From: Bacteroides mediterraneensis
GTDB lineage: Bacteria; Bacteroidota; Bacteroidia; Bacteroidales; Bacteroidaceae
DNA: 64,000 nucleotides
Direction of reading: 5' to 3'
NCBI RefSeq assembly: GCF_016900355.1
Contig: NZ_JACJKA010000003.1
Span: 62,001-126,000, forward strand
Part shown: positions 1-64,000 of the stretch, one piece after another
Position numbering within the stretch: the stretch's first letter is position 1
Layout of the letters: each line of letters starts with the position of its first letter
Program-made: the position numbers and the translations under genes
Notes under the pieces: model-generated
What the model was told of the DNA's origin: nothing
Databases searched by the model: none
Seen by the model: the letters and a program-made list of their open reading frames with translations, nothing else

Positions 1-2
1 GC

Positions 3-644
3 CTGCACATTCTGCACATCAGTACGGCACGTGAACTTAGTCTGTTTGAAGACCGTCCGCTGACTGAAAAGAAGATTACGGCAGAAGCCTGCGTATCGCA
101 CCTGATGTTCTGCGACGAGGACTATGCCCGCCTGGGTGCCCGCATCAAATGCAACCCGAGCATCAAGACAAAAGCCGACCGCGATGCCCTGCGAAAGGCA
201 CTGACCACGAACCTGATTGACGTGATTGCCACCGACCATGCACCTCACCTGCTGTCGGAGAAACAAGGCGGTGCGCTGAAAGCGGTATCCGGCATGCCTA
301 CCCTGCAGTTCTCGCTGGTGAGCATCTACGAACTGGTGCACGAAGGCTTGCTTTCGATGGAGCAGCTGGTACAGAAAATGTGCCACGCCCCTGCCCAGCT
401 TTTCCAAATCAGCCGGAGAGGGTTCATCCGTCCGGGCTATCAGGCCGACCTGGTACTGCTGAATCCGCACAAGGAATGGACCGTCACGCCCGACTGCATT
501 GAAAGCAAATGTGGCTGGAGCCCGATGGAAGGACGCACGTTCCACGGGAAAGTAGAGAAAACATTTGTCAACGGGGCCGTGGTTTATGAGAATGGAAAAG
601 TGGACAAAGCTCACCGCGGACAAGCCCTGAAGTTTGAACGATAA
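3..644 (+). CDS. pyrC: Dihydroorotase, C-terminal part (5' end outside window)
   Basis: This is the 3' part of a dihydroorotase, the zinc amidohydrolase that cyclises carbamoyl-aspartate to dihydroorotate in pyrimidine synthesis. The frame is open from base 3, so the start lies upstream of the window; the ATG at 105 is internal. The visible 213 codons carry the conserved IATDHAPH motif (about codon 80 of the fragment), with the Asp and His expected in the amidohydrolase active site, and a preceding NPSIKTKADR segment typical of this class. The C-terminal half has the usual amidohydrolase tail, in which GYQADLVLLNP marks the return to the small beta-sandwich. The next gene begins 10 bp downstream. 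The family assignment is firm; a catalytically inactive PyrC paralogue cannot be fully excluded without the N-terminal HxH motif. Confidence 0.9.
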   Translation: MHILHISTARELSLFEDRPLTEKKITAEACVSHLMFCDEDYARLGARIKCNPSIKTKADRDALRKALTTNLIDVIATDHAPHLLSEKQGGALKAVSGMPTLQFSLVSIYELVHEGLLSMEQLVQKMCHAPAQLFQISRRGFIRPGYQADLVLLNPHKEWTVTPDCIESKCGWSPMEGRTFHGKVEKTFVNGAVVYENGKVDKAHRGQALKFER

Positions 645-654
645 GAAAAGCCGT

Positions 655-1560
655 ATGAAAACAGACATCACTACCGTCCAATACGACATACACGACCTGG
701 CCGAGTACATCAACTGGATTTACTTTTTCCACGCGTGGGGATTCCAGCCTCGCTTTGCCACCATTGCCGACATTCATGGCTGTGATGCCTGCCGGGCCGG
801 CTGGCTGGCTTCGTTTCCGGAAGCCGACCGTGCCAAGGCTGCCGAAGCCATGCAATTGCATAAGGAGGCTGTGCGCATGCTCAACCACATCGATGGGAAA
901 TATCACGTCTATGCCATCTACCGCCTCATGGAGGCCAATGCCGACGGCGACAACCTGATCTTGGATGGAACTTTTTTCCCCTTGCTCCGCCAGCAGACCC
1001 GTGTACGCCCCGACGACCCGTTTCTTTGCCTGAGCGACTTTGTACGCCCGCTTTCATCGGGCATCAAGGATACGGTGGGGGGATTTGCCACCACCATCGA
1101 CCCGGCCATGGAAGAAGAGTTCCTGCACGATGATTACCAGGCTCTGCTCATCAAGACGCTGGGAGAACGTCTGGCGGAAGCGGCTGCCGAAAAGATACAC
1201 GAAACCGTGCGCAAGGAGGTCTGGGGCTATGCCAAAGACGAGCACCTCACCATGAAGCAGCTTCTGAACGAAGACTATCAGGGCATCCGTCCTGCCGTGG
1301 GCTATCCCTCCCTGCCGGATATTTCGGTCAGCTTCCTGCTCGACCGCCTCATCGACATGAAACGCATCGGCATCCGCCTCACCGAGAACGGGATGATGCA
1401 ACCGCATGCATCGGTATGCGGACTGATGTTCGCGCATCCGGCTTCCCGCTATTTTGCCGTGGGAAAAATCGACGAGGAACAGCTCATGGATTATGCCGCA
1501 CGACGGGAAATGAGTCCCGATGTGTTGCGGAAATACCTGGCCGCCAACTTACAATCTTAA
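655..1560 (+). CDS. Stand-alone MetH reactivation (AdoMet-binding) domain protein
   Basis: This 301-residue protein matches, over its C-terminal two thirds, the last domain of cobalamin-dependent methionine synthase (Met_synt_B12). That domain binds S-adenosylmethionine and helps reductively re-methylate oxidised cobalamin. Visible landmarks are the helical stretch ending in EVWGYA (about residues 185-195), the AdoMet-binding R-x-x-x-G-Y-P motif with Arg212, Gly216 and Tyr217, and a C-terminal ASVCGLMFAHPASRYFAVG segment that parallels the E. coli domain. No homocysteine, folate or cobalamin-binding domain is present. I chose the ATG at 655 over an in-frame TTG at 634, which would overlap the upstream stop. 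Bacteroides MetH proteins are, as I recall, shorter than the E. coli enzyme at the C-terminus, so this protein probably supplies the missing activity in trans. That role is inferred. Confidence 0.8.
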   Translation: MKTDITTVQYDIHDLAEYINWIYFFHAWGFQPRFATIADIHGCDACRAGWLASFPEADRAKAAEAMQLHKEAVRMLNHIDGKYHVYAIYRLMEANADGDNLILDGTFFPLLRQQTRVRPDDPFLCLSDFVRPLSSGIKDTVGGFATTIDPAMEEEFLHDDYQALLIKTLGERLAEAAAEKIHETVRKEVWGYAKDEHLTMKQLLNEDYQGIRPAVGYPSLPDISVSFLLDRLIDMKRIGIRLTENGMMQPHASVCGLMFAHPASRYFAVGKIDEEQLMDYAARREMSPDVLRKYLAANLQS

Positions 1561-1579
1561 CCTATTCAAATCCAGCCAT

Positions 1580-2767
1580 ATGATTCTACTAAGAGTTTCC
1601 CTTCTGTTTCTGGCCTTGTTCCTCCTACCCGACTGGTACATCTGCAAGACCTATCTGTCGGATGGACCGTACCGGAAATGGAAGAAAAAATTCTGGTGGC
1701 CTACCCTCGTCCTGATTGCCGTACTGATTGTATTCCTGATAGGGCACAACTCACTGCATGACTACTTCGGCACGTACCTGATTGTGGCCTTGTGTGTCAC
1801 CATCCCGAAAACGATTTTCATGCTGGTCAGCATTTTGCTGAGACTACTCCAGAAACTGTTCCGCTGCCACCTGCCTCACGGCAGCATCTCCTTGGTGCCC
1901 GCGGTACTCATCTTAGGATACATCTTGTTCGGTGCCATCAAAGGCAAGGAATATTTTCAGGTGAAGGAGGTGACGTTCTGTTCGCCCGACCTTCCGGACG
2001 CTTTCGACGGCTACCGCATCCTGCAACTCTCGGACATCCATTCCGGAAGCTGGAAAGGGAACGGCAAAGCACTCCAGAAAGCCATCGACCTCTGTAACCA
2101 ACAAAAAGCTGACTTGGCCGTATTTACCGGCGACCTGGTGAACAGCCGGGCCGATGAACTGTTGGAGTTCATGCCGATATTCTCCCAGCTGAAAGCGCCC
2201 GACGGCGTGTATTCCGTCTTGGGGAACCACGATTACGGAACGTATGTCCGATGGGAAAACGAACAGGCCCGTCTGGCCAATGTGGACAGCCTGATTGCCC
2301 GTGAAGGCCGTATGGGCTGGCACATGCTGCTGAATGATTCGCACATTATCTACAAAGGGAAAGACTCTCTCGCCTTGGCAGGAGTGGAAAACAGCGGTAA
2401 ACCTCCCTTCCCTGACCGGGGCGACCTGCCCAAGGCCCTGAAAGGAACCGACGGTATGTTTACGGTGCTGCTGAGCCACGACCCGACCCACTGGCGGCGG
2501 AAAGTATTGCCTGACACCTCCGTACAACTGACCTTGTCGGGACACACCCACGATATGCAGATCAGCCTGTTCGGGTTCTCCGTGTCCCGGTTCATCTATC
2601 CGGAACACCGGGGATTGTATCTGGAAGGCCCTCGCGGACTGTATGTCAACATCGGACTGGGCTATGTGCTCTTCCCCATGCGGTTGGGAGCCTGGCCGGA
2701 AATCACGGTCATCACCTTGAAAAAAGCATATTCAACTAACCCTCAAAATAATTCTATCAAATTATGA
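1580..2767 (+). CDS. Membrane-anchored calcineurin-like metallophosphoesterase
   Basis: The protein has several hydrophobic N-terminal segments (about residues 1-15, 35-55, 60-85 and 105-125) followed by a calcineurin-like phosphoesterase domain. All metal-binding motifs are visible: LSDIHSG (Asp152, His154), TGDLVNS, LGNHDYG, LLSHDP and SGHTHDMQ. This is the YkuE/YaeI-type arrangement. Known relatives include UDP-2,3-diacylglucosamine hydrolases and phospholipid phosphoesterases, but the substrate cannot be read from sequence. The ATG at 1580 was chosen because the longer reading frame from 1520 would start inside the preceding gene. The stop overlaps the next start (ATGA), so it is probably translationally coupled to the acyltransferase, which hints at a role in lipid metabolism. 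Confidence 0.85.
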   Translation: MILLRVSLLFLALFLLPDWYICKTYLSDGPYRKWKKKFWWPTLVLIAVLIVFLIGHNSLHDYFGTYLIVALCVTIPKTIFMLVSILLRLLQKLFRCHLPHGSISLVPAVLILGYILFGAIKGKEYFQVKEVTFCSPDLPDAFDGYRILQLSDIHSGSWKGNGKALQKAIDLCNQQKADLAVFTGDLVNSRADELLEFMPIFSQLKAPDGVYSVLGNHDYGTYVRWENEQARLANVDSLIAREGRMGWHMLLNDSHIIYKGKDSLALAGVENSGKPPFPDRGDLPKALKGTDGMFTVLLSHDPTHWRRKVLPDTSVQLTLSGHTHDMQISLFGFSVSRFIYPEHRGLYLEGPRGLYVNIGLGYVLFPMRLGAWPEITVITLKKAYSTNPQNNSIKL

Positions 2768-3501
2768 GATTCTTATACATCATTTACCAAATCTGTATCG
2801 GACTACCCATTTTTATCGTATTAACCATTCTGACGGCACTCATCACCATGTTGGGATGCTGGCTCGGGAACGGCCATTTTTGGGGATATTATCCTGGCAA
2901 GATATGGTCGCAGCTTACCTGTTTCCTGTTTTTAATCCCCGTCAAGGTAGAAGGCCATCAGCATATCGACCACAAGACCTCGTACGTGTTTCTGGCCAAC
3001 CACCAGGGAGCTTTCGATATTTTCCTGATTTACGGATTCTTGGGACGGAACTTCAAGTGGATGATGAAGAAAAGCTTGCGCAACATTCCTTTCGTGGGAA
3101 AGGCTTGTGAATCGGCCGGTTTCATCTTCGTCGACAAATCCAGTCCGCGAAAAGTGTACGAAACCATCAAACGGGCGGAAAAGATTTTGCAGGGAGGTAC
3201 TTCGCTCGTGGTATTCCCGGAAGGAAGAAGAACTTTTACGGGACACATGAATGAATTTAAGAAAGGCGCGTTCCTCATGGCCGACCAGCTGCAACTGCCT
3301 GTAGTGCCCATGACCATCAACGGCTCATTCAACATTCTGCCGCGTACCGGCAAACTGCTTTCCTGGCATCCGCTGAAACTGACCATCCATGAACCTATTT
3401 ATCCGAAAGGCAAAGGACAGGAAAACCTTGCCCTGCTGATGGAAGAATCTTACCAGGCCATCGAAAAGGGACTGCCGGAAGAATACAAAGGAAGAAAATA
3501 A
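2764..3501 (+). CDS. Lysophospholipid acyltransferase (PlsC-like)
   Basis: A 245-residue membrane acyltransferase of the 1-acyl-sn-glycerol-3-phosphate acyltransferase family, which moves an acyl chain onto a lysophospholipid at the cytoplasmic membrane. The N-terminus holds a hydrophobic anchor (about residues 1-35). The catalytic HX4D box appears as NHQGAFD (about residues 79-85), motif III as FPEGRRTFTG, and the final VPMTINGS segment matches motif IV. The start ATG overlaps the stop of the upstream phosphoesterase by four bases, so the two form one transcriptional unit closed by the hairpin at 3523. Bacteroidales usually carry several paralogues, so it may handle ornithine or other aminolipids rather than phosphatidic acid synthesis. 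Confidence 0.88.
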   Translation: MRFLYIIYQICIGLPIFIVLTILTALITMLGCWLGNGHFWGYYPGKIWSQLTCFLFLIPVKVEGHQHIDHKTSYVFLANHQGAFDIFLIYGFLGRNFKWMMKKSLRNIPFVGKACESAGFIFVDKSSPRKVYETIKRAEKILQGGTSLVVFPEGRRTFTGHMNEFKKGAFLMADQLQLPVVPMTINGSFNILPRTGKLLSWHPLKLTIHEPIYPKGKGQENLALLMEESYQAIEKGLPEEYKGRK

Positions 3502-3522
3502 GGAAAAGAAAAGAGCATAAAC

Positions 3523-3567
3523 AATAATCGGGTAGAAAGCGGTTTCTTTCTACCCGATTATTTTTTT
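3523..3567. terminator. Bidirectional intrinsic terminator
   Basis: A perfect 17-bp inverted repeat (3523-3539 with 3546-3562) with a 6-nt loop is followed by a T-run on the plus strand and preceded by A-rich sequence for the opposite direction. It lies between the convergent ends of the acyltransferase gene and the lipoprotein gene and overlaps the latter's stop codon. Confidence 0.9.
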
Positions 3568-4261
3568 AATGAAAAGGGGCATGCGACATATTCTCGCGCG
3601 CCACCGACACATACTCTTGTATCATGTAATTATTCTTGAACGAGTCGGGCGCCCCCTCTATAATCTCCTGCATGAGCGGGGTTAGAAGCGGATAAGGCAG
3701 GCTGTTGCCCAACATCAGAAAGACTCCCGGACCCAGTACATTCTCGTAATTGTCCTGAATGAAAGTCTTGGTCAGCTGGTTCATCTCTTCCGACAGCTGG
3801 TCTCGTTTTTTCTGGATTTCTTCATGAACGGTCTGCAAGTCTTTTCCGTCCATAATCATCCGGCTTTCTTCGTGTTCCACTTCGTATGCACGATCATCCA
3901 GTGAATTTTTCTGCATCACGAAATCATTGAAACAATCATTCAATGGAGTCCCCTTAATTGTGATCCCCGCATTGTCAATCTGTATGGCAATATGTCCTGG
4001 TTCTATCACTAAAGGCATAATACAGTCATCGTCCATATACAAAGAAGCCAGTACGGTAGAATCCACTTTCCCCTGCATCTCAAATAAGCCATGAATCACT
4101 TCAGCCGAGTCAATGTTGACCAATCTATCACCCACTGGGATTTTTATAAAAAGCATTTTGCCGTCCAACATTGAAACCGATGAAGTACCTTCTATCTTAT
4201 ATTTCTTACTGCAAGAAGTGCAGAGCAGTGCACACAACAGAAAAAAATAAAGTTTATACAT
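3566..4261 (-). CDS. DUF4369-like lipoprotein of unknown function
   Basis: A 231-residue predicted lipoprotein. The N-terminus is a short signal sequence ending in a LCTSC lipobox (Cys at about residue 17), so the mature protein should be lipid-anchored in the envelope. The N-terminal half reads as a small beta-rich domain with alternating hydrophobic strands (IKIPVGDRLVNIDSAEV, then VIEPGHIAIQIDNAGITIKGTPLND), which is the pattern of DUF4369, a domain often fused to thioredoxin folds in Bacteroidetes. No thioredoxin CxxC follows; instead the C-terminal half is a charged helical region (about 115-200). I chose the ATG at 4261 because the nine upstream codons would precede the hydrophobic core unnecessarily. 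A promoter box lies at 4286. It is a single-gene unit, and its function is unknown. Confidence 0.75.
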   Translation of the reverse strand: MYKLYFFLLCALLCTSCSKKYKIEGTSSVSMLDGKMLFIKIPVGDRLVNIDSAEVIHGLFEMQGKVDSTVLASLYMDDDCIMPLVIEPGHIAIQIDNAGITIKGTPLNDCFNDFVMQKNSLDDRAYEVEHEESRMIMDGKDLQTVHEEIQKKRDQLSEEMNQLTKTFIQDNYENVLGPGVFLMLGNSLPYPLLTPLMQEIIEGAPDSFKNNYMIQEYVSVARENMSHAPFH

Positions 4262-4285
4262 GCTGCAACCGTTTAAATTTGTGGG

Positions 4286-4293
4286 CAAAGGTA
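4286..4293 (-). promoter_or_regulatory. -7 box for the lipoprotein gene
   Basis: Reads TACCTTTG on the minus strand, matching the Bacteroidetes TAnnTTTG -7 consensus, 24 bp upstream of the chosen start codon at 4261. The -33 element is weak. Confidence 0.55.
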
Positions 4294-4397
4294 TAATCTT
4301 TCAAGGATGAGCCGAAATAAATTATCAAAATTTATACTAAGATAGTGGTTTATTACCTTTTAATGTAAGCAGATGAAAACGATATACGTTTTTTTGC

Positions 4398-4405
4398 TAT
4401 TTTTG
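4398..4405 (+). promoter_or_regulatory. -7 box for the S46 peptidase pair
   Basis: Reads TATTTTTG, matching the TAnnTTTG consensus, 26 bp upstream of the ATG at 4432. It is the only good match in this divergent intergenic region on the plus strand. Confidence 0.5.
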
Positions 4406-4431
4406 TGCTCTTGAATTAACATCATCACAAT

Positions 4432-6603
4432 ATGAAAAAGCTAAAAGTACTCGCACTCGCACTTATTTGTGCCGTCTTCTCTCCGGCGAAAGCCGACGAA
4501 GGAATGTGGTTGCTCCAACTCATGCAGGAGCAGAACCTTGCCGACCGAATGAAAGCGCAAGGCTTGAAAATGGACATCACGGCAATCTACAATCCGAACC
4601 AGATTACCTTGAAGGATGCTGTAGGAATCTTCGGAGGTGGTTGCACGGGCGAAATCATTTCTCCCAACGGACTGATTCTGACCAACCATCACTGTGGCTA
4701 CGGTGCCATCCAACAACATAGTTCCGTGGAACACGATTACCTGACCGACGGTTTCTGGGCCAAGAGCTATCAGGAAGAACTGCCGACCCCGAGATTGACC
4801 TTCAAGTTTGTAGACCGCATCGTGGATGTGACCGACAAAGTAAACCAAGACATCCAGAAAGGCAAAATCAGTGAAACGGAATCCTTCGGAAGCAAGTACC
4901 TCAAGAAACTGGCAGACGAAGAATTGAAAAAGAGTGATCTGAAAGGAAAACCCGGTATTTCTGCCATGGCACTTCCTTTCTATGCAGGAAACAAATTCTA
5001 TCTGTTCTTCATCAAGACTTACAGCGACATCCGTATGGTAGCTGCTCCCCCTTCATCTATCGGTAAGTTCGGTGGAGAAACCGACAACTGGATGTGGCCG
5101 CGTCACACCTGCGACTTCTCCATGTTCCGTATCTACGCCGACAAAGACGGAAACCCGGCTAAATACAGCAAGGACAATGTGCCTTTGAAAGTGAAGAAGT
5201 ACCTGACCATCTCTTTGAAGGGATTGCAGGAAGGCGACTATGCCATGATCATGGGATTCCCTGGAAGCACCAGCCGTTACCTGACCGAAAGCGAGGTACG
5301 TCTGCGCATGGAAGGTACCAACATTCCGCGTATCACCGTACGTGAAGTCCGTCAGGATATTCTCCGTAAGGAAATGGCAGCCAGCGACAAGGTACGTATC
5401 CAGTATGCCAGCAAGTTTGCCGGTTCCAGCAACTACTGGAAAAACTCCATCGGTATGAACAAGGCCATCGTAGACAACCACGTGTTGGAAGCAAAGGCTG
5501 ACCAGGAAGCCAAATTCGCTGCTTTTGCCAAAGAAAAACAGAATGCAGACTATGAGGCTGTAGTCGGTAAAATTGATGAGTACGTAAAACGCGTGACTCC
5601 GCTCCGCACCCAGCTGACGTATTTCACCGAAACTTTCAGAGGCGGTATCGAATTTGCACGCAGCTCCAAGATGAAAGCCCTGCAGGATCTGGCTGCCGCA
5701 CTGAAAAAGAACAAGAAAAAAGACATCGAAACAGCCGTCGAAACCCTGAAGGAAGCCTACGCCGACATCCACAACAAGGATTACGACCATGAAGTAGACC
5801 GGAAAGTGGCAAAAGCCCTGATTCCGCTGTATGCTGAAAAGGTTCCGGCTGAAGCCCTGCCTGATTTCTATCAGACCATCAAGACGACTTTCAATGGCGA
5901 CTACAATGCATATGTAGATGCCCTCTACAACAACAGCATCTTTGCCAACGAAAAGAATTTCAATGCGTTCATCGAAAATCCGACCGCAGAAGCCATCGAA
6001 AAAGATTTGTCGGCTGAATATGCCAATGCTATCACCAAGAAATACAAGGAACTGTCTGACCAGCTGGACAAGGCTAACGGCGACATCAACCTGCTGCACA
6101 AAACCTACGTACGCGGTCTTTGCGAAATGTATGCACCGACTCCGAAAGCACCGGACGCTAACTTCACTCTCCGTCTGACTTATGGTAACGTGAAATCTTA
6201 CGACCCGAAAGACGGTGTACACTACAAATACTACACTACCCTGAAAGGTGTGATGGAAAAAGAAGACCCGAACAACCCGGAATTCGTGGTACCGGCCAAA
6301 CTGAAAGAGCTGTATGCTACCAAGAACTACGGACGCTATGCTTTGCCGAACGGCGAAATGCCGGCCTGCTTCCTGACCACCAACGACATTACCGGCGGTA
6401 ACTCTGGTTCTCCGGTGATGAACGGTAACGGAGAGCTGATTGGAGCGGCCTTCGACGGCAACTGGGAATCTCTTTCCGGCGATATCAACTTCGACAACAA
6501 CCTCCAGCGCTGCATCGCCGTAGATATCCGCTACGTGCTGTTCATCGTAGAAAAGTTAGGTGGTTGCAAGAACCTGATTGACGAAATGACCATCGTAGAA
6601 TAA
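4432..6603 (+). CDS. dpp7: S46 dipeptidyl-peptidase, DPP7-like
   Basis: A 723-residue periplasmic serine exopeptidase of family S46, which removes dipeptides from peptide N-termini. The signal peptide ends at AKA-DEG, so the mature N-terminus is Asp-Glu-Gly as usual in this family. The clan PA triad is visible: His87 in TNHHCGYG, Asp228 in RHTCDFS and Ser658 in GGNSGSP. The S1-determining residue in the FDGNWE motif is Gly676. In P. gingivalis a glycine here characterises DPP7 (hydrophobic P1 preference), whereas an arginine characterises DPP11. It overlaps the next S46 gene by one base (TAATG), so the two are co-transcribed and probably supply dipeptides as a nutrient. Family is certain; specificity is inferred from one residue. 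Confidence 0.93.
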
Positions 6604-8765
6604 TGAAGCATAAGTTTTTACTCACTTTATTTGCCACATTCACCCTCGCCGCTCATGCGGACGAGGGTATGTGGATGCTGACCGACCTGAAGCAGCAGAA
6701 TGCGGCTGTGATGCAGGACTTGGGACTGGACATTGCCATTGACAAGGTGTATTGTCCCGACAATGTCAGCCTGAAAGATGCGGTAGTGCACTTTGGCGGA
6801 GGATGCACCGGAGAAGTCATCTCTTCCGAGGGACTGGTACTGACCAACCACCACTGCGGATACGGGTATATCCAACACCACAGTTCCGTGGAACATGACT
6901 ACCTGACCGACGGTTTCTGGGCCATGACCCGGGAACAGGAACTTCCTTGCGAAGGACTGAAGGTGACCTTCATCGACCGGATACTCGACGTGACGGAATA
7001 CGTGCAGAAACAGCTGAAGAAGTCGAAAGACCCGGACGGAACAAATTATCTTTCTCCGTCTTTCCTGGCGGGAGTGGCCGAAAAGTTTGCCAAGAAAGAA
7101 CACATCCGTACCGACGAATTCACTACCCTGGAACTGAAACCGTTCTACGGTTCCAACAAATACTACCTGTTTGTCAAGACTTCCTACAAGGATGTACGCA
7201 TGGTGGGAGCTCCTCCCTCTTCCATCGGAAAGTTTGGAGCGGACACCGACAACTGGATGTGGCCGCGTCACTGCGGAGACTTCTCTATCTTCCGCATCTA
7301 TGCCAGCAAAGACGGCAAACCGGCTGAATACAGTGCGGACAACGTGCCGCTGAAAGTGAAGAAACACATTGCTATCAACCTGAAAGGGGTGAAAGAAGGT
7401 GATTTCACGTTCGTCATGGGATTCCCCGGACGCAACTGGCGCTACATGATCAGCGACGAAGTGGAAGAACGTATGCAGACTACCAACTTCATGCGCGACA
7501 CCATCCGCGGCGTACGCTTGCGGGTGTTGGGCGAAGAAATGGCCAAGGACGCGCACACGCGCATCCAGTATGCGGCCAAGTATGCATCATCGGCCAACTA
7601 TTGGAAGAACGCCATCGGCATGAACGAAGGACTGGTACGTCTGAAGGTGCTCGACCGTAAGAAACGGGAACAGCAGCAACTGCTGGCCTTCGGCGACTCC
7701 ATCGGCAACGACAGCTACCGGAAAGCTTACGAGACCATCAAACAGATTGTGGCACAGCGTCATGAGGCAATCTATCACCAGCAAGCCATCTACGAGGCCC
7801 TGATGTTAGGTACGGAATTCTTTAAGGTGCCGGATACGGAAGCATTGAAAGCGGCTTTGGAAAGCCAGAAACAAAAAGACATTGACGAAGCGGTAGCCGA
7901 CCTGAGAGAAGCCGGAAAGAAGTTCTTCAACAAGGACTACAATCCGGAAGTGGACCGCAAGGTATCCAAGCAGCTCATTGCCTTGTATGCCCGACTGATT
8001 CCGACAGCCCAACGGATTGACATCTTCCAAACCATCGACAAGGACTTCCAGGGAAATACGGATGCCTTTGTAGACGCTTGCTTCGACCGGTCCATCTTCA
8101 GAAGCCCGGAAGCACTGGAAGCCTTTCTGGCACATCCGGATGCCACTCAACTGGAGAACGACCTGATGGTGAAATACGCCGCATCTGTCCGCAACGGTTA
8201 CCAGGCTACGAGCGATGCCATGCAGGAAGAGACCAATGCCTACAATGCAGCCCACAAAACTTGGGTGGCAGGTATGCTGCAACTGAAAAAGGCACACGGA
8301 CAGCCTATCTATCCGGATGCCAACTCGACCCTGCGTCTGACCTACGGAAAAATTGGTTCTTACGAACCGGCCGATGGAAAAGAATACCTGTATTATACGA
8401 CCCTGAAAGGGGTGATGGAAAAAGAAGACCCGAACAATCCGGAATTTGTGGTACCGGCCAAACTGAAGGAACTGTATGAAAAGAAAGACTTCGGTCCTTA
8501 CGCCATGCCCGACGGACGTATGCCGGTCTGCTTTGCCACTGCTACCGACAACACGGGCGGTAACTCAGGTTCTCCGGTCTTCAATGCGAAAGGAGAACTC
8601 ATCGGTACGGCATTCGACCGCAACTACGAAGGCTTGACAGGCGACATCGCCTACAATCCTCAACTGCAACGGGCCGCTTGCGTGGACATCCGCTACACCT
8701 TGTTCATCATCGACAAGTTTGCGGGTGCAGGCCATCTGCTCAAGGAAATGACCCTTATCCGATAA
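6603..8765 (+). CDS. dpp11: S46 dipeptidyl-peptidase, DPP11-like (Asp/Glu-specific)
   Basis: A 720-residue S46 peptidase, clearly paralogous to the preceding gene (shared [31 protein letters not shown] and [20 protein letters not shown] blocks). The signal peptide ends at AHA-DEG. The triad is His84 (TNHHCGYG), Asp226 (RHCGDFS) and Ser655 (GGNSGSP). The specificity motif reads FDRNYE with Arg673. Both Ser655 and Arg673 fall at the same numbers as the catalytic serine and the acidic-P1-selecting arginine of P. gingivalis DPP11. It should therefore release dipeptides ending in Asp or Glu, complementing its neighbour. Its start codon overlaps the upstream stop, implying coupled translation. A bidirectional terminator follows at 8781. 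Confidence 0.93.
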   Translation: MKHKFLLTLFATFTLAAHADEGMWMLTDLKQQNAAVMQDLGLDIAIDKVYCPDNVSLKDAVVHFGGGCTGEVISSEGLVLTNHHCGYGYIQHHSSVEHDYLTDGFWAMTREQELPCEGLKVTFIDRILDVTEYVQKQLKKSKDPDGTNYLSPSFLAGVAEKFAKKEHIRTDEFTTLELKPFYGSNKYYLFVKTSYKDVRMVGAPPSSIGKFGADTDNWMWPRHCGDFSIFRIYASKDGKPAEYSADNVPLKVKKHIAINLKGVKEGDFTFVMGFPGRNWRYMISDEVEERMQTTNFMRDTIRGVRLRVLGEEMAKDAHTRIQYAAKYASSANYWKNAIGMNEGLVRLKVLDRKKREQQQLLAFGDSIGNDSYRKAYETIKQIVAQRHEAIYHQQAIYEALMLGTEFFKVPDTEALKAALESQKQKDIDEAVADLREAGKKFFNKDYNPEVDRKVSKQLIALYARLIPTAQRIDIFQTIDKDFQGNTDAFVDACFDRSIFRSPEALEAFLAHPDATQLENDLMVKYAASVRNGYQATSDAMQEETNAYNAAHKTWVAGMLQLKKAHGQPIYPDANSTLRLTYGKIGSYEPADGKEYLYYTTLKGVMEKEDPNNPEFVVPAKLKELYEKKDFGPYAMPDGRMPVCFATATDNTGGNSGSPVFNAKGELIGTAFDRNYEGLTGDIAYNPQLQRAACVDIRYTLFIIDKFAGAGHLLKEMTLIR

Positions 8766-8780
8766 TTCGATTCATTCAAT

Positions 8781-8814
8781 AAAAAAGCCAGACTTTCCGG
8801 TCTGGCTTTTTTGT
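8781..8814. terminator. Bidirectional intrinsic terminator
   Basis: A 13-bp perfect inverted repeat (8781-8793 with 8800-8812, core GCCAGAC) with A-run and T-run flanks. It serves the convergent S46 pair and the xseA-xseB operon. Confidence 0.9.
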
Positions 8815-8815
8815 A

Positions 8816-9025
8816 TTAAGCTTGTGCGTCACTTTCTTCTTCGAGAATCTTCTTGATTTCCGCATCGGCTTTATACAATTTGTTCTTACAGAACTTGATC
8901 AGCTTCTGCGCCTCCTGCAGATACTCACCCAATTGGTCAATATCCAATTCGTTGCTCTCAATGCGGGCTACGATTTCTTCCAGGCGCTTCATGGCCTCTG
9001 AGTAGGTTTCTTTCTTTGCTGCCAT
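8816..9025 (-). CDS. xseB: Exodeoxyribonuclease VII small subunit
   Basis: A 69-residue protein with the XseB signature: YSEAMKRLEEIVARIES followed by a helical hairpin (LGEYLQEAQKLIKFCK) and an acidic tail. XseB forms the helical rods that assemble with XseA into exonuclease VII, which degrades single-stranded DNA to oligonucleotides in the cytoplasm. Length is normal for the family. It is the last gene of a minus-strand unit, starting 9 bp after the xseA stop, and the terminator at 8781 lies just beyond its own stop codon. Confidence 0.95.
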   Translation of the reverse strand: MAAKKETYSEAMKRLEEIVARIESNELDIDQLGEYLQEAQKLIKFCKNKLYKADAEIKKILEEESDAQA

Positions 9026-9034
9026 ATCATTGTT

Positions 9035-10336
9035 TCATTTGATTACTTTACTTCTGAACCGCCCCTTTGCCAGACGGGTTTCCACTTCATCCCCCGGTTT
9101 CAACAAAGCAGCGTCTGTTACTGCTTTTCCGTTCAGCAAGGTAAGGCTGTAGCCTTTCTTCAGCAAGACTTCCGGCGAAGCGGAAGACACCCGTTGCGCC
9201 AACAGTTCCAGCCGATGCGTTTCACGCTGCACCCGGTTCTGCAAGGCAGAAAGTACACGGGGCATCAGCTGCAAACGGTAGTTTTCCTGCAACAAACGCG
9301 ACTGCCAGGCCGTCTTTATCCGGTTCTGAAAACGTTCCTGCCGGAAGTTTTCCCGCTGCAACCGCATCTGTACTTGTCCGGGAATACGGGTCACAAAAGC
9401 TTCCAGCCGTTGTTTCTCCTGCTGCAACAAGCGGGGAACTTCCTCATAAATAATTTCTTCGTATCCTTCCAGCTCCTGGGCCGTCTGCCGCAAGTGGTTA
9501 ATCAGGAACTCGGCGGCGGCCGTCGGGGTCTTCACCCGCGTATGGGCAATCAGGTCCAATACGGTATCGTCGCGTTCATGCCCGATTCCGGTAATAATGG
9601 GAAGCGGGAACTGGGCACAGTTTGCTGCCAGCTCGTAAGTGTCAAAGCCGGAAAGGTCGGATGTGGCTCCTCCCCCTCGGATGATGACCACCACATCCCA
9701 AAGGTCGCGCGTGGCATTGATACGGTCGAGGGCCTGAATGATGGACTGCTCCACCTGCTCTCCCTGCATGACCGCCTGAAAAAGACAAGAATAAAACACG
9801 AAGCCGAAGGCATTGTGCTGCAACTGGTTGCAAAAATCGCCATAACCGGCCGCCGTAGCCGATGAAATCACGGCAATGCGTTGCGTCAGCACCGGCAGTT
9901 CCAGTTCTTTATTGAGTGTCAGGATGCCTTCTTCGTCCAGCCGACGCAGAATCTCCTTGCGGCGGCGTACCATATCGCCCAACGTGTACGTCGGGTCGAT
10001 GTTAACCACCGTCAGCGAATAGCCGTACAGCTCATGAAAATCGACCGTCACCTTGACCAGCACCTTCAGTCCCGACACAAAAGCCTGACCGGTTTCCCGC
10101 TCAAAATACGCCCGCAACCGACTGAATACATTCGCCCAGATAATACCCCGGGCCTTGGCCAGCAGGGCATTGCCCGTCGCGTCTTTCTGCACGAACTCCA
10201 GGTAACAATGGCCGGAATAGTTCACGCGTACGTCGCTCAGTTCCGCCTGCACCCAATATTCATCCGGCAAGCAGGAAGTGATGCTCCTCCTGACCAGTGA
10301 ATTCAGTTCCAGCAAAGACAAAGGCTTATTTTCCAT
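9035..10336 (-). CDS. xseA: Exodeoxyribonuclease VII large subunit
   Basis: A 433-residue XseA. The N-terminal OB-fold (about 1-105; WVQAELSDVRVNYSGHCYLEF) is followed by the catalytic core with RIAVISSATAAGYGDF, VVIIRGGGATSDLSGFDTYELA, PIITGIGHERDDTVLDLIAH and a threonine-alanine block (VKTPTAAAEF). A coiled-coil region (about 285-390) and a small C-terminal beta domain (KKGYSLTLLNGKAV) complete the usual architecture. With XseB it forms the single-strand-specific exonuclease. Its start overlaps the 3' end of the upstream subtilase gene by 11 bp, so expression is probably coupled to that gene. Confidence 0.95.
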   Translation of the reverse strand: MENKPLSLLELNSLVRRSITSCLPDEYWVQAELSDVRVNYSGHCYLEFVQKDATGNALLAKARGIIWANVFSRLRAYFERETGQAFVSGLKVLVKVTVDFHELYGYSLTVVNIDPTYTLGDMVRRRKEILRRLDEEGILTLNKELELPVLTQRIAVISSATAAGYGDFCNQLQHNAFGFVFYSCLFQAVMQGEQVEQSIIQALDRINATRDLWDVVVIIRGGGATSDLSGFDTYELAANCAQFPLPIITGIGHERDDTVLDLIAHTRVKTPTAAAEFLINHLRQTAQELEGYEEIIYEEVPRLLQQEKQRLEAFVTRIPGQVQMRLQRENFRQERFQNRIKTAWQSRLLQENYRLQLMPRVLSALQNRVQRETHRLELLAQRVSSASPEVLLKKGYSLTLLNGKAVTDAALLKPGDEVETRLAKGRFRSKVIK

Positions 10337-11717
10337 TACCGTCCGTTTTCAATTTCAACCCCATCTGATAGGCTTTCCACATATCGGTCACGCCATAACC
10401 GTAAATATTGTCCGGATAGGCACTACGGTCGCTGGCCTTGTGCACAATCTCAATCAACTGAGGTACCGTCAACCACGGACAAGCCTGCCACAGACAAGCC
10501 ACCAGTCCGCAGAACGTGGGAGAAGCAAACGACGTACCATTGGCAAAAGAGGTACCGCCATTCACGCCTACCACGGCTGAATGCACGCCTACCGCCATGA
10601 CATCCGGTTTGATACGTCCGTCAGCTGTATCACCGATGGAAGAGAAAGGTGCGTTGACTCCCATATTGTCTATCGCTCCGATGGTCAAAATGCCGTCTGC
10701 ATCCGCCGGAGGCGTAATCTTTTTCCAGGTATCCATGCCTGAGTTTCCGGCACTGCACACTACCAACAATCCTTTCTTCGCCGCATACGAGGCCGAAGAG
10801 GCCATCAGGGAAGTACGCCCGTCCAGTTCACGGTATGTATAGTTATCCACCGGGTCGTCAAAAGAGTAATATCCCAGCGACGTATTCACGATATCCACGC
10901 CCACACTGTCGGCAAACTCGACCGCAGCCGCCCAATAATCTTCTTCCACCGGCTGCTCCGTGTCATTGTCCTCACTCCGCAACAGCCAGTAACTGGCTTC
11001 CGGGGCCGTACCGACCATTACGTGCGGCACATCGGCTGCCATGCACGAAAACACCTTCATCCCGTGATTGTGTTCGCCGTAAATGTCCGAATGCGGATTC
11101 ACAAAATCATGCGTGCCTAAAATAGACGTTTTACGGAAGATTTTCATGGCATCCACATTGAAGAAACCGGCATCGATGACGGCAATCTGCATGCCCTGTC
11201 CCTTGAAACCGGCCAGATGCAAACTGTCTCCGTTATGTATTTTTATCTGGCTGGAAGCCATGCCATAATAATCGTCTTGTTTCTTCCATTGATTTTTCAC
11301 CAGGTCTTTCCGGTGAGCCACTCTCGGAGGGATGGAATCGGGAGAGGTCCAGACTTTCTTCACCGAACGAACAAAAGGATTATCCAGGTAACGGAGGGCC
11401 ACCGACTCATCCGGCACTTCCATCAGTACCGTATTGTTCCACTTGCTGGACAACACATACTGTCCCCCCTGCTCCTTCAAACGGTCGATGTACGCCTGGC
11501 ATATCGGCAAGTCCGTAGAATCGACCGCCAATCCCTGATGCGCCCGACGTGCCAAGGCCCGTGCAGACAAGAAGTCCTCCGGATGTGCCAACGAATAAGT
11601 AGTCTTTTTTTTGTCCGTAAGCTGGACCCGGTATTTATACATCGTTTCTGCTGAAGCGCTCCCCAAGCAGGCCAATAGGCAAAGGAATATTCCTACTCTG
11701 TTCAATTTCATCCACAT
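10326..11717 (-). CDS. Secreted S8 family (subtilisin-like) serine peptidase
   Basis: A 463-residue exported subtilase. The signal peptide (core VGIFLCLLACLGSASA) is followed by a pro-region of about 120 residues and an S8 catalytic domain. The Asp is in QIAVIDAGFF, the His in GEHNHGMKVF, the oxyanion Asn region in VCSAGNSGMD and the Ser in GTSFASP (Ser396). ATG codons at 11717 and 11711 are both possible; both lie just after the promoter box at 11737, which rules out the much longer upstream reading frame. The substrate is unknown. It is the first gene of an operon with xseA and xseB, with which it overlaps; the functional link is not obvious and may reflect transcription only. Confidence 0.88.
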   Translation of the reverse strand: MWMKLNRVGIFLCLLACLGSASAETMYKYRVQLTDKKKTTYSLAHPEDFLSARALARRAHQGLAVDSTDLPICQAYIDRLKEQGGQYVLSSKWNNTVLMEVPDESVALRYLDNPFVRSVKKVWTSPDSIPPRVAHRKDLVKNQWKKQDDYYGMASSQIKIHNGDSLHLAGFKGQGMQIAVIDAGFFNVDAMKIFRKTSILGTHDFVNPHSDIYGEHNHGMKVFSCMAADVPHVMVGTAPEASYWLLRSEDNDTEQPVEEDYWAAAVEFADSVGVDIVNTSLGYYSFDDPVDNYTYRELDGRTSLMASSASYAAKKGLLVVCSAGNSGMDTWKKITPPADADGILTIGAIDNMGVNAPFSSIGDTADGRIKPDVMAVGVHSAVVGVNGGTSFANGTSFASPTFCGLVACLWQACPWLTVPQLIEIVHKASDRSAYPDNIYGYGVTDMWKAYQMGLKLKTDGNGK

Positions 11718-11736
11718 AGCGTTTATTTTTGGAGCG

Positions 11737-11744
11737 CAAAGATA
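11737..11744 (-). promoter_or_regulatory. -7 box for the subtilase-xseA-xseB operon
   Basis: Reads TATCTTTG on the minus strand (TAnnTTTG consensus), placing the transcript start close to the ATG at 11717. It is divergent from the MATE promoter box 33 bp away, so the two promoters share one control region. Confidence 0.6.
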
Positions 11745-11776
11745 CACAAAGTTTTCCCTGATTGCGGAAAAAAACT

Positions 11777-11784
11777 TACCTTTG
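11777..11784 (+). promoter_or_regulatory. -7 box for the MATE transporter gene
   Basis: Reads TACCTTTG followed by C, matching the TAnnTTTG consensus, with a T-rich -33 candidate about 21 bp upstream. It implies a ~55-nt leader before the ATG at 11848. Confidence 0.6.
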
Positions 11785-11847
11785 CCCGATTTTTTAGAAA
11801 ATCTAAAGATTACTGAATAACAATTAATAAGAAAAGAATAAGAGAGT

Positions 11848-13218
11848 ATGACGTCACAAAAAGGAACAGCCACCGAGTTGGGAACAGAAAGAATCGGGAA
11901 ACTATTGATGCAATATGCCATCCCAGCCATCATTGCCATGACTGCCTCCTCCCTCTACAACATGGTAGACAGTATCTTCATCGGACACGGAGTCGGACCG
12001 TTGGCCATCTCCGGACTGGCCATCACCTTTCCACTGATGAACCTGGCCGCCGCTTTCGGCTCACTGGTAGGAGTCGGTGCCTCCACCCTTATTTCGGTCA
12101 AACTGGGACAGAAGGATTATACCACCGCCCAGCATATTTTGGGAAACGTGGTTTCACTCAACCTACTCATCGGACTGCTGTTCACCCTTGTCAGCCTGCT
12201 GTTTCTGGACCCGATTCTGTATTTCTTCGGAGCCAGCGATGCGACCCTTCCTTACGCCAGAGACTACATGATTACCATCCTTTTAGGAAACGTCATCACC
12301 CACATGTACCTGGGACTGAACTCCGTGTTGCGTTCGGCCGGACATCCGCAGAAGGCCATGGCAGCCACCATCCTGACCGTGGTCATCAATACGCTGCTGG
12401 ACCCCTTGTTCATCTATACCTTCCACATGGGAATCCGCGGTGCGGCCATCGCCACGGTACTGGCACAGGTCATTTCCTTATGCTGGCTTATCAAGATTTT
12501 CTGTAACAAGAATGAACTCCTGCATCTGAAAAGAGGGATTTATCGGCTCAAGACGACGCTGGTAGAAAACATTATCGGAATCGGACTGGCTCCCTTCTTC
12601 ATGAACTTAGCTTCCTGCTTCATCGTCATCCTCATCAACAAAGGATTGAAGCTGTACGACGGGGATTTGGCCATCGGAGCTTTCGGCATCGTCAACCGCA
12701 TCGTGTTCCTGTTTGTCATGATTGTGATGGGACTGAACCAAGGCATGCAACCCATTGCCGGCTATAATTTCGGTGCCCAGCACTACCATCGGGTGAACCA
12801 AGTCATGAAGTATACCGTTATTGCCGCCACCATTGTGACCACCACCGGCTTCCTCGTGGGAGAACTGATGCCGGAACTGGCTGTATCGGCCTTTACGACG
12901 GATGCGCAGCTCATCCAGCTGAGTGCCAAAGGATTGCAAGTGGTCGTCCTCTTTTTCCCCATCATCGGTTTTCAGATGGTGACCTCCAACTTCTTCCAGA
13001 GCATCGGAATGGCTAAGAAAGCCATCATCCTTTCCCTGAGCCGGCAGGTACTAATTCTGATTCCTTGTCTACTGATTCTGCCTCTTTTCTGGGGTGTAAA
13101 AGGCGTGTGGTACAGCATGCCGATTTCGGATATTACCGCCAGTATCATTGCAGGCACCATGCTCTACGCCCAGTTCAAGCAATTCAAACAACAACATGCG
13201 GCACAGTCTAACCGCTGA
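11848..13218 (+). CDS. MATE family efflux transporter
   Basis: A 456-residue polytopic membrane protein of the MATE (NorM/MepA-like) family, which expels cationic drugs or metabolites in exchange for Na+ or H+. About twelve hydrophobic segments are visible in two homologous halves. Family landmarks include IPAIIAMTASSLYNMVDSIF near the N-terminus, GVGASTLISVKLGQ in the first half, and the equivalent GMQPIAGYNFGAQ in the second half. The length is typical. It has its own promoter (11777) and no co-transcribed neighbour is evident: the next gene has a separate promoter at 13263. Substrate cannot be inferred from the context. Confidence 0.92.
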   Translation: MTSQKGTATELGTERIGKLLMQYAIPAIIAMTASSLYNMVDSIFIGHGVGPLAISGLAITFPLMNLAAAFGSLVGVGASTLISVKLGQKDYTTAQHILGNVVSLNLLIGLLFTLVSLLFLDPILYFFGASDATLPYARDYMITILLGNVITHMYLGLNSVLRSAGHPQKAMAATILTVVINTLLDPLFIYTFHMGIRGAAIATVLAQVISLCWLIKIFCNKNELLHLKRGIYRLKTTLVENIIGIGLAPFFMNLASCFIVILINKGLKLYDGDLAIGAFGIVNRIVFLFVMIVMGLNQGMQPIAGYNFGAQHYHRVNQVMKYTVIAATIVTTTGFLVGELMPELAVSAFTTDAQLIQLSAKGLQVVVLFFPIIGFQMVTSNFFQSIGMAKKAIILSLSRQVLILIPCLLILPLFWGVKGVWYSMPISDITASIIAGTMLYAQFKQFKQQHAAQSNR

Positions 13219-13262
13219 CGAAAATAAAAGATAAAAAAGTCGCATTTTTCCATAGAATGATT

Positions 13263-13270
13263 TATATTTG
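13263..13270 (+). promoter_or_regulatory. -7 box for the cytidylate-kinase-like gene
   Basis: Reads TATATTTG followed by C, an exact TAnnTTTG match, with a T-rich -33 region about 20 bp upstream; the ATG is at 13299. Confidence 0.6.
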
Positions 13271-13298
13271 CTTTATATCAAACTAAAGGAATTACACT

Positions 13299-13928
13299 AT
13301 GGAAGGACATTATGTGATTAATCTCGGACGCCAGCTCGGAAGCGGCGGAAAAGAAATTGGCGAAAAACTGGCAAATGATCTGGGCATTGCCTTTTACGAT
13401 AAAGAACTGATCAACTTAGCTTCTGAAGAGAGCGGACTCTGCAGGGAATTCTTTGAAAAAGCCGATGAAAAAGCCTCACAGACCATTTTGGGGGGATTGT
13501 TCGGCACCCGTTTTCCTTTTGTAACGGAAGGAGCCTATCCCTATAATTCCTACCTGAGCAACGATTCGCTGTTCAAGATTCAGAGCGACGTCATCCGCCA
13601 GCTGGCTGAAAAGCAATCGTGCCTGTTTGTCGGACGCTGCGCCGACTACATTCTCCGTGACCATCCCCGTTGCGCCAACGTCTTTGTGTCAGCCTCTCCC
13701 GAAGCCCGCATCGAACGCTTGATGAAACTGCATCACATCAGTGCCGAAGATGCCGAAGACTTGATGGAAAAGGCAGACAAGAAACGCTCGGCTTACTATA
13801 ACTATTACAGTTACAAGACATGGGGAGCCGCAGCCACTTACCACTTGTGCATCGACTCCTCCGTATTGGGTATTGACGGCACCGTGGAATTCATCAAGAA
13901 CTTTGTTAAACTGAAACTTCATCTTTAA
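13299..13928 (+). CDS. Cytidylate-kinase-like P-loop protein
   Basis: A 209-residue protein of the cytidylate kinase-like family (Pfam Cytidylate_kin2). The N-terminus has a modified P-loop, LGRQLGSGGKEIGEKLA, followed by the YDKELINLASEESG segment typical of the family. A nucleotide-kinase LID-like basic region (about 145-170; RIERLMKLHH, then DKKRSAYYNYYSYKTWG) closes the domain. It is shorter than and different from authentic Cmk, so the substrate is unknown; the KKRSxYYxYY pattern is common to these gut-bacterial paralogues. It is monocistronic, with a promoter at 13263 and a strong terminator at 13947. Confidence 0.8.
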   Translation: MEGHYVINLGRQLGSGGKEIGEKLANDLGIAFYDKELINLASEESGLCREFFEKADEKASQTILGGLFGTRFPFVTEGAYPYNSYLSNDSLFKIQSDVIRQLAEKQSCLFVGRCADYILRDHPRCANVFVSASPEARIERLMKLHHISAEDAEDLMEKADKKRSAYYNYYSYKTWGAAATYHLCIDSSVLGIDGTVEFIKNFVKLKLHL

Positions 13929-13946
13929 ACAGAATAAGACATCCTC

Positions 13947-13997
13947 AAAAAAGGAAGGGACTGTTCCATTGAAAAACGAACAGTCCCTTCCTTTTTT
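13947..13997. terminator. Intrinsic terminator after the cytidylate-kinase-like gene
   Basis: A 20-bp inverted repeat (13947-13966 with 13978-13997) with an 11-nt loop, A-run on the left and T-run on the right, so it can act in both directions. Confidence 0.9.
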
Positions 13998-14036
13998 CCA
14001 TCTGCCCAACCGCTACTATCCCAATAGTTATAAAAG

Positions 14037-14065
14037 CTGAGTTGGTGATATGCTTATCCACTCAG
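14037..14065 (-). terminator. Possible terminator of the threonine operon
   Basis: CTGAGT (14037-14042) pairs with ACTCAG (14060-14065), with two more GC pairs inside. Read on the minus strand, the hairpin is followed by CTTTTAT, 33 bp beyond the thrC stop. It is weaker than the neighbouring terminators. Confidence 0.4.
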
Positions 14066-14097
14066 TACTTCCCTTATCTTCGTCTGCTTTCGAACAA

Positions 14098-15399
14098 TTA
14101 CTGCTTCATCAGATAAGCCTTGAAAGCGGCAAAGTCTTTCGACATCGGCACACTCTGCTTGGTTCCTTTCATGAAAGCCTGCAACTTTTCCGGAATCTTA
14201 ACCTTCACGCCGATGATACTTTCCACCGTCTGCAAGAATTTGGCCGGATGAGCCGTCTCCAGGAACACACCCACTTCGCCCTCTTTCAATTCTTCGGCCA
14301 AGGCACGGTAACCGCAAGCTCCGTGAGGGTCGAGCAGATAACCGGTTTCCTCGTATACTTTCTGCACCGTTTCGCGAATCTGTTCATCGGTATAAGTCTC
14401 TCCGCTGATTTCAGAAGCGATGGCGTCATGACTGCCGTCATACAGGTCCAATACACGGGCAAAATTGCTCGGGTCGCCCACATCCATCGCATTGGCAATC
14501 GTAGCCACAGAAGGACGCGGATTGTATTTTCCCGTCTTCAGGTATTGATAGAATATGTCGTTCCGGTTGTTGGCGGCAATGAAACGCTTCACGGGCAATC
14601 CCATACGCTTACCGAACAGACCGGCGGTGATATTACCGAAATTACCACTCGGTACACAGACTACCAAGTTGTCCGCCTTTCCGATTTTCTTCATCTGGGC
14701 ATAGGCATAGAAATAGTAGAATGCCTGAGGCAGGAAGCGGGCCACATTGATGGAGTTGGCCGAAGTGAGCTGCATGTGTTCGTTCAAGTCCTTGTCCATG
14801 AAGGCATTCTTCACCAGAGCCTGGCAGTCATCGAAGGTACCGTCTACCTCAATGGCCGTAATGTTATGTCCCAGTGTGGTAAACTGCTTTTCCTGAATCT
14901 CGCTGACTTTTCCTTTCGGATAGAGCACATAGACATGAATCCCTTCTACCCCCAAGAAACCATTGGCCACAGCACTTCCCGTATCGCCCGAAGTGGCCAC
15001 CAGCACATTGACCTGTTTTTTCCCTTCCTTACGGATGAAATAGCCTAACAGACGCGCCATAAAACGGCCGCCTACATCCTTGAACGCCAGTGTCGGTCCA
15101 TGAAACAGTTCCAAAGAATAAATATTGTCTTTCACCTTCACTGCCGGCACATCGAAATTCAACGTATCGTACACAATTTTTTTCAAAGTATCGGCCGGTA
15201 CATCTTCTCCAAAGAAGGCATCGGCCACCCTATAAGCTATCTCAGGGAAAGAAAGCGTATCAATCTCGTCGAAGAAAGACTGCGGCAATGCCTTAATCTC
15301 ACGAGGCATATACAAGCCCTTGTCGGCTGCAAGACCTCTGACCACAGCTTCTTCCAAAGTAGCGTCCAGCGCTTTTCCGTTTGTACTGTAATACTTCAT
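14098..15399 (-). CDS. thrC: Threonine synthase
   Basis: A 433-residue threonine synthase, the pyridoxal-phosphate enzyme that converts O-phosphohomoserine to threonine. The N-terminal YYSTNGKA and LAADKGLYMP segments, the PLP lysine in TLAFKDVGGRFMARLL (about residue 113), the phosphate-binding ATSGDTGSAVANGF loop and the CVPSGNFGNITAGLFGKRMGLP block are all diagnostic. Length is normal. It is the last gene of the minus-strand operon with thrA and the apgM-type enzyme, starting 13 bp after the latter's stop. It consumes the product of the missing homoserine kinase step, which supports assigning that step to its neighbour. Confidence 0.96.
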   Translation of the reverse strand: MKYYSTNGKALDATLEEAVVRGLAADKGLYMPREIKALPQSFFDEIDTLSFPEIAYRVADAFFGEDVPADTLKKIVYDTLNFDVPAVKVKDNIYSLELFHGPTLAFKDVGGRFMARLLGYFIRKEGKKQVNVLVATSGDTGSAVANGFLGVEGIHVYVLYPKGKVSEIQEKQFTTLGHNITAIEVDGTFDDCQALVKNAFMDKDLNEHMQLTSANSINVARFLPQAFYYFYAYAQMKKIGKADNLVVCVPSGNFGNITAGLFGKRMGLPVKRFIAANNRNDIFYQYLKTGKYNPRPSVATIANAMDVGDPSNFARVLDLYDGSHDAIASEISGETYTDEQIRETVQKVYEETGYLLDPHGACGYRALAEELKEGEVGVFLETAHPAKFLQTVESIIGVKVKIPEKLQAFMKGTKQSVPMSKDFAAFKAYLMKQ

Positions 15400-15412
15400 A
15401 TTGTCAATTTGG

Positions 15413-16627
15413 TTACTGAATGTCCATAAATAAATTCATAAACTCGTCTTTTTCCAGAAGTCCGTATCCGCCCTCCTTACAGCTTACTTCATCGTACGTC
15501 TGTACGGCATCGGGCACCATGCCCGGATAGTAAATCAGAAACGGTACAGGCTCATTGGTGTGGGTACGCAACTCGCAAGGCGTAGGATGGTCGGGCAACA
15601 CAGCTATGGCGACAGGTTCCTTCCATTGCTTCACCGCCTCATAGACCGGACCTACAATCCGACGGTCCAGGTTTTCAATCGTCTGCAACTTCAACGGTAC
15701 ATCGCCTTCATGTCCGGCCTCATCGCTGGCCTCCACATGCAGATACACAAAATCATCGGTCTTCAAGGCTTCGATGGCTGCCTGGGCCTTTCCTTCGTAA
15801 TTGGTATTGTACAGTCCGGTAGCCCCTTCCACATCGATGCAGCGCAAACCGGCATAACGCCCGATACCCCGAATCAAATCGACGGCCGTAATCACCGCCC
15901 CTTTATGGATGGACGGATATTTCTCGGCCAAGGGTTCCATCTGCGGACGGTATCCCGGACTCCAGGGCCAGATGCTGTTGGCCGGGTCCTTTCCTTCTGC
16001 CACCCGTTTCAGGTTGACCGGATGAGTGGGCAGCAGCTGTTGTGACTTCAAAATCAGGTCGTTCAACAAGTCGGCCGTTTCCTGCGCTTCCGGACACAGC
16101 GCTTTCACCATATTCGAGCGGAAAGGCTGCAACGGAATGTCATGCGGAGGCACACAGGCCAGCCGTTTGTCGCCTCCTTTTATCACCAGCAGATGACGGT
16201 ACTGCACTCCGGTATAAAAATGGATGCGGTCGGACCCCAGTTTCTCGTCCAAAAAACGAATCAGTTCATCGGCTTCCTCGGTGGTGATATGTCCGGCAGA
16301 ATGGTTCTTCAACGTATCTCCTTCCACACAGATGATGTTACACCGCATGGCCATGTCTCCTTCCTGAAGATCCACCCCGATGCTGGCGGCTTCCAGCACC
16401 CCACGGCCTTCGTACACAGTCGGCAGGTCATATCCCATTACCGACATATTGGCCACCTCACTTCCGGGGTGAAACCCGTCGGCTACGGTCTTCAACATAC
16501 CCGTACGTCCCATGCGTGCCAGTTGATCCATGTAAGGAGTCTGTGCATACTGCAATAAAGTCTTTCCCCCCAGCGAAGGCACCGCCCAATCGGCCATGCC
16601 GTCGCCTAATATAATGAGATGTTTCAT
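15413..16627 (-). CDS. ApgM-type phosphoglycerate mutase, proposed homoserine kinase
   Basis: A 404-residue protein of the cofactor-independent phosphoglycerate mutase group within the alkaline phosphatase superfamily. Metal-site landmarks are the N-terminal IILGDGMADW, HVEASDEAGHEGD and VLPDHPTPCELRTHTNEPVPF. It lies between thrA (12 bp upstream) and thrC (13 bp downstream) in one operon, and no GHMP-type thrB is present. A subgroup of this family found in threonine operons has been catalogued as a proposed homoserine kinase (TIGR02535). The protein may therefore phosphorylate homoserine, completing the pathway encoded here. The fold assignment is firm; the catalytic role is inferred from gene order, and an ordinary glycolytic mutase remains possible. 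Confidence 0.85.
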   Translation of the reverse strand: MKHLIILGDGMADWAVPSLGGKTLLQYAQTPYMDQLARMGRTGMLKTVADGFHPGSEVANMSVMGYDLPTVYEGRGVLEAASIGVDLQEGDMAMRCNIICVEGDTLKNHSAGHITTEEADELIRFLDEKLGSDRIHFYTGVQYRHLLVIKGGDKRLACVPPHDIPLQPFRSNMVKALCPEAQETADLLNDLILKSQQLLPTHPVNLKRVAEGKDPANSIWPWSPGYRPQMEPLAEKYPSIHKGAVITAVDLIRGIGRYAGLRCIDVEGATGLYNTNYEGKAQAAIEALKTDDFVYLHVEASDEAGHEGDVPLKLQTIENLDRRIVGPVYEAVKQWKEPVAIAVLPDHPTPCELRTHTNEPVPFLIYYPGMVPDAVQTYDEVSCKEGGYGLLEKDEFMNLFMDIQ

Positions 16628-16639
16628 AATGGTCTGATT

Positions 16640-19072
16640 TTAGATATTGGCAATACTCATAATGTCTGCAAACACACCCGCGGCCGTCACACTGGCACCT
16701 GCGCCATATCCCTGAATCAACATCGGGTATTCATTGTAGCGTTCGGTGGTCAGCAGAATGATGTTGTTGGTACCGGCCAGATTATAGAACGGATGGTTGC
16801 TGTCCACTTCCTGCAAGGCCACTTTTCCATGTCCGTTTTCCAGCGTGGCCACGAAACGCCAGCGTTTTCCTTCCCGTTCCACTTCGCGGCGACGTTCTTC
16901 AAATTCTTTATCGAGCTTCGGAATGTTCTTCCAGAAATCATCCAGCGTACCTTCAAAATATTTGTCCGGGATAAACAAGTGAGTTTCCACATCTTCCTGA
17001 TTCAAGCGATAACCTGCCTCACGGGCCAGAATCACCAGTTTCCGAATCACGTCCTTTCCGCTCAGGTCGATACGCGGATCGGGCTCTGAATAGCCGTCTT
17101 CCTTGGCCTGACGGATGGTGGCACTCAACGGCATGTCGGCACTGATGCGATTGAAGATATAGTTCAACGTACCGCTTACCACCGCTTCAATCTTCAGTAT
17201 CTTGTCTCCACTGTTTATCAAATCGTTAATCGTATTGATGACAGGCAGTCCGGCTCCTACGTTGGTTTCAAACAGGAACTTGACACCTCGCTGACGGGCT
17301 ATCCGTTTCAGTTCCGCATAGATGTCGTAATCTGAAGAAGCCGCAATCTTGTTGGCAGCCACTACCGATACGTTATGGCTCAGCAAATCCTTGTAGAGTG
17401 CTGCAATGTCCGGACTGGCCGTACAATCCACAAATACGGAGTTGAAGATGTTCATGCCCACAATCTCATCCCGAAGCACCTGCGGAGTAGAAGCGATTCC
17501 CTTTTCGTTCAATTCGTCCCGGAAATGCTCCAAATCGATTCCCGCACGGGTAAACAAAGCCTTGTGTCCGTTGGCAATTCCCACCACGTGCAACTTCAAG
17601 CCCCGTTCCTGTTTCAATTTTTCCTGCTGTCCATGTATCTGCTCAATCAGGCTGGAACCGACCGTTCCCGTGCCACAGATAAACAGGTTCAGCACCTGGT
17701 ATTCGGACAGGAAGAACGAATCGTGAATCACGTTCAGCGTCTTGCGCAGAGAAGCACCATCTACAACGAAAGAGATATTGGTTTCCGATGCACCCTGTGC
17801 ACAAGCAATGACATTGATACCGTTCCGTCCCAACGTACCGAACAGTTTTCCGGCAATGCCCGGGGTATGCTTCATGTTCTCCCCCACGATGGCTACCGTA
17901 GCCAGATTGCCTTCTGCCTTCATCGGAGAGATTTCGCCCATTTCAATTTCCTTGGCAAATTCCTCATTCAGCACCTCACAAGCCAAATCTGCGTCTTCGT
18001 TTCTCACACCGATGGAAGTAGAGTTCTCGGAAGAAGCCTGCGATACGAGGAACACGCTGATGCCGTTCTCTGCCAAAGTCTTGAAAATACGGTGGTTGAC
18101 TCCAATCACGCCCACCATACCCAGACCAGTCATGGTAATCAGGCAAGTATCGTTGATGGACGAAATACCCTTGATAGGCTTGGAAGAATGGTCGGCATCC
18201 TGCTTGACGATGGTACCCGGTGCCTCCGGATTGAACGTATTCTTAATCAGAATCGGAATATTCTTGTGACACACCGGATAAATAGTCGGCGGATACACCA
18301 CCTTCGCTCCGAAGTTGCACAACTCCATGGCTTCCACATAGCTCAGTTCCTTAATCGGATAAGCCGTACTGATGACCTTCGGATCGGCCGTCATAAAGCC
18401 ATCCACATCGGTCCATATCTCCAGAATGTCCGCATCCAATGCGGCGGCAATGATAGAGGCTGTGTAATCCGAACCACCCCGGCCCAGGTTGGTGACTTCA
18501 CCGGTATTCTTGTCGGTCGAAATAAAGCCCGGTACCACGGATACGTCCGGAATTTCACTGAACGTCTCACGCACCAGCTGATTGGTCAGTTCTGAATCCA
18601 GGATATGCTTGTTATGTTTCTTTTCTGTCTTGATAAACGTGCGGGAATCAAACCACATGGCTCCTTGGATCAAAGTAGCCACGATGATGGAAGAAAGCCG
18701 TTCTCCATAGCTGACAATCGTAGCCGACGTTTTGGGAGAAAGGTCCCGAATCAAATAAATGCCCTGAAAAATATCCTTCAATTCACTCAGCAGTTCATTG
18801 ACCAGGTCCAGGAGCAGTTCACGACCCCGCCCCGCAGGAATGACCGTGTACACCATTTCAATATGACGGTTCACAATCTCCTTCATTTCCTTTTCATAAG
18901 CATCATCGCCCGAAGCCGCCATTTTCGAGGTACAAATCAATTTGTCGGTAATTCCACCCAAGGCAGAAACCACTACAATCACTTTGTCATCTACTGCTTC
19001 TACAATGCGCTTTACGCTTAACATGCTATTGACGGAACCTACGGATGTGCCGCCGAATTTCAATACTTTCAT
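16640..19072 (-). CDS. thrA: Bifunctional aspartokinase / homoserine dehydrogenase
   Basis: An 810-residue fusion enzyme catalysing the first and third steps of the threonine branch. The aspartokinase domain (about 1-290) starts with VLKFGGTSVGS and includes FISTDKNTGEVTNLGRGGSDYTA. Two ACT regulatory repeats follow (about 310-460; ITMTGLGMVGVIGV, VAIVGENMKHTPGIAGKLF), predicting threonine feedback inhibition. The homoserine dehydrogenase half (about 465-810) opens with the NAD(P)-binding FICGTGTVGSSL motif and contains ETNVGAGLPVINTI and the catalytic GYSEPDPRIDLSGKDVIRKL segment. It is the first gene of the thr operon and is preceded by a leader of about 290 nt with hairpins, which suggests control by premature termination. 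Confidence 0.96.
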   Translation of the reverse strand: MKVLKFGGTSVGSVNSMLSVKRIVEAVDDKVIVVVSALGGITDKLICTSKMAASGDDAYEKEMKEIVNRHIEMVYTVIPAGRGRELLLDLVNELLSELKDIFQGIYLIRDLSPKTSATIVSYGERLSSIIVATLIQGAMWFDSRTFIKTEKKHNKHILDSELTNQLVRETFSEIPDVSVVPGFISTDKNTGEVTNLGRGGSDYTASIIAAALDADILEIWTDVDGFMTADPKVISTAYPIKELSYVEAMELCNFGAKVVYPPTIYPVCHKNIPILIKNTFNPEAPGTIVKQDADHSSKPIKGISSINDTCLITMTGLGMVGVIGVNHRIFKTLAENGISVFLVSQASSENSTSIGVRNEDADLACEVLNEEFAKEIEMGEISPMKAEGNLATVAIVGENMKHTPGIAGKLFGTLGRNGINVIACAQGASETNISFVVDGASLRKTLNVIHDSFFLSEYQVLNLFICGTGTVGSSLIEQIHGQQEKLKQERGLKLHVVGIANGHKALFTRAGIDLEHFRDELNEKGIASTPQVLRDEIVGMNIFNSVFVDCTASPDIAALYKDLLSHNVSVVAANKIAASSDYDIYAELKRIARQRGVKFLFETNVGAGLPVINTINDLINSGDKILKIEAVVSGTLNYIFNRISADMPLSATIRQAKEDGYSEPDPRIDLSGKDVIRKLVILAREAGYRLNQEDVETHLFIPDKYFEGTLDDFWKNIPKLDKEFEERRREVEREGKRWRFVATLENGHGKVALQEVDSNHPFYNLAGTNNIILLTTERYNEYPMLIQGYGAGASVTAAGVFADIMSIANI

Positions 19073-19366
19073 AGGTTTATATCATTTTTATCACCGGAGT
19101 CCCGATTGTCCGGTTTATTCCCGTGAAAACGAAGTCCTTGCACTCATTCCACACGGAAACAAATACATTAAATTAAAATTGAATGAATAAAATAATTGAG
19201 ATGTCTGCATCCGCAGACGTGTATCACGTAGAAACACCAAACATACTATCCTTTACCCCCGAGGGGTCATCCCTGTGGCAGAAGTGATGAAAGGCATGTA
19301 CCCGTGCCCGTTCAACAAGATGATATGAAGACAGCGTTCAGTCATAGATTATTGTTTTTCTGTCGG
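19073..19366 (-). promoter_or_regulatory. Long 5' leader of the thrA operon (possible attenuator)
   Basis: Between the -7 box at 19367 and the thrA start there are about 290 nt without a substantial gene. On the minus strand this holds a 30-codon open frame (19345-19253), a short hairpin of the form ACCCC/GGGGT over that frame's end (about 19253-19268), a second hairpin GTCTGC/GCAGAC (19205-19220) followed by T-rich sequence, then an AT-rich stretch. The layout resembles an amino-acid operon attenuator, but there is no run of threonine or isoleucine codons and no clean terminator U-tract, so this is only a candidate. Confidence 0.4.
19253..19345 (-). CDS. Possible thr leader peptide (30 aa)
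   Basis: A small open frame beginning about 22 bp downstream of the thrA -7 box. Its product has four Thr, three Ile and three Met residues among 30, concentrated toward the C-terminal half (PFITSATGMTPRG). Its stop overlaps a GC-rich hairpin. The amino-acid content is only suggestive and the codons are not clustered as in known thr attenuators. It could be a chance open frame. Confidence 0.25.
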   Translation of the reverse strand: MTERCLHIILLNGHGYMPFITSATGMTPRG

Positions 19367-19374
19367 CAAATATA
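19367..19374 (-). promoter_or_regulatory. -7 box for the thrA operon
   Basis: Reads TATATTTG on the minus strand, an exact TAnnTTTG match, followed by a ~290-nt leader. A TTTG lies only 14 bp upstream, closer than the usual -33 spacing. Confidence 0.5.
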
Positions 19375-19446
19375 ACAACATTTTTCTACAAACGCACATT
19401 TAAGTGATATTTTTTTGGCAGGGTCATAAATAAGCGTAAGATTTCG

Positions 19447-19454
19447 TACCTTTG
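19447..19454 (+). promoter_or_regulatory. -7 box for radA
   Basis: Reads TACCTTTG (TAnnTTTG consensus), 21 bp upstream of the ATG at 19476. This supports that start over the in-frame ATG at 19452, which would lie inside the promoter. Confidence 0.55.
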
Positions 19455-19475
19455 TCTGGAATTATCGTGACAAAT

Positions 19476-20849
19476 ATGGCAAAAGAAAAAACAGTCTATG
19501 TCTGCACGAATTGCGGACAAGAATCCCCCAAATGGGCCGGAAAATGTCCCTCCTGCGGACAGTGGAACACCTTCGTGGAAGAAGTGGTACGGAAAGAAAC
19601 TCCAGTGGCCAAGCACGTGGCGCATGGCATTGAATCGGTCCGTTCCAAACCCCAGCCGTTAAAGGAAATCGCCTCGGACGAGGAACAGCGCATCGATATG
19701 GGAGACGAAGAACTCAACCGGGTCTTGGGAGGAGGACTGGTGCAAGGCTCTCTGACCTTGATTGGCGGCGAACCCGGCATTGGAAAATCGACCCTGGTCC
19801 TGCAAACCGTGCTCCGCCTCGCCCATAAAAGAATCCTGTATGTATCGGGAGAGGAAAGTGCCCGCCAGCTGAAGCTCCGTGCGGTCCGTATCCCCCATCC
19901 CGACAACGACAACCTGCTGATTGCGTGTGAGACCTCGCTGGAACAGATTTTTACCCACATCAAGAATGCAGCCCCCGGCCTGGTCATCATCGACTCCATC
20001 CAGACCATCTCGACGGAAAACATCGATTCTTCTCCCGGCAGCATCGTACAGGTAAGGGAGTGTACGGCTTCTCTGCTGAAATTTGCCAAAGAAACCGGCA
20101 CTCCGGTCATCCTCATCGGTCACATCAACAAAGAAGGCAGCATCGCCGGACCGAAGGTACTGGAACACATTGTGGATACGGTGCTGCAATTTGAAGGCGA
20201 CCAGCACTACATGTACCGCATCCTGCGCAGCATCAAGAACCGTTTCGGAAGTACCGCCGAACTGGGCATCTACGAGATGCGGCAGGACGGACTACGGCAA
20301 GTGAGCAACCCTTCGGAACTCCTGCTCACCCAAGACCATGAGGGGATGAGCGGGGTAGCCATTGCCGGAGCCGTGGAAGGGGTACGTCCTTTCCTGATTG
20401 AGGTACAGGCCCTGGTCAGTACGGCCGCCTACGGTATGCCGCAACGTTCGGCCACCGGTTTCGACCTCCGACGCATGAACATGCTGCTGGCAGTACTGGA
20501 AAAGCGGGTCGGTTTCAAACTGGCACAGAAAGACGTGTTCCTGAACATCGCCGGAGGACTGAAGGTCAACGACCCGGCCATCGACTTAGCGGTCATCAGC
20601 GCCATTCTTTCCAGCAACATGGATGCGGAAATTGAAACAGGTGTATGTATGGCAGGCGAAGTGGGACTGAGTGGCGAAATCCGTCCGGTCAACCGCATCG
20701 AACAACGCATCAGCGAAGCCGAGAAATTAGGATTCCAGCGGATGCTGATTCCCAAGCACAACCTTTCGGGCATCGACCGCAAGAAAATCAAAATAGAACT
20801 TGTACCGGTCAGAAAAGTGGAGGAAGCTTTCCGCGAATTGTTCGGATAA
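19476..20849 (+). CDS. radA: DNA repair protein RadA
   Basis: A 457-residue RadA (Sms), a RecA-like helicase that promotes branch migration in homologous recombination. Domains in order are a C4 zinc finger (Cys10, Cys13, Cys25, Cys28), a RecA-like ATPase with Walker A GGEPGIGKST and a Walker B-like LVIIDSIQTI, the RadA-specific KNRFGSTAELG motif, and a C-terminal Lon-protease-like domain (AGGLKVNDPAIDLAVISAILSS). The ATG at 19476 was chosen because the promoter box sits at 19447-19454. It has no operon partner; the next gene has its own promoter. Confidence 0.96.
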   Translation: MAKEKTVYVCTNCGQESPKWAGKCPSCGQWNTFVEEVVRKETPVAKHVAHGIESVRSKPQPLKEIASDEEQRIDMGDEELNRVLGGGLVQGSLTLIGGEPGIGKSTLVLQTVLRLAHKRILYVSGEESARQLKLRAVRIPHPDNDNLLIACETSLEQIFTHIKNAAPGLVIIDSIQTISTENIDSSPGSIVQVRECTASLLKFAKETGTPVILIGHINKEGSIAGPKVLEHIVDTVLQFEGDQHYMYRILRSIKNRFGSTAELGIYEMRQDGLRQVSNPSELLLTQDHEGMSGVAIAGAVEGVRPFLIEVQALVSTAAYGMPQRSATGFDLRRMNMLLAVLEKRVGFKLAQKDVFLNIAGGLKVNDPAIDLAVISAILSSNMDAEIETGVCMAGEVGLSGEIRPVNRIEQRISEAEKLGFQRMLIPKHNLSGIDRKKIKIELVPVRKVEEAFRELFG

Positions 20850-20903
20850 GTTTCTTCCGCCCTATCAAGAATCACCACAACCGACACATTTTTTAGAGGG
20901 TCT

Positions 20904-20935
20904 TTTGTAAGGAAACTCTAATTTATGTATGTTTG
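20904..20935 (+). promoter_or_regulatory. Promoter of the GH84 gene
   Basis: A TTTG -33 element (20904-20907) and a TATGTTTG -7 box (20928-20935) separated by 20 bp, a textbook Bacteroidetes promoter; the ATG is at 20972. Confidence 0.75.
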
Positions 20936-20971
20936 CAATAGCATTATTACCTAAACACCTAAATAATATCC

Positions 20972-23188
20972 ATGAAACATTATCTATTTCCCTTATTCTG
21001 CATGGTCTGGGGAGCCACACCTATGCTGGCCCAGACCGATGCCAGCCTGCTGCAACCCAAGGTGCAGGAGTTTGAACTGAGCCAAAACGAAAAGACTGTG
21101 GCCGTGCCGTCCTCTTATCAGCTCGTGCTGACCGAAGGCAGCTGTCCGCATGCCGCCGAAGCCCTGAAACAGCTTCTGCCCAACAAGCAGGAAAAGACCG
21201 CATTCAAGATTATTCTCGGCAAGAAAGGTGATAAAGCCGTCAAGAAATATGCAAAAAAAATTCCTTCACACAAAGAAGGCTATTATATAGAGGTGGACGA
21301 TCACTGCATCGTGATTGCCGGAGCGGATGCACGAGGTGCCTTCTACGGCGTGCAGACCCTCGCACAGATGGTACGTCAGGGAGATTTGAGCCTCTGCACC
21401 ATTGAAGACTATCCCGACATTGCTTTCCGTGGGGTGGTAGAAGGCTTTTACGGAACGCCTTGGAGCCACGAAGCCCGTATGCGCCAACTGGCGTTCTACG
21501 GCCGAAACAAGATGAATACCTATATCTATGGCCCGAAAGACGATCCGTATCACTCTTCTCCCAACTGGCGCAAGCCTTATCCGGAAAAGGAAGCGGCTCA
21601 GATTCATGCACTCATCGAGCAGGCTGCCCGAAACGAGGTGAATTTCGTATGGGCCATCCATCCGGGAAAAGACATCAAATGGACGGAAGCCGACCGTGAT
21701 GCCTTGATCCAGAAATTTGAAGCCATGTACCAGTTGGGCGTACGTTCCTTTGCCGTGTTCTTCGACGATATTTCGGGCGACGGTACAGACCCGGTGCGTC
21801 AGGCCGAATTGCTGAATTACATCGATACCCACTTTATCCAACAAAAACACGACGTGACCCCTCTGGTGATGTGTCCTACGGAATACAACAAGAGCTGGTC
21901 GGACGTGAAAGGCGGATACCTGACTACGTTGGGCAAGATGCTCAACCCCAGTATCCAAATCATGTGGACCGGCGACCGGGTGATTGCCTGCATCGACAAG
22001 CCGACGCTGGACTGGATCAACCCGCTCATCCAGCGCAAAGCCTATATCTGGTGGAATTTCCCGGTGAACGACTATGTGCGCGACCATCTGCTCTTGGGAC
22101 CGGTGTATGGCAATGCCAAAGGAATCCAGGACGAAATGTCCGGTTTCGTATCCAACCCGATGGAACACGCAGAATCTTCCAAGATATCCTTATATAGCGT
22201 GGCCGATTATACCTGGAACCTGGATACCTACGACAGCATTCAGTCGTGGAAACACGCCATACAGGACCTGCTGCCCCAGAAAGCTGCCTATCTGGAGACC
22301 TTTGCCACACACTGTTCGGACTTGGGAACGAACGGACATGGCTTCCGTCGTGACGAGAGTGTCCCCCTACAGCCGATGCTGAAAGTGCTGGCACAGGATA
22401 TGAATGCCTCTGAGGCCGTCGACAGTGTACTTCGGGAATGTATGCGTCTGGAAACGGCCTGCGATGTACTTTTGGCCGACAACGAGAACCCGGCCCTCAT
22501 CCACGAAATGCGTCCTTGGCTGAAACAGGGCAAACTGCTCGGCGAATACGGTCAGTGTGTATTGCAAATGGTCAAAGCCCTGAATGGAAAAGATGCTGCC
22601 TTCATGACCTACTACGACCGCGCACGTGCTTTGCAAACCCTAATGTACGAACTGGATATGACCGAAAACCAGAACCCGTATCAGCCGGGAGTGAAGGTAG
22701 GAAGCCTCATCCTGCTGCCGACGCTGAACCAGGTATACACGCAGGTAACCAGTACCTATAACGCACAGCACAAGACTCACCTGGAAACCAAGGCCGAATA
22801 CAATCCTTACACGCTGACCAGCGACGTGCCTCAGCTGAAGACTCAGGTGGTACGCGCCCGCCATCAGTATGTGAATGTGTCCCCGTCTAACGAGGTCATC
22901 AAATGGCCGGCCGGTGCCATGCTGCAGATTGCCGTAGACCAGCCGGTACGCTTCGAGGCGCTGACTATGGACTTAGGAACTCCGAGAGTCGCTTCGCAAT
23001 TCACGCTGGAGGTAAGCAGTGAAGGTCAGGAGTGGAAGTCCGTTTCTCTATCACAGGCCGCCGAAAAGACTGAAATCACCGCCTCCATCCCGACGGATAC
23101 TTCCTTGAAGTTTATCCGCCTGACAAACAAATCCGGGCAGGAGACACAGGTTTATTTCAAGAAATTTACCTTGAAAGTACAGAAATAA
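20972..23188 (+). CDS. GH84 beta-N-acetylglucosaminidase (O-GlcNAcase-like)
   Basis: A 738-residue secreted enzyme closely resembling the characterised B. thetaiotaomicron GH84 hydrolase, which removes O- or terminal beta-N-acetylglucosamine with substrate-assisted catalysis. A signal peptide (ending MLAQ) precedes a GH20b-like N-terminal domain (about 25-145), the GH84 barrel starting FRGVVEGFYGTPWS (about 150-430), a helical domain and a C-terminal discoidin-like beta-sandwich (about 625-738). The catalytic Asp pair is Asp265-Asp266 in FFDDISGDG. Other conserved blocks are MNTYIYGPKDDPYH and MWTGDRVI. It is a single-gene unit with its own promoter and terminator, so it probably acts independently on host mucin or glycoprotein GlcNAc in the periplasm. 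Confidence 0.94.
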   Translation: MKHYLFPLFCMVWGATPMLAQTDASLLQPKVQEFELSQNEKTVAVPSSYQLVLTEGSCPHAAEALKQLLPNKQEKTAFKIILGKKGDKAVKKYAKKIPSHKEGYYIEVDDHCIVIAGADARGAFYGVQTLAQMVRQGDLSLCTIEDYPDIAFRGVVEGFYGTPWSHEARMRQLAFYGRNKMNTYIYGPKDDPYHSSPNWRKPYPEKEAAQIHALIEQAARNEVNFVWAIHPGKDIKWTEADRDALIQKFEAMYQLGVRSFAVFFDDISGDGTDPVRQAELLNYIDTHFIQQKHDVTPLVMCPTEYNKSWSDVKGGYLTTLGKMLNPSIQIMWTGDRVIACIDKPTLDWINPLIQRKAYIWWNFPVNDYVRDHLLLGPVYGNAKGIQDEMSGFVSNPMEHAESSKISLYSVADYTWNLDTYDSIQSWKHAIQDLLPQKAAYLETFATHCSDLGTNGHGFRRDESVPLQPMLKVLAQDMNASEAVDSVLRECMRLETACDVLLADNENPALIHEMRPWLKQGKLLGEYGQCVLQMVKALNGKDAAFMTYYDRARALQTLMYELDMTENQNPYQPGVKVGSLILLPTLNQVYTQVTSTYNAQHKTHLETKAEYNPYTLTSDVPQLKTQVVRARHQYVNVSPSNEVIKWPAGAMLQIAVDQPVRFEALTMDLGTPRVASQFTLEVSSEGQEWKSVSLSQAAEKTEITASIPTDTSLKFIRLTNKSGQETQVYFKKFTLKVQK

Positions 23189-23207
23189 AGAACGGAAAAT
23201 CATTCAG

Positions 23208-23255
23208 AATCGCTGCATTGGCATTCCATCGTTCAGAGGAGCCGATGCAGCGATT
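23208..23255 (+). terminator. Long inverted repeat downstream of GH84, probable terminator
   Basis: Arms 23208-23222 and 23241-23255 pair over 15 bp with one G-U wobble (core ATCGCTGCAT / ATGCAGCGAT) and an 18-nt loop, followed by TATATTTTGC. It lies 19 bp after the GH84 stop. Confidence 0.6.
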
Positions 23256-23287
23256 TATATTTTGCTCACATCCCCCCGTCAGGGCAT

Positions 23288-23324
23288 AAAAAGACCCGTA
23301 CCAATGAAAGTACGGGTCTTTTTT
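23288..23324. terminator. Bidirectional intrinsic terminator
   Basis: A 13-bp perfect stem (23288-23300 with 23311-23323; core GACCCGTA) with A-run and T-run flanks. It lies between the convergent GH84 gene and the DUF3868/OmpA gene. Confidence 0.9.
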
Positions 23325-23346
23325 ATATCCAACGAATGATAGCGAA

Positions 23347-24813
23347 TTACTTCTGCGGAGCAGTTTCATAAGGTACCATCTTTTCCAGATTGGCATTGGC
23401 TTTTTCAGGTTCTACACTTGCAGCTTTCTGGAACCATCCCTTGGCTTCTTCGGTATGGCCGGCCAACCAAGCCAACACACCCAAGTTGTTGTAAGCACGC
23501 GGATCTTCTTTCACTTTGTCCATGTAAGACGCAGCTTTCTTGAAATCTCCGCTGATGATGTTGGCAGAAGCCGCATTGATATTGGCAATCACATCTTCCG
23601 GATACGTATTGGCTGCAATTTCATAGACTTCCTTATATTCCTTCGTACCCGGCTGGTACATCGCTGCCACCCGATACATTTCCTGCAAGCTCAGCAGTTT
23701 AGGATTCGTATAAATCAAACGGGCTGCTTCAGAGTTCAGCACCTCTCTCACCTCATAGTCTACCGATACACTCAAGCGACGCAAGCGAGGATAATACTGA
23801 TTCATCATGGTACGGTAAGTAGCTGTACCCAAAGTCGTTTTCAGACGAGCCTCACGCACATCCAGATTGTCATATTTCTGAATGACTGCCAAAGCTTTAT
23901 CTGCATACGCAGGTTTGTCTTCTTCCAGCATTTTCACCAGGCTGTCCCAATCTTCTCCGGCAGAAGTCACATGCAACACTTCCTGCGGGAAATTATATCC
24001 GCCTTTCAGGTTCAAGGCGAAAGATTCCGCACGCTGGGATGCCACTCTGTCGTTGGTACGGACTGAACCATCCGGTGAAGAATAACCGCACACATTGATG
24101 GACTTGAAAGTCACCAGGTCACCGTCTTCCAGCGGCTCTAAAATCTCTTTCAGTTTCTGCAACTCACTCCGGTTGTTCTTATAATCCGCATCGAAGACTG
24201 TCTTTCCTACCGGGAATTCAATATACAAAGTGCTTTGTTCTGAACGTACCTTCAACGGTTCTTCTTTTGGAGTCAGCAATGAAACCATCTCCTTGCAAGG
24301 TTCACAAACCTCAAATTCTGTCGGCAGAGCAGGAGTCTCTACGGCTACATCCGGTTCAATCACCTTGATATTGAGCAAATCTACTTCACAGCATTCCTTT
24401 CCTTCCTGCAACAGAATCATGGAAGCATGGTCCATCCACGGCTGATAAGGTACAGCAGCCTTGTAGCGCACCACATCTTCGCGGTTATCCTGACGTCCGT
24501 GAATCACCACATACGGATTATCGTATCCGAAGCGACGGGCCATCTTACGCTCCGAACGACGCATCTTGTAATCTCCATTCTTTCCTGTCACAATGACCGG
24601 AGGCATGGCATAATAATTTTTACCTTCACGAAGCACCGGCGTAAAGGCATAAGTCTGTTCACTATTTACACGTACATCGGCTACATCCATAGAAAATTCC
24701 ATGGTCAGTGTATCATTCTTCAAAGTCAATGCCGGACGGGTGTACTTGATATCACTTGCCATCGCACTAAAAGGCAGCATACCCAGCAAGCACATATATA
24801 CTAATTTTCTCAT
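23347..24813 (-). CDS. DUF3868 / OmpA-like envelope protein with TPR tail
   Basis: A 488-residue exported protein with three parts. After the signal peptide (ending AMAS) comes a DUF3868-like domain (about 20-190; LTLKNDTLTMEFSMDV, VITG-type strands, RRSERKMARRFGYDNP). An OmpA-like peptidoglycan-binding domain follows (about 205-345; ELQKLKEIL, then NVCGYSSPDGS and DRVASQRAESFA). The C-terminal quarter has TPR-like helices (YPEDVIANINAASANIISGDF, then RAYNNLGVLAWLAG). DUF3868 proteins are known mainly as neighbours of fimbrial genes in Bacteroides, but no fimbrillin is present here. It is the last gene of a three-gene operon with an outer-membrane barrel and a lipoprotein. Function unknown; anchoring to peptidoglycan is inferred. 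Confidence 0.8.
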   Translation of the reverse strand: MRKLVYMCLLGMLPFSAMASDIKYTRPALTLKNDTLTMEFSMDVADVRVNSEQTYAFTPVLREGKNYYAMPPVIVTGKNGDYKMRRSERKMARRFGYDNPYVVIHGRQDNREDVVRYKAAVPYQPWMDHASMILLQEGKECCEVDLLNIKVIEPDVAVETPALPTEFEVCEPCKEMVSLLTPKEEPLKVRSEQSTLYIEFPVGKTVFDADYKNNRSELQKLKEILEPLEDGDLVTFKSINVCGYSSPDGSVRTNDRVASQRAESFALNLKGGYNFPQEVLHVTSAGEDWDSLVKMLEEDKPAYADKALAVIQKYDNLDVREARLKTTLGTATYRTMMNQYYPRLRRLSVSVDYEVREVLNSEAARLIYTNPKLLSLQEMYRVAAMYQPGTKEYKEVYEIAANTYPEDVIANINAASANIISGDFKKAASYMDKVKEDPRAYNNLGVLAWLAGHTEEAKGWFQKAASVEPEKANANLEKMVPYETAPQK

Positions 24814-24833
24814 ATCTACTTTTTAATTTTCAA

Positions 24834-26366
24834 TTATAATGACTGTACTTCTACACAATGGTATTTGGTCTTATGTTTCGGACCGAATGTGAAATTGATA
24901 CCCAAATTCACGTTGGCAGAGAAACGGTTGATGGGGATGAAATACTTCGGAGTATATTTACCCAGAGGTACATCGGCTGCCACAAAGAAGTTGAAACCTC
25001 TCGGGTGGAAATTCAGCATCAAACCTCCTGTAGATCCAAAGTTAGAAAGCGCATAGTTTACGGATGCCTCAAACCAGGTCAAAGGAGAGACATTGGCAGA
25101 AATACGTGCTTCTGTCCAAGAGTGACGTCCCTGGAAACGAGTAGAAGACAAAAGACCAAACTTCAAGCGGTCATAAGCCGGCAAGGTATATTGTGCACCC
25201 AAGTTCAAGGTAGCTGCCAAGGCTGTAGCACGTTTCAAGCCTTCCCCTTCCTTCGTGAACTTCGCCATCTGTTCCAAATCATCTACTACACGGTCGGCCT
25301 GATTGTCGATTGAATTCGGGTCGTTGTCGCCCAAGTCTGATTTCACCGGAATTTCGTTGAAACCATCGAATTCAAAGCTATTGTTCATAGTAGCCTTCAA
25401 GGTATTTTTCCAACGGATAAATCCTAAATCCAATACGGCAGCCGAGAAGGTCCAGTCATCATTCAAACGATAGGTAGCACCAAAATCAAAAGCCAGACCA
25501 AATCCGGTAGGCCCAATCTTTTTGGTATCAAAATCCAGGTCATCATACGAAAGCAACTGCTCTGAACCCGGTTTCAACTGGTTCGTACGGTTTCCATTGT
25601 CATCGAGCACATAATCACTTTCATCGTAATTACCCGTTTCACCGCGTGTTGGTGCAATCAATCCTTTGGCAGAAAGATAAGCCTGTGCACCCGACGGAGT
25701 GATTTTCCAGGCATCCGGAGTAGCATCAATGTCCAGACGGTCAATCTTCACCGTAGCCTTTGCCAACCCGACCAAAAATTTCATTTTCGCACCCACTGTC
25801 CATTGCTCGTTGATCTGACGGGCATGTCCAAAGGCAATTTCCGCATAATTGGTAGATACAATGCTCAAATCATTCACACTGTAATGAGTGCCTTCCGGTG
25901 CATCCACTCCGTTCTTCATGAACTTAAACAACTGGTCAGGAGCAGACAAATTGGTATTACTTTTAATGGAAAGTCCGAAAGTATTGAAACCGCCCCATGC
26001 ATAAAAGCCGGTAGACAAGATGTTCTCGTTCAGATTAAAGCCCAGTTTAATGCGGTTAGGCAGTCCGTTCAGGAAGTCCTGGCGACTTACATCTCCATGC
26101 ATAAAGGTCATGAGGTCACCATTCGGTTTGACAAACAGGAAATCACCGACTCCTGCCGTACCTTGGGCACCGACTGACAGATTACCCAATCCCGGAAAAC
26201 CTACATATCCTCTTTCTCCCATAAATGCCGGATTCAGTTCGTGGCGATAAGTAGCTCCCTCCAAGAAATAAGCGGAACGATTAATCTGAGGCTGTGCCAC
26301 TGCTTCACTTACACATACAAAAGCCGCAAATCCGGACAATATCGTATATAAAATATTTTTCTTCAT
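24834..26366 (-). CDS. DUF5723 family outer-membrane beta-barrel protein
   Basis: A 510-residue protein with a signal peptide (ending AVAQ) and long runs of alternating hydrophobic and polar residues ending in aromatic positions, as in a beta-barrel. It matches the DUF5723 family: an N-terminal SAYFLEGATYRHELNPAFMGERGYVGFPG segment, a central YRLNDDWTFSAAVLDLGFIRW and a C-terminal ANVNLGINFTFG strand. The family resembles PorV/FadL-type barrels. It starts 25 bp after the upstream lipoprotein and ends 20 bp before the OmpA-like gene, so the three form one unit. No function is known; a channel or a surface scaffold are both possible. Confidence 0.8.
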   Translation of the reverse strand: MKKNILYTILSGFAAFVCVSEAVAQPQINRSAYFLEGATYRHELNPAFMGERGYVGFPGLGNLSVGAQGTAGVGDFLFVKPNGDLMTFMHGDVSRQDFLNGLPNRIKLGFNLNENILSTGFYAWGGFNTFGLSIKSNTNLSAPDQLFKFMKNGVDAPEGTHYSVNDLSIVSTNYAEIAFGHARQINEQWTVGAKMKFLVGLAKATVKIDRLDIDATPDAWKITPSGAQAYLSAKGLIAPTRGETGNYDESDYVLDDNGNRTNQLKPGSEQLLSYDDLDFDTKKIGPTGFGLAFDFGATYRLNDDWTFSAAVLDLGFIRWKNTLKATMNNSFEFDGFNEIPVKSDLGDNDPNSIDNQADRVVDDLEQMAKFTKEGEGLKRATALAATLNLGAQYTLPAYDRLKFGLLSSTRFQGRHSWTEARISANVSPLTWFEASVNYALSNFGSTGGLMLNFHPRGFNFFVAADVPLGKYTPKYFIPINRFSANVNLGINFTFGPKHKTKYHCVEVQSL

Positions 26367-26391
26367 CTGTTTTATTTTTTCTCGTTCATTA

Positions 26392-28134
26392 TTAGTTCAA
26401 ATCCACATTCACACCACCCGGGACTGACAATTTCACACTTGTTACTTTCACCCATTGCGTATCTTTCAAAGGAATTCCAGTGGTTGCGCCCGTCGCTGCA
26501 GTAATCTTAAAACAGATTTTGTCAATCTTCGACAAGAATCCGGGATCGTTAGCTGTGGTCAAACTCAAGACAATTTCACTGGTAGCAGGTGTTTCTCCAT
26601 CCCCACTTTCCGTAATATATTCCTTGCCTTCCTCAATTGTCTTTTCTATGCCTGTCAGTTCACGGCCATATATATCTTTAATCTGTACATTTTCAGCTTT
26701 CAACTGCAAGCCCAATGGAATGGCATTGTCTACCGTCAATACGATATTGGCTTTCTTCAACGTAATCTTGTCCAAGTCTTTCAAGTCTTTATTCAAGTCC
26801 TTGATAGAATCGCTGTACACAATGTTCAGGCCCTTTTCAAAGCTCAACGGTACGTCTACATCGTAACTGGCCGTCAACTGATAATCCTGTCCCAGTTCCA
26901 CGCCATAGTAGTTGGAATTTGTCACAGTTGGCTTCAAAGAAACATCGATGTCATCCGGAATAATTTCCAGCACATTATTCATGTCGGAAACAACCACATT
27001 ACTTGTCATTCCTGCTACTGAACTTGTTTCGATACGTGAAAGGGCAATGACATTCTCACCCGGATTCAAAGTAACCGCCGTTTTACCATAACCGGCACCG
27101 ATTTGTACTTCATGACCTTCAATCGTGGCATTGTTTTTCTTCGGTGTCAGTACTGCATCCACTTCTACCGGGGTTTCCAATGGGTTGGTTGCTTTCAGCA
27201 CAATCACCGGATTGGTAATGTCCAGACGAGTTTCCTCATCCTGCAAGAAATCAGGCAAATCGTTGAACTCTATCTGAGTTTTTTCCGCTTCTATCTTGGG
27301 CTGGATAACTCCCGTGACACGATCGGTAGCCATTTCACTTAATGTCACATACAAAGTCAGCGACAAATCTCCCGAACCACTAATTCCAGAAGTGACAACA
27401 TCACCTTTCATAGACACATCACCTTTAATAGTCAAGCTTCTATTTTCATCCGGCTTGAGTCCCTCACCTGCCTTTTCACCAAATGTATAACCGACTACAT
27501 CCAACTGTTTAGGCGTCAAAGCTCCATTCAGCGTTAACTTATTTCCGGCTTCAACCTCTCCTTCTTTGAAGATCAAAAAGGTAGGAAGTTGAATAACCAA
27601 GTCTTTAGCGTCTACTTTACTATAAGTCAATCCGTTTCCTTTCAAGCCAAAAGTCAAATCCAAAATGGCCGGAGTATTGGTACTCAGTGAACCTAATTCT
27701 TTCAACGCTTCATCGATATCTGATGCTTCAGCCGTCAATGTATTAGAAATTTCTATGGTAGTAGAGACAGAAGATGTACTACCTGAAGCATTCTCTACAA
27801 TTTTCTGCTCCAAATCCGTTTTAGCATCAGTAATCATCACCTTATTTACGGTAGTAGGATTGACATTAATATCATCCTGTTTTGTCAGATGGTATATATG
27901 CGTAGCCGCATCCGGCTGCAAGATATCCCCTTCTTCCACTTCAATGATTTTACTCAGGAAAGCCGTATCAGTACTTCCTACAGGAACTGCAAGATGCTCT
28001 CCACCCACATTGATAGTCATATCAATATCCTTGTCGAGATCATACTTGTTATCTACACACGACACATTCCATAAGGGGAATGACAACAACAATCCCCATA
28101 ATGGGTAAATTCTGTTTACCTTACATTTCATCAT
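26392..28134 (-). CDS. Large surface or periplasmic lipoprotein, unknown family
   Basis: A 580-residue predicted lipoprotein with a lipobox VSC (Cys about residue 26) after a hydrophobic signal. The Cys is followed by VDNKYDLDKDID, an Asp-rich start that might act as a Bacteroides lipoprotein surface-export signal (inference). The remainder is rich in Thr, Val, Asp and Gly and looks like repeated beta-sandwich domains: similar DLVIQLPTF/NPVIVLKATNP/ANIVLTVDNAIPLG elements recur about every 130 residues. I do not recognise a named family. It is the first gene of the operon with the DUF5723 barrel and the DUF3868/OmpA protein and has a promoter box at 28210. It may be the exposed component of that envelope complex. 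Confidence 0.7.
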   Translation of the reverse strand: MMKCKVNRIYPLWGLLLSFPLWNVSCVDNKYDLDKDIDMTINVGGEHLAVPVGSTDTAFLSKIIEVEEGDILQPDAATHIYHLTKQDDINVNPTTVNKVMITDAKTDLEQKIVENASGSTSSVSTTIEISNTLTAEASDIDEALKELGSLSTNTPAILDLTFGLKGNGLTYSKVDAKDLVIQLPTFLIFKEGEVEAGNKLTLNGALTPKQLDVVGYTFGEKAGEGLKPDENRSLTIKGDVSMKGDVVTSGISGSGDLSLTLYVTLSEMATDRVTGVIQPKIEAEKTQIEFNDLPDFLQDEETRLDITNPVIVLKATNPLETPVEVDAVLTPKKNNATIEGHEVQIGAGYGKTAVTLNPGENVIALSRIETSSVAGMTSNVVVSDMNNVLEIIPDDIDVSLKPTVTNSNYYGVELGQDYQLTASYDVDVPLSFEKGLNIVYSDSIKDLNKDLKDLDKITLKKANIVLTVDNAIPLGLQLKAENVQIKDIYGRELTGIEKTIEEGKEYITESGDGETPATSEIVLSLTTANDPGFLSKIDKICFKITAATGATTGIPLKDTQWVKVTSVKLSVPGGVNVDLN

Positions 28135-28209
28135 AATGTTATTTAATAAAATTCAACAATCGTACATATTAACACCTTATCACTTACAAAAGTTGAGAGA
28201 AATCGACTA

Positions 28210-28217
28210 CAAATATA
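28210..28217 (-). promoter_or_regulatory. -7 box for the envelope-protein operon
   Basis: Reads TATATTTG on the minus strand (exact TAnnTTTG), about 75 bp upstream of the lipoprotein start at 28134. The surrounding 28135-28332 region is AT-rich and otherwise empty. Confidence 0.55.
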
Positions 28218-28282
28218 GAAATTTTTACAACACTTTTTATCACAATCTTTAAATCTATATAAGATTCAGGCCTCTAAAGCGA

Positions 28283-28313
28283 TTGGAGAAACCAAACAGA
28301 AGCCCTATCTTTG
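28283..28313 (+). promoter_or_regulatory. Promoter of the FAD-dependent oxidoreductase gene
   Basis: TTG at 28283-28285 and TATCTTTG at 28306-28313 are separated by 20 bp, matching the Bacteroidetes consensus; the ATG is at 28333. Confidence 0.7.
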
Positions 28314-28332
28314 CAAAAAAGTTACAAGTAAT

Positions 28333-29979
28333 ATGACGCACGAATATCAACTCCGTATTCTGCCCGAACAGGCAGCCAGCGAGCAGTCGCTCAAACAATA
28401 TATCAGCCGGGAAAAAGGGCTGGATCTCCGTACCATCAATGCCATCCGTACACTGAAACGCAGCATCGATGCCCGCCAGCGTACCATTTACATCAATCTG
28501 ACCGTCCGTGTTTTCGTCAACGAAACGCCTTCGGAAGAAGAATTTGAACGTACCAACTATCCCAATGTAGAAGGACGTCCGGCTGTCATTGTGGTAGGCG
28601 CAGGCCCCGGAGGCTTGTTCGCCGCCCTGAAACTGATAGAATTAGGATTGCGCCCCATCGTGGTGGAACGCGGCAAGAATGTACGTGAACGCAAGGAAGA
28701 TCTGGCCCGCATCAGCCGGGAACACAAAGTAGACGCTGAATCCAACTACAGTTTTGGAGAAGGAGGAGCAGGAGCCTACTCCGACGGAAAACTGTATACC
28801 CGCAGCAAGAAACGGGGCAGTGTAGAGAAAATCTTGAATGTGTTCTGCCAGCACGGAGCCAGTCCGACCATCCTGTCGGATGCACATCCGCACATCGGAA
28901 CCGACAAACTGCCCAGAGTCATTGAAAACATGCGAAACACCATCCTGGCCTGTGGCGGAGAAGTCCACTTCCAGACCCGCATGGACGCGCTGCTGATTGA
29001 AGGGCAGAAAGTGAAAGGCATTGAGACTCACGATGGAAAGAATTTCTTAGGACCGGTGATTTTGGCTACGGGACATTCTGCCAGGGATGTGTACCGCTGG
29101 CTGTATGCCCACGGCGTGCAACTGGAGACCAAAGGTATCGCCATCGGCGTGCGACTGGAACATCCCTCCATGCTGATTGACCAGATACAATATCATAACA
29201 AGAACGGACGGGGGAAATACCTGCCCGCTGCCGAATACAGCTTCGTACAACAGGTAGACGGACGAGGAGTCTACAGCTTCTGCATGTGCCCGGGAGGTTT
29301 CGTAGTCCCGGCAGCCAGTGGCCCCCACCAGTTAGTGGTGAACGGGATGAGCCCAAGCAACCGCGGCACCAAATGGAGCAACTCGGGCATGGTGGTCGAG
29401 ACCCATCCGGAAGACTTGCTACGACCCGAAATGCAATTGCAGGCAGACCCGCTTCCCCACTCCAATGAATCACTCACCGAAGAATTGATACTCCGCGACG
29501 GGAAACTGCCGGAAGGGACCGTACATACGCTGGCCATGATGCGTTTCCAGGAAAAACTGGAACAAATCTGCTGGCAACAAGGCAACATGCGACAGACGGC
29601 TCCCGCACAGCGTATGGCCGACTTTACCCAGAAAAAACTGAGTTACGATTTGCCTGTAACCTCTTACAGCCCGGGACTGGTATCCTCTCCCCTTCATTTC
29701 TGGATACCGCCTTTCCTGAGCGAACGCCTGAGCAAAGGTTTCCAGCTTTTCGGCAAAAGTTCTCGCGGTTTCCTTACGAACGAGGCCGTCATGATTGCCG
29801 TAGAAACCCGCACCTCTTCGCCCGTACGCATCGTACGTGACAAGGATACCCTGCAACACCTCACCGTAGAAGGATTGTTCCCTTGCGGAGAAGGAGCCGG
29901 CTATGCCGGAGGAATCGTTTCGGCCGGTATCGACGGAGAACGTTGCGCGGAAGCTGTGGCCCATTACCTGAACCGTTAA
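28333..29979 (+). CDS. FAD-dependent NAD(P)-like oxidoreductase (COG2509 type)
   Basis: A 548-residue cytoplasmic flavoprotein. An N-terminal domain of about 90 residues (LRILPEQAASEQSLKQYIS) precedes the Rossmann dinucleotide-binding motif VIVVGAGPGGLFAALKL, whose ERGK end binds the FAD ribose. FGEGGAGAYSDGKLYTR, ILATGHSARDVY, GGFVVPAASGPHQLVVNGMS and a final FPCGEGAGYAGGIVSAGIDGERCAEA segment match the uncharacterised FAD-dependent dehydrogenase group COG2509. The reaction is unknown. A strong promoter precedes it, and a LuxR-type regulator starts 11 bp after its stop, so the two are co-transcribed. Earlier ATGs are excluded by the promoter position. Confidence 0.88.
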   Translation: MTHEYQLRILPEQAASEQSLKQYISREKGLDLRTINAIRTLKRSIDARQRTIYINLTVRVFVNETPSEEEFERTNYPNVEGRPAVIVVGAGPGGLFAALKLIELGLRPIVVERGKNVRERKEDLARISREHKVDAESNYSFGEGGAGAYSDGKLYTRSKKRGSVEKILNVFCQHGASPTILSDAHPHIGTDKLPRVIENMRNTILACGGEVHFQTRMDALLIEGQKVKGIETHDGKNFLGPVILATGHSARDVYRWLYAHGVQLETKGIAIGVRLEHPSMLIDQIQYHNKNGRGKYLPAAEYSFVQQVDGRGVYSFCMCPGGFVVPAASGPHQLVVNGMSPSNRGTKWSNSGMVVETHPEDLLRPEMQLQADPLPHSNESLTEELILRDGKLPEGTVHTLAMMRFQEKLEQICWQQGNMRQTAPAQRMADFTQKKLSYDLPVTSYSPGLVSSPLHFWIPPFLSERLSKGFQLFGKSSRGFLTNEAVMIAVETRTSSPVRIVRDKDTLQHLTVEGLFPCGEGAGYAGGIVSAGIDGERCAEAVAHYLNR

Positions 29980-29990
29980 CTTTCCCCATT

Positions 29991-30575
29991 ATGCACCAGC
30001 CGGAAATAGCCATTATTGAACCCAATACGCTGACCGCTCTCGGACTACGCACCATCTTAGAAGAGCTGATTCCCGAAGCGGTCATCCGCACGTTCTCGTC
30101 TTTCGAGCAACTCATTGACGACACGCCGGATATGTATGCCCATTATTTCGTGTCGGCTCAAGTCTATTTTGAGCATACGGCCTTCTTTTTGGAACGGAGG
30201 CCCAAATGCATCGTCCTTTCTGCCGGAGAACCGACCCTACTGACGGGAATTCCCAGCCTCAACATTCTCCTGCCACAGGAGCAACTGGTGAAAACCATCA
30301 TGATGACCCGGAAAAAAGGACACGAGCTGACGCATCATCCCGTACCCGCCACACCGGCCGATACGGAGCATGAGCTGACAGCCCGTGAGATAGAGGTGCT
30401 CCGACTGGTGACCAAGGGACTCATCAACAAGGAAATTGCCGACAAGCTGCACATCAGTCTGACTACGGTGATTTCCCACCGGAAAAATATCACCGAAAAA
30501 TTAGGTATCAAATCCGTATCCGGCCTGGCCATCTATGCGGTCATGCACGGATACGTGGAAGCCGATCAGGTGTGA
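29991..30575 (+). CDS. LuxR-type response regulator with degenerate receiver
   Basis: A 194-residue regulator. The C-terminal LuxR helix-turn-helix is clear (about residues 128-188; LTAREIEVLRLVTKGLINKE, then ADKLHISLTTVISHRKN). The N-terminal half follows the receiver fold (IAIIEPNTLTALGLRTIL), but the position expected to hold the phosphorylated Asp reads HYFVSAQVYF, without an acidic residue, and the usual acidic pair near the start is reduced to one Glu. It may therefore be phosphorylation-independent or respond to another signal. The ATG at 29991 follows the oxidoreductase stop by 11 bp, arguing for co-transcription. Its own stop lies one base from the convergent esterase stop, so 3' ends overlap at the RNA level. 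Confidence 0.85.
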   Translation: MHQPEIAIIEPNTLTALGLRTILEELIPEAVIRTFSSFEQLIDDTPDMYAHYFVSAQVYFEHTAFFLERRPKCIVLSAGEPTLLTGIPSLNILLPQEQLVKTIMMTRKKGHELTHHPVPATPADTEHELTAREIEVLRLVTKGLINKEIADKLHISLTTVISHRKNITEKLGIKSVSGLAIYAVMHGYVEADQV

Positions 30576-30576
30576 A

Positions 30577-31785
<1,209 letters not shown>

Positions 31786-31816
31786 TTATTTATATGTACC
31801 TTCTTTTTATGATACA

Positions 31817-31824
31817 CAAAATTA
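31817..31824 (-). promoter_or_regulatory. -7 box for the CE1-type esterase gene
   Basis: Reads TAATTTTG on the minus strand (TAnnTTTG consensus), about 44 bp upstream of the start at 31773. Confidence 0.5.
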
Positions 31825-31846
31825 GCAAAATCCTCATTTATTAGGA

Positions 31847-31877
31847 TTGCCCGTCCCGACAAATTGGCGTTACTTTG
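31847..31877 (+). promoter_or_regulatory. Promoter of the TonB-dependent receptor gene
   Basis: TTG at 31847-31849 and TTACTTTG at 31870-31877 (one mismatch to TAnnTTTG) are separated by 20 bp; the ATG is at 31908. A small inverted repeat AATCCT/AGGATT (31829-31834, 31843-31848) overlaps the -33 element and could be an operator. Confidence 0.55.
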
Positions 31878-31907
31878 CACCCGTTAACTAAACTATATTA
31901 CAGCAGA

Positions 31908-34364
31908 ATGAAAAAAAATACCGCTATCGCTTTTCTATGGGCCGTCTCAGCACCCTGTGTATGGGCCGGAACTTCTCCTGTAGATGCCTTGCCTAAAGAT
32001 ACGACCAAGGTCATCGACATTGAAGAAGTAGTCGTCATTGCCACGCCGAAGGAAAACAACCGTCTGCGCCAGCAGGCCGCTTCGTCTACCTCGTTTTCAC
32101 AAAGTGCCTTGCGCAACAACTCGGTCACTTCCGTAAAATCCCTGTCGGCTCTGGTACCGAACCTGTTCATTCCTGACTACGGTTCCAAACTGACCACTTC
32201 CGTCTATATCCGCGGTATCGGTTCTCGTATCAATACGCCGGCGGTAGGTCTCTACGTCGACAACATTCCTTTCATTGACAAGTCGGCTTTCGACTTCAAC
32301 TACTCGGACATCGAGCGTATCGACGTCATGCGCGGACCGCAGGGTACCCTCTACGGACGAAACACCATGGGCGGACTCATCCGTGTGTTCACCAAATCGC
32401 CTTTCACCTATCAGGGCACAGACCTTCGCCTGGGTGCGGCCACTTACAACAACTACAACGCTTCGCTCACCCACTACCACCGTATCTCCAGCCAGTTTGC
32501 TTTCAGTGTAGGCATGTTCTACGACCACAAAGGCGGATTCTTCAAAAATGACTTCAACGGCAAACGCATTGATACGGACAATGAATTCGGCGGACGTATC
32601 CGTGCCATCTACCTGCCCACGGATAATCTGAAACTCGACTTCACCGTGAACTACGAATACACCAACCAGGGCGGCTATCCGTATGAATACACCGGAAAGG
32701 TAAGTGGCGAAGAAGACCGTGCGCAATACATCGGACGCATCTCCTACGACAACGCCTGCGGCTACAAGCGCAACCTGCTGAACAGTGGATTGAACTTAGA
32801 ATATCAAGCCGACAACTTCATTCTGAGCAGTGTGACCGGCTTCCAATACCTGCGCGACCACATGGACCTGGACCAAGACTTCACGGAACAGAACATCTAT
32901 ACCATGATGCAGAAACAGAACTCCAAGACCCTGAGCGAGGAAATCGTCCTGAAATCCAAGCCCGGACGCCGCTGGCAGTGGACTACCGGAGTGAGCGGTT
33001 TCTACCAATGGTTGGATACGGAAGCACCTGTCACCTTCCAGAAAGACGGAGTCAACTGGCTGAACAGCACCATCAACACCAACGCCAACAAATACATGCC
33101 GACCATATCGGCCGGTCCGATGACCATGAAAATGACTTTCAATGACGTCATCAACGGCGAACAACTGGTCATTCCGGGACAGTTCGGCACGCCTATCCTG
33201 AATGCAGCCGTGTTCCATCAGTCCACCTTCAACGACCTCTTCGGTCTGGAAGGACTTTCACTGACCGCCGGTCTCCGCATGGACTATGAAAGCCTGAAGC
33301 TAAATTATTACAGCGGTTGCCAGTTTACCCATACCTACTCACTGAGCGGCACACTGACTCCTGGCAACAAAGTCATCCCGATGGTACCGGCACAAGATTT
33401 CAACGTGAACAACAGTTACAACGGAAAGCTGTCGCACGACTACATCCAGCTGTTGCCCAAGTTTGCCCTGCAATACAACTTTGATTCACGCAACAACATT
33501 TATGCCAGCGTGAGCAAAGGTTACCGCTCGGGAGGATACAACATCCAGATGTTCTCCGACCTGCTGCAAAACGACATGCAGGCCAGCATGATGAAAGATG
33601 TGGCCGATGTAACGATTCCTATCGTCAATAACGTGCCCATGCTGAGCGAGGACAAGAAGCAGATGATTGCAGGTATGCTGAACGGCATGGCCCAGGCTCC
33701 TCAAACCGACGTGAAGGCAGCCACTCTCTACAAGCCAGAATATTCATGGAACTACGAAATCGGTTCGCACCTCACCCTGCTGAACGGCAAACTGCAGGCC
33801 GACCTTTCTGCCTTCTACATGGATACCCGCGACCAGCAGTTGTCACGCTTCGCCGAAAGCGGACTGGGACGTATCACGGTCAATGCCGGTAAGAGCCGAA
33901 GCCTGGGAGCGGAAGCCAGCCTGCGTGCCCAGCTCACCGACCAGTTCAGCCTGAACGGTAACTACGGTTATACCTGTGCCACTTTCACCGACTATGTGGT
34001 GAGCGAGACGGGAAACTACAACGGCAATTACGTACCATTCGTACCGAAACATACCTTTACCGTAGGCGGACAGTATATCTTCCCGCTCCGCAAGAATGCC
34101 ATTCTGGACAACATCACCCTCGATGCCAACTACCGGGCGGCAGGACGTATCTACTGGACAGAGCAGAACAACGCCAGTCAGGCCCTCTACGGCACACTGA
34201 ACGGACGCCTCAGCCTGAACAAAGGAAACGGGCAAATCGGTATCTGGGTGAACAACGCCCTGAACAAGGATTACCAGGCGTTCTACTTCGAAACCATGAG
34301 CCGAGGCTTTGCCCAAAAGGGACGCCCCGTACAAGTGGGCATCGACATACGGTGCAGGTTCTGA
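31908..34364 (+). CDS. TonB-dependent receptor (non-SusC type)
   Basis: An 818-residue outer-membrane receptor that should import a ligand using TonB energy. A signal peptide (ending VWAG) is followed by a TonB-box-like IEEVVVIATP, a plug domain (about 60-170; SVKSLSALVPNLF, VYIRGIGSR, VMRGPQGTLYGRNTMGGLI) and a 22-strand-type barrel ending in the aromatic VQVGIDIRCRF. It lacks the N-terminal carboxypeptidase-like (CNA-B) domain of SusC proteins and has no SusD neighbour, so it is of the siderophore/vitamin-receptor type. I chose the ATG at 31908, whose product starts MKKNTAIAF. It is divergent from the CE1-type esterase. A glycan-related ligand, such as a released aromatic, is possible but unproven. 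Confidence 0.88.
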   Translation: MKKNTAIAFLWAVSAPCVWAGTSPVDALPKDTTKVIDIEEVVVIATPKENNRLRQQAASSTSFSQSALRNNSVTSVKSLSALVPNLFIPDYGSKLTTSVYIRGIGSRINTPAVGLYVDNIPFIDKSAFDFNYSDIERIDVMRGPQGTLYGRNTMGGLIRVFTKSPFTYQGTDLRLGAATYNNYNASLTHYHRISSQFAFSVGMFYDHKGGFFKNDFNGKRIDTDNEFGGRIRAIYLPTDNLKLDFTVNYEYTNQGGYPYEYTGKVSGEEDRAQYIGRISYDNACGYKRNLLNSGLNLEYQADNFILSSVTGFQYLRDHMDLDQDFTEQNIYTMMQKQNSKTLSEEIVLKSKPGRRWQWTTGVSGFYQWLDTEAPVTFQKDGVNWLNSTINTNANKYMPTISAGPMTMKMTFNDVINGEQLVIPGQFGTPILNAAVFHQSTFNDLFGLEGLSLTAGLRMDYESLKLNYYSGCQFTHTYSLSGTLTPGNKVIPMVPAQDFNVNNSYNGKLSHDYIQLLPKFALQYNFDSRNNIYASVSKGYRSGGYNIQMFSDLLQNDMQASMMKDVADVTIPIVNNVPMLSEDKKQMIAGMLNGMAQAPQTDVKAATLYKPEYSWNYEIGSHLTLLNGKLQADLSAFYMDTRDQQLSRFAESGLGRITVNAGKSRSLGAEASLRAQLTDQFSLNGNYGYTCATFTDYVVSETGNYNGNYVPFVPKHTFTVGGQYIFPLRKNAILDNITLDANYRAAGRIYWTEQNNASQALYGTLNGRLSLNKGNGQIGIWVNNALNKDYQAFYFETMSRGFAQKGRPVQVGIDIRCRF

Positions 34365-34423
34365 TACAAAATCATAACCAACTGATTGATAACTATTTAA
34401 AAATTACACAACCACATATAAAA

Positions 34424-34549
34424 AAACGCCTTTGCGTTTCATCTGAAACGTAAGGGCGTTTGCCCCAAAACACAAGTACGTTTTACTTAAAACGCAAGTG
34501 CGTTTAGAACAAAACGCAAGTACATTTGATGCCAAACGTACTTGCGTTT
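34424..34549. repeat. Six-unit array of 16-bp quasi-palindromes, 22-bp period
   Basis: Six 16-bp units start at 34424, 34446, 34468, 34490, 34512 and 34534, exactly 22 bp apart. Each follows AAACG-N6-CGTTT with at most one change in the flanks, and the 6-bp spacers between units are unrelated. Units 3 to 6 share a CAAGTA-like core (unit 6 in reverse). Units 1 and 2 pair as a 15-bp hairpin with two G-U wobbles; units 5 and 6 pair over 13 bp. The array fills the gap between the TonB receptor and the convergent GH67 gene. Confidence 0.85.
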
Positions 34550-34552
34550 TTT
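34511..34552 (+). terminator. Terminator formed by the last two array units
   Basis: AAAACGCAAGTAC (34511-34523) pairs perfectly with GTACTTGCGTTTT (34538-34550), followed by more T residues. It can end transcription from the TonB receptor gene, and on the other strand from the GH67 operon. Confidence 0.7.
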
Positions 34553-34614
34553 CACGAGACATTTCAGGTCCCTAAGAGTCCTCTAAAATCCTCCGAATCC
34601 ACTTCCAATATCCC

Positions 34615-36627
34615 TTATTTTTTCCGCGGAAGCATCTCAACCGTAGGAGGTTCATAGTTACTGATGGGTAACTTCACCTTTTTCAATTCCTTCAAGGTAA
34701 ATACCGGAGGCTCTACCCCTTTGGGATAGGGTTGCTTGGAGAATGTACGGAAATACTCCAGACAAGCATCTTTCCACCACACGGCATCGTGTGCCTGAAT
34801 GTCCAGCCGTTCAGCTACTGCCTGATAGCGTTCCGCATCCACATACGGCTGCATTTCCTTCCACACCCGCTGGAACGCACGCACATCGTCTACCCCTTTC
34901 TGGTACTTGTAACAGAGTTCATCCCACAAGGAACGTCCTGAACGAAGCTTTTGATTCCACTTCACATGATGGAACCAAAGCAGATATTCCTCCAGACATT
35001 GTTCCAGCGAATCGAACACCCGGGCTAACGAATCCGGATACTGCGACACGGCATCACTTCCCGTACGGCTCCGGTCGAAACCCAATCCCTCCTTGTCCGC
35101 CTGATGGTAATACGAAGGCAGCCAATCGGCACGTGCCCCAGGCACCTCACACCAAGGTTCCGGACCGTAATGATGTCCCCAGGCAAAAATGTGATGCAAG
35201 CCCAGCGGCATCATGTAATCGACCACCGCCTCCCGGCTCTCCATCATGACCTGCGTCATGGGTTCCACAAACCGGCGGTCGGTCGTGAAAGTCTGTGCCA
35301 GCCACTCGCGGGCAATCTCTTCCGCCGACAAGTCCGGATTCCAAGCCAACCTCCCGTAAGCATACCAGTTGGCCTGTGCAAAATCATGTCCGCACCAGTT
35401 CACGTGATCACCTACATTCACCACACCCGCTACCCCCTTCAGGGAAGAAGGCTGCACATAGCGGTAAAACTCTTTCCACATAGTAGCCAGATAAGCCAAG
35501 TGGTTGGAATGTCCTAAGTATTCCTGCGTTATTTGAAACTCCACCATCAAGGGTGTATGCGGCATGGCCCCGAACAAGGGACTGTAAGGTTCCCGCGGCT
35601 GAAAGTCAATCGGTCCGTTTTTCACCTGCACCATCACATTGTCCCGAAACCGGCCGTCTAACGGCTGAAATTCCAAGTAAGCCTGCTTGGCCCGGTCGGC
35701 ATCCGACGGACTGTAGACAAAAGCCCGCCACATCACGATTCCCCCGTAGGGCTTCAAAGCCTCCGCCAGCATGTTTGCTCCCTCGGCATGCGTACGCCCG
35801 TAATCACACGGACCGGGCTGTCCTTCCGAATTGGCTTTCACCAGAAAACCACCAAAATCAGGAATCAACCCGTAAATTTCACGTACCTTCTCTTTCCACC
35901 AACGGGCTACCTCCTCGTCCAGTGGGTCGGCCGTAGACAAGCCTCCCAACTTCATCGGAGAAGCAAAATTGACCGAAAGGTACACCTTGATGCCATAAGG
36001 ACGGAACACATCGGCCAACTTCCGCACCTTTTGCAGGTAGTCTTCGGAAAGAATCTCGGGCGAAGCATTCACATTGTTCAGCACAGTCCCGTTGATACCC
36101 ACCGAAGCATTGGCACGGGCATATTCCCGATAACGGGCCGATACGGAATCGGTCAGTTCCTCCCATTTCCACAAAGAACGTCCCGCATAACCTCGTTCAA
36201 TCGTACCATCCAGATTGTCCCAATGGTTCAGCACACGGATGTCAAAAGCCGGCTTTTCCTGAATGTCCAACTGGCTACAATCCGCTCCCTCCGCCTGTAA
36301 CCGCAACAGATGGTAGGTCGCGTACAGCAATCCCTGTTCCGTAGCGGCTCCCAACACCGTCTTTCCCTCGGAAGTACGTATGGTATATCCCTCTTTACCC
36401 AGCCGACGATGAGTTTCATCGGCACAGAGCTGCAAATCCACTTCCCCTCCCTGCCACAAGGCGGCCAGTTCCTCACGCGCCACCGTAAGCATAGGGGAAG
36501 TCACTAAACAACAAACAGACGCTTGATTCACAGGCGTCTGTCGTAACCAAAGTCTGCTCCCGTCTTCGGCCCACAGTGTCAGGGCCAAAGACAGGAAACA
36601 GAGACCACTCCAAAATCGTTTATTCAT
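34615..36627 (-). CDS. GH67 alpha-glucuronidase
   Basis: A 670-residue exported GH67 enzyme, which releases (4-O-methyl)glucuronic acid from the non-reducing end of xylo-oligosaccharides. A signal peptide precedes a beta-sandwich N-terminal domain (about 25-120), a catalytic barrel (about 125-450) and a helical C-terminal domain. Catalytic landmarks are FLVKANSEGQPGPCDYGR (Glu), and the Asp and Glu in NGPIDFQPREPYSPLF, the positions of the inverting apparatus in characterised GH67 proteins. I chose the ATG at 36627 over a GTG at 36633. The start overlaps the GH43 stop by 8 bp, indicating coupled translation at the end of operon A. GH67 acts after GH10, which fits the neighbouring xylanase. 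Confidence 0.95.
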   Translation of the reverse strand: MNKRFWSGLCFLSLALTLWAEDGSRLWLRQTPVNQASVCCLVTSPMLTVAREELAALWQGGEVDLQLCADETHRRLGKEGYTIRTSEGKTVLGAATEQGLLYATYHLLRLQAEGADCSQLDIQEKPAFDIRVLNHWDNLDGTIERGYAGRSLWKWEELTDSVSARYREYARANASVGINGTVLNNVNASPEILSEDYLQKVRKLADVFRPYGIKVYLSVNFASPMKLGGLSTADPLDEEVARWWKEKVREIYGLIPDFGGFLVKANSEGQPGPCDYGRTHAEGANMLAEALKPYGGIVMWRAFVYSPSDADRAKQAYLEFQPLDGRFRDNVMVQVKNGPIDFQPREPYSPLFGAMPHTPLMVEFQITQEYLGHSNHLAYLATMWKEFYRYVQPSSLKGVAGVVNVGDHVNWCGHDFAQANWYAYGRLAWNPDLSAEEIAREWLAQTFTTDRRFVEPMTQVMMESREAVVDYMMPLGLHHIFAWGHHYGPEPWCEVPGARADWLPSYYHQADKEGLGFDRSRTGSDAVSQYPDSLARVFDSLEQCLEEYLLWFHHVKWNQKLRSGRSLWDELCYKYQKGVDDVRAFQRVWKEMQPYVDAERYQAVAERLDIQAHDAVWWKDACLEYFRTFSKQPYPKGVEPPVFTLKELKKVKLPISNYEPPTVEMLPRKK

Positions 36628-37597
36628 CCGCACTGCCTTTTACGGTTTGAATCTTACCGTTCTCGTCATATTCCAGTTCCACCACCTTCAGGCTGCGAAG
36701 CCAGGTCTTTCCACCCGAAGGCACACAGTCGTGATGGAACAGATACCATTTTCCCTTATATTCCACAATGGAATGGTGTGTGGTCCATCCCACCACGGGT
36801 GTCAGAATCACTCCCTGATACACAAACGGACCATAAGGATTGTCACCTACGGCGTAACACAGCAAGTGTGTATCACCGGTAGAATAGGAGAAATAATATT
36901 TCCCATTGTACTTGTGTACCCAGGAAGCCTCAAAGAAGCGGTGTGGGTCACCTGCGGTCAGCGGTTTGCCGTCTTCCCCCAACACAATCACCGGACGCGG
37001 TTCTTCTGCAAAACCGAGCATATCATCCGACAATTTTACCACCCGGCTCGGCAAGGCCGGTTCATCAGCTTCCGGAAGGAACGGGTGCTCAATGGCCTTA
37101 TTGTCCCGATAGCGTTGCAGCTGTCCGCCCCAGATACCGCCAAAATACATGTAATAACTGCCATCCTCATCCTGAAGCACTGCGGCATCAATGCTGTAAC
37201 TGCCCCGAATCGGGTCGGGCTGAGGAATGAACGGACCCTCCGGCTTGTCACCGATGGCTACTCCCATCCGGAAGATGTCGTTCCGGTCCTTCAACGGGAA
37301 ATACAAGTAATACTTTCCGTTCTTGCAGGCAATGTCACAATCCCAAAGCTGGCGTCCGGCCCAAGGAATATCAGCCACCTTCAAAGCCACTCCGTGGTCC
37401 ACGATTTCGCCATGCATCACATCATCGGTAGACAGCACATGATAGTCATTCATGTCAAAATGGTCGCCGTTGTCATTTTCCGGAATGCCGGATTCACGGT
37501 CATGTGAAGGATATATATACAAACGGCCATTGAATACATGTACTGAAGGGTCTGCCATATAATCGGCAGGAAACAGATATCTTTCTTCTTTTTTCAT
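36620..37597 (-). CDS. GH43 beta-xylosidase-like enzyme, apparently cytoplasmic
   Basis: A 325-residue GH43 five-bladed propeller with no signal peptide and no accessory domain. The catalytic base is in YMADPSVHVF, the pKa-modulating Asp in SYSIDAAVLQDEDG and the general acid Glu in HRFFEASWVHKYNGKYYF. Size and sequence suit the small GH43 group (probably subfamily 1) found in xylan loci. The upstream in-frame extension to 37645 is rejected because it would start in the gap after GH10 and adds no signal. With the GPH symporter two genes upstream, it probably finishes imported xylo-oligosaccharides in the cytosol. Subfamily and substrate are inferred. Confidence 0.88.
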   Translation of the reverse strand: MKKEERYLFPADYMADPSVHVFNGRLYIYPSHDRESGIPENDNGDHFDMNDYHVLSTDDVMHGEIVDHGVALKVADIPWAGRQLWDCDIACKNGKYYLYFPLKDRNDIFRMGVAIGDKPEGPFIPQPDPIRGSYSIDAAVLQDEDGSYYMYFGGIWGGQLQRYRDNKAIEHPFLPEADEPALPSRVVKLSDDMLGFAEEPRPVIVLGEDGKPLTAGDPHRFFEASWVHKYNGKYYFSYSTGDTHLLCYAVGDNPYGPFVYQGVILTPVVGWTTHHSIVEYKGKWYLFHHDCVPSGGKTWLRSLKVVELEYDENGKIQTVKGSADE

Positions 37598-37645
37598 TTT
37601 ATGATGATTTGTGAGACCGCCCGAAAGCAGTCTCCGGTTAAACAT

Positions 37646-38794
37646 TTACTTTTTTGCGAGCGCTGCCGTATCCGAAGCCTCTTCTATCATTTTCCGCACA
37701 AAATCTTTCGGCTGGTAATTCCGGTCGAACAGCAACGGATAGTCTTTTCTGCCCCGGATAGGGAAATCATTTTTCCAGGAATCTCCGTCCGTCACTCCCC
37801 AAGCAGTCACCCGTTCCACGATGTCGGCATGCTTCTCAAACAGCTGGAAGAACTGTTGCATTCTTTCATTCCAAACCTGGCTGACTGAATCTGGCAAAGC
37901 TTCCGGATAAGGGTTCAATGCCTTTTTGAAAGCGACCGTATCCGACACATTGGCACTTCGCATAGCCGTAGGCAGTGCACTCATATCCCATTCCGTAATC
38001 ATCACCTTGACACCGGTAGCAGCAAAAGCCAGCATGCTTTTCTCAAACTGACGGATGTCCGGATAATCCATCCCCATGTGTCCCTGCATGCCTACCGCAT
38101 CGATACGCAAACCCTTTTCTTTCAGCGAACGAACCAGTTTCACCACTCCGTCACGGCGTCCCGGCACATCCATCCCGTAGTCATTGTAATACAGCTCTGC
38201 GTCCGGATCGGCTTCGTGTGCATACTGGAAAGCCAAGGGAATGAACTCTTCGCCCAAAATCTCATAGAACTTGCTCTTGCGGTAAGAACCGTCTTCCACA
38301 ATGGCTTCGTTCACTACATCCCATCCTTTAATCTTTCCCTTGTAGCGTCCGACCACCGTCTGGATATGGGTTTTCATACGCTGTTTCAACACTTCAGGAG
38401 AAACATTCTTTCCTTTTTCGTCCACACAAAACCATTCAGGAAGCTGTGAATGCCATATCAGGCAATGCCCCGTCACCGTCAGCCCGTTGTCGAGTCCAAA
38501 CTGTACCAGGCGGTCGGCATCCTCAAAATGGAATTCTCCTTCCTTCGGCTGGATTTCCCCACTTTTCATGCAATTCTCTGCCACGATGGCATTGAAATGC
38601 TGTTTCACAATCTTCAAGGCGGAAGTGTCCATTCCTGAGGACTGACGTACATTAAGGGCTACCCCCACCAAGAATTTATCCCCAACCACCTCTTTTAATG
38701 ATTTTTCCGAAACGGCCATTTGGGAAGCATTTCCTCCACATGCCATCAGAAAAAGGCTACATAATAGCGCAGATACAATGTGTTTGTTCTTCAT
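37646..38794 (-). CDS. GH10 endo-beta-1,4-xylanase, lipoprotein
   Basis: A 382-residue GH10 xylanase. The N-terminus is a lipoprotein signal with lipobox LMAC (Cys at about residue 19), so it is anchored to the envelope and may face the surface. The single barrel has the expected landmarks: [28 protein letters not shown], the acid/base Glu163 in [18 protein letters not shown], and the nucleophile Glu268 in VMITEWDMS, followed by [10 protein letters not shown]. There is no carbohydrate-binding insertion. It is third in operon A, between the GPH symporter and the cytoplasmic GH43. It would cut backbone xylan to oligosaccharides suited to GH67. Confidence 0.96.
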
Positions 38795-38813
38795 TTTTCT
38801 TCGTATTTCCTAA

Positions 38814-40313
38814 TTAATAATCATTTTTACTTCTGCGTTCGCTCAGTTCTGCCTGCATTTTCTCATTGTATTCCTTACTGATAGGATAGAAAAACAAGGC
38901 TACCACTCCCACCAGGAAGAAAGCGGCAGGAATCAGACTGGAAGACAGGATGATACCCTGCACAGCCGTATCGCTCTGTGCGACACCTGAACCGGAAATA
39001 TACCCAAATCCAGACAATAAAAATCCCAGTACGGCACCACCGATACCCAATCCCGCTTTCAAGGCAAATACCACACCCGAAAAGATAAATCCCGTGGCAC
39101 GACGATAATGGATATACTCGGAATGGTCGGCCACATCAGCAATCATCGCCCAAAGCAAAGGTACCGTAGGCGCATAAGCCAGACTCTTCAGGAAATTCAG
39201 CACGAACATCATGCCCACATTGTCTTTAGCAGGGAGATAGAACATGGCTGTAAAGACAGCTGTCAGCGAAAGGCACACAATAAACGTGCGCTTCTTGCCG
39301 TATTTGTTTGCCAAAAATTCAGATAAGAAAATCACTCCAAAGAACTGGACCAGTGCCCCGACCATATTGAAGACGCCAAATCCTACTTCGTATGCCTTAT
39401 CCGGTGAGGTTACAATCAATCCAAAGGCATTGAGCACATGATAGCCCACCGAGTTTCCAGGTTCTGCTGCCACCAGCCCGATCTTATCCAGAAAAGCAAA
39501 CAGCGCAGCCTTGTCTACATAGTTCTCAAAATAATAGTTCATGGCACTTCCCCACATGGCCAGTGTGATGAAGACGAACAATGTCAGGATAAACATGGCA
39601 CGCCAAGGCACACTGCTCAACACGTCTTTGATATCCTGACGGGTATCATTCTTTTGGTTGGCCGGTGGAGTGATACGTTCCCTTGCCGAGAAAAATACAA
39701 TCAAAAGGAAAATAAAACCGACTGCCGCAAACAGGGAAATCGTGCAAAGCCACCCATGAGCCTTGTCTCCTCCATCGGAAAACTTGCTTACCAATGGCAA
39801 AGTAAGTCCCTGTACCACAAACTGAGCAATGGTAGAAAAGACGAAACGCACGGAAGTAATGCTGGTACGCTCCTTAATGTCCGACGACATCACTCCGCCC
39901 AAAGAAGAATAAGGCGTGTTGTTGAAAGAATACATTGTCATCAACAAGGTATAAGAGATGGTCGCATACAACGCCACCAGTCCTTTCTCCTCAATCCCCG
40001 GATTATAAAAGGCCAACACATAAAATACCATGAACGGGAGAGCCGTCCACAACACCCAAGGACGATACTTTCCCCATCGGGTTTGGGTACGGTCGGATAA
40101 AATTCCCACGGTAGGGTCGACAAAAGCATCTACGATACGTGCCACCAACATTACGGTACCCGCAATTGCTCCTTCCAGCCCAAACACATCCGTATAGAAT
40201 TTGGTCTGATAAATCATCATCATCTGGAACACCAGATTCGCAGAGCAATCCCCCAATCCATAGCCTACTTTTTCGGCCATGGATACTTTCTGATTCTGAA
40301 TATTACTCATCAT
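38814..40313 (-). CDS. GPH-family sugar:cation symporter
   Basis: A 499-residue membrane transporter of the glycoside-pentoside-hexuronide (GPH) group within the major facilitator superfamily, related to XynB/YicJ and MelB. About twelve hydrophobic segments are visible. Signatures include EKVGYGLGDCSANLVFQ near the N-terminus, DAFVDPTVGILSDRTQTRWGKYRPW between helices 2 and 3, and MYSFNNTPYSSLGGVMSSD. It should import xylose or xylo-oligosaccharides across the inner membrane. Two adjacent ATG codons (40313 and 40310) are possible; the first overlaps the upstream esterase stop. It is second in operon A, 19 bp before GH10. Confidence 0.9.
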   Translation of the reverse strand: MMSNIQNQKVSMAEKVGYGLGDCSANLVFQMMMIYQTKFYTDVFGLEGAIAGTVMLVARIVDAFVDPTVGILSDRTQTRWGKYRPWVLWTALPFMVFYVLAFYNPGIEEKGLVALYATISYTLLMTMYSFNNTPYSSLGGVMSSDIKERTSITSVRFVFSTIAQFVVQGLTLPLVSKFSDGGDKAHGWLCTISLFAAVGFIFLLIVFFSARERITPPANQKNDTRQDIKDVLSSVPWRAMFILTLFVFITLAMWGSAMNYYFENYVDKAALFAFLDKIGLVAAEPGNSVGYHVLNAFGLIVTSPDKAYEVGFGVFNMVGALVQFFGVIFLSEFLANKYGKKRTFIVCLSLTAVFTAMFYLPAKDNVGMMFVLNFLKSLAYAPTVPLLWAMIADVADHSEYIHYRRATGFIFSGVVFALKAGLGIGGAVLGFLLSGFGYISGSGVAQSDTAVQGIILSSSLIPAAFFLVGVVALFFYPISKEYNEKMQAELSERRSKNDY

Positions 40314-41944
40314 TACTTATTTTGTTTTTCATTCTGTATTACTGCATTCACCAACCGGGTAGCCGGCGTTTTCTTGTCCAATGGATGAATGTCATTCCAT
40401 TCACCCGTGTCACTGTTTTTAATTAAGGTTACGTGCATGTTTTCCTGTGCCGCCTTTGCCTGTTGCTTTCTCAATTCCGCCCAAGCTGCACGTCCGGGAT
40501 CCTCTGGTGCCAGAAAATCGGCCAGTTCCACCACATAGAAAGGTAAGTTCTTATTTTGAAACAGGGCTCTCCAGTCTGCAATCATTGCCGTAAGCAAGGA
40601 AGAATATTCCCTCCAGCGGTCCACATTCGATTCGCCCTGATACCATACCACCCCTTTGAAAACATAATGCTGCAACGGATGAATCATCCCGTTGTACAAG
40701 CCCACCGGGGTATAATGAAAGGCAGTAGAAGAAGGTGACGGAGGCATCACCGTGCCTATTTTATGTTTCCATCTACCCTCCAAGTTTATTTCCTGATTGC
40801 CGCACAGCAATTTATAGAGTTTTTCTTTGACAAAGGAAGGACAGGAGCCGTAGCTGAACAAACGTACGGTCAGCTGGTTTTTCCCCTCTTTCAGGTACTT
40901 GGCCGGTACCTGATAAATCCGCGGCGGATACTGATAGGAAACAGACCCCACAAAATGTCCGTTCACATACACTGAATCTGCATCCACCATACAACCTAAC
41001 CGCAGTACGGCGTCTTTTCCTGCCCATCCATCGGGCACTACAAACTCTTTTCGGAACCAATGAGTTCCATTCAAGGGACGACCGTTACGAAGTGCCCAGT
41101 TATCTGAAAACATATCTACCCACTCCCAATCCGTATCATTGTATGACTCGGCATACCAAGGAATCTCCCCATGCAGTCCGGCATCCGACCGATACAATTG
41201 CTTGTTCCATGCCGACTGATGCAGCTGTTCGGTTTTCTTTATTTGATCCACCAGTGCGGCATCTTCATATAAGGTTTTCTGATTGACATATGCCGGAAAA
41301 TCCTTCAATCCTTCCTCGCTGATCCATGCTTCAATGGGTGTACCTCCCCAACTGGAATTAATAATACCTACCGGCACTCCCGTCTTTTCCTCCAGCAGTT
41401 TAGAAAAGAAATAACAGAGGGCGGAGAAACTCTGCACGTATTCCTGGGTCATCGGTTGCCATTTTACCGCTTGCAAATCGTTCAACGGATGGGAAAAGTC
41501 ATACGCATACGGGACCTTAACATATCGAATGGAAGAATTCTCATATTGTGTAATTTCTTGCGCATATTTATCCATCACCCGGTTCACCATCAATTCCATA
41601 TTCGACTGTCCGGAACACAAGAAAACGTCTCCTACCAGAATATCTTTTACTGAAATGTCATTGACGGTCATAGAATAAGGACCTCCCGCCTTCAAGGCGG
41701 GCAACCCGATTGACCAATTTCCAGCTTCATCCGCTACCGTGTGATATTGCTTCTTCATGAAAGTCAGATTCACCTTTTCTCCCGGACTGGCTGTGCCCCA
41801 TATTTTCAACGAAACCTCCCGTTGCAGCACCATTCCATCGGAAACCAACGCAGGTAAAGTAACTTTGGCCGACAAGCCAAAACTACAACAAGCATACAAG
41901 AGAAGAGCCCCCAATACCCTACCAAAATAAGTCTGTGTTTTCAT
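40313..41944 (-). CDS. SGNH acetylesterase of the sialate O-acetylesterase group (CE20-like)
   Basis: A 543-residue secreted SGNH hydrolase. The signal peptide is followed by a beta-rich N-terminal domain (LPALVSDGMVLQREVSLKIWG), then the catalytic domain with block I FLCSGQSNMEL (Ser), block III SSWGGTPIEAW, WYQGESN, and a C-terminal block V with Asp and His in EWNDIHPLDK. A jelly-roll insertion interrupts the fold (about 275-380; THWFRKEFVVP, VNGHFVGSVSYQYPPR). This arrangement matches CE20 and related xylan or xyloglucan acetylesterases in Bacteroides loci. It is the first gene of operon A and is divergent from the hybrid regulator. Removing O-acetyl groups would open xylan to GH10. Confidence 0.85.
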   Translation of the reverse strand: MKTQTYFGRVLGALLLYACCSFGLSAKVTLPALVSDGMVLQREVSLKIWGTASPGEKVNLTFMKKQYHTVADEAGNWSIGLPALKAGGPYSMTVNDISVKDILVGDVFLCSGQSNMELMVNRVMDKYAQEITQYENSSIRYVKVPYAYDFSHPLNDLQAVKWQPMTQEYVQSFSALCYFFSKLLEEKTGVPVGIINSSWGGTPIEAWISEEGLKDFPAYVNQKTLYEDAALVDQIKKTEQLHQSAWNKQLYRSDAGLHGEIPWYAESYNDTDWEWVDMFSDNWALRNGRPLNGTHWFRKEFVVPDGWAGKDAVLRLGCMVDADSVYVNGHFVGSVSYQYPPRIYQVPAKYLKEGKNQLTVRLFSYGSCPSFVKEKLYKLLCGNQEINLEGRWKHKIGTVMPPSPSSTAFHYTPVGLYNGMIHPLQHYVFKGVVWYQGESNVDRWREYSSLLTAMIADWRALFQNKNLPFYVVELADFLAPEDPGRAAWAELRKQQAKAAQENMHVTLIKNSDTGEWNDIHPLDKKTPATRLVNAVIQNEKQNK

Positions 41945-41982
41945 ATATTATACTTTGTATTTTTCATTAATCTCTACCATTA

Positions 41983-41990
41983 CAAAAGTA
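41983..41990 (-). promoter_or_regulatory. -7 box for xylan operon A
   Basis: Reads TACTTTTG on the minus strand (TAnnTTTG), 39 bp upstream of the CE20-like start. The -33 region is poor, as expected for an activator-dependent promoter. Confidence 0.5.
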
Positions 41991-42041
41991 GCAAAACCCT
42001 ATAGAATCGGCTCTCACACAGGATACCAACCTCTTATCTAT

Positions 42042-42089
42042 TGTTACACCATCCTTTCTGCTGTAACAAAAACTTTCGGAAATGTTACA
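42042..42089. promoter_or_regulatory. Three TGTTACA boxes, candidate regulator binding sites
   Basis: TGTTACA at 42042-42048 and 42083-42089, and its inverse TGTAACA at 42062-42068, start 20 and 21 bp apart, so all face the same side of the helix. They lie about 50-100 bp upstream of the operon A -7 box, where an AraC-type activator would bind. Confidence 0.5.
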
Positions 42090-42208
42090 TCACATAAGGA
42101 AAATCCCCTTCAAAGGCTTTTCTATAATTCTCCAGGCATCTTTTACAAGAACTCACTTCCACCTTTAGAATCTATTTTCAAAAACCTGAAAAATCCCCGT
42201 TTTTTTTA

Positions 42209-42238
42209 TTGACAACTAAGAAAAAAGAACTTACTTTG
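42209..42238 (+). promoter_or_regulatory. Promoter of the hybrid two-component regulator
   Basis: TTG at 42209-42211 and TTACTTTG at 42231-42238 with 19 bp between; the same -7 variant as at the TonB receptor gene. The ATG is at 42291. Confidence 0.55.
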
Positions 42239-42290
42239 TATCAAACAAAGGTATTTTAATTCAAATTCAGCCCTACAAACCACACTCATA

Positions 42291-45200
42291 ATGAGAAACA
42301 AGACATTCATTATAGCTGTTATTTGCTGCCTATTGCCCCTCCTCTGTAAAGGGCAATTCTGTAAGCTGTATACAACTCATGGAGAAATCTCCAGCAGTAT
42401 GATTAACAATATATATCAGGATCAAAAAGGATATATATGGGTAACAACAGAGGATGGATTGAATAAATTTGACGGAGCCAAATTTACCAACTACCGCTCT
42501 CATCGAAAAGACTCTACTTCCTTATTAGGGAACCACGTATATAAAGTGTTCCAGGATTCCAAAGGAAATCTGTATATTCTTTCTACCAAAGGACTGCAAG
42601 TTTATGACTACCGGTCGGACACGTTCAAAACCATCAAGAAATCAGGTTCGTCCTATAATAACAAAAGCATCACAGAACTTCGCAACGGCAATATTCTGAT
42701 TGGAACCAGCGGATATGGAATCAAAACCTTGTCGATTGACTCAAAAGGAAACTTTCAGATTAAAGACTGGAATATTCCTCTGCCCAGATATACCATCAAT
42801 GAGATCAAAGAGGACAAGAACGGAAATATCTGGATTTGCACAGAATACCATGGTGTCATCCGGATTGATAAAAATGGAAAGAGATACGATTATTCGCTTG
42901 GTACACACAACGGCAACCAGTTTATTAATTGCTGTGCAGAAGACTCCTACGGCAATGTATATATAGGTACCACCGGACGCGGCGCATTCGTCTATCAAAA
43001 GGCGAACGATACGTTCCAGCAAATCATCAAATCCGAGTTTCCCATCAAAGACCTGAAACAAAAGGGAAGTTTCATGCTGATTGGCATTGACGGAGAAGGA
43101 ATTGTGTCTTATGACATTTTAGGAAAAAACATTGCGGATACGGACTTTTATATAGACAATGTCAACCTGAAAAGAAGTAAAGTACACTCCCTCCTGATAG
43201 ACAACAGTACCAATCTGTGGATAGGCATTTACCAGAGAGGCGTAGCTTTTATTCCTTTACAAGCCAATATGTTCGGGTATATCGGAAGTTATTCCTCGCT
43301 TCGGAATTACATCGGAAACAACTGCATCACGGCCTTATGCGACTATGACGACGGGAAACTTGTTGTGGGAACAGATAACGACGGAATCTACCAGCTGAAT
43401 AACCAATATAATTTTATCCGCCATCTGACTCCTGAATCAGATTCTGACATACCTCCCACGGTGATGTGTCTGTTCAAAGATTCCCACAAGAATGTATGGA
43501 TAGGCTCTTACCTGAGCGGACTTTCTTTCATGGATGCCAAAGGGGACAAATTTGCCAAAGTAACTTTGAAAGACAAAAACGGAAATGAAATCAAACGCGT
43601 ATATTGCTTAGCTGAAGACAACCATAAAAGACTATGGATTGGCACAATGGGAACGGGACTCTATTTCAGTGATTTACAGTCCTCCATTCAGGAACATATC
43701 AATGTGTATAACACCCAAGACATGCAAAATATCAACCAATGGATTGATGCACTTTATTATGCCCAAAATGGAAGGTTATACATTGGCACTTACGATGGAA
43801 TAAAATGCATAGATACTCAAAACTTGAAAATAGTAGGCCAAGAAAAGGCATTGCTTGGACTGGTAGTCTATTCCATTATAGAAGACCACGAACATCGTAT
43901 CTGGGCCGGTACATCTGATGGAGTGATAATCATGGACAAGGATTTGAATATCCTCGAGCAATTCACCATCCAGAACGGCTTGCCCAACAATTCCGTTTCA
44001 TCCATTGTTGTTGACAAAAACAACGATATCTGGGTCAGCACCAATCAAGGTCTCGCCAAATACGACTCACAAAAGAAATCTTTCATTCCGTTTTATGCTT
44101 CCGACGGCTTATACAACAACGAATTCTCCAGAAATGCGTTTTGCCTATATCCCGACGGTAAAATCCTTTTTGGAGGAACCAACGGAATCATTTTCTTCAA
44201 TCCAGACGATATCAAGATCCAGAAATTCCAAGGGAAAATCCGAATTACCGGATTCTATCTACACGATAAGCCTGTAAATGAACTTACGAAATCCGGGAAT
44301 TACCATGTGATAGACAATGACATATTCAATGCAAAAGAAATCAACTTGGCACATTACGACAACTCTTTCTACATTGAATTTGCCACCGATAATTATATTG
44401 CTCCCCAAAGCTTCATGTATTCCATGAACAATGGCACCTGGAACTCCCTGCCAAATGGTACATCCCGTGTCTCATTCAGCAATCTTCCGGCAGGAAAATA
44501 TGAGTTCAAGATCAAAGCAATCAACGGTACTGCCGAATCTGAGGTAAAGACCATCCTCATCAATATCCATCCGACCTGGTATAATTCCGGCATAGCATGG
44601 ATCATTTATATCATCGTGGCAGGCGGCATAGCGGCCGTTTTCATACACCAGGCAAAAGAAAAATACAAAGTGCGGCAAGAAATGCTCAAGCACAAGCATC
44701 TGGAAGAAATAAACGAAGCCAAACTCCAGTTCTTCATCAATATCTCTCATGAAATCAGAACGCCGATGTCTTTGATTATAAGTCCGTTGCAGAAACTTAT
44801 ATCTACCGATTCCAACCCGGAAAGACAAAAGAGTTATTCCCTGATTGAGCGCAATGCCCAACGCATCCTAAACCTGATCAATCAGTTGATGGACATCCGG
44901 AAGATAGACAAGAACCAGATGAAGCTCAGCTTCACGGAAGTGGACCTCATAGGCTTCATCCATAATATAAAAGACACATTCGACTATCAAGCGGCCAGCA
45001 AACACGCACAGCTGAATCTGATAACCCAACTGGATGAACTGAAGGTGTGGATTGACCCGAATAACTTTGATAAAGTCATTTTTAACCTGCTGTCCAATGC
45101 ACTTAAACATATTCAGAATGAAGGAAAAATCAATATCTATATCAATACAGTCCACAACGACAAAGAGGAAGCTCCATTGAACCACTGCGCTGAAATAATC

Positions 45201-46367
45201 ATTGAAGATAATGGAACCGGCATCAAGGAAAGTGAAATGCCCCGTATTTTTGAACGCTTCTACCAAATCAGTGACGACCGGTCGCGCAGCAAAGGAACCG
45301 GCATCGGGCTCCACCTGTCCATGTCACTCGTCAAGATGCATCATGGTACCATCACGGTCAAGAACAACGAGAACCAGCCGGGATGCAGCTTTACCATACA
45401 TATCCCATTAGGATGTGCCCATTTGTCTCCTGAAGATATTGCTCCGGAACCCACTGAAAACACCGCACCTGCATTACAGGAAGATAATATGCTCCAGCAT
45501 ATCCCCATGGCACTCAATGAAGATGAAAACGAAGAAGAAACGGGAAAGAAAGTGCCCAGAAAGAAACATTCGGTCTTAATTGTGGACGATGAAGATGACA
45601 TCCGTAATTATTTAGTGACTGAGTTAGGCAATTATTTCCGGGTATTAAGTTGCAGTAATGGAAAAGAGGCTCTGGAAATCATTATGTCGCACATGCCGGA
45701 TTTGGTACTCAGTGACATCATGATGCCGGAAGTAAACGGCATTACCTTGCTCAAAAAGCTGAAACAGAACATCAAGACCAACCATATTCCGGTCATTCTT
45801 CTGACAGCCAAGAACAGTGAAAAAGATTACATTGAAGGACTCTCATTGGGAGCTGATGCTTATATTGCCAAACCGTTTAACCTGGAAATTCTGGTTACGA
45901 CCATCGAAAATCTAATCAGAAACCGAGAGGTCTTACGCAATAACTTCAGTGGGAAACAGGAACAGGACGGACAAATTGAAGTCGTCCAGCCCCAGTCGGC
46001 AGATGAGAAGCTGATGAAGAAAGTGATGAAAGCCATCAACAAGAACCTGAACAATCCAGACCTGAATGCAGAAATGATTGCAGCAGAAGTAGGAATAAGC
46101 CGTGTACACTTGTACAGGAAGCTGAAAGAAATTACGAACCAGTCTACCCGGGATTTCATCCGGAATATCCGATTGAAACAGGCGGAGATTCTGCTCAAAT
46201 CAGAAAAGAATTACAGTATCTCTGAAATATCCCAGCTGGTAGGGTTCAACAACACCACGTATTTCTCGAACGCATTTAAAGAATTATATGGTGTTTCTCC
46301 AAGCAAATACATGGAACACTGCAAGCAAAACGAGACCGAAAAGAATTCCACACAGGAATCAGAATAA
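42291..46367 (+). CDS. Hybrid two-component system regulator (HTCS)
   Basis: A 1358-residue one-protein signalling system of the type that controls Bacteroides glycan loci. Domains in order: signal peptide (1-22); periplasmic sensor of two beta-propellers (repeats such as GYIWVTTEDGLNKFD, NIWICTEYHGV, DIWVSTNQGLAKYD) and a YYY domain (about 690-765); one membrane helix (about 766-787); HisKA with His820 in FINISHEIRTPMSL; HATPase_c (NLLSNALKH, DNGTGI, GTGIGLHL); receiver with Asp1142 in LVLSDIMMPEVNG; and an AraC-type DNA-binding domain at the C-terminus (NAEMIAAEVGISRVHLYRK, then SISEISQLVGFNNTTYFS). Its place between two divergent CAZyme operons makes it their likely activator, sensing a xylan oligosaccharide in the periplasm. 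Confidence 0.97.
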   Translation: MRNKTFIIAVICCLLPLLCKGQFCKLYTTHGEISSSMINNIYQDQKGYIWVTTEDGLNKFDGAKFTNYRSHRKDSTSLLGNHVYKVFQDSKGNLYILSTKGLQVYDYRSDTFKTIKKSGSSYNNKSITELRNGNILIGTSGYGIKTLSIDSKGNFQIKDWNIPLPRYTINEIKEDKNGNIWICTEYHGVIRIDKNGKRYDYSLGTHNGNQFINCCAEDSYGNVYIGTTGRGAFVYQKANDTFQQIIKSEFPIKDLKQKGSFMLIGIDGEGIVSYDILGKNIADTDFYIDNVNLKRSKVHSLLIDNSTNLWIGIYQRGVAFIPLQANMFGYIGSYSSLRNYIGNNCITALCDYDDGKLVVGTDNDGIYQLNNQYNFIRHLTPESDSDIPPTVMCLFKDSHKNVWIGSYLSGLSFMDAKGDKFAKVTLKDKNGNEIKRVYCLAEDNHKRLWIGTMGTGLYFSDLQSSIQEHINVYNTQDMQNINQWIDALYYAQNGRLYIGTYDGIKCIDTQNLKIVGQEKALLGLVVYSIIEDHEHRIWAGTSDGVIIMDKDLNILEQFTIQNGLPNNSVSSIVVDKNNDIWVSTNQGLAKYDSQKKSFIPFYASDGLYNNEFSRNAFCLYPDGKILFGGTNGIIFFNPDDIKIQKFQGKIRITGFYLHDKPVNELTKSGNYHVIDNDIFNAKEINLAHYDNSFYIEFATDNYIAPQSFMYSMNNGTWNSLPNGTSRVSFSNLPAGKYEFKIKAINGTAESEVKTILINIHPTWYNSGIAWIIYIIVAGGIAAVFIHQAKEKYKVRQEMLKHKHLEEINEAKLQFFINISHEIRTPMSLIISPLQKLISTDSNPERQKSYSLIERNAQRILNLINQLMDIRKIDKNQMKLSFTEVDLIGFIHNIKDTFDYQAASKHAQLNLITQLDELKVWIDPNNFDKVIFNLLSNALKHIQNEGKINIYINTVHNDKEEAPLNHCAEIIIEDNGTGIKESEMPRIFERFYQISDDRSRSKGTGIGLHLSMSLVKMHHGTITVKNNENQPGCSFTIHIPLGCAHLSPEDIAPEPTENTAPALQEDNMLQHIPMALNEDENEEETGKKVPRKKHSVLIVDDEDDIRNYLVTELGNYFRVLSCSNGKEALEIIMSHMPDLVLSDIMMPEVNGITLLKKLKQNIKTNHIPVILLTAKNSEKDYIEGLSLGADAYIAKPFNLEILVTTIENLIRNREVLRNNFSGKQEQDGQIEVVQPQSADEKLMKKVMKAINKNLNNPDLNAEMIAAEVGISRVHLYRKLKEITNQSTRDFIRNIRLKQAEILLKSEKNYSISEISQLVGFNNTTYFSNAFKELYGVSPSKYMEHCKQNETEKNSTQESE

Positions 46368-46371
46368 CCGA

Positions 46372-46411
46372 CAGCCAGATAGCCCCTCTCACCGAGAGGT
46401 CTATCTGGCTG
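46372..46411. terminator. Strong hairpin after the HTCS gene
   Basis: CAGCCAGATAG (46372-46382) pairs with CTATCTGGCTG (46401-46411), and inside it CCTCTC pairs with GAGAGG around an ACC loop. No long T-run follows, so it may rather be a transcript-end stabiliser between the convergent HTCS and CE6-type genes. Confidence 0.65.
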
Positions 46412-46493
46412 CAATCAAACTACATAAAACAACACGGAACAACTGCTTCCAGAGATACACGGCATTTTTCGTTCCCCCGGAAACAGATTACTT

Positions 46494-47366
46494 TTATTTC
46501 TCGGCTTTCAGAATTTGAAGCATGGCCTGCCCATATCTCTTGCCCAGTTCCCGATAGCCGGCTGCACTGAAATGCAATCTGTCGGATACTGCCTCACACC
46601 CTTCAGATGAAATGACATGTGCAGAGGGAATCGTTTCCGGCAATTTCTGAATCACCGGATTCATTGAAGCACAAGCTCCTCCCTGTCCTTCCGACACAAG
46701 TTCACCCACCAACAGAGGCAGCGAATTGGGTTTCAGATTAAGGTCTGAAAGAATATTGTCATACACTTTCTTCACTTTCAACGGCCACTCCGGGTCTCCG
46801 GTATTGGACTCTCCCTGATGGAGGAGAATCCCTTTTATCACCCCACAGCGGGAAGCCTGCCTGGCCAGTTCAATTAACCTGGCATAAGAATTGCCACCAT
46901 ACTCGGCCACCATGTTCTTCAGCCAGTCTGGAGAAGTCTCCACGTATGAAGTATAATTGTCTTTATCGAACAATTCAATTTTGCAACCTCCTACAGCCAC
47001 ATTGATTACCCCTACTTCTACGTTGGAAGGAAGACTGTCGACCAACGTACGACCGAAATAATCGGCTGGCGTCAGGCCGGTACTGCATCTGGCTAAAGGC
47101 GGAACAGCCGTATACCACTCTCCTTTTTTTCGTCCCAAATCCGGACAATCTACGGCCTGAAGCACTTTAAAACGAGGATTCACATTTACCGTATCACAAG
47201 CTTCTATTTTGGCATTCCCTTCCATATTTGACTGCCCAAGACACAAATAAACATAGAAGTTTTCATTCACCTTGCTTCCTTCCGCCGGTTCCTGAGCCAC
47301 TACTGCCCCCAAAGACAGAAGCATCCACGACGCAACCGTCGCAAACATTCTTTTCATTTCCATCAT
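46494..47366 (-). CDS. CE6-type acetylxylan esterase (SGNH)
   Basis: A 290-residue secreted esterase. After the signal peptide (ending VVAQ) the catalytic Ser lies in LCLGQSNMEG (about residue 46), GVINVAVGGCKIE provides the oxyanion Gly region, LHQGESNTGDPEW the third block, and DRLHFSAAGY the His. This pattern fits the DUF303/SASA group that includes CE6 acetylxylan esterases. Several ATG codons lie close together (47366, 47363, 47357); MKRMFATV from 47357 would also give a normal signal peptide. It is the last gene of operon B, 42 bp after the GH31 gene. Confidence 0.85.
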   Translation of the reverse strand: MMEMKRMFATVASWMLLSLGAVVAQEPAEGSKVNENFYVYLCLGQSNMEGNAKIEACDTVNVNPRFKVLQAVDCPDLGRKKGEWYTAVPPLARCSTGLTPADYFGRTLVDSLPSNVEVGVINVAVGGCKIELFDKDNYTSYVETSPDWLKNMVAEYGGNSYARLIELARQASRCGVIKGILLHQGESNTGDPEWPLKVKKVYDNILSDLNLKPNSLPLLVGELVSEGQGGACASMNPVIQKLPETIPSAHVISSEGCEAVSDRLHFSAAGYRELGKRYGQAMLQILKAEK

Positions 47367-47408
47367 TCAAAAAATTAGATTCAACTTTCAACTTCATATC
47401 TTACTTTC

Positions 47409-50090
47409 TCAGAACACGACCTTCAACTCTTGCCCCTTATAAATGACAGACTTTTCAGCTACTTCAACCTTTCCGTTTGCTGATGGAGTGACTTTCACAA
47501 TCTTCATCTTCCGGGTCGTATCCATCCCTACATACTTACCGGTCCGTTTTCCGATCACTAAAGTGGAACGACTTTCATCCCAATCCAACCGGATACAAGA
47601 ATATTCGCCTTTTTCGTACGCGTAATTCGTTCCTTCATCTTCATACAATTGGTACATACCGTCTTTCCCTGCATACACCCGTATCTCCAATTCCGACTTC
47701 AAGGCGGTCTTCGCATCGTCTGCGCATCCTGAAGCCAAAGGCAGAATGGTACCCGCCTTCACAAATACAGGAATATAGTCTGGAGAGACCTGAGTCTGAA
47801 CCCATCCTGAGGATAAATGCTGATTGTCATAGAAATCATACCATCCCCCTTGAACGGCAGGCAAGTACGTATTCCAGGTATCAGGTCCCTCTTCCACTAT
47901 TGGGGAAACCAGCAAGGAACGGCCGAACATATATTGATATTTCAAGGATAAGGCCTGCGTATCCTTCGGAAAATCCATTACCAAGGGACGCAACATCGTA
48001 CCATTTTCGCGCGAAACCCATGCAGATTCGGAATAAATATAGGGCAGAAGGCGATAACGCAATGCCAAAGACTTACGCGCCATTTCTGTCACTTTCTCTC
48101 CGTAGTTCCAGAACTCCGTATCGGTCATATATCCATGTACACGCATCAAAGGCAGAAAGACCGAAGTCTGGAGCCACCGGGCAAACCGTTCATGAAAATG
48201 CACATCCGTATACTGGACCTCGCCCGGACGGAAGAATCCTCCGGCATCGTACGTCCACCAAGGCAGACCGCAGACTGAAATCCCTAAACCAGCTACAATC
48301 TGACGACGGAATGTATCCCAATCGTTTCCGACATCTCCCGACCAAGTGGCCACTCCATATCGCTGTATTCCCGGGAAACCGCTACGGGTAAGCAAAACCG
48401 TTCGGGAACTGAAGAAACCTTGTTTCCCTCCATTAGCAGAAAGGTTTCGCAGACCTTCATATACCGTTTTATTGACAACCAGAGGATAAACATTCCGGAA
48501 TACTTCACCAGGAAAACTGGAATGATTTACCCGACGTCCTACCAAATCATCATTCTCTGGTTCCGTGGCATCCAGCCACCAGGCATCTATCCCTATCGGA
48601 AGAACCAAACTATCCCGGAAATTCTGCCAGTAAAAAGAAGCTGCCTCCGGATTAAAGAAATCAATCCAGGGAGTGCCCGGAATATAATAGTCTTTCTCGG
48701 CCATTCTTTTTCCCAATACGGAATTCTGATCCACCTTCGACCAGACTGAAAGCATCAGTTTCATATCCATCCGATGAAGGCTATCCACCATTTCCCGGGG
48801 AGAAGGATAATCCGCCTCGTCAAAACGCATGGCATTCCAGCCGTATTTTCCCCAATACTGCCAGTCCTGTACCATCAAATCGACCGGAAACTTTTCTTTC
48901 CGAAACCGGGAAGCTGTTTCCAGCAGTTCTTTTTGAGAATGGAAGCGTTCCCGGCAATGAATATAGCCCAAGGCCCATACGGGTAACATGGGTACCTCTC
49001 CCGTGACTTCCCGATAAGAGGCAATCACTTCGTCGGCCGTCCCAGCAAAAAACGTATAATCAATTCCATTGGAAACCGGAGAACGGAATGTCGTGGTAGC
49101 ATCCACCTTCCGGAAAAACAGTTTAGGTGTATCTTCTTTGGTCAGTTCCGTCCGTAAACTATGCTCTCCTGCTTTCAGGTCAACCAATACAGAGGCTGTA
49201 GGCGGAAGCCACAGGTTATTCTGATCTATCACCGTACGACCGTCAATGACCAAATTATGCTTGCGGGCCATGGTACTTCCTACGTCCAGCATCAAAGCAT
49301 ATTGCCCATCGGATTCCACTTTCAGACTACCTATAAAGACATTGCTTTCACGTACTTCTTCCTTCCCTCCTTCGGTGGAAGTCACGTTCACGGTCACCTT
49401 ATCTCCCAACACACCCGTCTTTTGGAGTGCAACCACAGAAGAAGCCGGGTTGAAGTCTGTCAGGCCGTAATTGTTCCACAAAAGTCCATACCCTCTGTTC
49501 GACATCACAAACGGAATGGCAATCTGCGTATTGACCTGAGTCAGCCTGCGTGTCAGCCCACGTACGTTCAAATACCCGTCCTGAAACTGACCCAATCCAT
49601 AAAGATATTCATCGGAAGGAGAATGAAAAGTCTGTGTGGAAACATACGTTTTTTCTCCTTGCACAACAGACGACTGAATCCGGCTACCTTCTTCTTCCAA
49701 AATTTCTTTTCCATCGGCTGAGAGGAAAGAAACCCGTCCGTCGGATACAGCCACTTGTACCTTCAATCCTTTGAGCGACAGAAGATAAGTATCTTTTCCC
49801 TTTTTGAGCGTATAAGACGGGGCTTCAGTCTGCAGATAAACCAGCTCTGGCACCTGGTGAGCGATTCCCTTGCTTCGAATCACTCTGACTACTCCATCAT
49901 TCAGTGGAATGAGCTTTAAACTTGTATCCGCAGAACGGAACACTACCTGCCCCACCTTTTCTTCTTCTAAGGTCCATTCGGATGCCTGACTAACAGACAA
50001 GAGGCCGGGAACATTCCCGGCCAAACTTTGTCCTTTCCACCCTATACAAACAAGAAAGAATAATAGTAGACAATAAGACTTTTTCATCAT
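47409..50090 (-). CDS. GH31 alpha-xylosidase-like enzyme with PA14-type insert
   Basis: An 893-residue exported GH31 enzyme. A signal peptide (ending SLAG) and an N-terminal beta-sandwich (about 25-235) are interrupted by a PA14-like insertion (about 235-340; YALMLDVGSTMARKHNLVIDG). The barrel follows with GYIHCRERFHSQKELLE, the nucleophile Asp507 in GIDAWWLDATEPE, and the acid/base Asp586 in TWSGDVGNDW. The WWLDATEPE form is characteristic of alpha-xylosidases in the family. In a xylan locus it may remove alpha-xylose from side chains of complex glucuronoarabinoxylan. The ATG at 50090 or 50087 is chosen because the longer frame would overlap the previous stop. Confidence 0.92.
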   Translation of the reverse strand: MMKKSYCLLLFFLVCIGWKGQSLAGNVPGLLSVSQASEWTLEEEKVGQVVFRSADTSLKLIPLNDGVVRVIRSKGIAHQVPELVYLQTEAPSYTLKKGKDTYLLSLKGLKVQVAVSDGRVSFLSADGKEILEEEGSRIQSSVVQGEKTYVSTQTFHSPSDEYLYGLGQFQDGYLNVRGLTRRLTQVNTQIAIPFVMSNRGYGLLWNNYGLTDFNPASSVVALQKTGVLGDKVTVNVTSTEGGKEEVRESNVFIGSLKVESDGQYALMLDVGSTMARKHNLVIDGRTVIDQNNLWLPPTASVLVDLKAGEHSLRTELTKEDTPKLFFRKVDATTTFRSPVSNGIDYTFFAGTADEVIASYREVTGEVPMLPVWALGYIHCRERFHSQKELLETASRFRKEKFPVDLMVQDWQYWGKYGWNAMRFDEADYPSPREMVDSLHRMDMKLMLSVWSKVDQNSVLGKRMAEKDYYIPGTPWIDFFNPEAASFYWQNFRDSLVLPIGIDAWWLDATEPENDDLVGRRVNHSSFPGEVFRNVYPLVVNKTVYEGLRNLSANGGKQGFFSSRTVLLTRSGFPGIQRYGVATWSGDVGNDWDTFRRQIVAGLGISVCGLPWWTYDAGGFFRPGEVQYTDVHFHERFARWLQTSVFLPLMRVHGYMTDTEFWNYGEKVTEMARKSLALRYRLLPYIYSESAWVSRENGTMLRPLVMDFPKDTQALSLKYQYMFGRSLLVSPIVEEGPDTWNTYLPAVQGGWYDFYDNQHLSSGWVQTQVSPDYIPVFVKAGTILPLASGCADDAKTALKSELEIRVYAGKDGMYQLYEDEGTNYAYEKGEYSCIRLDWDESRSTLVIGKRTGKYVGMDTTRKMKIVKVTPSANGKVEVAEKSVIYKGQELKVVF

Positions 50091-50107
50091 AAGTCGTTGC
50101 TGCATAG

Positions 50108-51484
50108 TTAGTAATTCAGCTTCCAATAATCGAAATACGCCAGATCTTTGGGAGCATCTCCTCTAAAGACAAAATAAAGATCATGCACTCCTGTCACTTG
50201 CGGAATCTGTGCTTCCACCATCCGCCAACGGTCGCTTCCCCCTGTCCGCGGCACCTTTATCTTTGCCAACACCTGTCCATCCAATCCGTCAAGATGTACT
50301 TCCATCGTAATCTCCGCATTGTGAGTAGTAGACAAGCGGGCAGTAAAACGAGAAGGAGCCTTTTCACCAAAATCAACAGACCGAACTCTTGTATAAGCCC
50401 CATCGGCCAAAGCAGTAATAAACACTCCCACTTGAGGATTATAGGAACTCTTCATTTTTTCCGACCAGGCAATGGTTTCGGCTTCTACCTTCCGATATGG
50501 ACAAAGAGGCTTCAAACTGTTTGCCACACCCTCTTTCACCATTTTTACACATGGAATCTTTCCATCTGCCTGGAAATCCAGTTCTCTGACGCATACTGAA
50601 CGGGTAAATCCACTTCCTCCCGGAAGAGCAGCATTATGATAGAATAAATACGTCTTTCCTCTGAAGTCTGCAATACCCGGATGGTTCGTAAAACTTCCTC
50701 CCTCGGTAGCCATCAACGTACCTCCGTACTTCCATGGCCCTTCCGGACTTTTCGACGTAGCATAGCCCAAATGCTCAGGCAGAGGTCCTCCCGCATAGAA
50801 AAGATAATACAACCCCTTCCGCTTATACAACCACGGAGCTTCCTCATACAGGGTAGGACGCTGCGGATCTCCCTCCCTAAGCCCAAAGGCCTCCGGCTTC
50901 ATCGGAACCGCATGTATTCCTCCTTCATAAGAAATCATATCCTCATTCAACTTCACATAATAACAATTGGGATTTCCCCAATACAGATAAGCCTGTCCAT
51001 CGTCATCAATAAAGACGGTAGGGTCGATATTTCCGTATTCAGCCCGCACGAGCGGAGCTCCCAACGGATCATAGAAAGGTCCATAAGGACTATCAGCCAC
51101 TGCTACTCCAATGGCAGTTTCTCCTTTATGGTCTGTCACCGGCACATACATGTAAAATTTACCATTCCGTTCCATACACTGAGCTGCCCAAGCATCTCCT
51201 CCTGCCCACTCAAATGTTTTAAATGACAAAGGCATAGGATGTTCTGTCCAGTTCACCATGTCATCTGTAGAATAGAGTTTCCAGTCATTCATGGTAAACC
51301 AAGTAGACCCGCCTTCATCATGACTGGTATAAAGATACAACCGGTCATTATATACCAGAGGGGCCGGATCGGCTGTATATGAGGTCTGAATAATAGGATT
51401 TTGCGCATTCAATGTCAAGCCGGATAATAAAGCGATTCCGGTCATGATATTACGCCATTGGCTCTTGCAACTGATTGTTTCCAT
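50108..51484 (-). CDS. GH43 enzyme with C-terminal CBM6-like domain (paralogue 1)
   Basis: A 458-residue exported protein: signal sequence, GH43 five-bladed propeller (about 30-325) and a CBM6-like beta-sandwich beginning [16 protein letters not shown] (about 330-458). Catalytic residues are intact: the base in [12 protein letters not shown], the Asp in [15 protein letters not shown] and the acid Glu in [13 protein letters not shown]. It is closest to the other CBM6-carrying GH43 genes downstream of GH97 in this operon, which suggests duplication. Likely an arabinofuranosidase or beta-xylosidase acting on side chains. The start at 51484 gives a normal signal peptide; 51496 or 51445 are alternatives. 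Confidence 0.88.
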
Positions 51485-51523
51485 AGAAATATCCATTTAA
51501 AAGTTTGTTTATATTTTTCACGA

Positions 51524-52861
51524 TTAGTTTCTAAATCTCCAATAATCCAACTCAAATAAGTCCTTCTTGTTCTCTCCTTCAAAGCTAAGGTACAAATCAT
51601 GTACTCCACTGACCGCATTGACCTCACAGGAATAAAGTTGATAATTGGAAGTCTCACTTCCCTGTGGGATAGTCACGTTTCCCACAATCTTTCCATCCGG
51701 AGCATCCAAACGAATCTTCAGATTTCCTCCCACAAGAGGCAATGCAAAAACCTCAAAGCGGCGGGCTTTATTCTTGCCGAAATCGACTCCACGTACACAA
51801 ATATATTCGCCATTATTGACATTCACCACAGAAAGGCCCTGCATCCCGTTAGGAGCTGTTTGCAATCCATATCCCCATGCCATTGTTTCGGCTTCCACTC
51901 TACGGAACGGATTGAAAGTACCTATCTGTTCCAGCTTGGTATCTGCCCAATAAGGCACTTCCTGAATGGTTCCATCCGCGTTGTAATGCATCTCGGCCAC
52001 TGCCACTGAACGACGTTCATAGTGGGTGTCGGTTTCCAGCTTCAATAAATCATAATTCAAGCCAAAAACATACGATTTTCCTTTATAATCCATAATACCC
52101 GGATGATTGCCACGTGAGCGTTCAGTAGGCCGCATAATGTATCCTCTAGTCTTCCACGGACCTGTAGGACTGTCACTCATGGCATAACCGATACCTTCCG
52201 GACAGCAAGTAGAAGCAAAAGCCAAGTAGTAATGCCCGTTGCGTTTATAGAACCAAGGGCCTTCCTGATAATGCTCCGGGGTCTCTGCCAATTGCACGAT
52301 TTCTCCTGAATAAGAAATCATATCTTCGTTCAACTTCACGTAATAGCAATGCGGATTTCCCCAATACATATAAGCCTGTCCGTCATCAATAAACACTGTC
52401 GGGTCAATGTCATCCCAATGTTCCTTCTGCCATACCAAAGGCTTGCCCAACGGATCCTTGAACGGTCCGTAAGGACTATCGGCCACCAGTACGCCAATGC
52501 CATTCCCATGAATCGGACAATACATATAGAATTTCCCATTACGCTCCACTACCTGTTCTGCCCAGGCACCGTTGTCACGTTTTGTCCAGCCGAAATCTTT
52601 GAGCGAAGCCACTGCTCCATGGTCGGTCCAGTTGACCATATCTGTAGAAGTATACAACAACCAGTCCTGCATCTTAAATCCTTCCGCATCATTCTCATCA
52701 TGAGTCGTATAAAGAAACACCGTATCATTATATACCATCGGTGCCGGGTCGGCCGTATACTTTGTCTGAATAATTGGTCGTTGGGCATTGACATTCAAAC
52801 AATTCAAGAGCCCATAACTTCCACATAACAATAAAATCTTACTAATATTCATAATATTCAA
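51524..52861 (-). CDS. GH43 enzyme with C-terminal CBM6-like domain (paralogue 2)
   Basis: A 445-residue secreted GH43 with a C-terminal CBM6-like domain beginning RRVEAETMAWGYGLQ. The base Asp is in YTADPAPMVYND, the second Asp in [14 protein letters not shown] (one residue shorter in the loop than its neighbours) and the acid Glu in HYQEGPWFYKRNG. Where paralogues 1 and 4 have a PGGSGF- or PGGGGF-type loop near the end of the propeller, this one has GLNYDLLKLETDT, so the substrate cleft probably differs. It starts 30 bp after the LamG-GH43 stop and ends 39 bp before the next gene. Confidence 0.88.
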   Translation of the reverse strand: MNIMNISKILLLCGSYGLLNCLNVNAQRPIIQTKYTADPAPMVYNDTVFLYTTHDENDAEGFKMQDWLLYTSTDMVNWTDHGAVASLKDFGWTKRDNGAWAEQVVERNGKFYMYCPIHGNGIGVLVADSPYGPFKDPLGKPLVWQKEHWDDIDPTVFIDDGQAYMYWGNPHCYYVKLNEDMISYSGEIVQLAETPEHYQEGPWFYKRNGHYYLAFASTCCPEGIGYAMSDSPTGPWKTRGYIMRPTERSRGNHPGIMDYKGKSYVFGLNYDLLKLETDTHYERRSVAVAEMHYNADGTIQEVPYWADTKLEQIGTFNPFRRVEAETMAWGYGLQTAPNGMQGLSVVNVNNGEYICVRGVDFGKNKARRFEVFALPLVGGNLKIRLDAPDGKIVGNVTIPQGSETSNYQLYSCEVNAVSGVHDLYLSFEGENKKDLFELDYWRFRN

Positions 52862-52891
52862 AATTTAAGTTCCTACAAATTTACCTTTATT

Positions 52892-54610
52892 TTACTTGCG
52901 AGGTGCCCCGCTTACACCAGAAGACGTCAATTCAATCGGTTGAATTGTGCCATCCTCGTTAAAATAAAGATATTCTACACATACATGGCGACGACAATCT
53001 CCTCCTGGCTGCCCATCCAAAGAATAAGAACCGTCATGATAGAAAAAATACCATTGCCCGTTCAATTCCACCACTGACGGATGAATGGTAAAACCAAAAT
53101 TTGCTGGTCCGGTAATGAAACCACGATAAGTCCATGGCCCCTTTATGTCCTCAGCTGTAGAATAACAAATCTGTTCAGGCTGTGTACCCGGGGCATCTGC
53201 CGCATAAATATTATAATACAAGTTCTTCCGCTTGAAAAGCCAAGGTCCCTCCGAATAATTCCGATAAGGTACCTTTCGGATTTCACCGTCCAGCTCAATC
53301 ATATTCTTCTTCAACTTCACCATGTAACAGTCTCCGTTTCCCCAAGCCATCCAGGGAGTTCCATCCTCGTCTATCCACACTGTAGGATCAATGTCCGCAT
53401 TCGCACGATGCGAATCACACGTCATGGAGTCTGTAATGAGGGGCGTTCCGTCAGTACGTGCAGGTTTAAAAGGCCCCAAGGGGCTATCTCCCACTGCCAC
53501 ATCGATTTTATGTGCGCCATTCTCTTTCTGATCAAGCGTTACATAAAAATAAAACTTTCCGTTATGCTCCACCACTTGAGCAGCCCACGCTCCATTCGGA
53601 TTGGAATCAGGGAAATCATCCGCACGCAATACCATTCCATGAGGCGTCCAGTGTTTCATGTCTTCACTGGAATAGCACACCCATCCCGGCATATTGAACC
53701 AACCGCCGACCCCTGCTTTGTCTACGCCCACATACGCATACGCCTTATTCTTATAGACCGTCACAGCCGGATCGGCAGTAAACTCATCCCGAAACAAAGG
53801 ATTCTGACCGGACTCATACGGACGCTCCATCCCTTTTATGGATACCTCATCGATATACCCGTCTAATACCTGCAAACTATTGGGATACCCTCCGGGGAAT
53901 CCACGTCCTACTATCCACATGCCGGCATTATGCCGTACAGCTAATCCTTTATAGGAAGTGTTCGCAGTTTTATAGCCCTCTTCTACAGATGGCTTTACTC
54001 CCAACGTCAGAATGGTAGCGTCTCTTGTCTTTTCATACTCCGCAGAAGCATACAAATCATACCATATTCCCGCCTTGACATCCTCACCTGCGGTCATACG
54101 AACCGTTTCTCCCTTGTCTGTAGCTACCTCCACAAAGAACTTCTTTTCCATGGGGTCAAAACCGATAGATATATCCCCTGTCAAAGTACCCTTTTTCCCT
54201 TCTTTACAAAGAAAGACCTGCTCCGTTCCAAGCTGATTACATTTAAGGCTCAAACTGATGTTCCACCCGTATTGAATGTCCAAAAAAGGAAGAGATGCAT
54301 TAAACGGTACCTTGAATTCACTGTTGTTCAGCTTAAGCGAAGTACTGTTAGCCTTCCCGCCTCTTACCTGAAAAGGTACGTCTTTACTGAAAAGTTCCGC
54401 CACCTTTGCTCCCGGCCTCAGCTGAAGTGCATTTCCATTTTGAGAATTATCCACCACAAATGTAGGGGCAATGGAATCAGAATGTAATTCTGTTCCCAAT
54501 TCAAAGCTCCAGTATGAAAGCTGTTTATAGCCCTCAGACATACTCCAAGCAGTCATAGGCAACATTGCCACACATAAACCACCGACAATATTTTGCATGT
54601 ACTTTCTCAT
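52892..54610 (-). CDS. LamG-like domain fused to GH43 (paralogue 3)
   Basis: A 572-residue exported protein whose N-terminal 245 residues form a laminin-G/concanavalin-A-like sandwich (YWSFELGTELHSDS, VLDGYIDEVSIKG), followed by a GH43 propeller (about 260-572). The base is in FTADPAVTVYKN, the Asp in DIDPTVWIDEDG and the acid Glu in YSEGPWLFKRKN. Unlike its neighbours it has no C-terminal CBM6, so carbohydrate binding may have moved to the N-terminus. It sits 19 bp after paralogue 4. Substrate unknown; the changed catalytic-site surroundings suggest a different linkage from the CBM6 forms. Confidence 0.88.
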   Translation of the reverse strand: MRKYMQNIVGGLCVAMLPMTAWSMSEGYKQLSYWSFELGTELHSDSIAPTFVVDNSQNGNALQLRPGAKVAELFSKDVPFQVRGGKANSTSLKLNNSEFKVPFNASLPFLDIQYGWNISLSLKCNQLGTEQVFLCKEGKKGTLTGDISIGFDPMEKKFFVEVATDKGETVRMTAGEDVKAGIWYDLYASAEYEKTRDATILTLGVKPSVEEGYKTANTSYKGLAVRHNAGMWIVGRGFPGGYPNSLQVLDGYIDEVSIKGMERPYESGQNPLFRDEFTADPAVTVYKNKAYAYVGVDKAGVGGWFNMPGWVCYSSEDMKHWTPHGMVLRADDFPDSNPNGAWAAQVVEHNGKFYFYVTLDQKENGAHKIDVAVGDSPLGPFKPARTDGTPLITDSMTCDSHRANADIDPTVWIDEDGTPWMAWGNGDCYMVKLKKNMIELDGEIRKVPYRNYSEGPWLFKRKNLYYNIYAADAPGTQPEQICYSTAEDIKGPWTYRGFITGPANFGFTIHPSVVELNGQWYFFYHDGSYSLDGQPGGDCRRHVCVEYLYFNEDGTIQPIELTSSGVSGAPRK

Positions 54611-54629
54611 AATCTAACCTTAATGACAA

Positions 54630-56015
54630 TTACTCTTTCATTCTCCACCAGTCAAAATTGAAAAGCTTACAGCCCTTTCTACCTTTAAAACAGAAGTACA
54701 AATCATGCACACCCGAAACAGTCTGCCCATCTTGTTTCACCGCTGTTTCCAAAGTCTTCCACACTTCCCATCCACCAGTATGAGGAACTTGTACTTCCGC
54801 AACCAACGTACCACCTATACTGTCGGCATGTACTTCGATGGTTCCCCCTCTCAACGCACTGGCTACACTAACTTCCAATCGGCTGACACCTTTCTTTCCT
54901 AAGTCAACTTCCCTCACCTTCACATAATCACCATTATGGATGTCCGACACATAGATTCCTGTCTGGTCATTCGGTTCCGTCTTCACTCCTTCAGAAAAAG
55001 CCATGGTCTCCGCTTCCACTCGTTGATAAGGATTGAAGGTACCTATCGGTTTTACGCCTTCTTGCGTAGCATTGATCACAGGAAAAGTTCCATCTGCATT
55101 ATACTTAAACTCTTCCACAGCTACGGACCGTCCGAATCCACCTCCTCCCGGCAACTTTCCGGTATGATAAAAGAAATAAGAATTTCCTTTATAATCAATC
55201 ACCCCGCAATGATTCGTAAATGAACCTGTATCCTGCAAAGGCATGATTTCTCCCATATACTTCCAAGGCCCCACCGGCGACTTACTCATGGAATATGCAA
55301 TATGTTCCGGAACACCTCCTGCCGCATACAGCAAATAATAATTATCCTTCCGTTTGTAGAACCACGGACCTTCCGTATAGATATCCTTATATTTTTCTCC
55401 CTTCACACGCTTTTCCGGATTCGGAGCCCCGAAACTGTCCACAGTCTGCTCCTGCTTTTTTACCTCTCCCTTGATGGATATCATATCCTCATTCAATTCC
55501 GCATAATAGATATTCGGATTTCCCCAATACAAGAAAGCCCTGCCATCGTCGTCAATATACACGGTTGGATCAATATAATCCCAGCTTCCGTCACAAAGCG
55601 GTTTTCCAATGGCATCCCGGAAGGGTCCCACAGGTGAATCACCCACTGCAACCCCAATAGCCATCGCTCCTGTAAGTTTCGAATGCAGGCAGACATACCA
55701 ATAGAATTTGCCATGACGTTCTACGCACTGCGCAGCCCATGCACGATCATCTGCCCATTCAAAAGATTCTATGGCAAGCGGAGAGCCATGGTCAGTCCAG
55801 TTGACCATATCCTCCGTAGAGTATACCCTCCATTCCTGCATCCAGAAAAAATCAGCTTTGTCCTCGTCATGGCCTGTATACACATAAAGTCTGCCATCGT
55901 GCACCATAGGAGCCGGATCGGTCGTATAACAGGTCTGCACAATCGGATTTTGCGCCAACAGTATGGGAGAAATCAATCCTCCCAATACTGTCAATACTAC
56001 TTTATTGCTTATCAT
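54630..56015 (-). CDS. GH43 enzyme with C-terminal CBM6-like domain (paralogue 4)
   Basis: A 461-residue secreted GH43. After the signal peptide (ending LLAQ) the base is in YTTDPAPMVHDG, the second Asp in YIDPTVYIDDDGRAF and the acid Glu in IYTEGPWFYKRKD. A longer loop (about 190-215) between these is unique to this copy. The CBM6-like domain starts YQRVEAETMAFSEGV. It follows the GH97 gene by 16 bp. Probably an arabinofuranosidase or xylosidase of the xylan pathway. Confidence 0.88.
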   Translation of the reverse strand: MISNKVVLTVLGGLISPILLAQNPIVQTCYTTDPAPMVHDGRLYVYTGHDEDKADFFWMQEWRVYSTEDMVNWTDHGSPLAIESFEWADDRAWAAQCVERHGKFYWYVCLHSKLTGAMAIGVAVGDSPVGPFRDAIGKPLCDGSWDYIDPTVYIDDDGRAFLYWGNPNIYYAELNEDMISIKGEVKKQEQTVDSFGAPNPEKRVKGEKYKDIYTEGPWFYKRKDNYYLLYAAGGVPEHIAYSMSKSPVGPWKYMGEIMPLQDTGSFTNHCGVIDYKGNSYFFYHTGKLPGGGGFGRSVAVEEFKYNADGTFPVINATQEGVKPIGTFNPYQRVEAETMAFSEGVKTEPNDQTGIYVSDIHNGDYVKVREVDLGKKGVSRLEVSVASALRGGTIEVHADSIGGTLVAEVQVPHTGGWEVWKTLETAVKQDGQTVSGVHDLYFCFKGRKGCKLFNFDWWRMKE

Positions 56016-56031
56016 AACCTTTTCTACACTA

Positions 56032-57998
56032 TTATTTCCGAGTAATCACCACTCCTCTATTCTTAGGAATAGAAAGATTGACAATCTGTTTCTTGCTGAT
56101 AACCTGCTCCTTGACTGAGCCCGCCAGTTTATCATTATCTTCATACAAATTGACAACCTCTCCTGCCGCAAACAAGGTAGACACATCGATTTTCAACTTA
56201 ATGGTTTTATCCTGTGCATTGATACCGGCTACATACCATTTACCGGCATGTTTACGTGCCATCACAATATACTTTCCTGGATAGCCATCTATAAATTTCA
56301 CTTCATCCCATGTGGTAGGTACTTTCTTCATGAAATCAATGGCCCAAGCCGGCGCATCCGTCAGGTTATTCGGTGCCAATGCAAAGTGCTGTACCGGACT
56401 CTGAAACAATACTGCCGTAGCCAGCGCAAATACATCGGAGGTCACTCTCATCCGTCCACCCGGCTCATTTTTCGCATTATAATACTTGTTCAGTGTACTT
56501 CCTCCAAAGTCCATGCTTCCAATCGTGTTGCGCACAAACGGATGGATACATGCATTGAATGCTTCCGCATCGCAGCTTCCCTGAGAGAAATTCATGTTCT
56601 CACTGGCCAATACGGCTTCACTGGCCGCATAATTGGGATACATACGCTCCCACCCACGCGGAATAGTACATCCATGGAAAATCACCAAGAGTCCATAATC
56701 ATTAGCATCGGCCAGAATATCTTCGTAAAGCTGCATGGTGACCTGCTTATCACTACCCACAAAGTCAACTTTGATTCCTTTAATACCGATACGCTGCATC
56801 CACTTCATCTCTTTCCGACGGGTGATGATGTTGTTCATCTTTCCACGAGGACCTTGGGGCGCATCATTCCAATATCCGTTGGAATTGTACCACAAATACA
56901 AGCCTACATTCTTCTGTTTGGCATAAGCTGCCAACTCTTCTATTTTGTCATAGCCCACCTGTGTATCCCACAGCGCATCGACCAGTACCGTACGGTAACC
57001 CATCGCTGCACAGAAATCTACGTAACGCTTCTGGTCGTCCATATTCATACTGGCATCGCCCGCAATAATCCAGCTCCAGGTACCGCAACCATATTCAGCC
57101 GCATAGTCTTTCGACGGTTCATACAACGGTTCTACCACATCAAACGGTACGGTTGTTTCTACAATTGGAGCCAAAGTAGAACCCAACGTAATAGTACGCC
57201 AAGGAGTCTTGCCTGGAAGAGCGATTCCTGGAGAAGTCGTACCATTGCCGTTAAATTCACCTTCCTGCGGGAAACCAATGGTATAAAGTCCGTTCTCGTG
57301 CCCTATCAGGCGACTGCCACAATAATAGCTGCTCACTCCGGTTTCGGATATTAACACCCAACCTTTGTCAGAATTTTTAAATAGACAAGGAAATGTGTAT
57401 CCTTCTCCCCAACCATTTTTTCCCATCGTATTGCTACTGTATACGGTGTCTCATAACTGGGAGAAGTTCGCGCAAAACCTCCCATCGGAGTACTCTGCGG
57501 GCATAAGAATGTAGTAGTTCCTTCCGGCAACACAAAACCCGTAGCTTCCTGCTGCACGACACAACACAAGATATCCTTCTTAGGATACACAGTATATCTG
57601 AAAGCCACGTCATTGTTACTTACTCGAAATTCCACATCAAAAACCTTCTGTCCTTCTTTGGTAAATGGAATGACAGCCGATTCAGCAGAATAGTCAACTT
57701 TACTTTTCTTGATATTCGGCAAGCGATAATTTTTCCATATAGGAAGTTCTGCTATGTCACTTCCCAACGTCAAAGAAGAGGTAAAATCACCTATATTTGT
57801 CTTAAGCCCCAAGGGAGACTTCTTAATAAAAACGACTCCATCATAGAGGACCTGGTAAGAAGGCATTCCACCTTCATCCGATACAACCACCTTCACACGT
57901 CCATCAGGACTTAACACATCCTTTTCACTCGCATATAGTCCTGTGAAACAAATTATTGCCGCAAAGGATGATAACAATACACGTTTTATCATAGACAT
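56032..57998 (-). pseudogene. GH97 glycosidase gene with a frameshift
   Basis: Two adjacent reading frames together encode a full-length GH97 protein of about 655 residues. The first (from 57998) has a signal peptide and the N-terminal sandwich and runs normally to TVAIRWEK. The second takes over in the other frame with NGWGEGYTFPCLFK. They join exactly at a run of six A residues (T at 57416-57421 on the plus strand); one more A would give a continuous frame. The catalytic domain is intact: DALWDTQVGYDK, IKVDFVGSDKQ with the Asp of the retaining GH97 subgroup, and FHGCTIPRGWER. Retaining GH97 enzymes act on alpha-galactosides or related sugars. It may be a true loss, a sequencing error, or a slippage-rescued gene. 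Confidence 0.85.
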
Positions 57999-58016
57999 TC
58001 GTTTTTATAGCATATA

Positions 58017-60410
58017 TTATTCCGTTAGCAGACGAAGCATGAAGATACGACCTGCCACACTGTTTTTCTCACTCTTAAACATGACTTCAATCTGACTCTT
58101 TCCTTTTACCAGAGATTCGGGCAATTTGTATTCCACATCCACAAACTCTTCCTTGTTCCATTTGCCCACGATATTCTCAGTCGCAATCACTGTACCATCG
58201 ACCACAATTTCAAATTTCCGGTTACCTTGTTCGTTGCCCCAATAAGTAGCCATGAGTGAAAGAGGCTGTTTGCCGTTAGTAGAAAGTGTGTATTTAAAAT
58301 ACCCTCCATCGCGGGCATCTCTCCACTTCTTACCTTTCAGCAATCCGGTCTCAGAATTTTCCTTCGCCATCTTATGATCCACTTCAGGCTGCTGCTCAGC
58401 GACACTTACCGCATCTACCGTACGGGCATCCAGAGCCATCAACCGTTTTTCCTCTTCTTGGGTACGTTTCGTATATGCCGCATATCCATCTGCAGTCATG
58501 CATAGCCAGTACATCATGTATCGGCAGTCATGGATGCGGGAGAATGGTTCCAACACCAAACCATCAAACTTCGAATCATTGAATATGCCCGACAACTTAT
58601 AACGTAAAGTCTGACCTTCCATGGGTTTCAGCCCATTCAGATAATCGGTCACCTCTTCTTTACTTCCAATCAAAACCGGAGTCTCGCTCAGCGGCACCAG
58701 TTTTCCGGATGCGATGTGTCCCCAACGGCCGTCGTCTGCAATCAATCCATCCAGATTATCAGTACCCACTGAGGCTCCCATCAAAATAGGACCACGCATG
58801 ATGGCCACAAAATCATTCTCTCCTTGAAGCGTTTCCAAACGCATTTTCATAGGTAAAGACACTTCCACCTTATCCCCATCCTTCCATTTACGGTCGATGC
58901 AGATATAAGAAGAACCGTCTGCCTTCTTCGAGGCTTCCACTACCTTTCCATTGCATTTCACTTCATATCCTTCTGTCACCCATGCCGGACGTCTTACCAA
59001 CAACTTGAAATGACGAGACTTTCCGCCCTTCAATCCCACTGTAAATTGAGAAGTTTCCGCATCAGGGAATTGGGTTTCCTGCGTAATAGTAACCTTCTCC
59101 TGCTCCCAGTTCAGCCGTGAAGGAATGAAAAGATTGACAAACAACGAATCAGAAGCATGCGTATAGATAAACTCCCCATACTTACCATGATTCTCCATTC
59201 CGGTTCCTACACAACACCACATGGCACTGTTGGGCTTTGAATACACCCGGTAATGTGCCGGACGAGCCGAAGTAAAGTACACATAACCCCCATGTTCCGG
59301 ATGCTGGGTAGACAAAATATGATTGTATAGTGCTCTCTCATAAAAATCAGCATAGGCCGCCTTTCCTGTCATCCGGAACAAACCCTCCGTCAGTTTCAAC
59401 ATGTTATAGGTATTACAAGATTCCGGACCTTCCCGCACTTCTACATGACTTCTGAAATCGTCCATGGCCGAAAAATACTCCCGACGACTGTTGCCACCCA
59501 ACGCCAGCGAACGCTTGCAGGCCACAATGTCCCAGAAGAAATCTGCCGCATCCAGGTATTGATGATCTCCACATACTTCTGCAATACGCTGATATCCGAT
59601 GACTTTCGGAATTTGTGTATTTGCATGTATATTGTCCAGATTATCCTTGTGCGCTGCCATGCTGTCGAACAACCAGTGATGAGAGAAACGCTTAGCCGTA
59701 GTCAAATATTTCTTATTTCCCGTAATCTGGTAGGCATCGGCAAAGATTTCATCCATCCCTCCAAACTCATTGCCCAACATCTGTTCCATCTGATCGTCTG
59801 AAAGTCCTTCCGTAACGGAAATTCCCCAGTCACACAGTTTCAAGAACATATCCAATGCTTCTTGATTTCCCGTATACATCCAAGCATCTCTCAATCCGGC
59901 AAAGATCTTATGTACGTTATACCATGGGGCCCAATATTTCCAGATAGACTCTACTTTTCCGTTCTTAATATCCGTCCACAACACTTTTCCATTAGGAACA
60001 CCCCCGATATAGCCGTCTCCATTACTGTCCTGACAACGCTTCAACTCACTCAGCATGTACTCCATCCGCTTTTTGCACTCTTCGTTGCCAGTCGCTGCAT
60101 AATTCATTGCCATGGCCGACAAATAATGCCCTCCTACATGTCCGTCCAGACCAGCCCAGTTAGGAAATGGTTCTGCTTTTACGGGCAGCCCGGCTTCTTT
60201 CAAGAAAGGAGCCAGGAGGCGGTCTACATCATATTCCATCAAAACCTTGAGGTTTAATTCCTGGGCATGCTTAAACGGTCCGTCGAGTAATTCCACATCT
60301 CCTAACGGGAAAGTATTCTTGTATAGTCTATCTTGAGCCTGAATATCTTGAACGATGCCATTCAGCATCATCAGACCTACACATCCTGCAATCAAATTCA
60401 GTTTCATCAT
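58017..60410 (-). CDS. GH127/GH146-type beta-L-arabinofuranosidase
   Basis: A 797-residue secreted enzyme of the former DUF1680 group. The signal peptide (ending IQAQ) precedes an (alpha/alpha)6 barrel (about 30-440), a beta-sandwich (about 440-660) and a C-terminal accessory domain (about 680-797). The zinc-cysteine catalytic set is visible: Glu330 and Cys332 in GPESCNTYNM, and Cys399-Cys400 in MWCCVGTGMENH. It would release beta-linked L-arabinofuranose. In xylan loci this may come from arabinose-rich side chains. It lies 31 bp after GH43 and 18 bp before GH97. The GH127 versus GH146 boundary cannot be settled by eye. Confidence 0.9.
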   Translation of the reverse strand: MMKLNLIAGCVGLMMLNGIVQDIQAQDRLYKNTFPLGDVELLDGPFKHAQELNLKVLMEYDVDRLLAPFLKEAGLPVKAEPFPNWAGLDGHVGGHYLSAMAMNYAATGNEECKKRMEYMLSELKRCQDSNGDGYIGGVPNGKVLWTDIKNGKVESIWKYWAPWYNVHKIFAGLRDAWMYTGNQEALDMFLKLCDWGISVTEGLSDDQMEQMLGNEFGGMDEIFADAYQITGNKKYLTTAKRFSHHWLFDSMAAHKDNLDNIHANTQIPKVIGYQRIAEVCGDHQYLDAADFFWDIVACKRSLALGGNSRREYFSAMDDFRSHVEVREGPESCNTYNMLKLTEGLFRMTGKAAYADFYERALYNHILSTQHPEHGGYVYFTSARPAHYRVYSKPNSAMWCCVGTGMENHGKYGEFIYTHASDSLFVNLFIPSRLNWEQEKVTITQETQFPDAETSQFTVGLKGGKSRHFKLLVRRPAWVTEGYEVKCNGKVVEASKKADGSSYICIDRKWKDGDKVEVSLPMKMRLETLQGENDFVAIMRGPILMGASVGTDNLDGLIADDGRWGHIASGKLVPLSETPVLIGSKEEVTDYLNGLKPMEGQTLRYKLSGIFNDSKFDGLVLEPFSRIHDCRYMMYWLCMTADGYAAYTKRTQEEEKRLMALDARTVDAVSVAEQQPEVDHKMAKENSETGLLKGKKWRDARDGGYFKYTLSTNGKQPLSLMATYWGNEQGNRKFEIVVDGTVIATENIVGKWNKEEFVDVEYKLPESLVKGKSQIEVMFKSEKNSVAGRIFMLRLLTE

Positions 60411-60441
60411 CCAAGTCTTTATTTAAGTTTAAAGTCTACTA

Positions 60442-62049
60442 TCATTTCTTTATGTGCTTATAATCGAAGAAGTCTACATCTACAAAACCTCCCAAACTCT
60501 TCGTGGCATAATTAAACAAGGCAAATTTGGTTCCCATAAAGAAACGACGATAGTCAAAAATCATTTTAAAGTCAGTACCGATTTTCTTCCAGTCCTTATT
60601 ATCGTAACTATAATAAAAACAAGCCATGTCTTTATTCAACCGGAAATCTCCATCCAGACGAAGATATATCACATCCGATGTCAACTCCACTTTCTGCATC
60701 TCCTTCCGATCAATACTTGTCACTGCCTTGCTCGTTTCATCCAGTTGAACACTTTCCGTTTTCATGGTCAGATACTTCCGGTTTCCTTCACAAGTCACGG
60801 CCAAGATGCCCGCATCTCCATTAAAGGCACTCAGCCCGGCTACATCTCCTTCCTTCATGCCTGAAAGATCCATACAAACCGCTCCAGAACATTTCGGTCC
60901 TTCCATGCGCTGTGTCAACGTATTGGGAGCCAAAAACAAATTATCAACCACCCGTCCGGTTTTCAACCGCAAATATCCCTTGCGTTCAGTCAATGACCAG
61001 CAGTCATTCATCGGATTGTGATTCCACTGCCAGTTCAACTTTAATTTATCTCCACTAAAATCATCACTGACTACCAGCTCTTCGGCAGCATATCCCTGTA
61101 CTGGTTTGGTCATCGTAGCCGGCACATGTCCATTTTCGTCACCCAGCATCGGCCAACCGTCCACCCAGCGGCAAGGCATCACGGTCAATACGCGCCCCAC
61201 TCCATTACGGTCCTGGAAAATGACCCCATACCAATTTCCTTTTCCGTCATCCACAATCGTACCTTGTGCCACATATGGGAATCCGGCAAATGCATCTTCC
61301 AATATCACTTTTTTCTCATAAGGTCCGGTTATCTTATCCGCCCGATAGCATACTTGCCGGCGGTTACCTCCCTGAGGCCATGAAATCATCAGCAAATAAT
61401 ACTTTCCATCGTGTTTAATCACCCTGCTACCTTCCAGCAAGGCATTTTCCTCTTTATCTCTTTCGAATATCTTCATATCGACCCCACCCGGCATGACACC
61501 GCTCAAATCCGGCTTCAGCTCACGCAATTGTCCGGTTCCATAAAAAATATAGGCCTTTCCGTCGTCGTCAAAGAACAAAGAAGCATCATGGAAATGAGGA
61601 ATACATGACAAGAGTTTCCATCTTTTTTTCGGATCGGAAGTAGTATATACATATCCTTTGTAAGGAGTATCATTCGGAGAAAAATAGGCATAATACATTC
61701 CGTTATGATAGCGTAAGGAAGTAGCCCACTGCCCACGACCATATACCGTTCCATCCTTCAAATCATAAGCAGGTTTTTCATCCAACCGGTCATACAGATA
61801 GCTGACAATTTTCCAGTTCACCAAATCTTTAGAGTGCATGATGGGTGCTCCAGGAACCAGATGCATAGTTGTACTCACCATGTAGAAGTCGTCGCCCACA
61901 CGTATGACATCCGGATCGGGCACATCTGCCCAAAATACCGGATTAGAAAAAGTTCCATCTCCATTATCTCCACACTGGGCATTGACCGGACCGGACCACA
62001 TGCCTCCCATAGCCATTAACAGATAAGCTAACAAAAAGTGTTTTTTCAT
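60442..62049 (-). CDS. GH43 with C-terminal beta-sandwich (subfamily 12-like)
   Basis: A 535-residue secreted GH43 with the XynB-like layout: propeller (about 30-325) plus a C-terminal concanavalin-A-like sandwich (about 335-535; LNWQWNHNPMNDCWSL, YYSYDNKDWKKIG). The base is in WADVPDPDVIRVGDDFYM, the Asp in FHDASLFFDDDGKAY and the acid Glu in LLEGSRVIKHDGKYY. Subfamily 12 members are alpha-L-arabinofuranosidases or beta-xylosidases. The accessory sandwich shapes the active site. It sits between GH95 (34 bp upstream) and GH127 (31 bp downstream) in operon B. Confidence 0.9.
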   Translation of the reverse strand: MKKHFLLAYLLMAMGGMWSGPVNAQCGDNGDGTFSNPVFWADVPDPDVIRVGDDFYMVSTTMHLVPGAPIMHSKDLVNWKIVSYLYDRLDEKPAYDLKDGTVYGRGQWATSLRYHNGMYYAYFSPNDTPYKGYVYTTSDPKKRWKLLSCIPHFHDASLFFDDDGKAYIFYGTGQLRELKPDLSGVMPGGVDMKIFERDKEENALLEGSRVIKHDGKYYLLMISWPQGGNRRQVCYRADKITGPYEKKVILEDAFAGFPYVAQGTIVDDGKGNWYGVIFQDRNGVGRVLTVMPCRWVDGWPMLGDENGHVPATMTKPVQGYAAEELVVSDDFSGDKLKLNWQWNHNPMNDCWSLTERKGYLRLKTGRVVDNLFLAPNTLTQRMEGPKCSGAVCMDLSGMKEGDVAGLSAFNGDAGILAVTCEGNRKYLTMKTESVQLDETSKAVTSIDRKEMQKVELTSDVIYLRLDGDFRLNKDMACFYYSYDNKDWKKIGTDFKMIFDYRRFFMGTKFALFNYATKSLGGFVDVDFFDYKHIKK

Positions 62050-62083
62050 GATTATAAAGTTATTATAAATGATTCGCCTATAT

Positions 62084-64000
62084 TTATTTTGCGTAAACTA
62101 CATACCGCTTTCCCGGCATGGTTTTCAAATCGTATTCATATACTTTCTTCAATTCAGGTTGTTCCGGATGCGTCAATTTCTTTGAAATCAACGGTGCAGC
62201 TATTTCTGCCTGCCTCAACAAGTCATTCGGACAATCACCCGAAGCTTCCTTCAAACCTTTTCCTTTCAGAGGAACATAAGACCGTAAACGTATTACTCCT
62301 CCTATCCGGGAATAGACTACCGCCTGAGTGAGATTCATATTCTTCCAGTCCATATCCACCACGAAGCCTCCACGGGCCACCAGACCTTTTACACTTCCTT
62401 CCTGCCATTCATCAGGTATGGCAGGCAACAGATGTACAGCCCCATCATGACTCTGCAACAGCATCTCAGCCACTCCAGCCGTAAAACCGAAGTTCCCGTC
62501 TATCTGAAAAGGTGGATGCGCATCCAGCATATTCGGATATGTACGTCCTAAAGGATATTGACCGGCCAGACTGTCACAGGGTAACAAAGAAAGCATATTC
62601 CGGATGATGCGATACGCATGATTGCCATCCTGCATACGTGCCCAAAAATTGATTTTCCAGCCAATACTCCATCCGGTTGCCATATCGCCTCTCTGTATCA
62701 AAGTATTCTTTGCAGCCTGAAACAATTCCGGACTCCGATAAGGAGATACCTGATTGCTTGGATACAAACCATACAGATGAGAGATATGCCGATGCTGGTC
62801 TTTCGGATCATCCACATCCTCCAGCCACTCCTGCAACTGATTGTACTGTCCGATCTGCATCGGAGGTAACTGGCTTATCAAGTGCTGAAGAGAGTCACAA
62901 TAAGACTTGCTTTCTCCCAATATCTGTGCCGCACGCAGCGTATTGCTTAATGCATCAAACGCAATCTGGTTGTCCATCGTACATCCAGCCACGATGGATA
63001 CCCCGTTCGGTCCATGTTCTGGAGAAACGGAAGGAGCCGTCACCATCCAGCCATAACGGGGATGCCTGGTCATGAACGACAAAAGAAAATCGGCCGTACC
63101 TTTCAACACCGGATAATACTCCCGAAGAAAATCCTTGTCACCGGAATACAGATAATGCTGCCAAAGATGCTGTGCCACCCATGCTCCTCCATTGGGCCAC
63201 ATGCCTGCATCTGCAAAATCCACCGGTCCGGCCGCCCGCCAAAGATCCGCATTATGGTGAGCCACCCATCCCTTGGCCCCATACAACACACGAGCCGTTT
63301 CCTTACCTGTTACAGAAAGATCACGTGCCATCTCGAAGAACGGACGATGCGTTTCCGTCAGGTTTGTCACTTCTGCCGGCCAGTAGTTCATCTCCGCATT
63401 GATGTTGATGGTGTACTTGCTGTCCCAAGGTGCATATAAATCCTTGTTCCATATACCCTGTAGATTCGCCGGCTGACTACCTGGCTGCGAGGACGATATC
63501 AACAGATAACGCCCATACTGAAACATCAATGCAGCCAGCGAACAATCTTCTACCTTATTGAAATTATTGATACGTATATCTGTTTCCCTCTTCGAAAATT
63601 CTGAAGAAGGCAAACTCAGGCATACCCTTCCAAACTGCTTGGAATAGGCTTCCTTATGTTCCTTATACAATACTTTATCCGGTTTGGCCCAAGCACCTTC
63701 GATGGCACGACGCGCTTTGGCGTAGGCATCTCCCGACACATCCCGATAATTGACAAAATTGGTTGCCGCACTCAGAAAGATGGTAGCCGACGATGCATCC
63801 TTTACCGAAAGATGTCCATCCTTGCATTCCACCTTTCCATCCGACTTTACCCGCATCATCACTACTGCATGAAGTGCGGCTGGAATACCTTCATGCTCTG
63901 CACCATTACAGTACATAACAAGGTATTCCCCTTCACTTTTCACCTCTGAAGCCAACGGACAAGCATATTTCAAGCCAACTCCCAATTTTTGGGTACCCTC
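62084..64000 (-). CDS. GH95 alpha-L-fucosidase/galactosidase, N-terminus beyond the window
   Basis: This is the C-terminal ~638 residues of a GH95 enzyme; the frame stays open to base 64000, so the signal peptide and start lie outside. Landmarks are [12 protein letters not shown] with the Asn pair that activates the catalytic water, [10 protein letters not shown] with the general acid Glu, and [17 protein letters not shown] with the conserved Asp. A C-terminal beta domain follows. GH95 enzymes cleave alpha-1,2-L-fucose, but some in xylan loci remove alpha-L-galactose instead. Given the neighbours, the galactosidase form is the more plausible guess. The gene continues operon B upstream. Confidence 0.93.

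Follow-up and report, generated by a model that had tools for sequence, protein, structure and literature searches.

Phased arrays of 22-bp-period near-palindromes at gene ends in Bacteroides mediterraneensis and its relatives: candidate bidirectional terminators

Results

The window (the whole stretch of 64,000 nucleotides analysed here) contains a TonB-receptor open reading frame (31875-34364, plus strand) and a convergent 672-aa open reading frame (34615-36633, minus strand), which is called GH67-like after the sequence reading in an earlier note on this DNA. The 3' ends of both genes face an array of six near-palindromic units at 34424-34549. As that note had described for this gap, the units start at 34424, 34446, 34468, 34490, 34512 and 34534 with an exact 22-bp period, and are separated by 6-bp spacers (catctg, gcccca, tactta, agaaca and gatgcc). 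Four of the six match AAACG-N6-CGTTT exactly: the left terminal unit 1 (AAACGCCTTTGCGTTT, 34424-34439), unit 2 (AAACGTAAGGGCGTTT, 34446-34461), unit 4 (AAACGCAAGTGCGTTT, 34490-34505), whose core CAAGTG is the commonest word in the arrays of this genome, and the right terminal unit 6 (AAACGTACTTGCGTTT, 34534-34549). Unit 3 (AAACACAAGTACGTTT, 34468-34483) and unit 5 (AAACGCAAGTACATTT, 34512-34527) have one mismatch each. At the left edge, a run of seven A (34420-34426) overlaps unit 1 and is transcribed as a U run when RNA comes leftward from the GH67 gene. At the right edge, a run of six T (34547-34552) overlaps unit 6 and gives a U run in RNA that comes rightward from the TonB gene.

With up to one mismatch, AAACG-N6-CGTTT occurs in the 64 kb as the six units of the array and nowhere else. 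Shuffled versions of the window had a mean of 2.27 unit matches, and six or more were reached in 3 of 100 shuffles, so the unit count by itself is modest and the phasing is the point. Outward RNA of the array was predicted to fold with -22.0 kcal/mol on the plus strand and -16.6 kcal/mol on the minus strand, each fold ending at the outer T run. The minus-strand hairpin of unit 1 has -5.1 kcal/mol, and unit 6 has a T-G wobble on the outward (plus) strand. The two hairpins proposed earlier, in which unit 1 pairs with unit 2 and unit 5 with unit 6, are present in the plus-strand MFE fold; they are no stronger than in random assortments of the same words (z +0.26 and +0.06). An Rfam search of 34300-34700 by E-value returned 18 weak matches, none of them near its gathering score.

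The arrays were then followed through sampled genomes, denoted by G numbers, with G000 as the source genome, 61 genomes in the genus sample and 392 in the order-wide sample. The relatives were Bacteroides mediterraneensis NZ_LT635783 (G020), P. plebeius DSM 17135 (G024) and a MAG (G053). NCBI taxonomy keeps mediterraneensis in Bacteroides and plebeius in Phocaeicola, and GTDB joins the two in Phocaeicola. The two-unit pattern has 264 matches in the source genome at up to three mismatches, and the reversed-pattern control has none. At up to two mismatches, the AAACG type was found in 31 of the 61 genus genomes (at least five matches in 26, one or two in 5), and the reversed control gave one match in each of five other genomes; the looser AAA-N10-TTT three-unit pattern was found in 33 of the 61. 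The phased-array family is a real, conserved, genus-wide element, and the suggestion of a dispersed intergenic repeat family, one of three options offered from the window alone, has proved right. A full-text literature search, covering open-licence papers and few subscription papers, found no published description of such arrays. Core words are species-specific (CAAGTG and its kin in G000, TCCGTT in G002, CGGCCG and others in G003, CCTTGA in G009), and the number of arrays differs widely from species to species.

In the order-wide sample the loose pattern matched in 58 of 392 genomes, a figure that yields no count of real arrays because many of the matches are, by eye, A+T-rich low-complexity noise (e.g. 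in G130, G069, G123 and G111). Eleven look-alike loci were fetched from outside the genus; the array finder detected an array of at least three units in ten of them and none in G402. Another Bacteroidales family has arrays of 14 units (G319:C1:2267017) and 13 units (G419:C45) with several word classes in blocks. Arrays of 12 and 5 units were also seen in two IMG/VR contigs (L230:11525 and L231:10084) and may be host flanks or phage-borne copies.

Among 32 arrays in G000, 19 have six units, 11 have five, one has seven and one, near a contig start, has four. The distance between consecutive units (up to one mismatch) is 22 bp in 152 of 156 cases, 44 bp in three and 5 bp in one. It is 22 bp in 38 of 38 cases in G020 and in 19 of 25 in G001-G003, where the other six are 44 bp. 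Allowing up to two mismatches adds one or two cases each of a small number of further distances, among them 21, 24 and 27. The inner length of the unit is 6 in 154 of 160 cases, and the consensus is AAACG-YAARKR-CGTTT, with a minor class, AAACG-CTTNGR-CGTTT, recognised by eye. The half-words of the core combine in 31 ways, compared with 63.3 +/- 2.6 in shuffles, and the spacers vary widely, with 107 canonical words among 148.

The rigid period and the restricted core words beside diverse spacers would fit a phased DNA-binding array, in which a protein dimer whose preferred sequence differs between lineages would sit on every 16-bp unit along one helix face and either block polymerase from both sides or organise the nucleoid. 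These features keep alive the protein-binding array that was another of the three options. The neutral word orientation in co-directional arrays (36 AA vs 38 TT) is also consistent with such a protein. The protein is hypothetical, and the many different words within one genome in G003 and G004 would be hard for a single protein to recognise. We consider this explanation rather unlikely, also in view of the RNA-type signals described below.

Pairing within and between units follows a pattern of its own. The central pair 8/9 is seldom complementary (4 of 180, with 65.5 expected), and neighbouring inner units avoid complementarity (P 0.007 in G000; 0 vs 7.4 expected in G009), as would be expected if long perfect palindromes were purged from mid-array. 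In G003 and G004, 20 of 35 three-unit arrays have complementary units 1 and 3 (at least 9 of 10), compared with 0.9 expected. These three-unit arrays are whole-array inverted repeats, and their two spacers likewise show a tendency to pair (z 3.2); the G000 arrays are different. One array in G002 has the same spacer four times.

According to a simple, home-made ORF caller, 13 of the 32 G000 arrays have convergent neighbours, 15 have co-directional ones and none has divergent ones, with four unknown. Given the share of intergenic bases, P is 0.0025 for 0 of 28 divergent and 0.0005 for at least 13 convergent, in a set that is not random because 20 of the 32 arrays were fetched for matching the pattern well. 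The 19 arrays in G001-G003 (8 convergent, 6 co-directional, 3 divergent, 2 unknown) are less clean than those in G000. A regular chromosomal spacing, as for topological domains, was suggested by eight arrays on C44 and was rejected because the arrays are irregularly placed along the 4.03-Mb contig of G020, where one of the listed gaps is 283 kb.

The position of the arrays recalls REP/BIME elements with RAYT, which are likewise high-copy, palindromic, extragenic, 3'-biased, species-specific and sometimes clustered (PMC2817692, PMC3733652). It is conceivable that the arrays are topological sites at gene ends that attract gyrase or another topology factor, with termination as a secondary effect. 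REPs are placed in the same way, between convergent or co-directional genes near 3' ends (PMC3733652), the arrays are about 104-150 bp long, and gyrase is attracted by BIME-2 elements in E. coli (PMC6379681). Unlike REP/BIME elements, the arrays consist of 16-bp units at a fixed 22-bp period, and their positions are conserved rather than moving. The unpaired GTAG or CGTC tag at the palindrome end is absent, and the spacer base frequencies contain no constant tag. The Y1 transposase (PF01797) had no match in G000, G020, G024 or G053; it matched in 6 of the 61 genus genomes, including G007 and G026, which have phased arrays of either kind. The A/T and G/C pattern within units is not the same across species, and a topological site would leave the outward wobbles and T runs described below unexplained. 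We regard this explanation as quite improbable.

To follow the evolution of the arrays, we compared 13 G000 arrays in three blocks with G020. Nine could be placed between aligned flanks, all nine with an orthologous array, and four were not placeable; 2 of 11 G020 arrays were unmatched. Orthologous arrays differ in size by whole units, and the indel count within them was set aside because the array finder requires the 22-bp register, for which the unit distances and inner lengths above are the evidence. Between aligned units, arms differ by 4.1%, cores by 13.8% and spacers by 29.4%, and the word is kept in 24 of 41 units. Words can change beside unchanged spacers, for example from CTTAGG to CAAGTG at C16:30381. 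Arms that change least between species would also suit a protein bound to every unit. An origin of the G000 arrays by tandem duplication of 22-bp units was unsupported, since two units, or two spacers, of one array resemble each other no more than those of different arrays do.

Further occurrences and a conserved period in orthologous gaps were both sought and both found. The family has many occurrences, and the TonB/GH67 gap holds a 22-bp array not only in G000 but also in G020 (four units) and G053 (five units); there is none in G024, whose downstream sequence differs. The sbcC gap has an array in G000, G020 and G024 and a decayed array in G053. No array was found in these two gaps at the loci examined in the wider genus, in a partial survey in which several loci were on the wrong strand or cut.

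A stretch that comprises the window array and about 50 bp to its right (34421-34600) is also present at C44:137447-137626 in G000, with 92.8% identity, 41 kb away and adjoining unrelated genes. By eye, the probable G020 counterpart has a different flank. This points to ectopic conversion in the lineage of G000, and the duplication is likely to have arisen in this way. No other similar pair of flanks was found among 36 arrays. The recurrence at C44:137450, the 13-14-unit arrays in G319 and G419 and the widely varying array count are what a mobile or selfish minisatellite without function, spread by transposition and slippage, could produce. Such an element would not be expected to share a flank with another array in only 1 of 36 arrays, to keep its positions, to have spacers that do not recur within an array (0 identical, 0.9 expected), to have units that evolve more slowly than its spacers or to match only two IMG/VR stretches, and we consider it very improbable. 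Like the BrickBuilt minisatellite/MITE of Porphyromonas gingivalis, the arrays are intergenic and tandem, with a period of about 22-23 nt, in a Bacteroidales genome. BrickBuilt, as PMC4596501 describes it, has a 23-nt spacerless direct repeat (AGAYCATARTATCCTCTCRTRTG), a leader, a tail and terminal inverted repeats. The arrays have a period of 22, different units and none of these three additional parts, and apart from the one pair their flanks are unrelated, with no leader or tail in common. By these features the arrays match neither REP/RAYT elements nor BrickBuilt.

We also looked for ordinary terminators at the gene ends. A hairpin-plus-T terminator (-12 kcal/mol or lower, by a home-made caller) was present at 44 of 54 array-less gene ends, a comparison set of convergent ends only, versus 4 of 16 array-facing ends when the sequence before the array was considered (Fisher P 5e-5). 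Four of the 16 have a terminator after the array, classed as weak, one of these being strong. At the ABC-F gene end, the array directly follows the stop codon in G000, G020, G053 and G024, and a long ordinary hairpin is present in the array-less G006, G017 and G012.

The edges of the arrays carry signals that face outward. The T/A runs past the TTT of the unit have a mean length of 2.2-2.9 nt at the outer edges and 0.5 nt inside. Two positions that form a C-A mismatch in one strand form a G-U wobble in the complementary strand, so wobbles should be unequal between the strands only if the outward RNA folds. In terminal units, pair 6/11 was G-U 30 times on the outward strand and 5 times on the inward strand (21:5 in G000 and 9:0 in G020; within-array permutation P = 1e-4), in a joint count that is not fully independent because the arrays of the two genomes are partly orthologous, and in a test that ran after other wobble tests had been negative. 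In G009, which has another word set, the outward-to-inward ratio over three pairs is 48:26 (binomial P 0.014, permutation P 0.004), if four-unit matches are taken as whole arrays. In co-directional arrays, the terminal unit is paired or wobbles at the sense end in 14 of 15 cases and at the antisense end in 14 of 15, so that both ends are foldable and the element appears two-way even there. The earlier reading that the window array favours function as plus-strand RNA is not supported, since T runs and terminal wobbles are alike on the two strands and point out of the array on each, and since the 1-2 and 5-6 hairpins do not exceed random assortments in strength. Long outward T runs and strand-specific wobbles are signals of the RNA type and argue against the DNA-binding array.

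Of the strand tests, the one on terminal units alone gave a positive result. Over all units of co-directional arrays there was no sense-strand RNA signal (T-G 17, C-A 22), and pairs of adjacent units did not favour either strand (58 outward, 47 inward, P 0.33). In folding, real arrays had no advantage over arrays assembled at random from the same words (mean z +0.29, n=64), and the two-unit stems at the ends did not significantly exceed those of permutations within the array (P 0.125). Single units fold weakly (mean -3.1 kcal/mol). We rejected inter-unit hairpins as a selected structure in G000, since folding is no better than in grammar-shuffled arrays and inner neighbours avoid complementarity.

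Discussion

Bidirectional rho-independent terminators between convergent genes are 4A/4T stem-loops, as described in PMC1590033. Like them, the arrays are palindromic, are flanked by A and T runs, lie in convergent gaps near stop codons and could be used on both strands. The arrays lie 3' of genes with an enrichment between convergent genes, have a hairpin and a U run on both strands, and seem, at most array-facing gene ends, to stand in place of other terminators. Unlike the one long stem of such terminators, they are made of 4-7 tandem near-palindromes with an exact 22-bp period and a species-specific word set. Judging from sequence, we propose that the arrays are probably modular bidirectional intrinsic terminators. 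A structured 3' element is the best supported of the three functions first put forward, by gene-end location, terminator absence, outward wobbles and T runs.

If the arrays are terminators, RNA polymerase from either flanking gene would transcribe the entire array, and the outermost unit at the far end, by itself or paired with its neighbour, would fold as a hairpin right before a U run of about 5-7 nt, where transcription would stop. The same DNA could terminate both ways because every unit is near-palindromic and both edges have outward T runs. The inner units would probably serve as extra hairpins or reserve copies. Arrays appear to gain, lose or rewrite whole 22-bp units at a time, possibly in part via conversion between arrays, and such turnover would give a word set that is common within a genome and different between species.

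Several observations count against terminators. Termination needs no exact 22-bp period, yet the period is kept in 152 of 156 cases. Single units fold weakly, real arrays fold no better than random ones, complementarity is rare at the central pair and avoided between inner neighbours, pairs of adjacent units are strand-neutral, four of 16 array-facing gene ends have an ordinary terminator as well, and 3 of 19 arrays in G001-G003 were called divergent. Since termination alone leaves the exact period without explanation, the DNA-level alternatives stay alive. A wider scheme, which we put forward tentatively and consider rather unlikely, is an order-wide Bacteroidales class in which the geometry AAA-N10-TTT-N6 (22 bp, with both dyads 11 bp apart) would be conserved and the words rewritten in each species. 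RNA-level bidirectional termination would then be combined with a helically phased function at the DNA level (a protein array or a topological site) that enforces the period, and the arrays would evolve in concert by ectopic conversion.

If the arrays are indeed terminators, part of the genes of a gut genus would rely on a two-way stop signal built from repeats, rigid in geometry but with interchangeable words. Gene ends with an array in one species and an ordinary hairpin in its sister species would be natural matched cases for the study of terminator turnover, and the arrays would provide a means of annotating transcript ends in Phocaeicola. They would also raise the clear question of why exactly 22 bp is kept.

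A second family with a 22-bp period was observed in G000, for example at C16:12339 (L024). It has three 12-bp palindromes (AAACGTACGTTT) with 10-bp spacers and ends like TTTTACGTTT and AAACGTAAAA, about 96 bp in all. Further loci are L210-L222, and L223-L229 in G026. Words like AAACTATAGTTT occur in G026 and G059, and AAACTTTTGTTT occurs in G113. This second family is not tied to gene ends, its 14 arrays in G000 being 5 divergent, 4 convergent and 5 co-directional.
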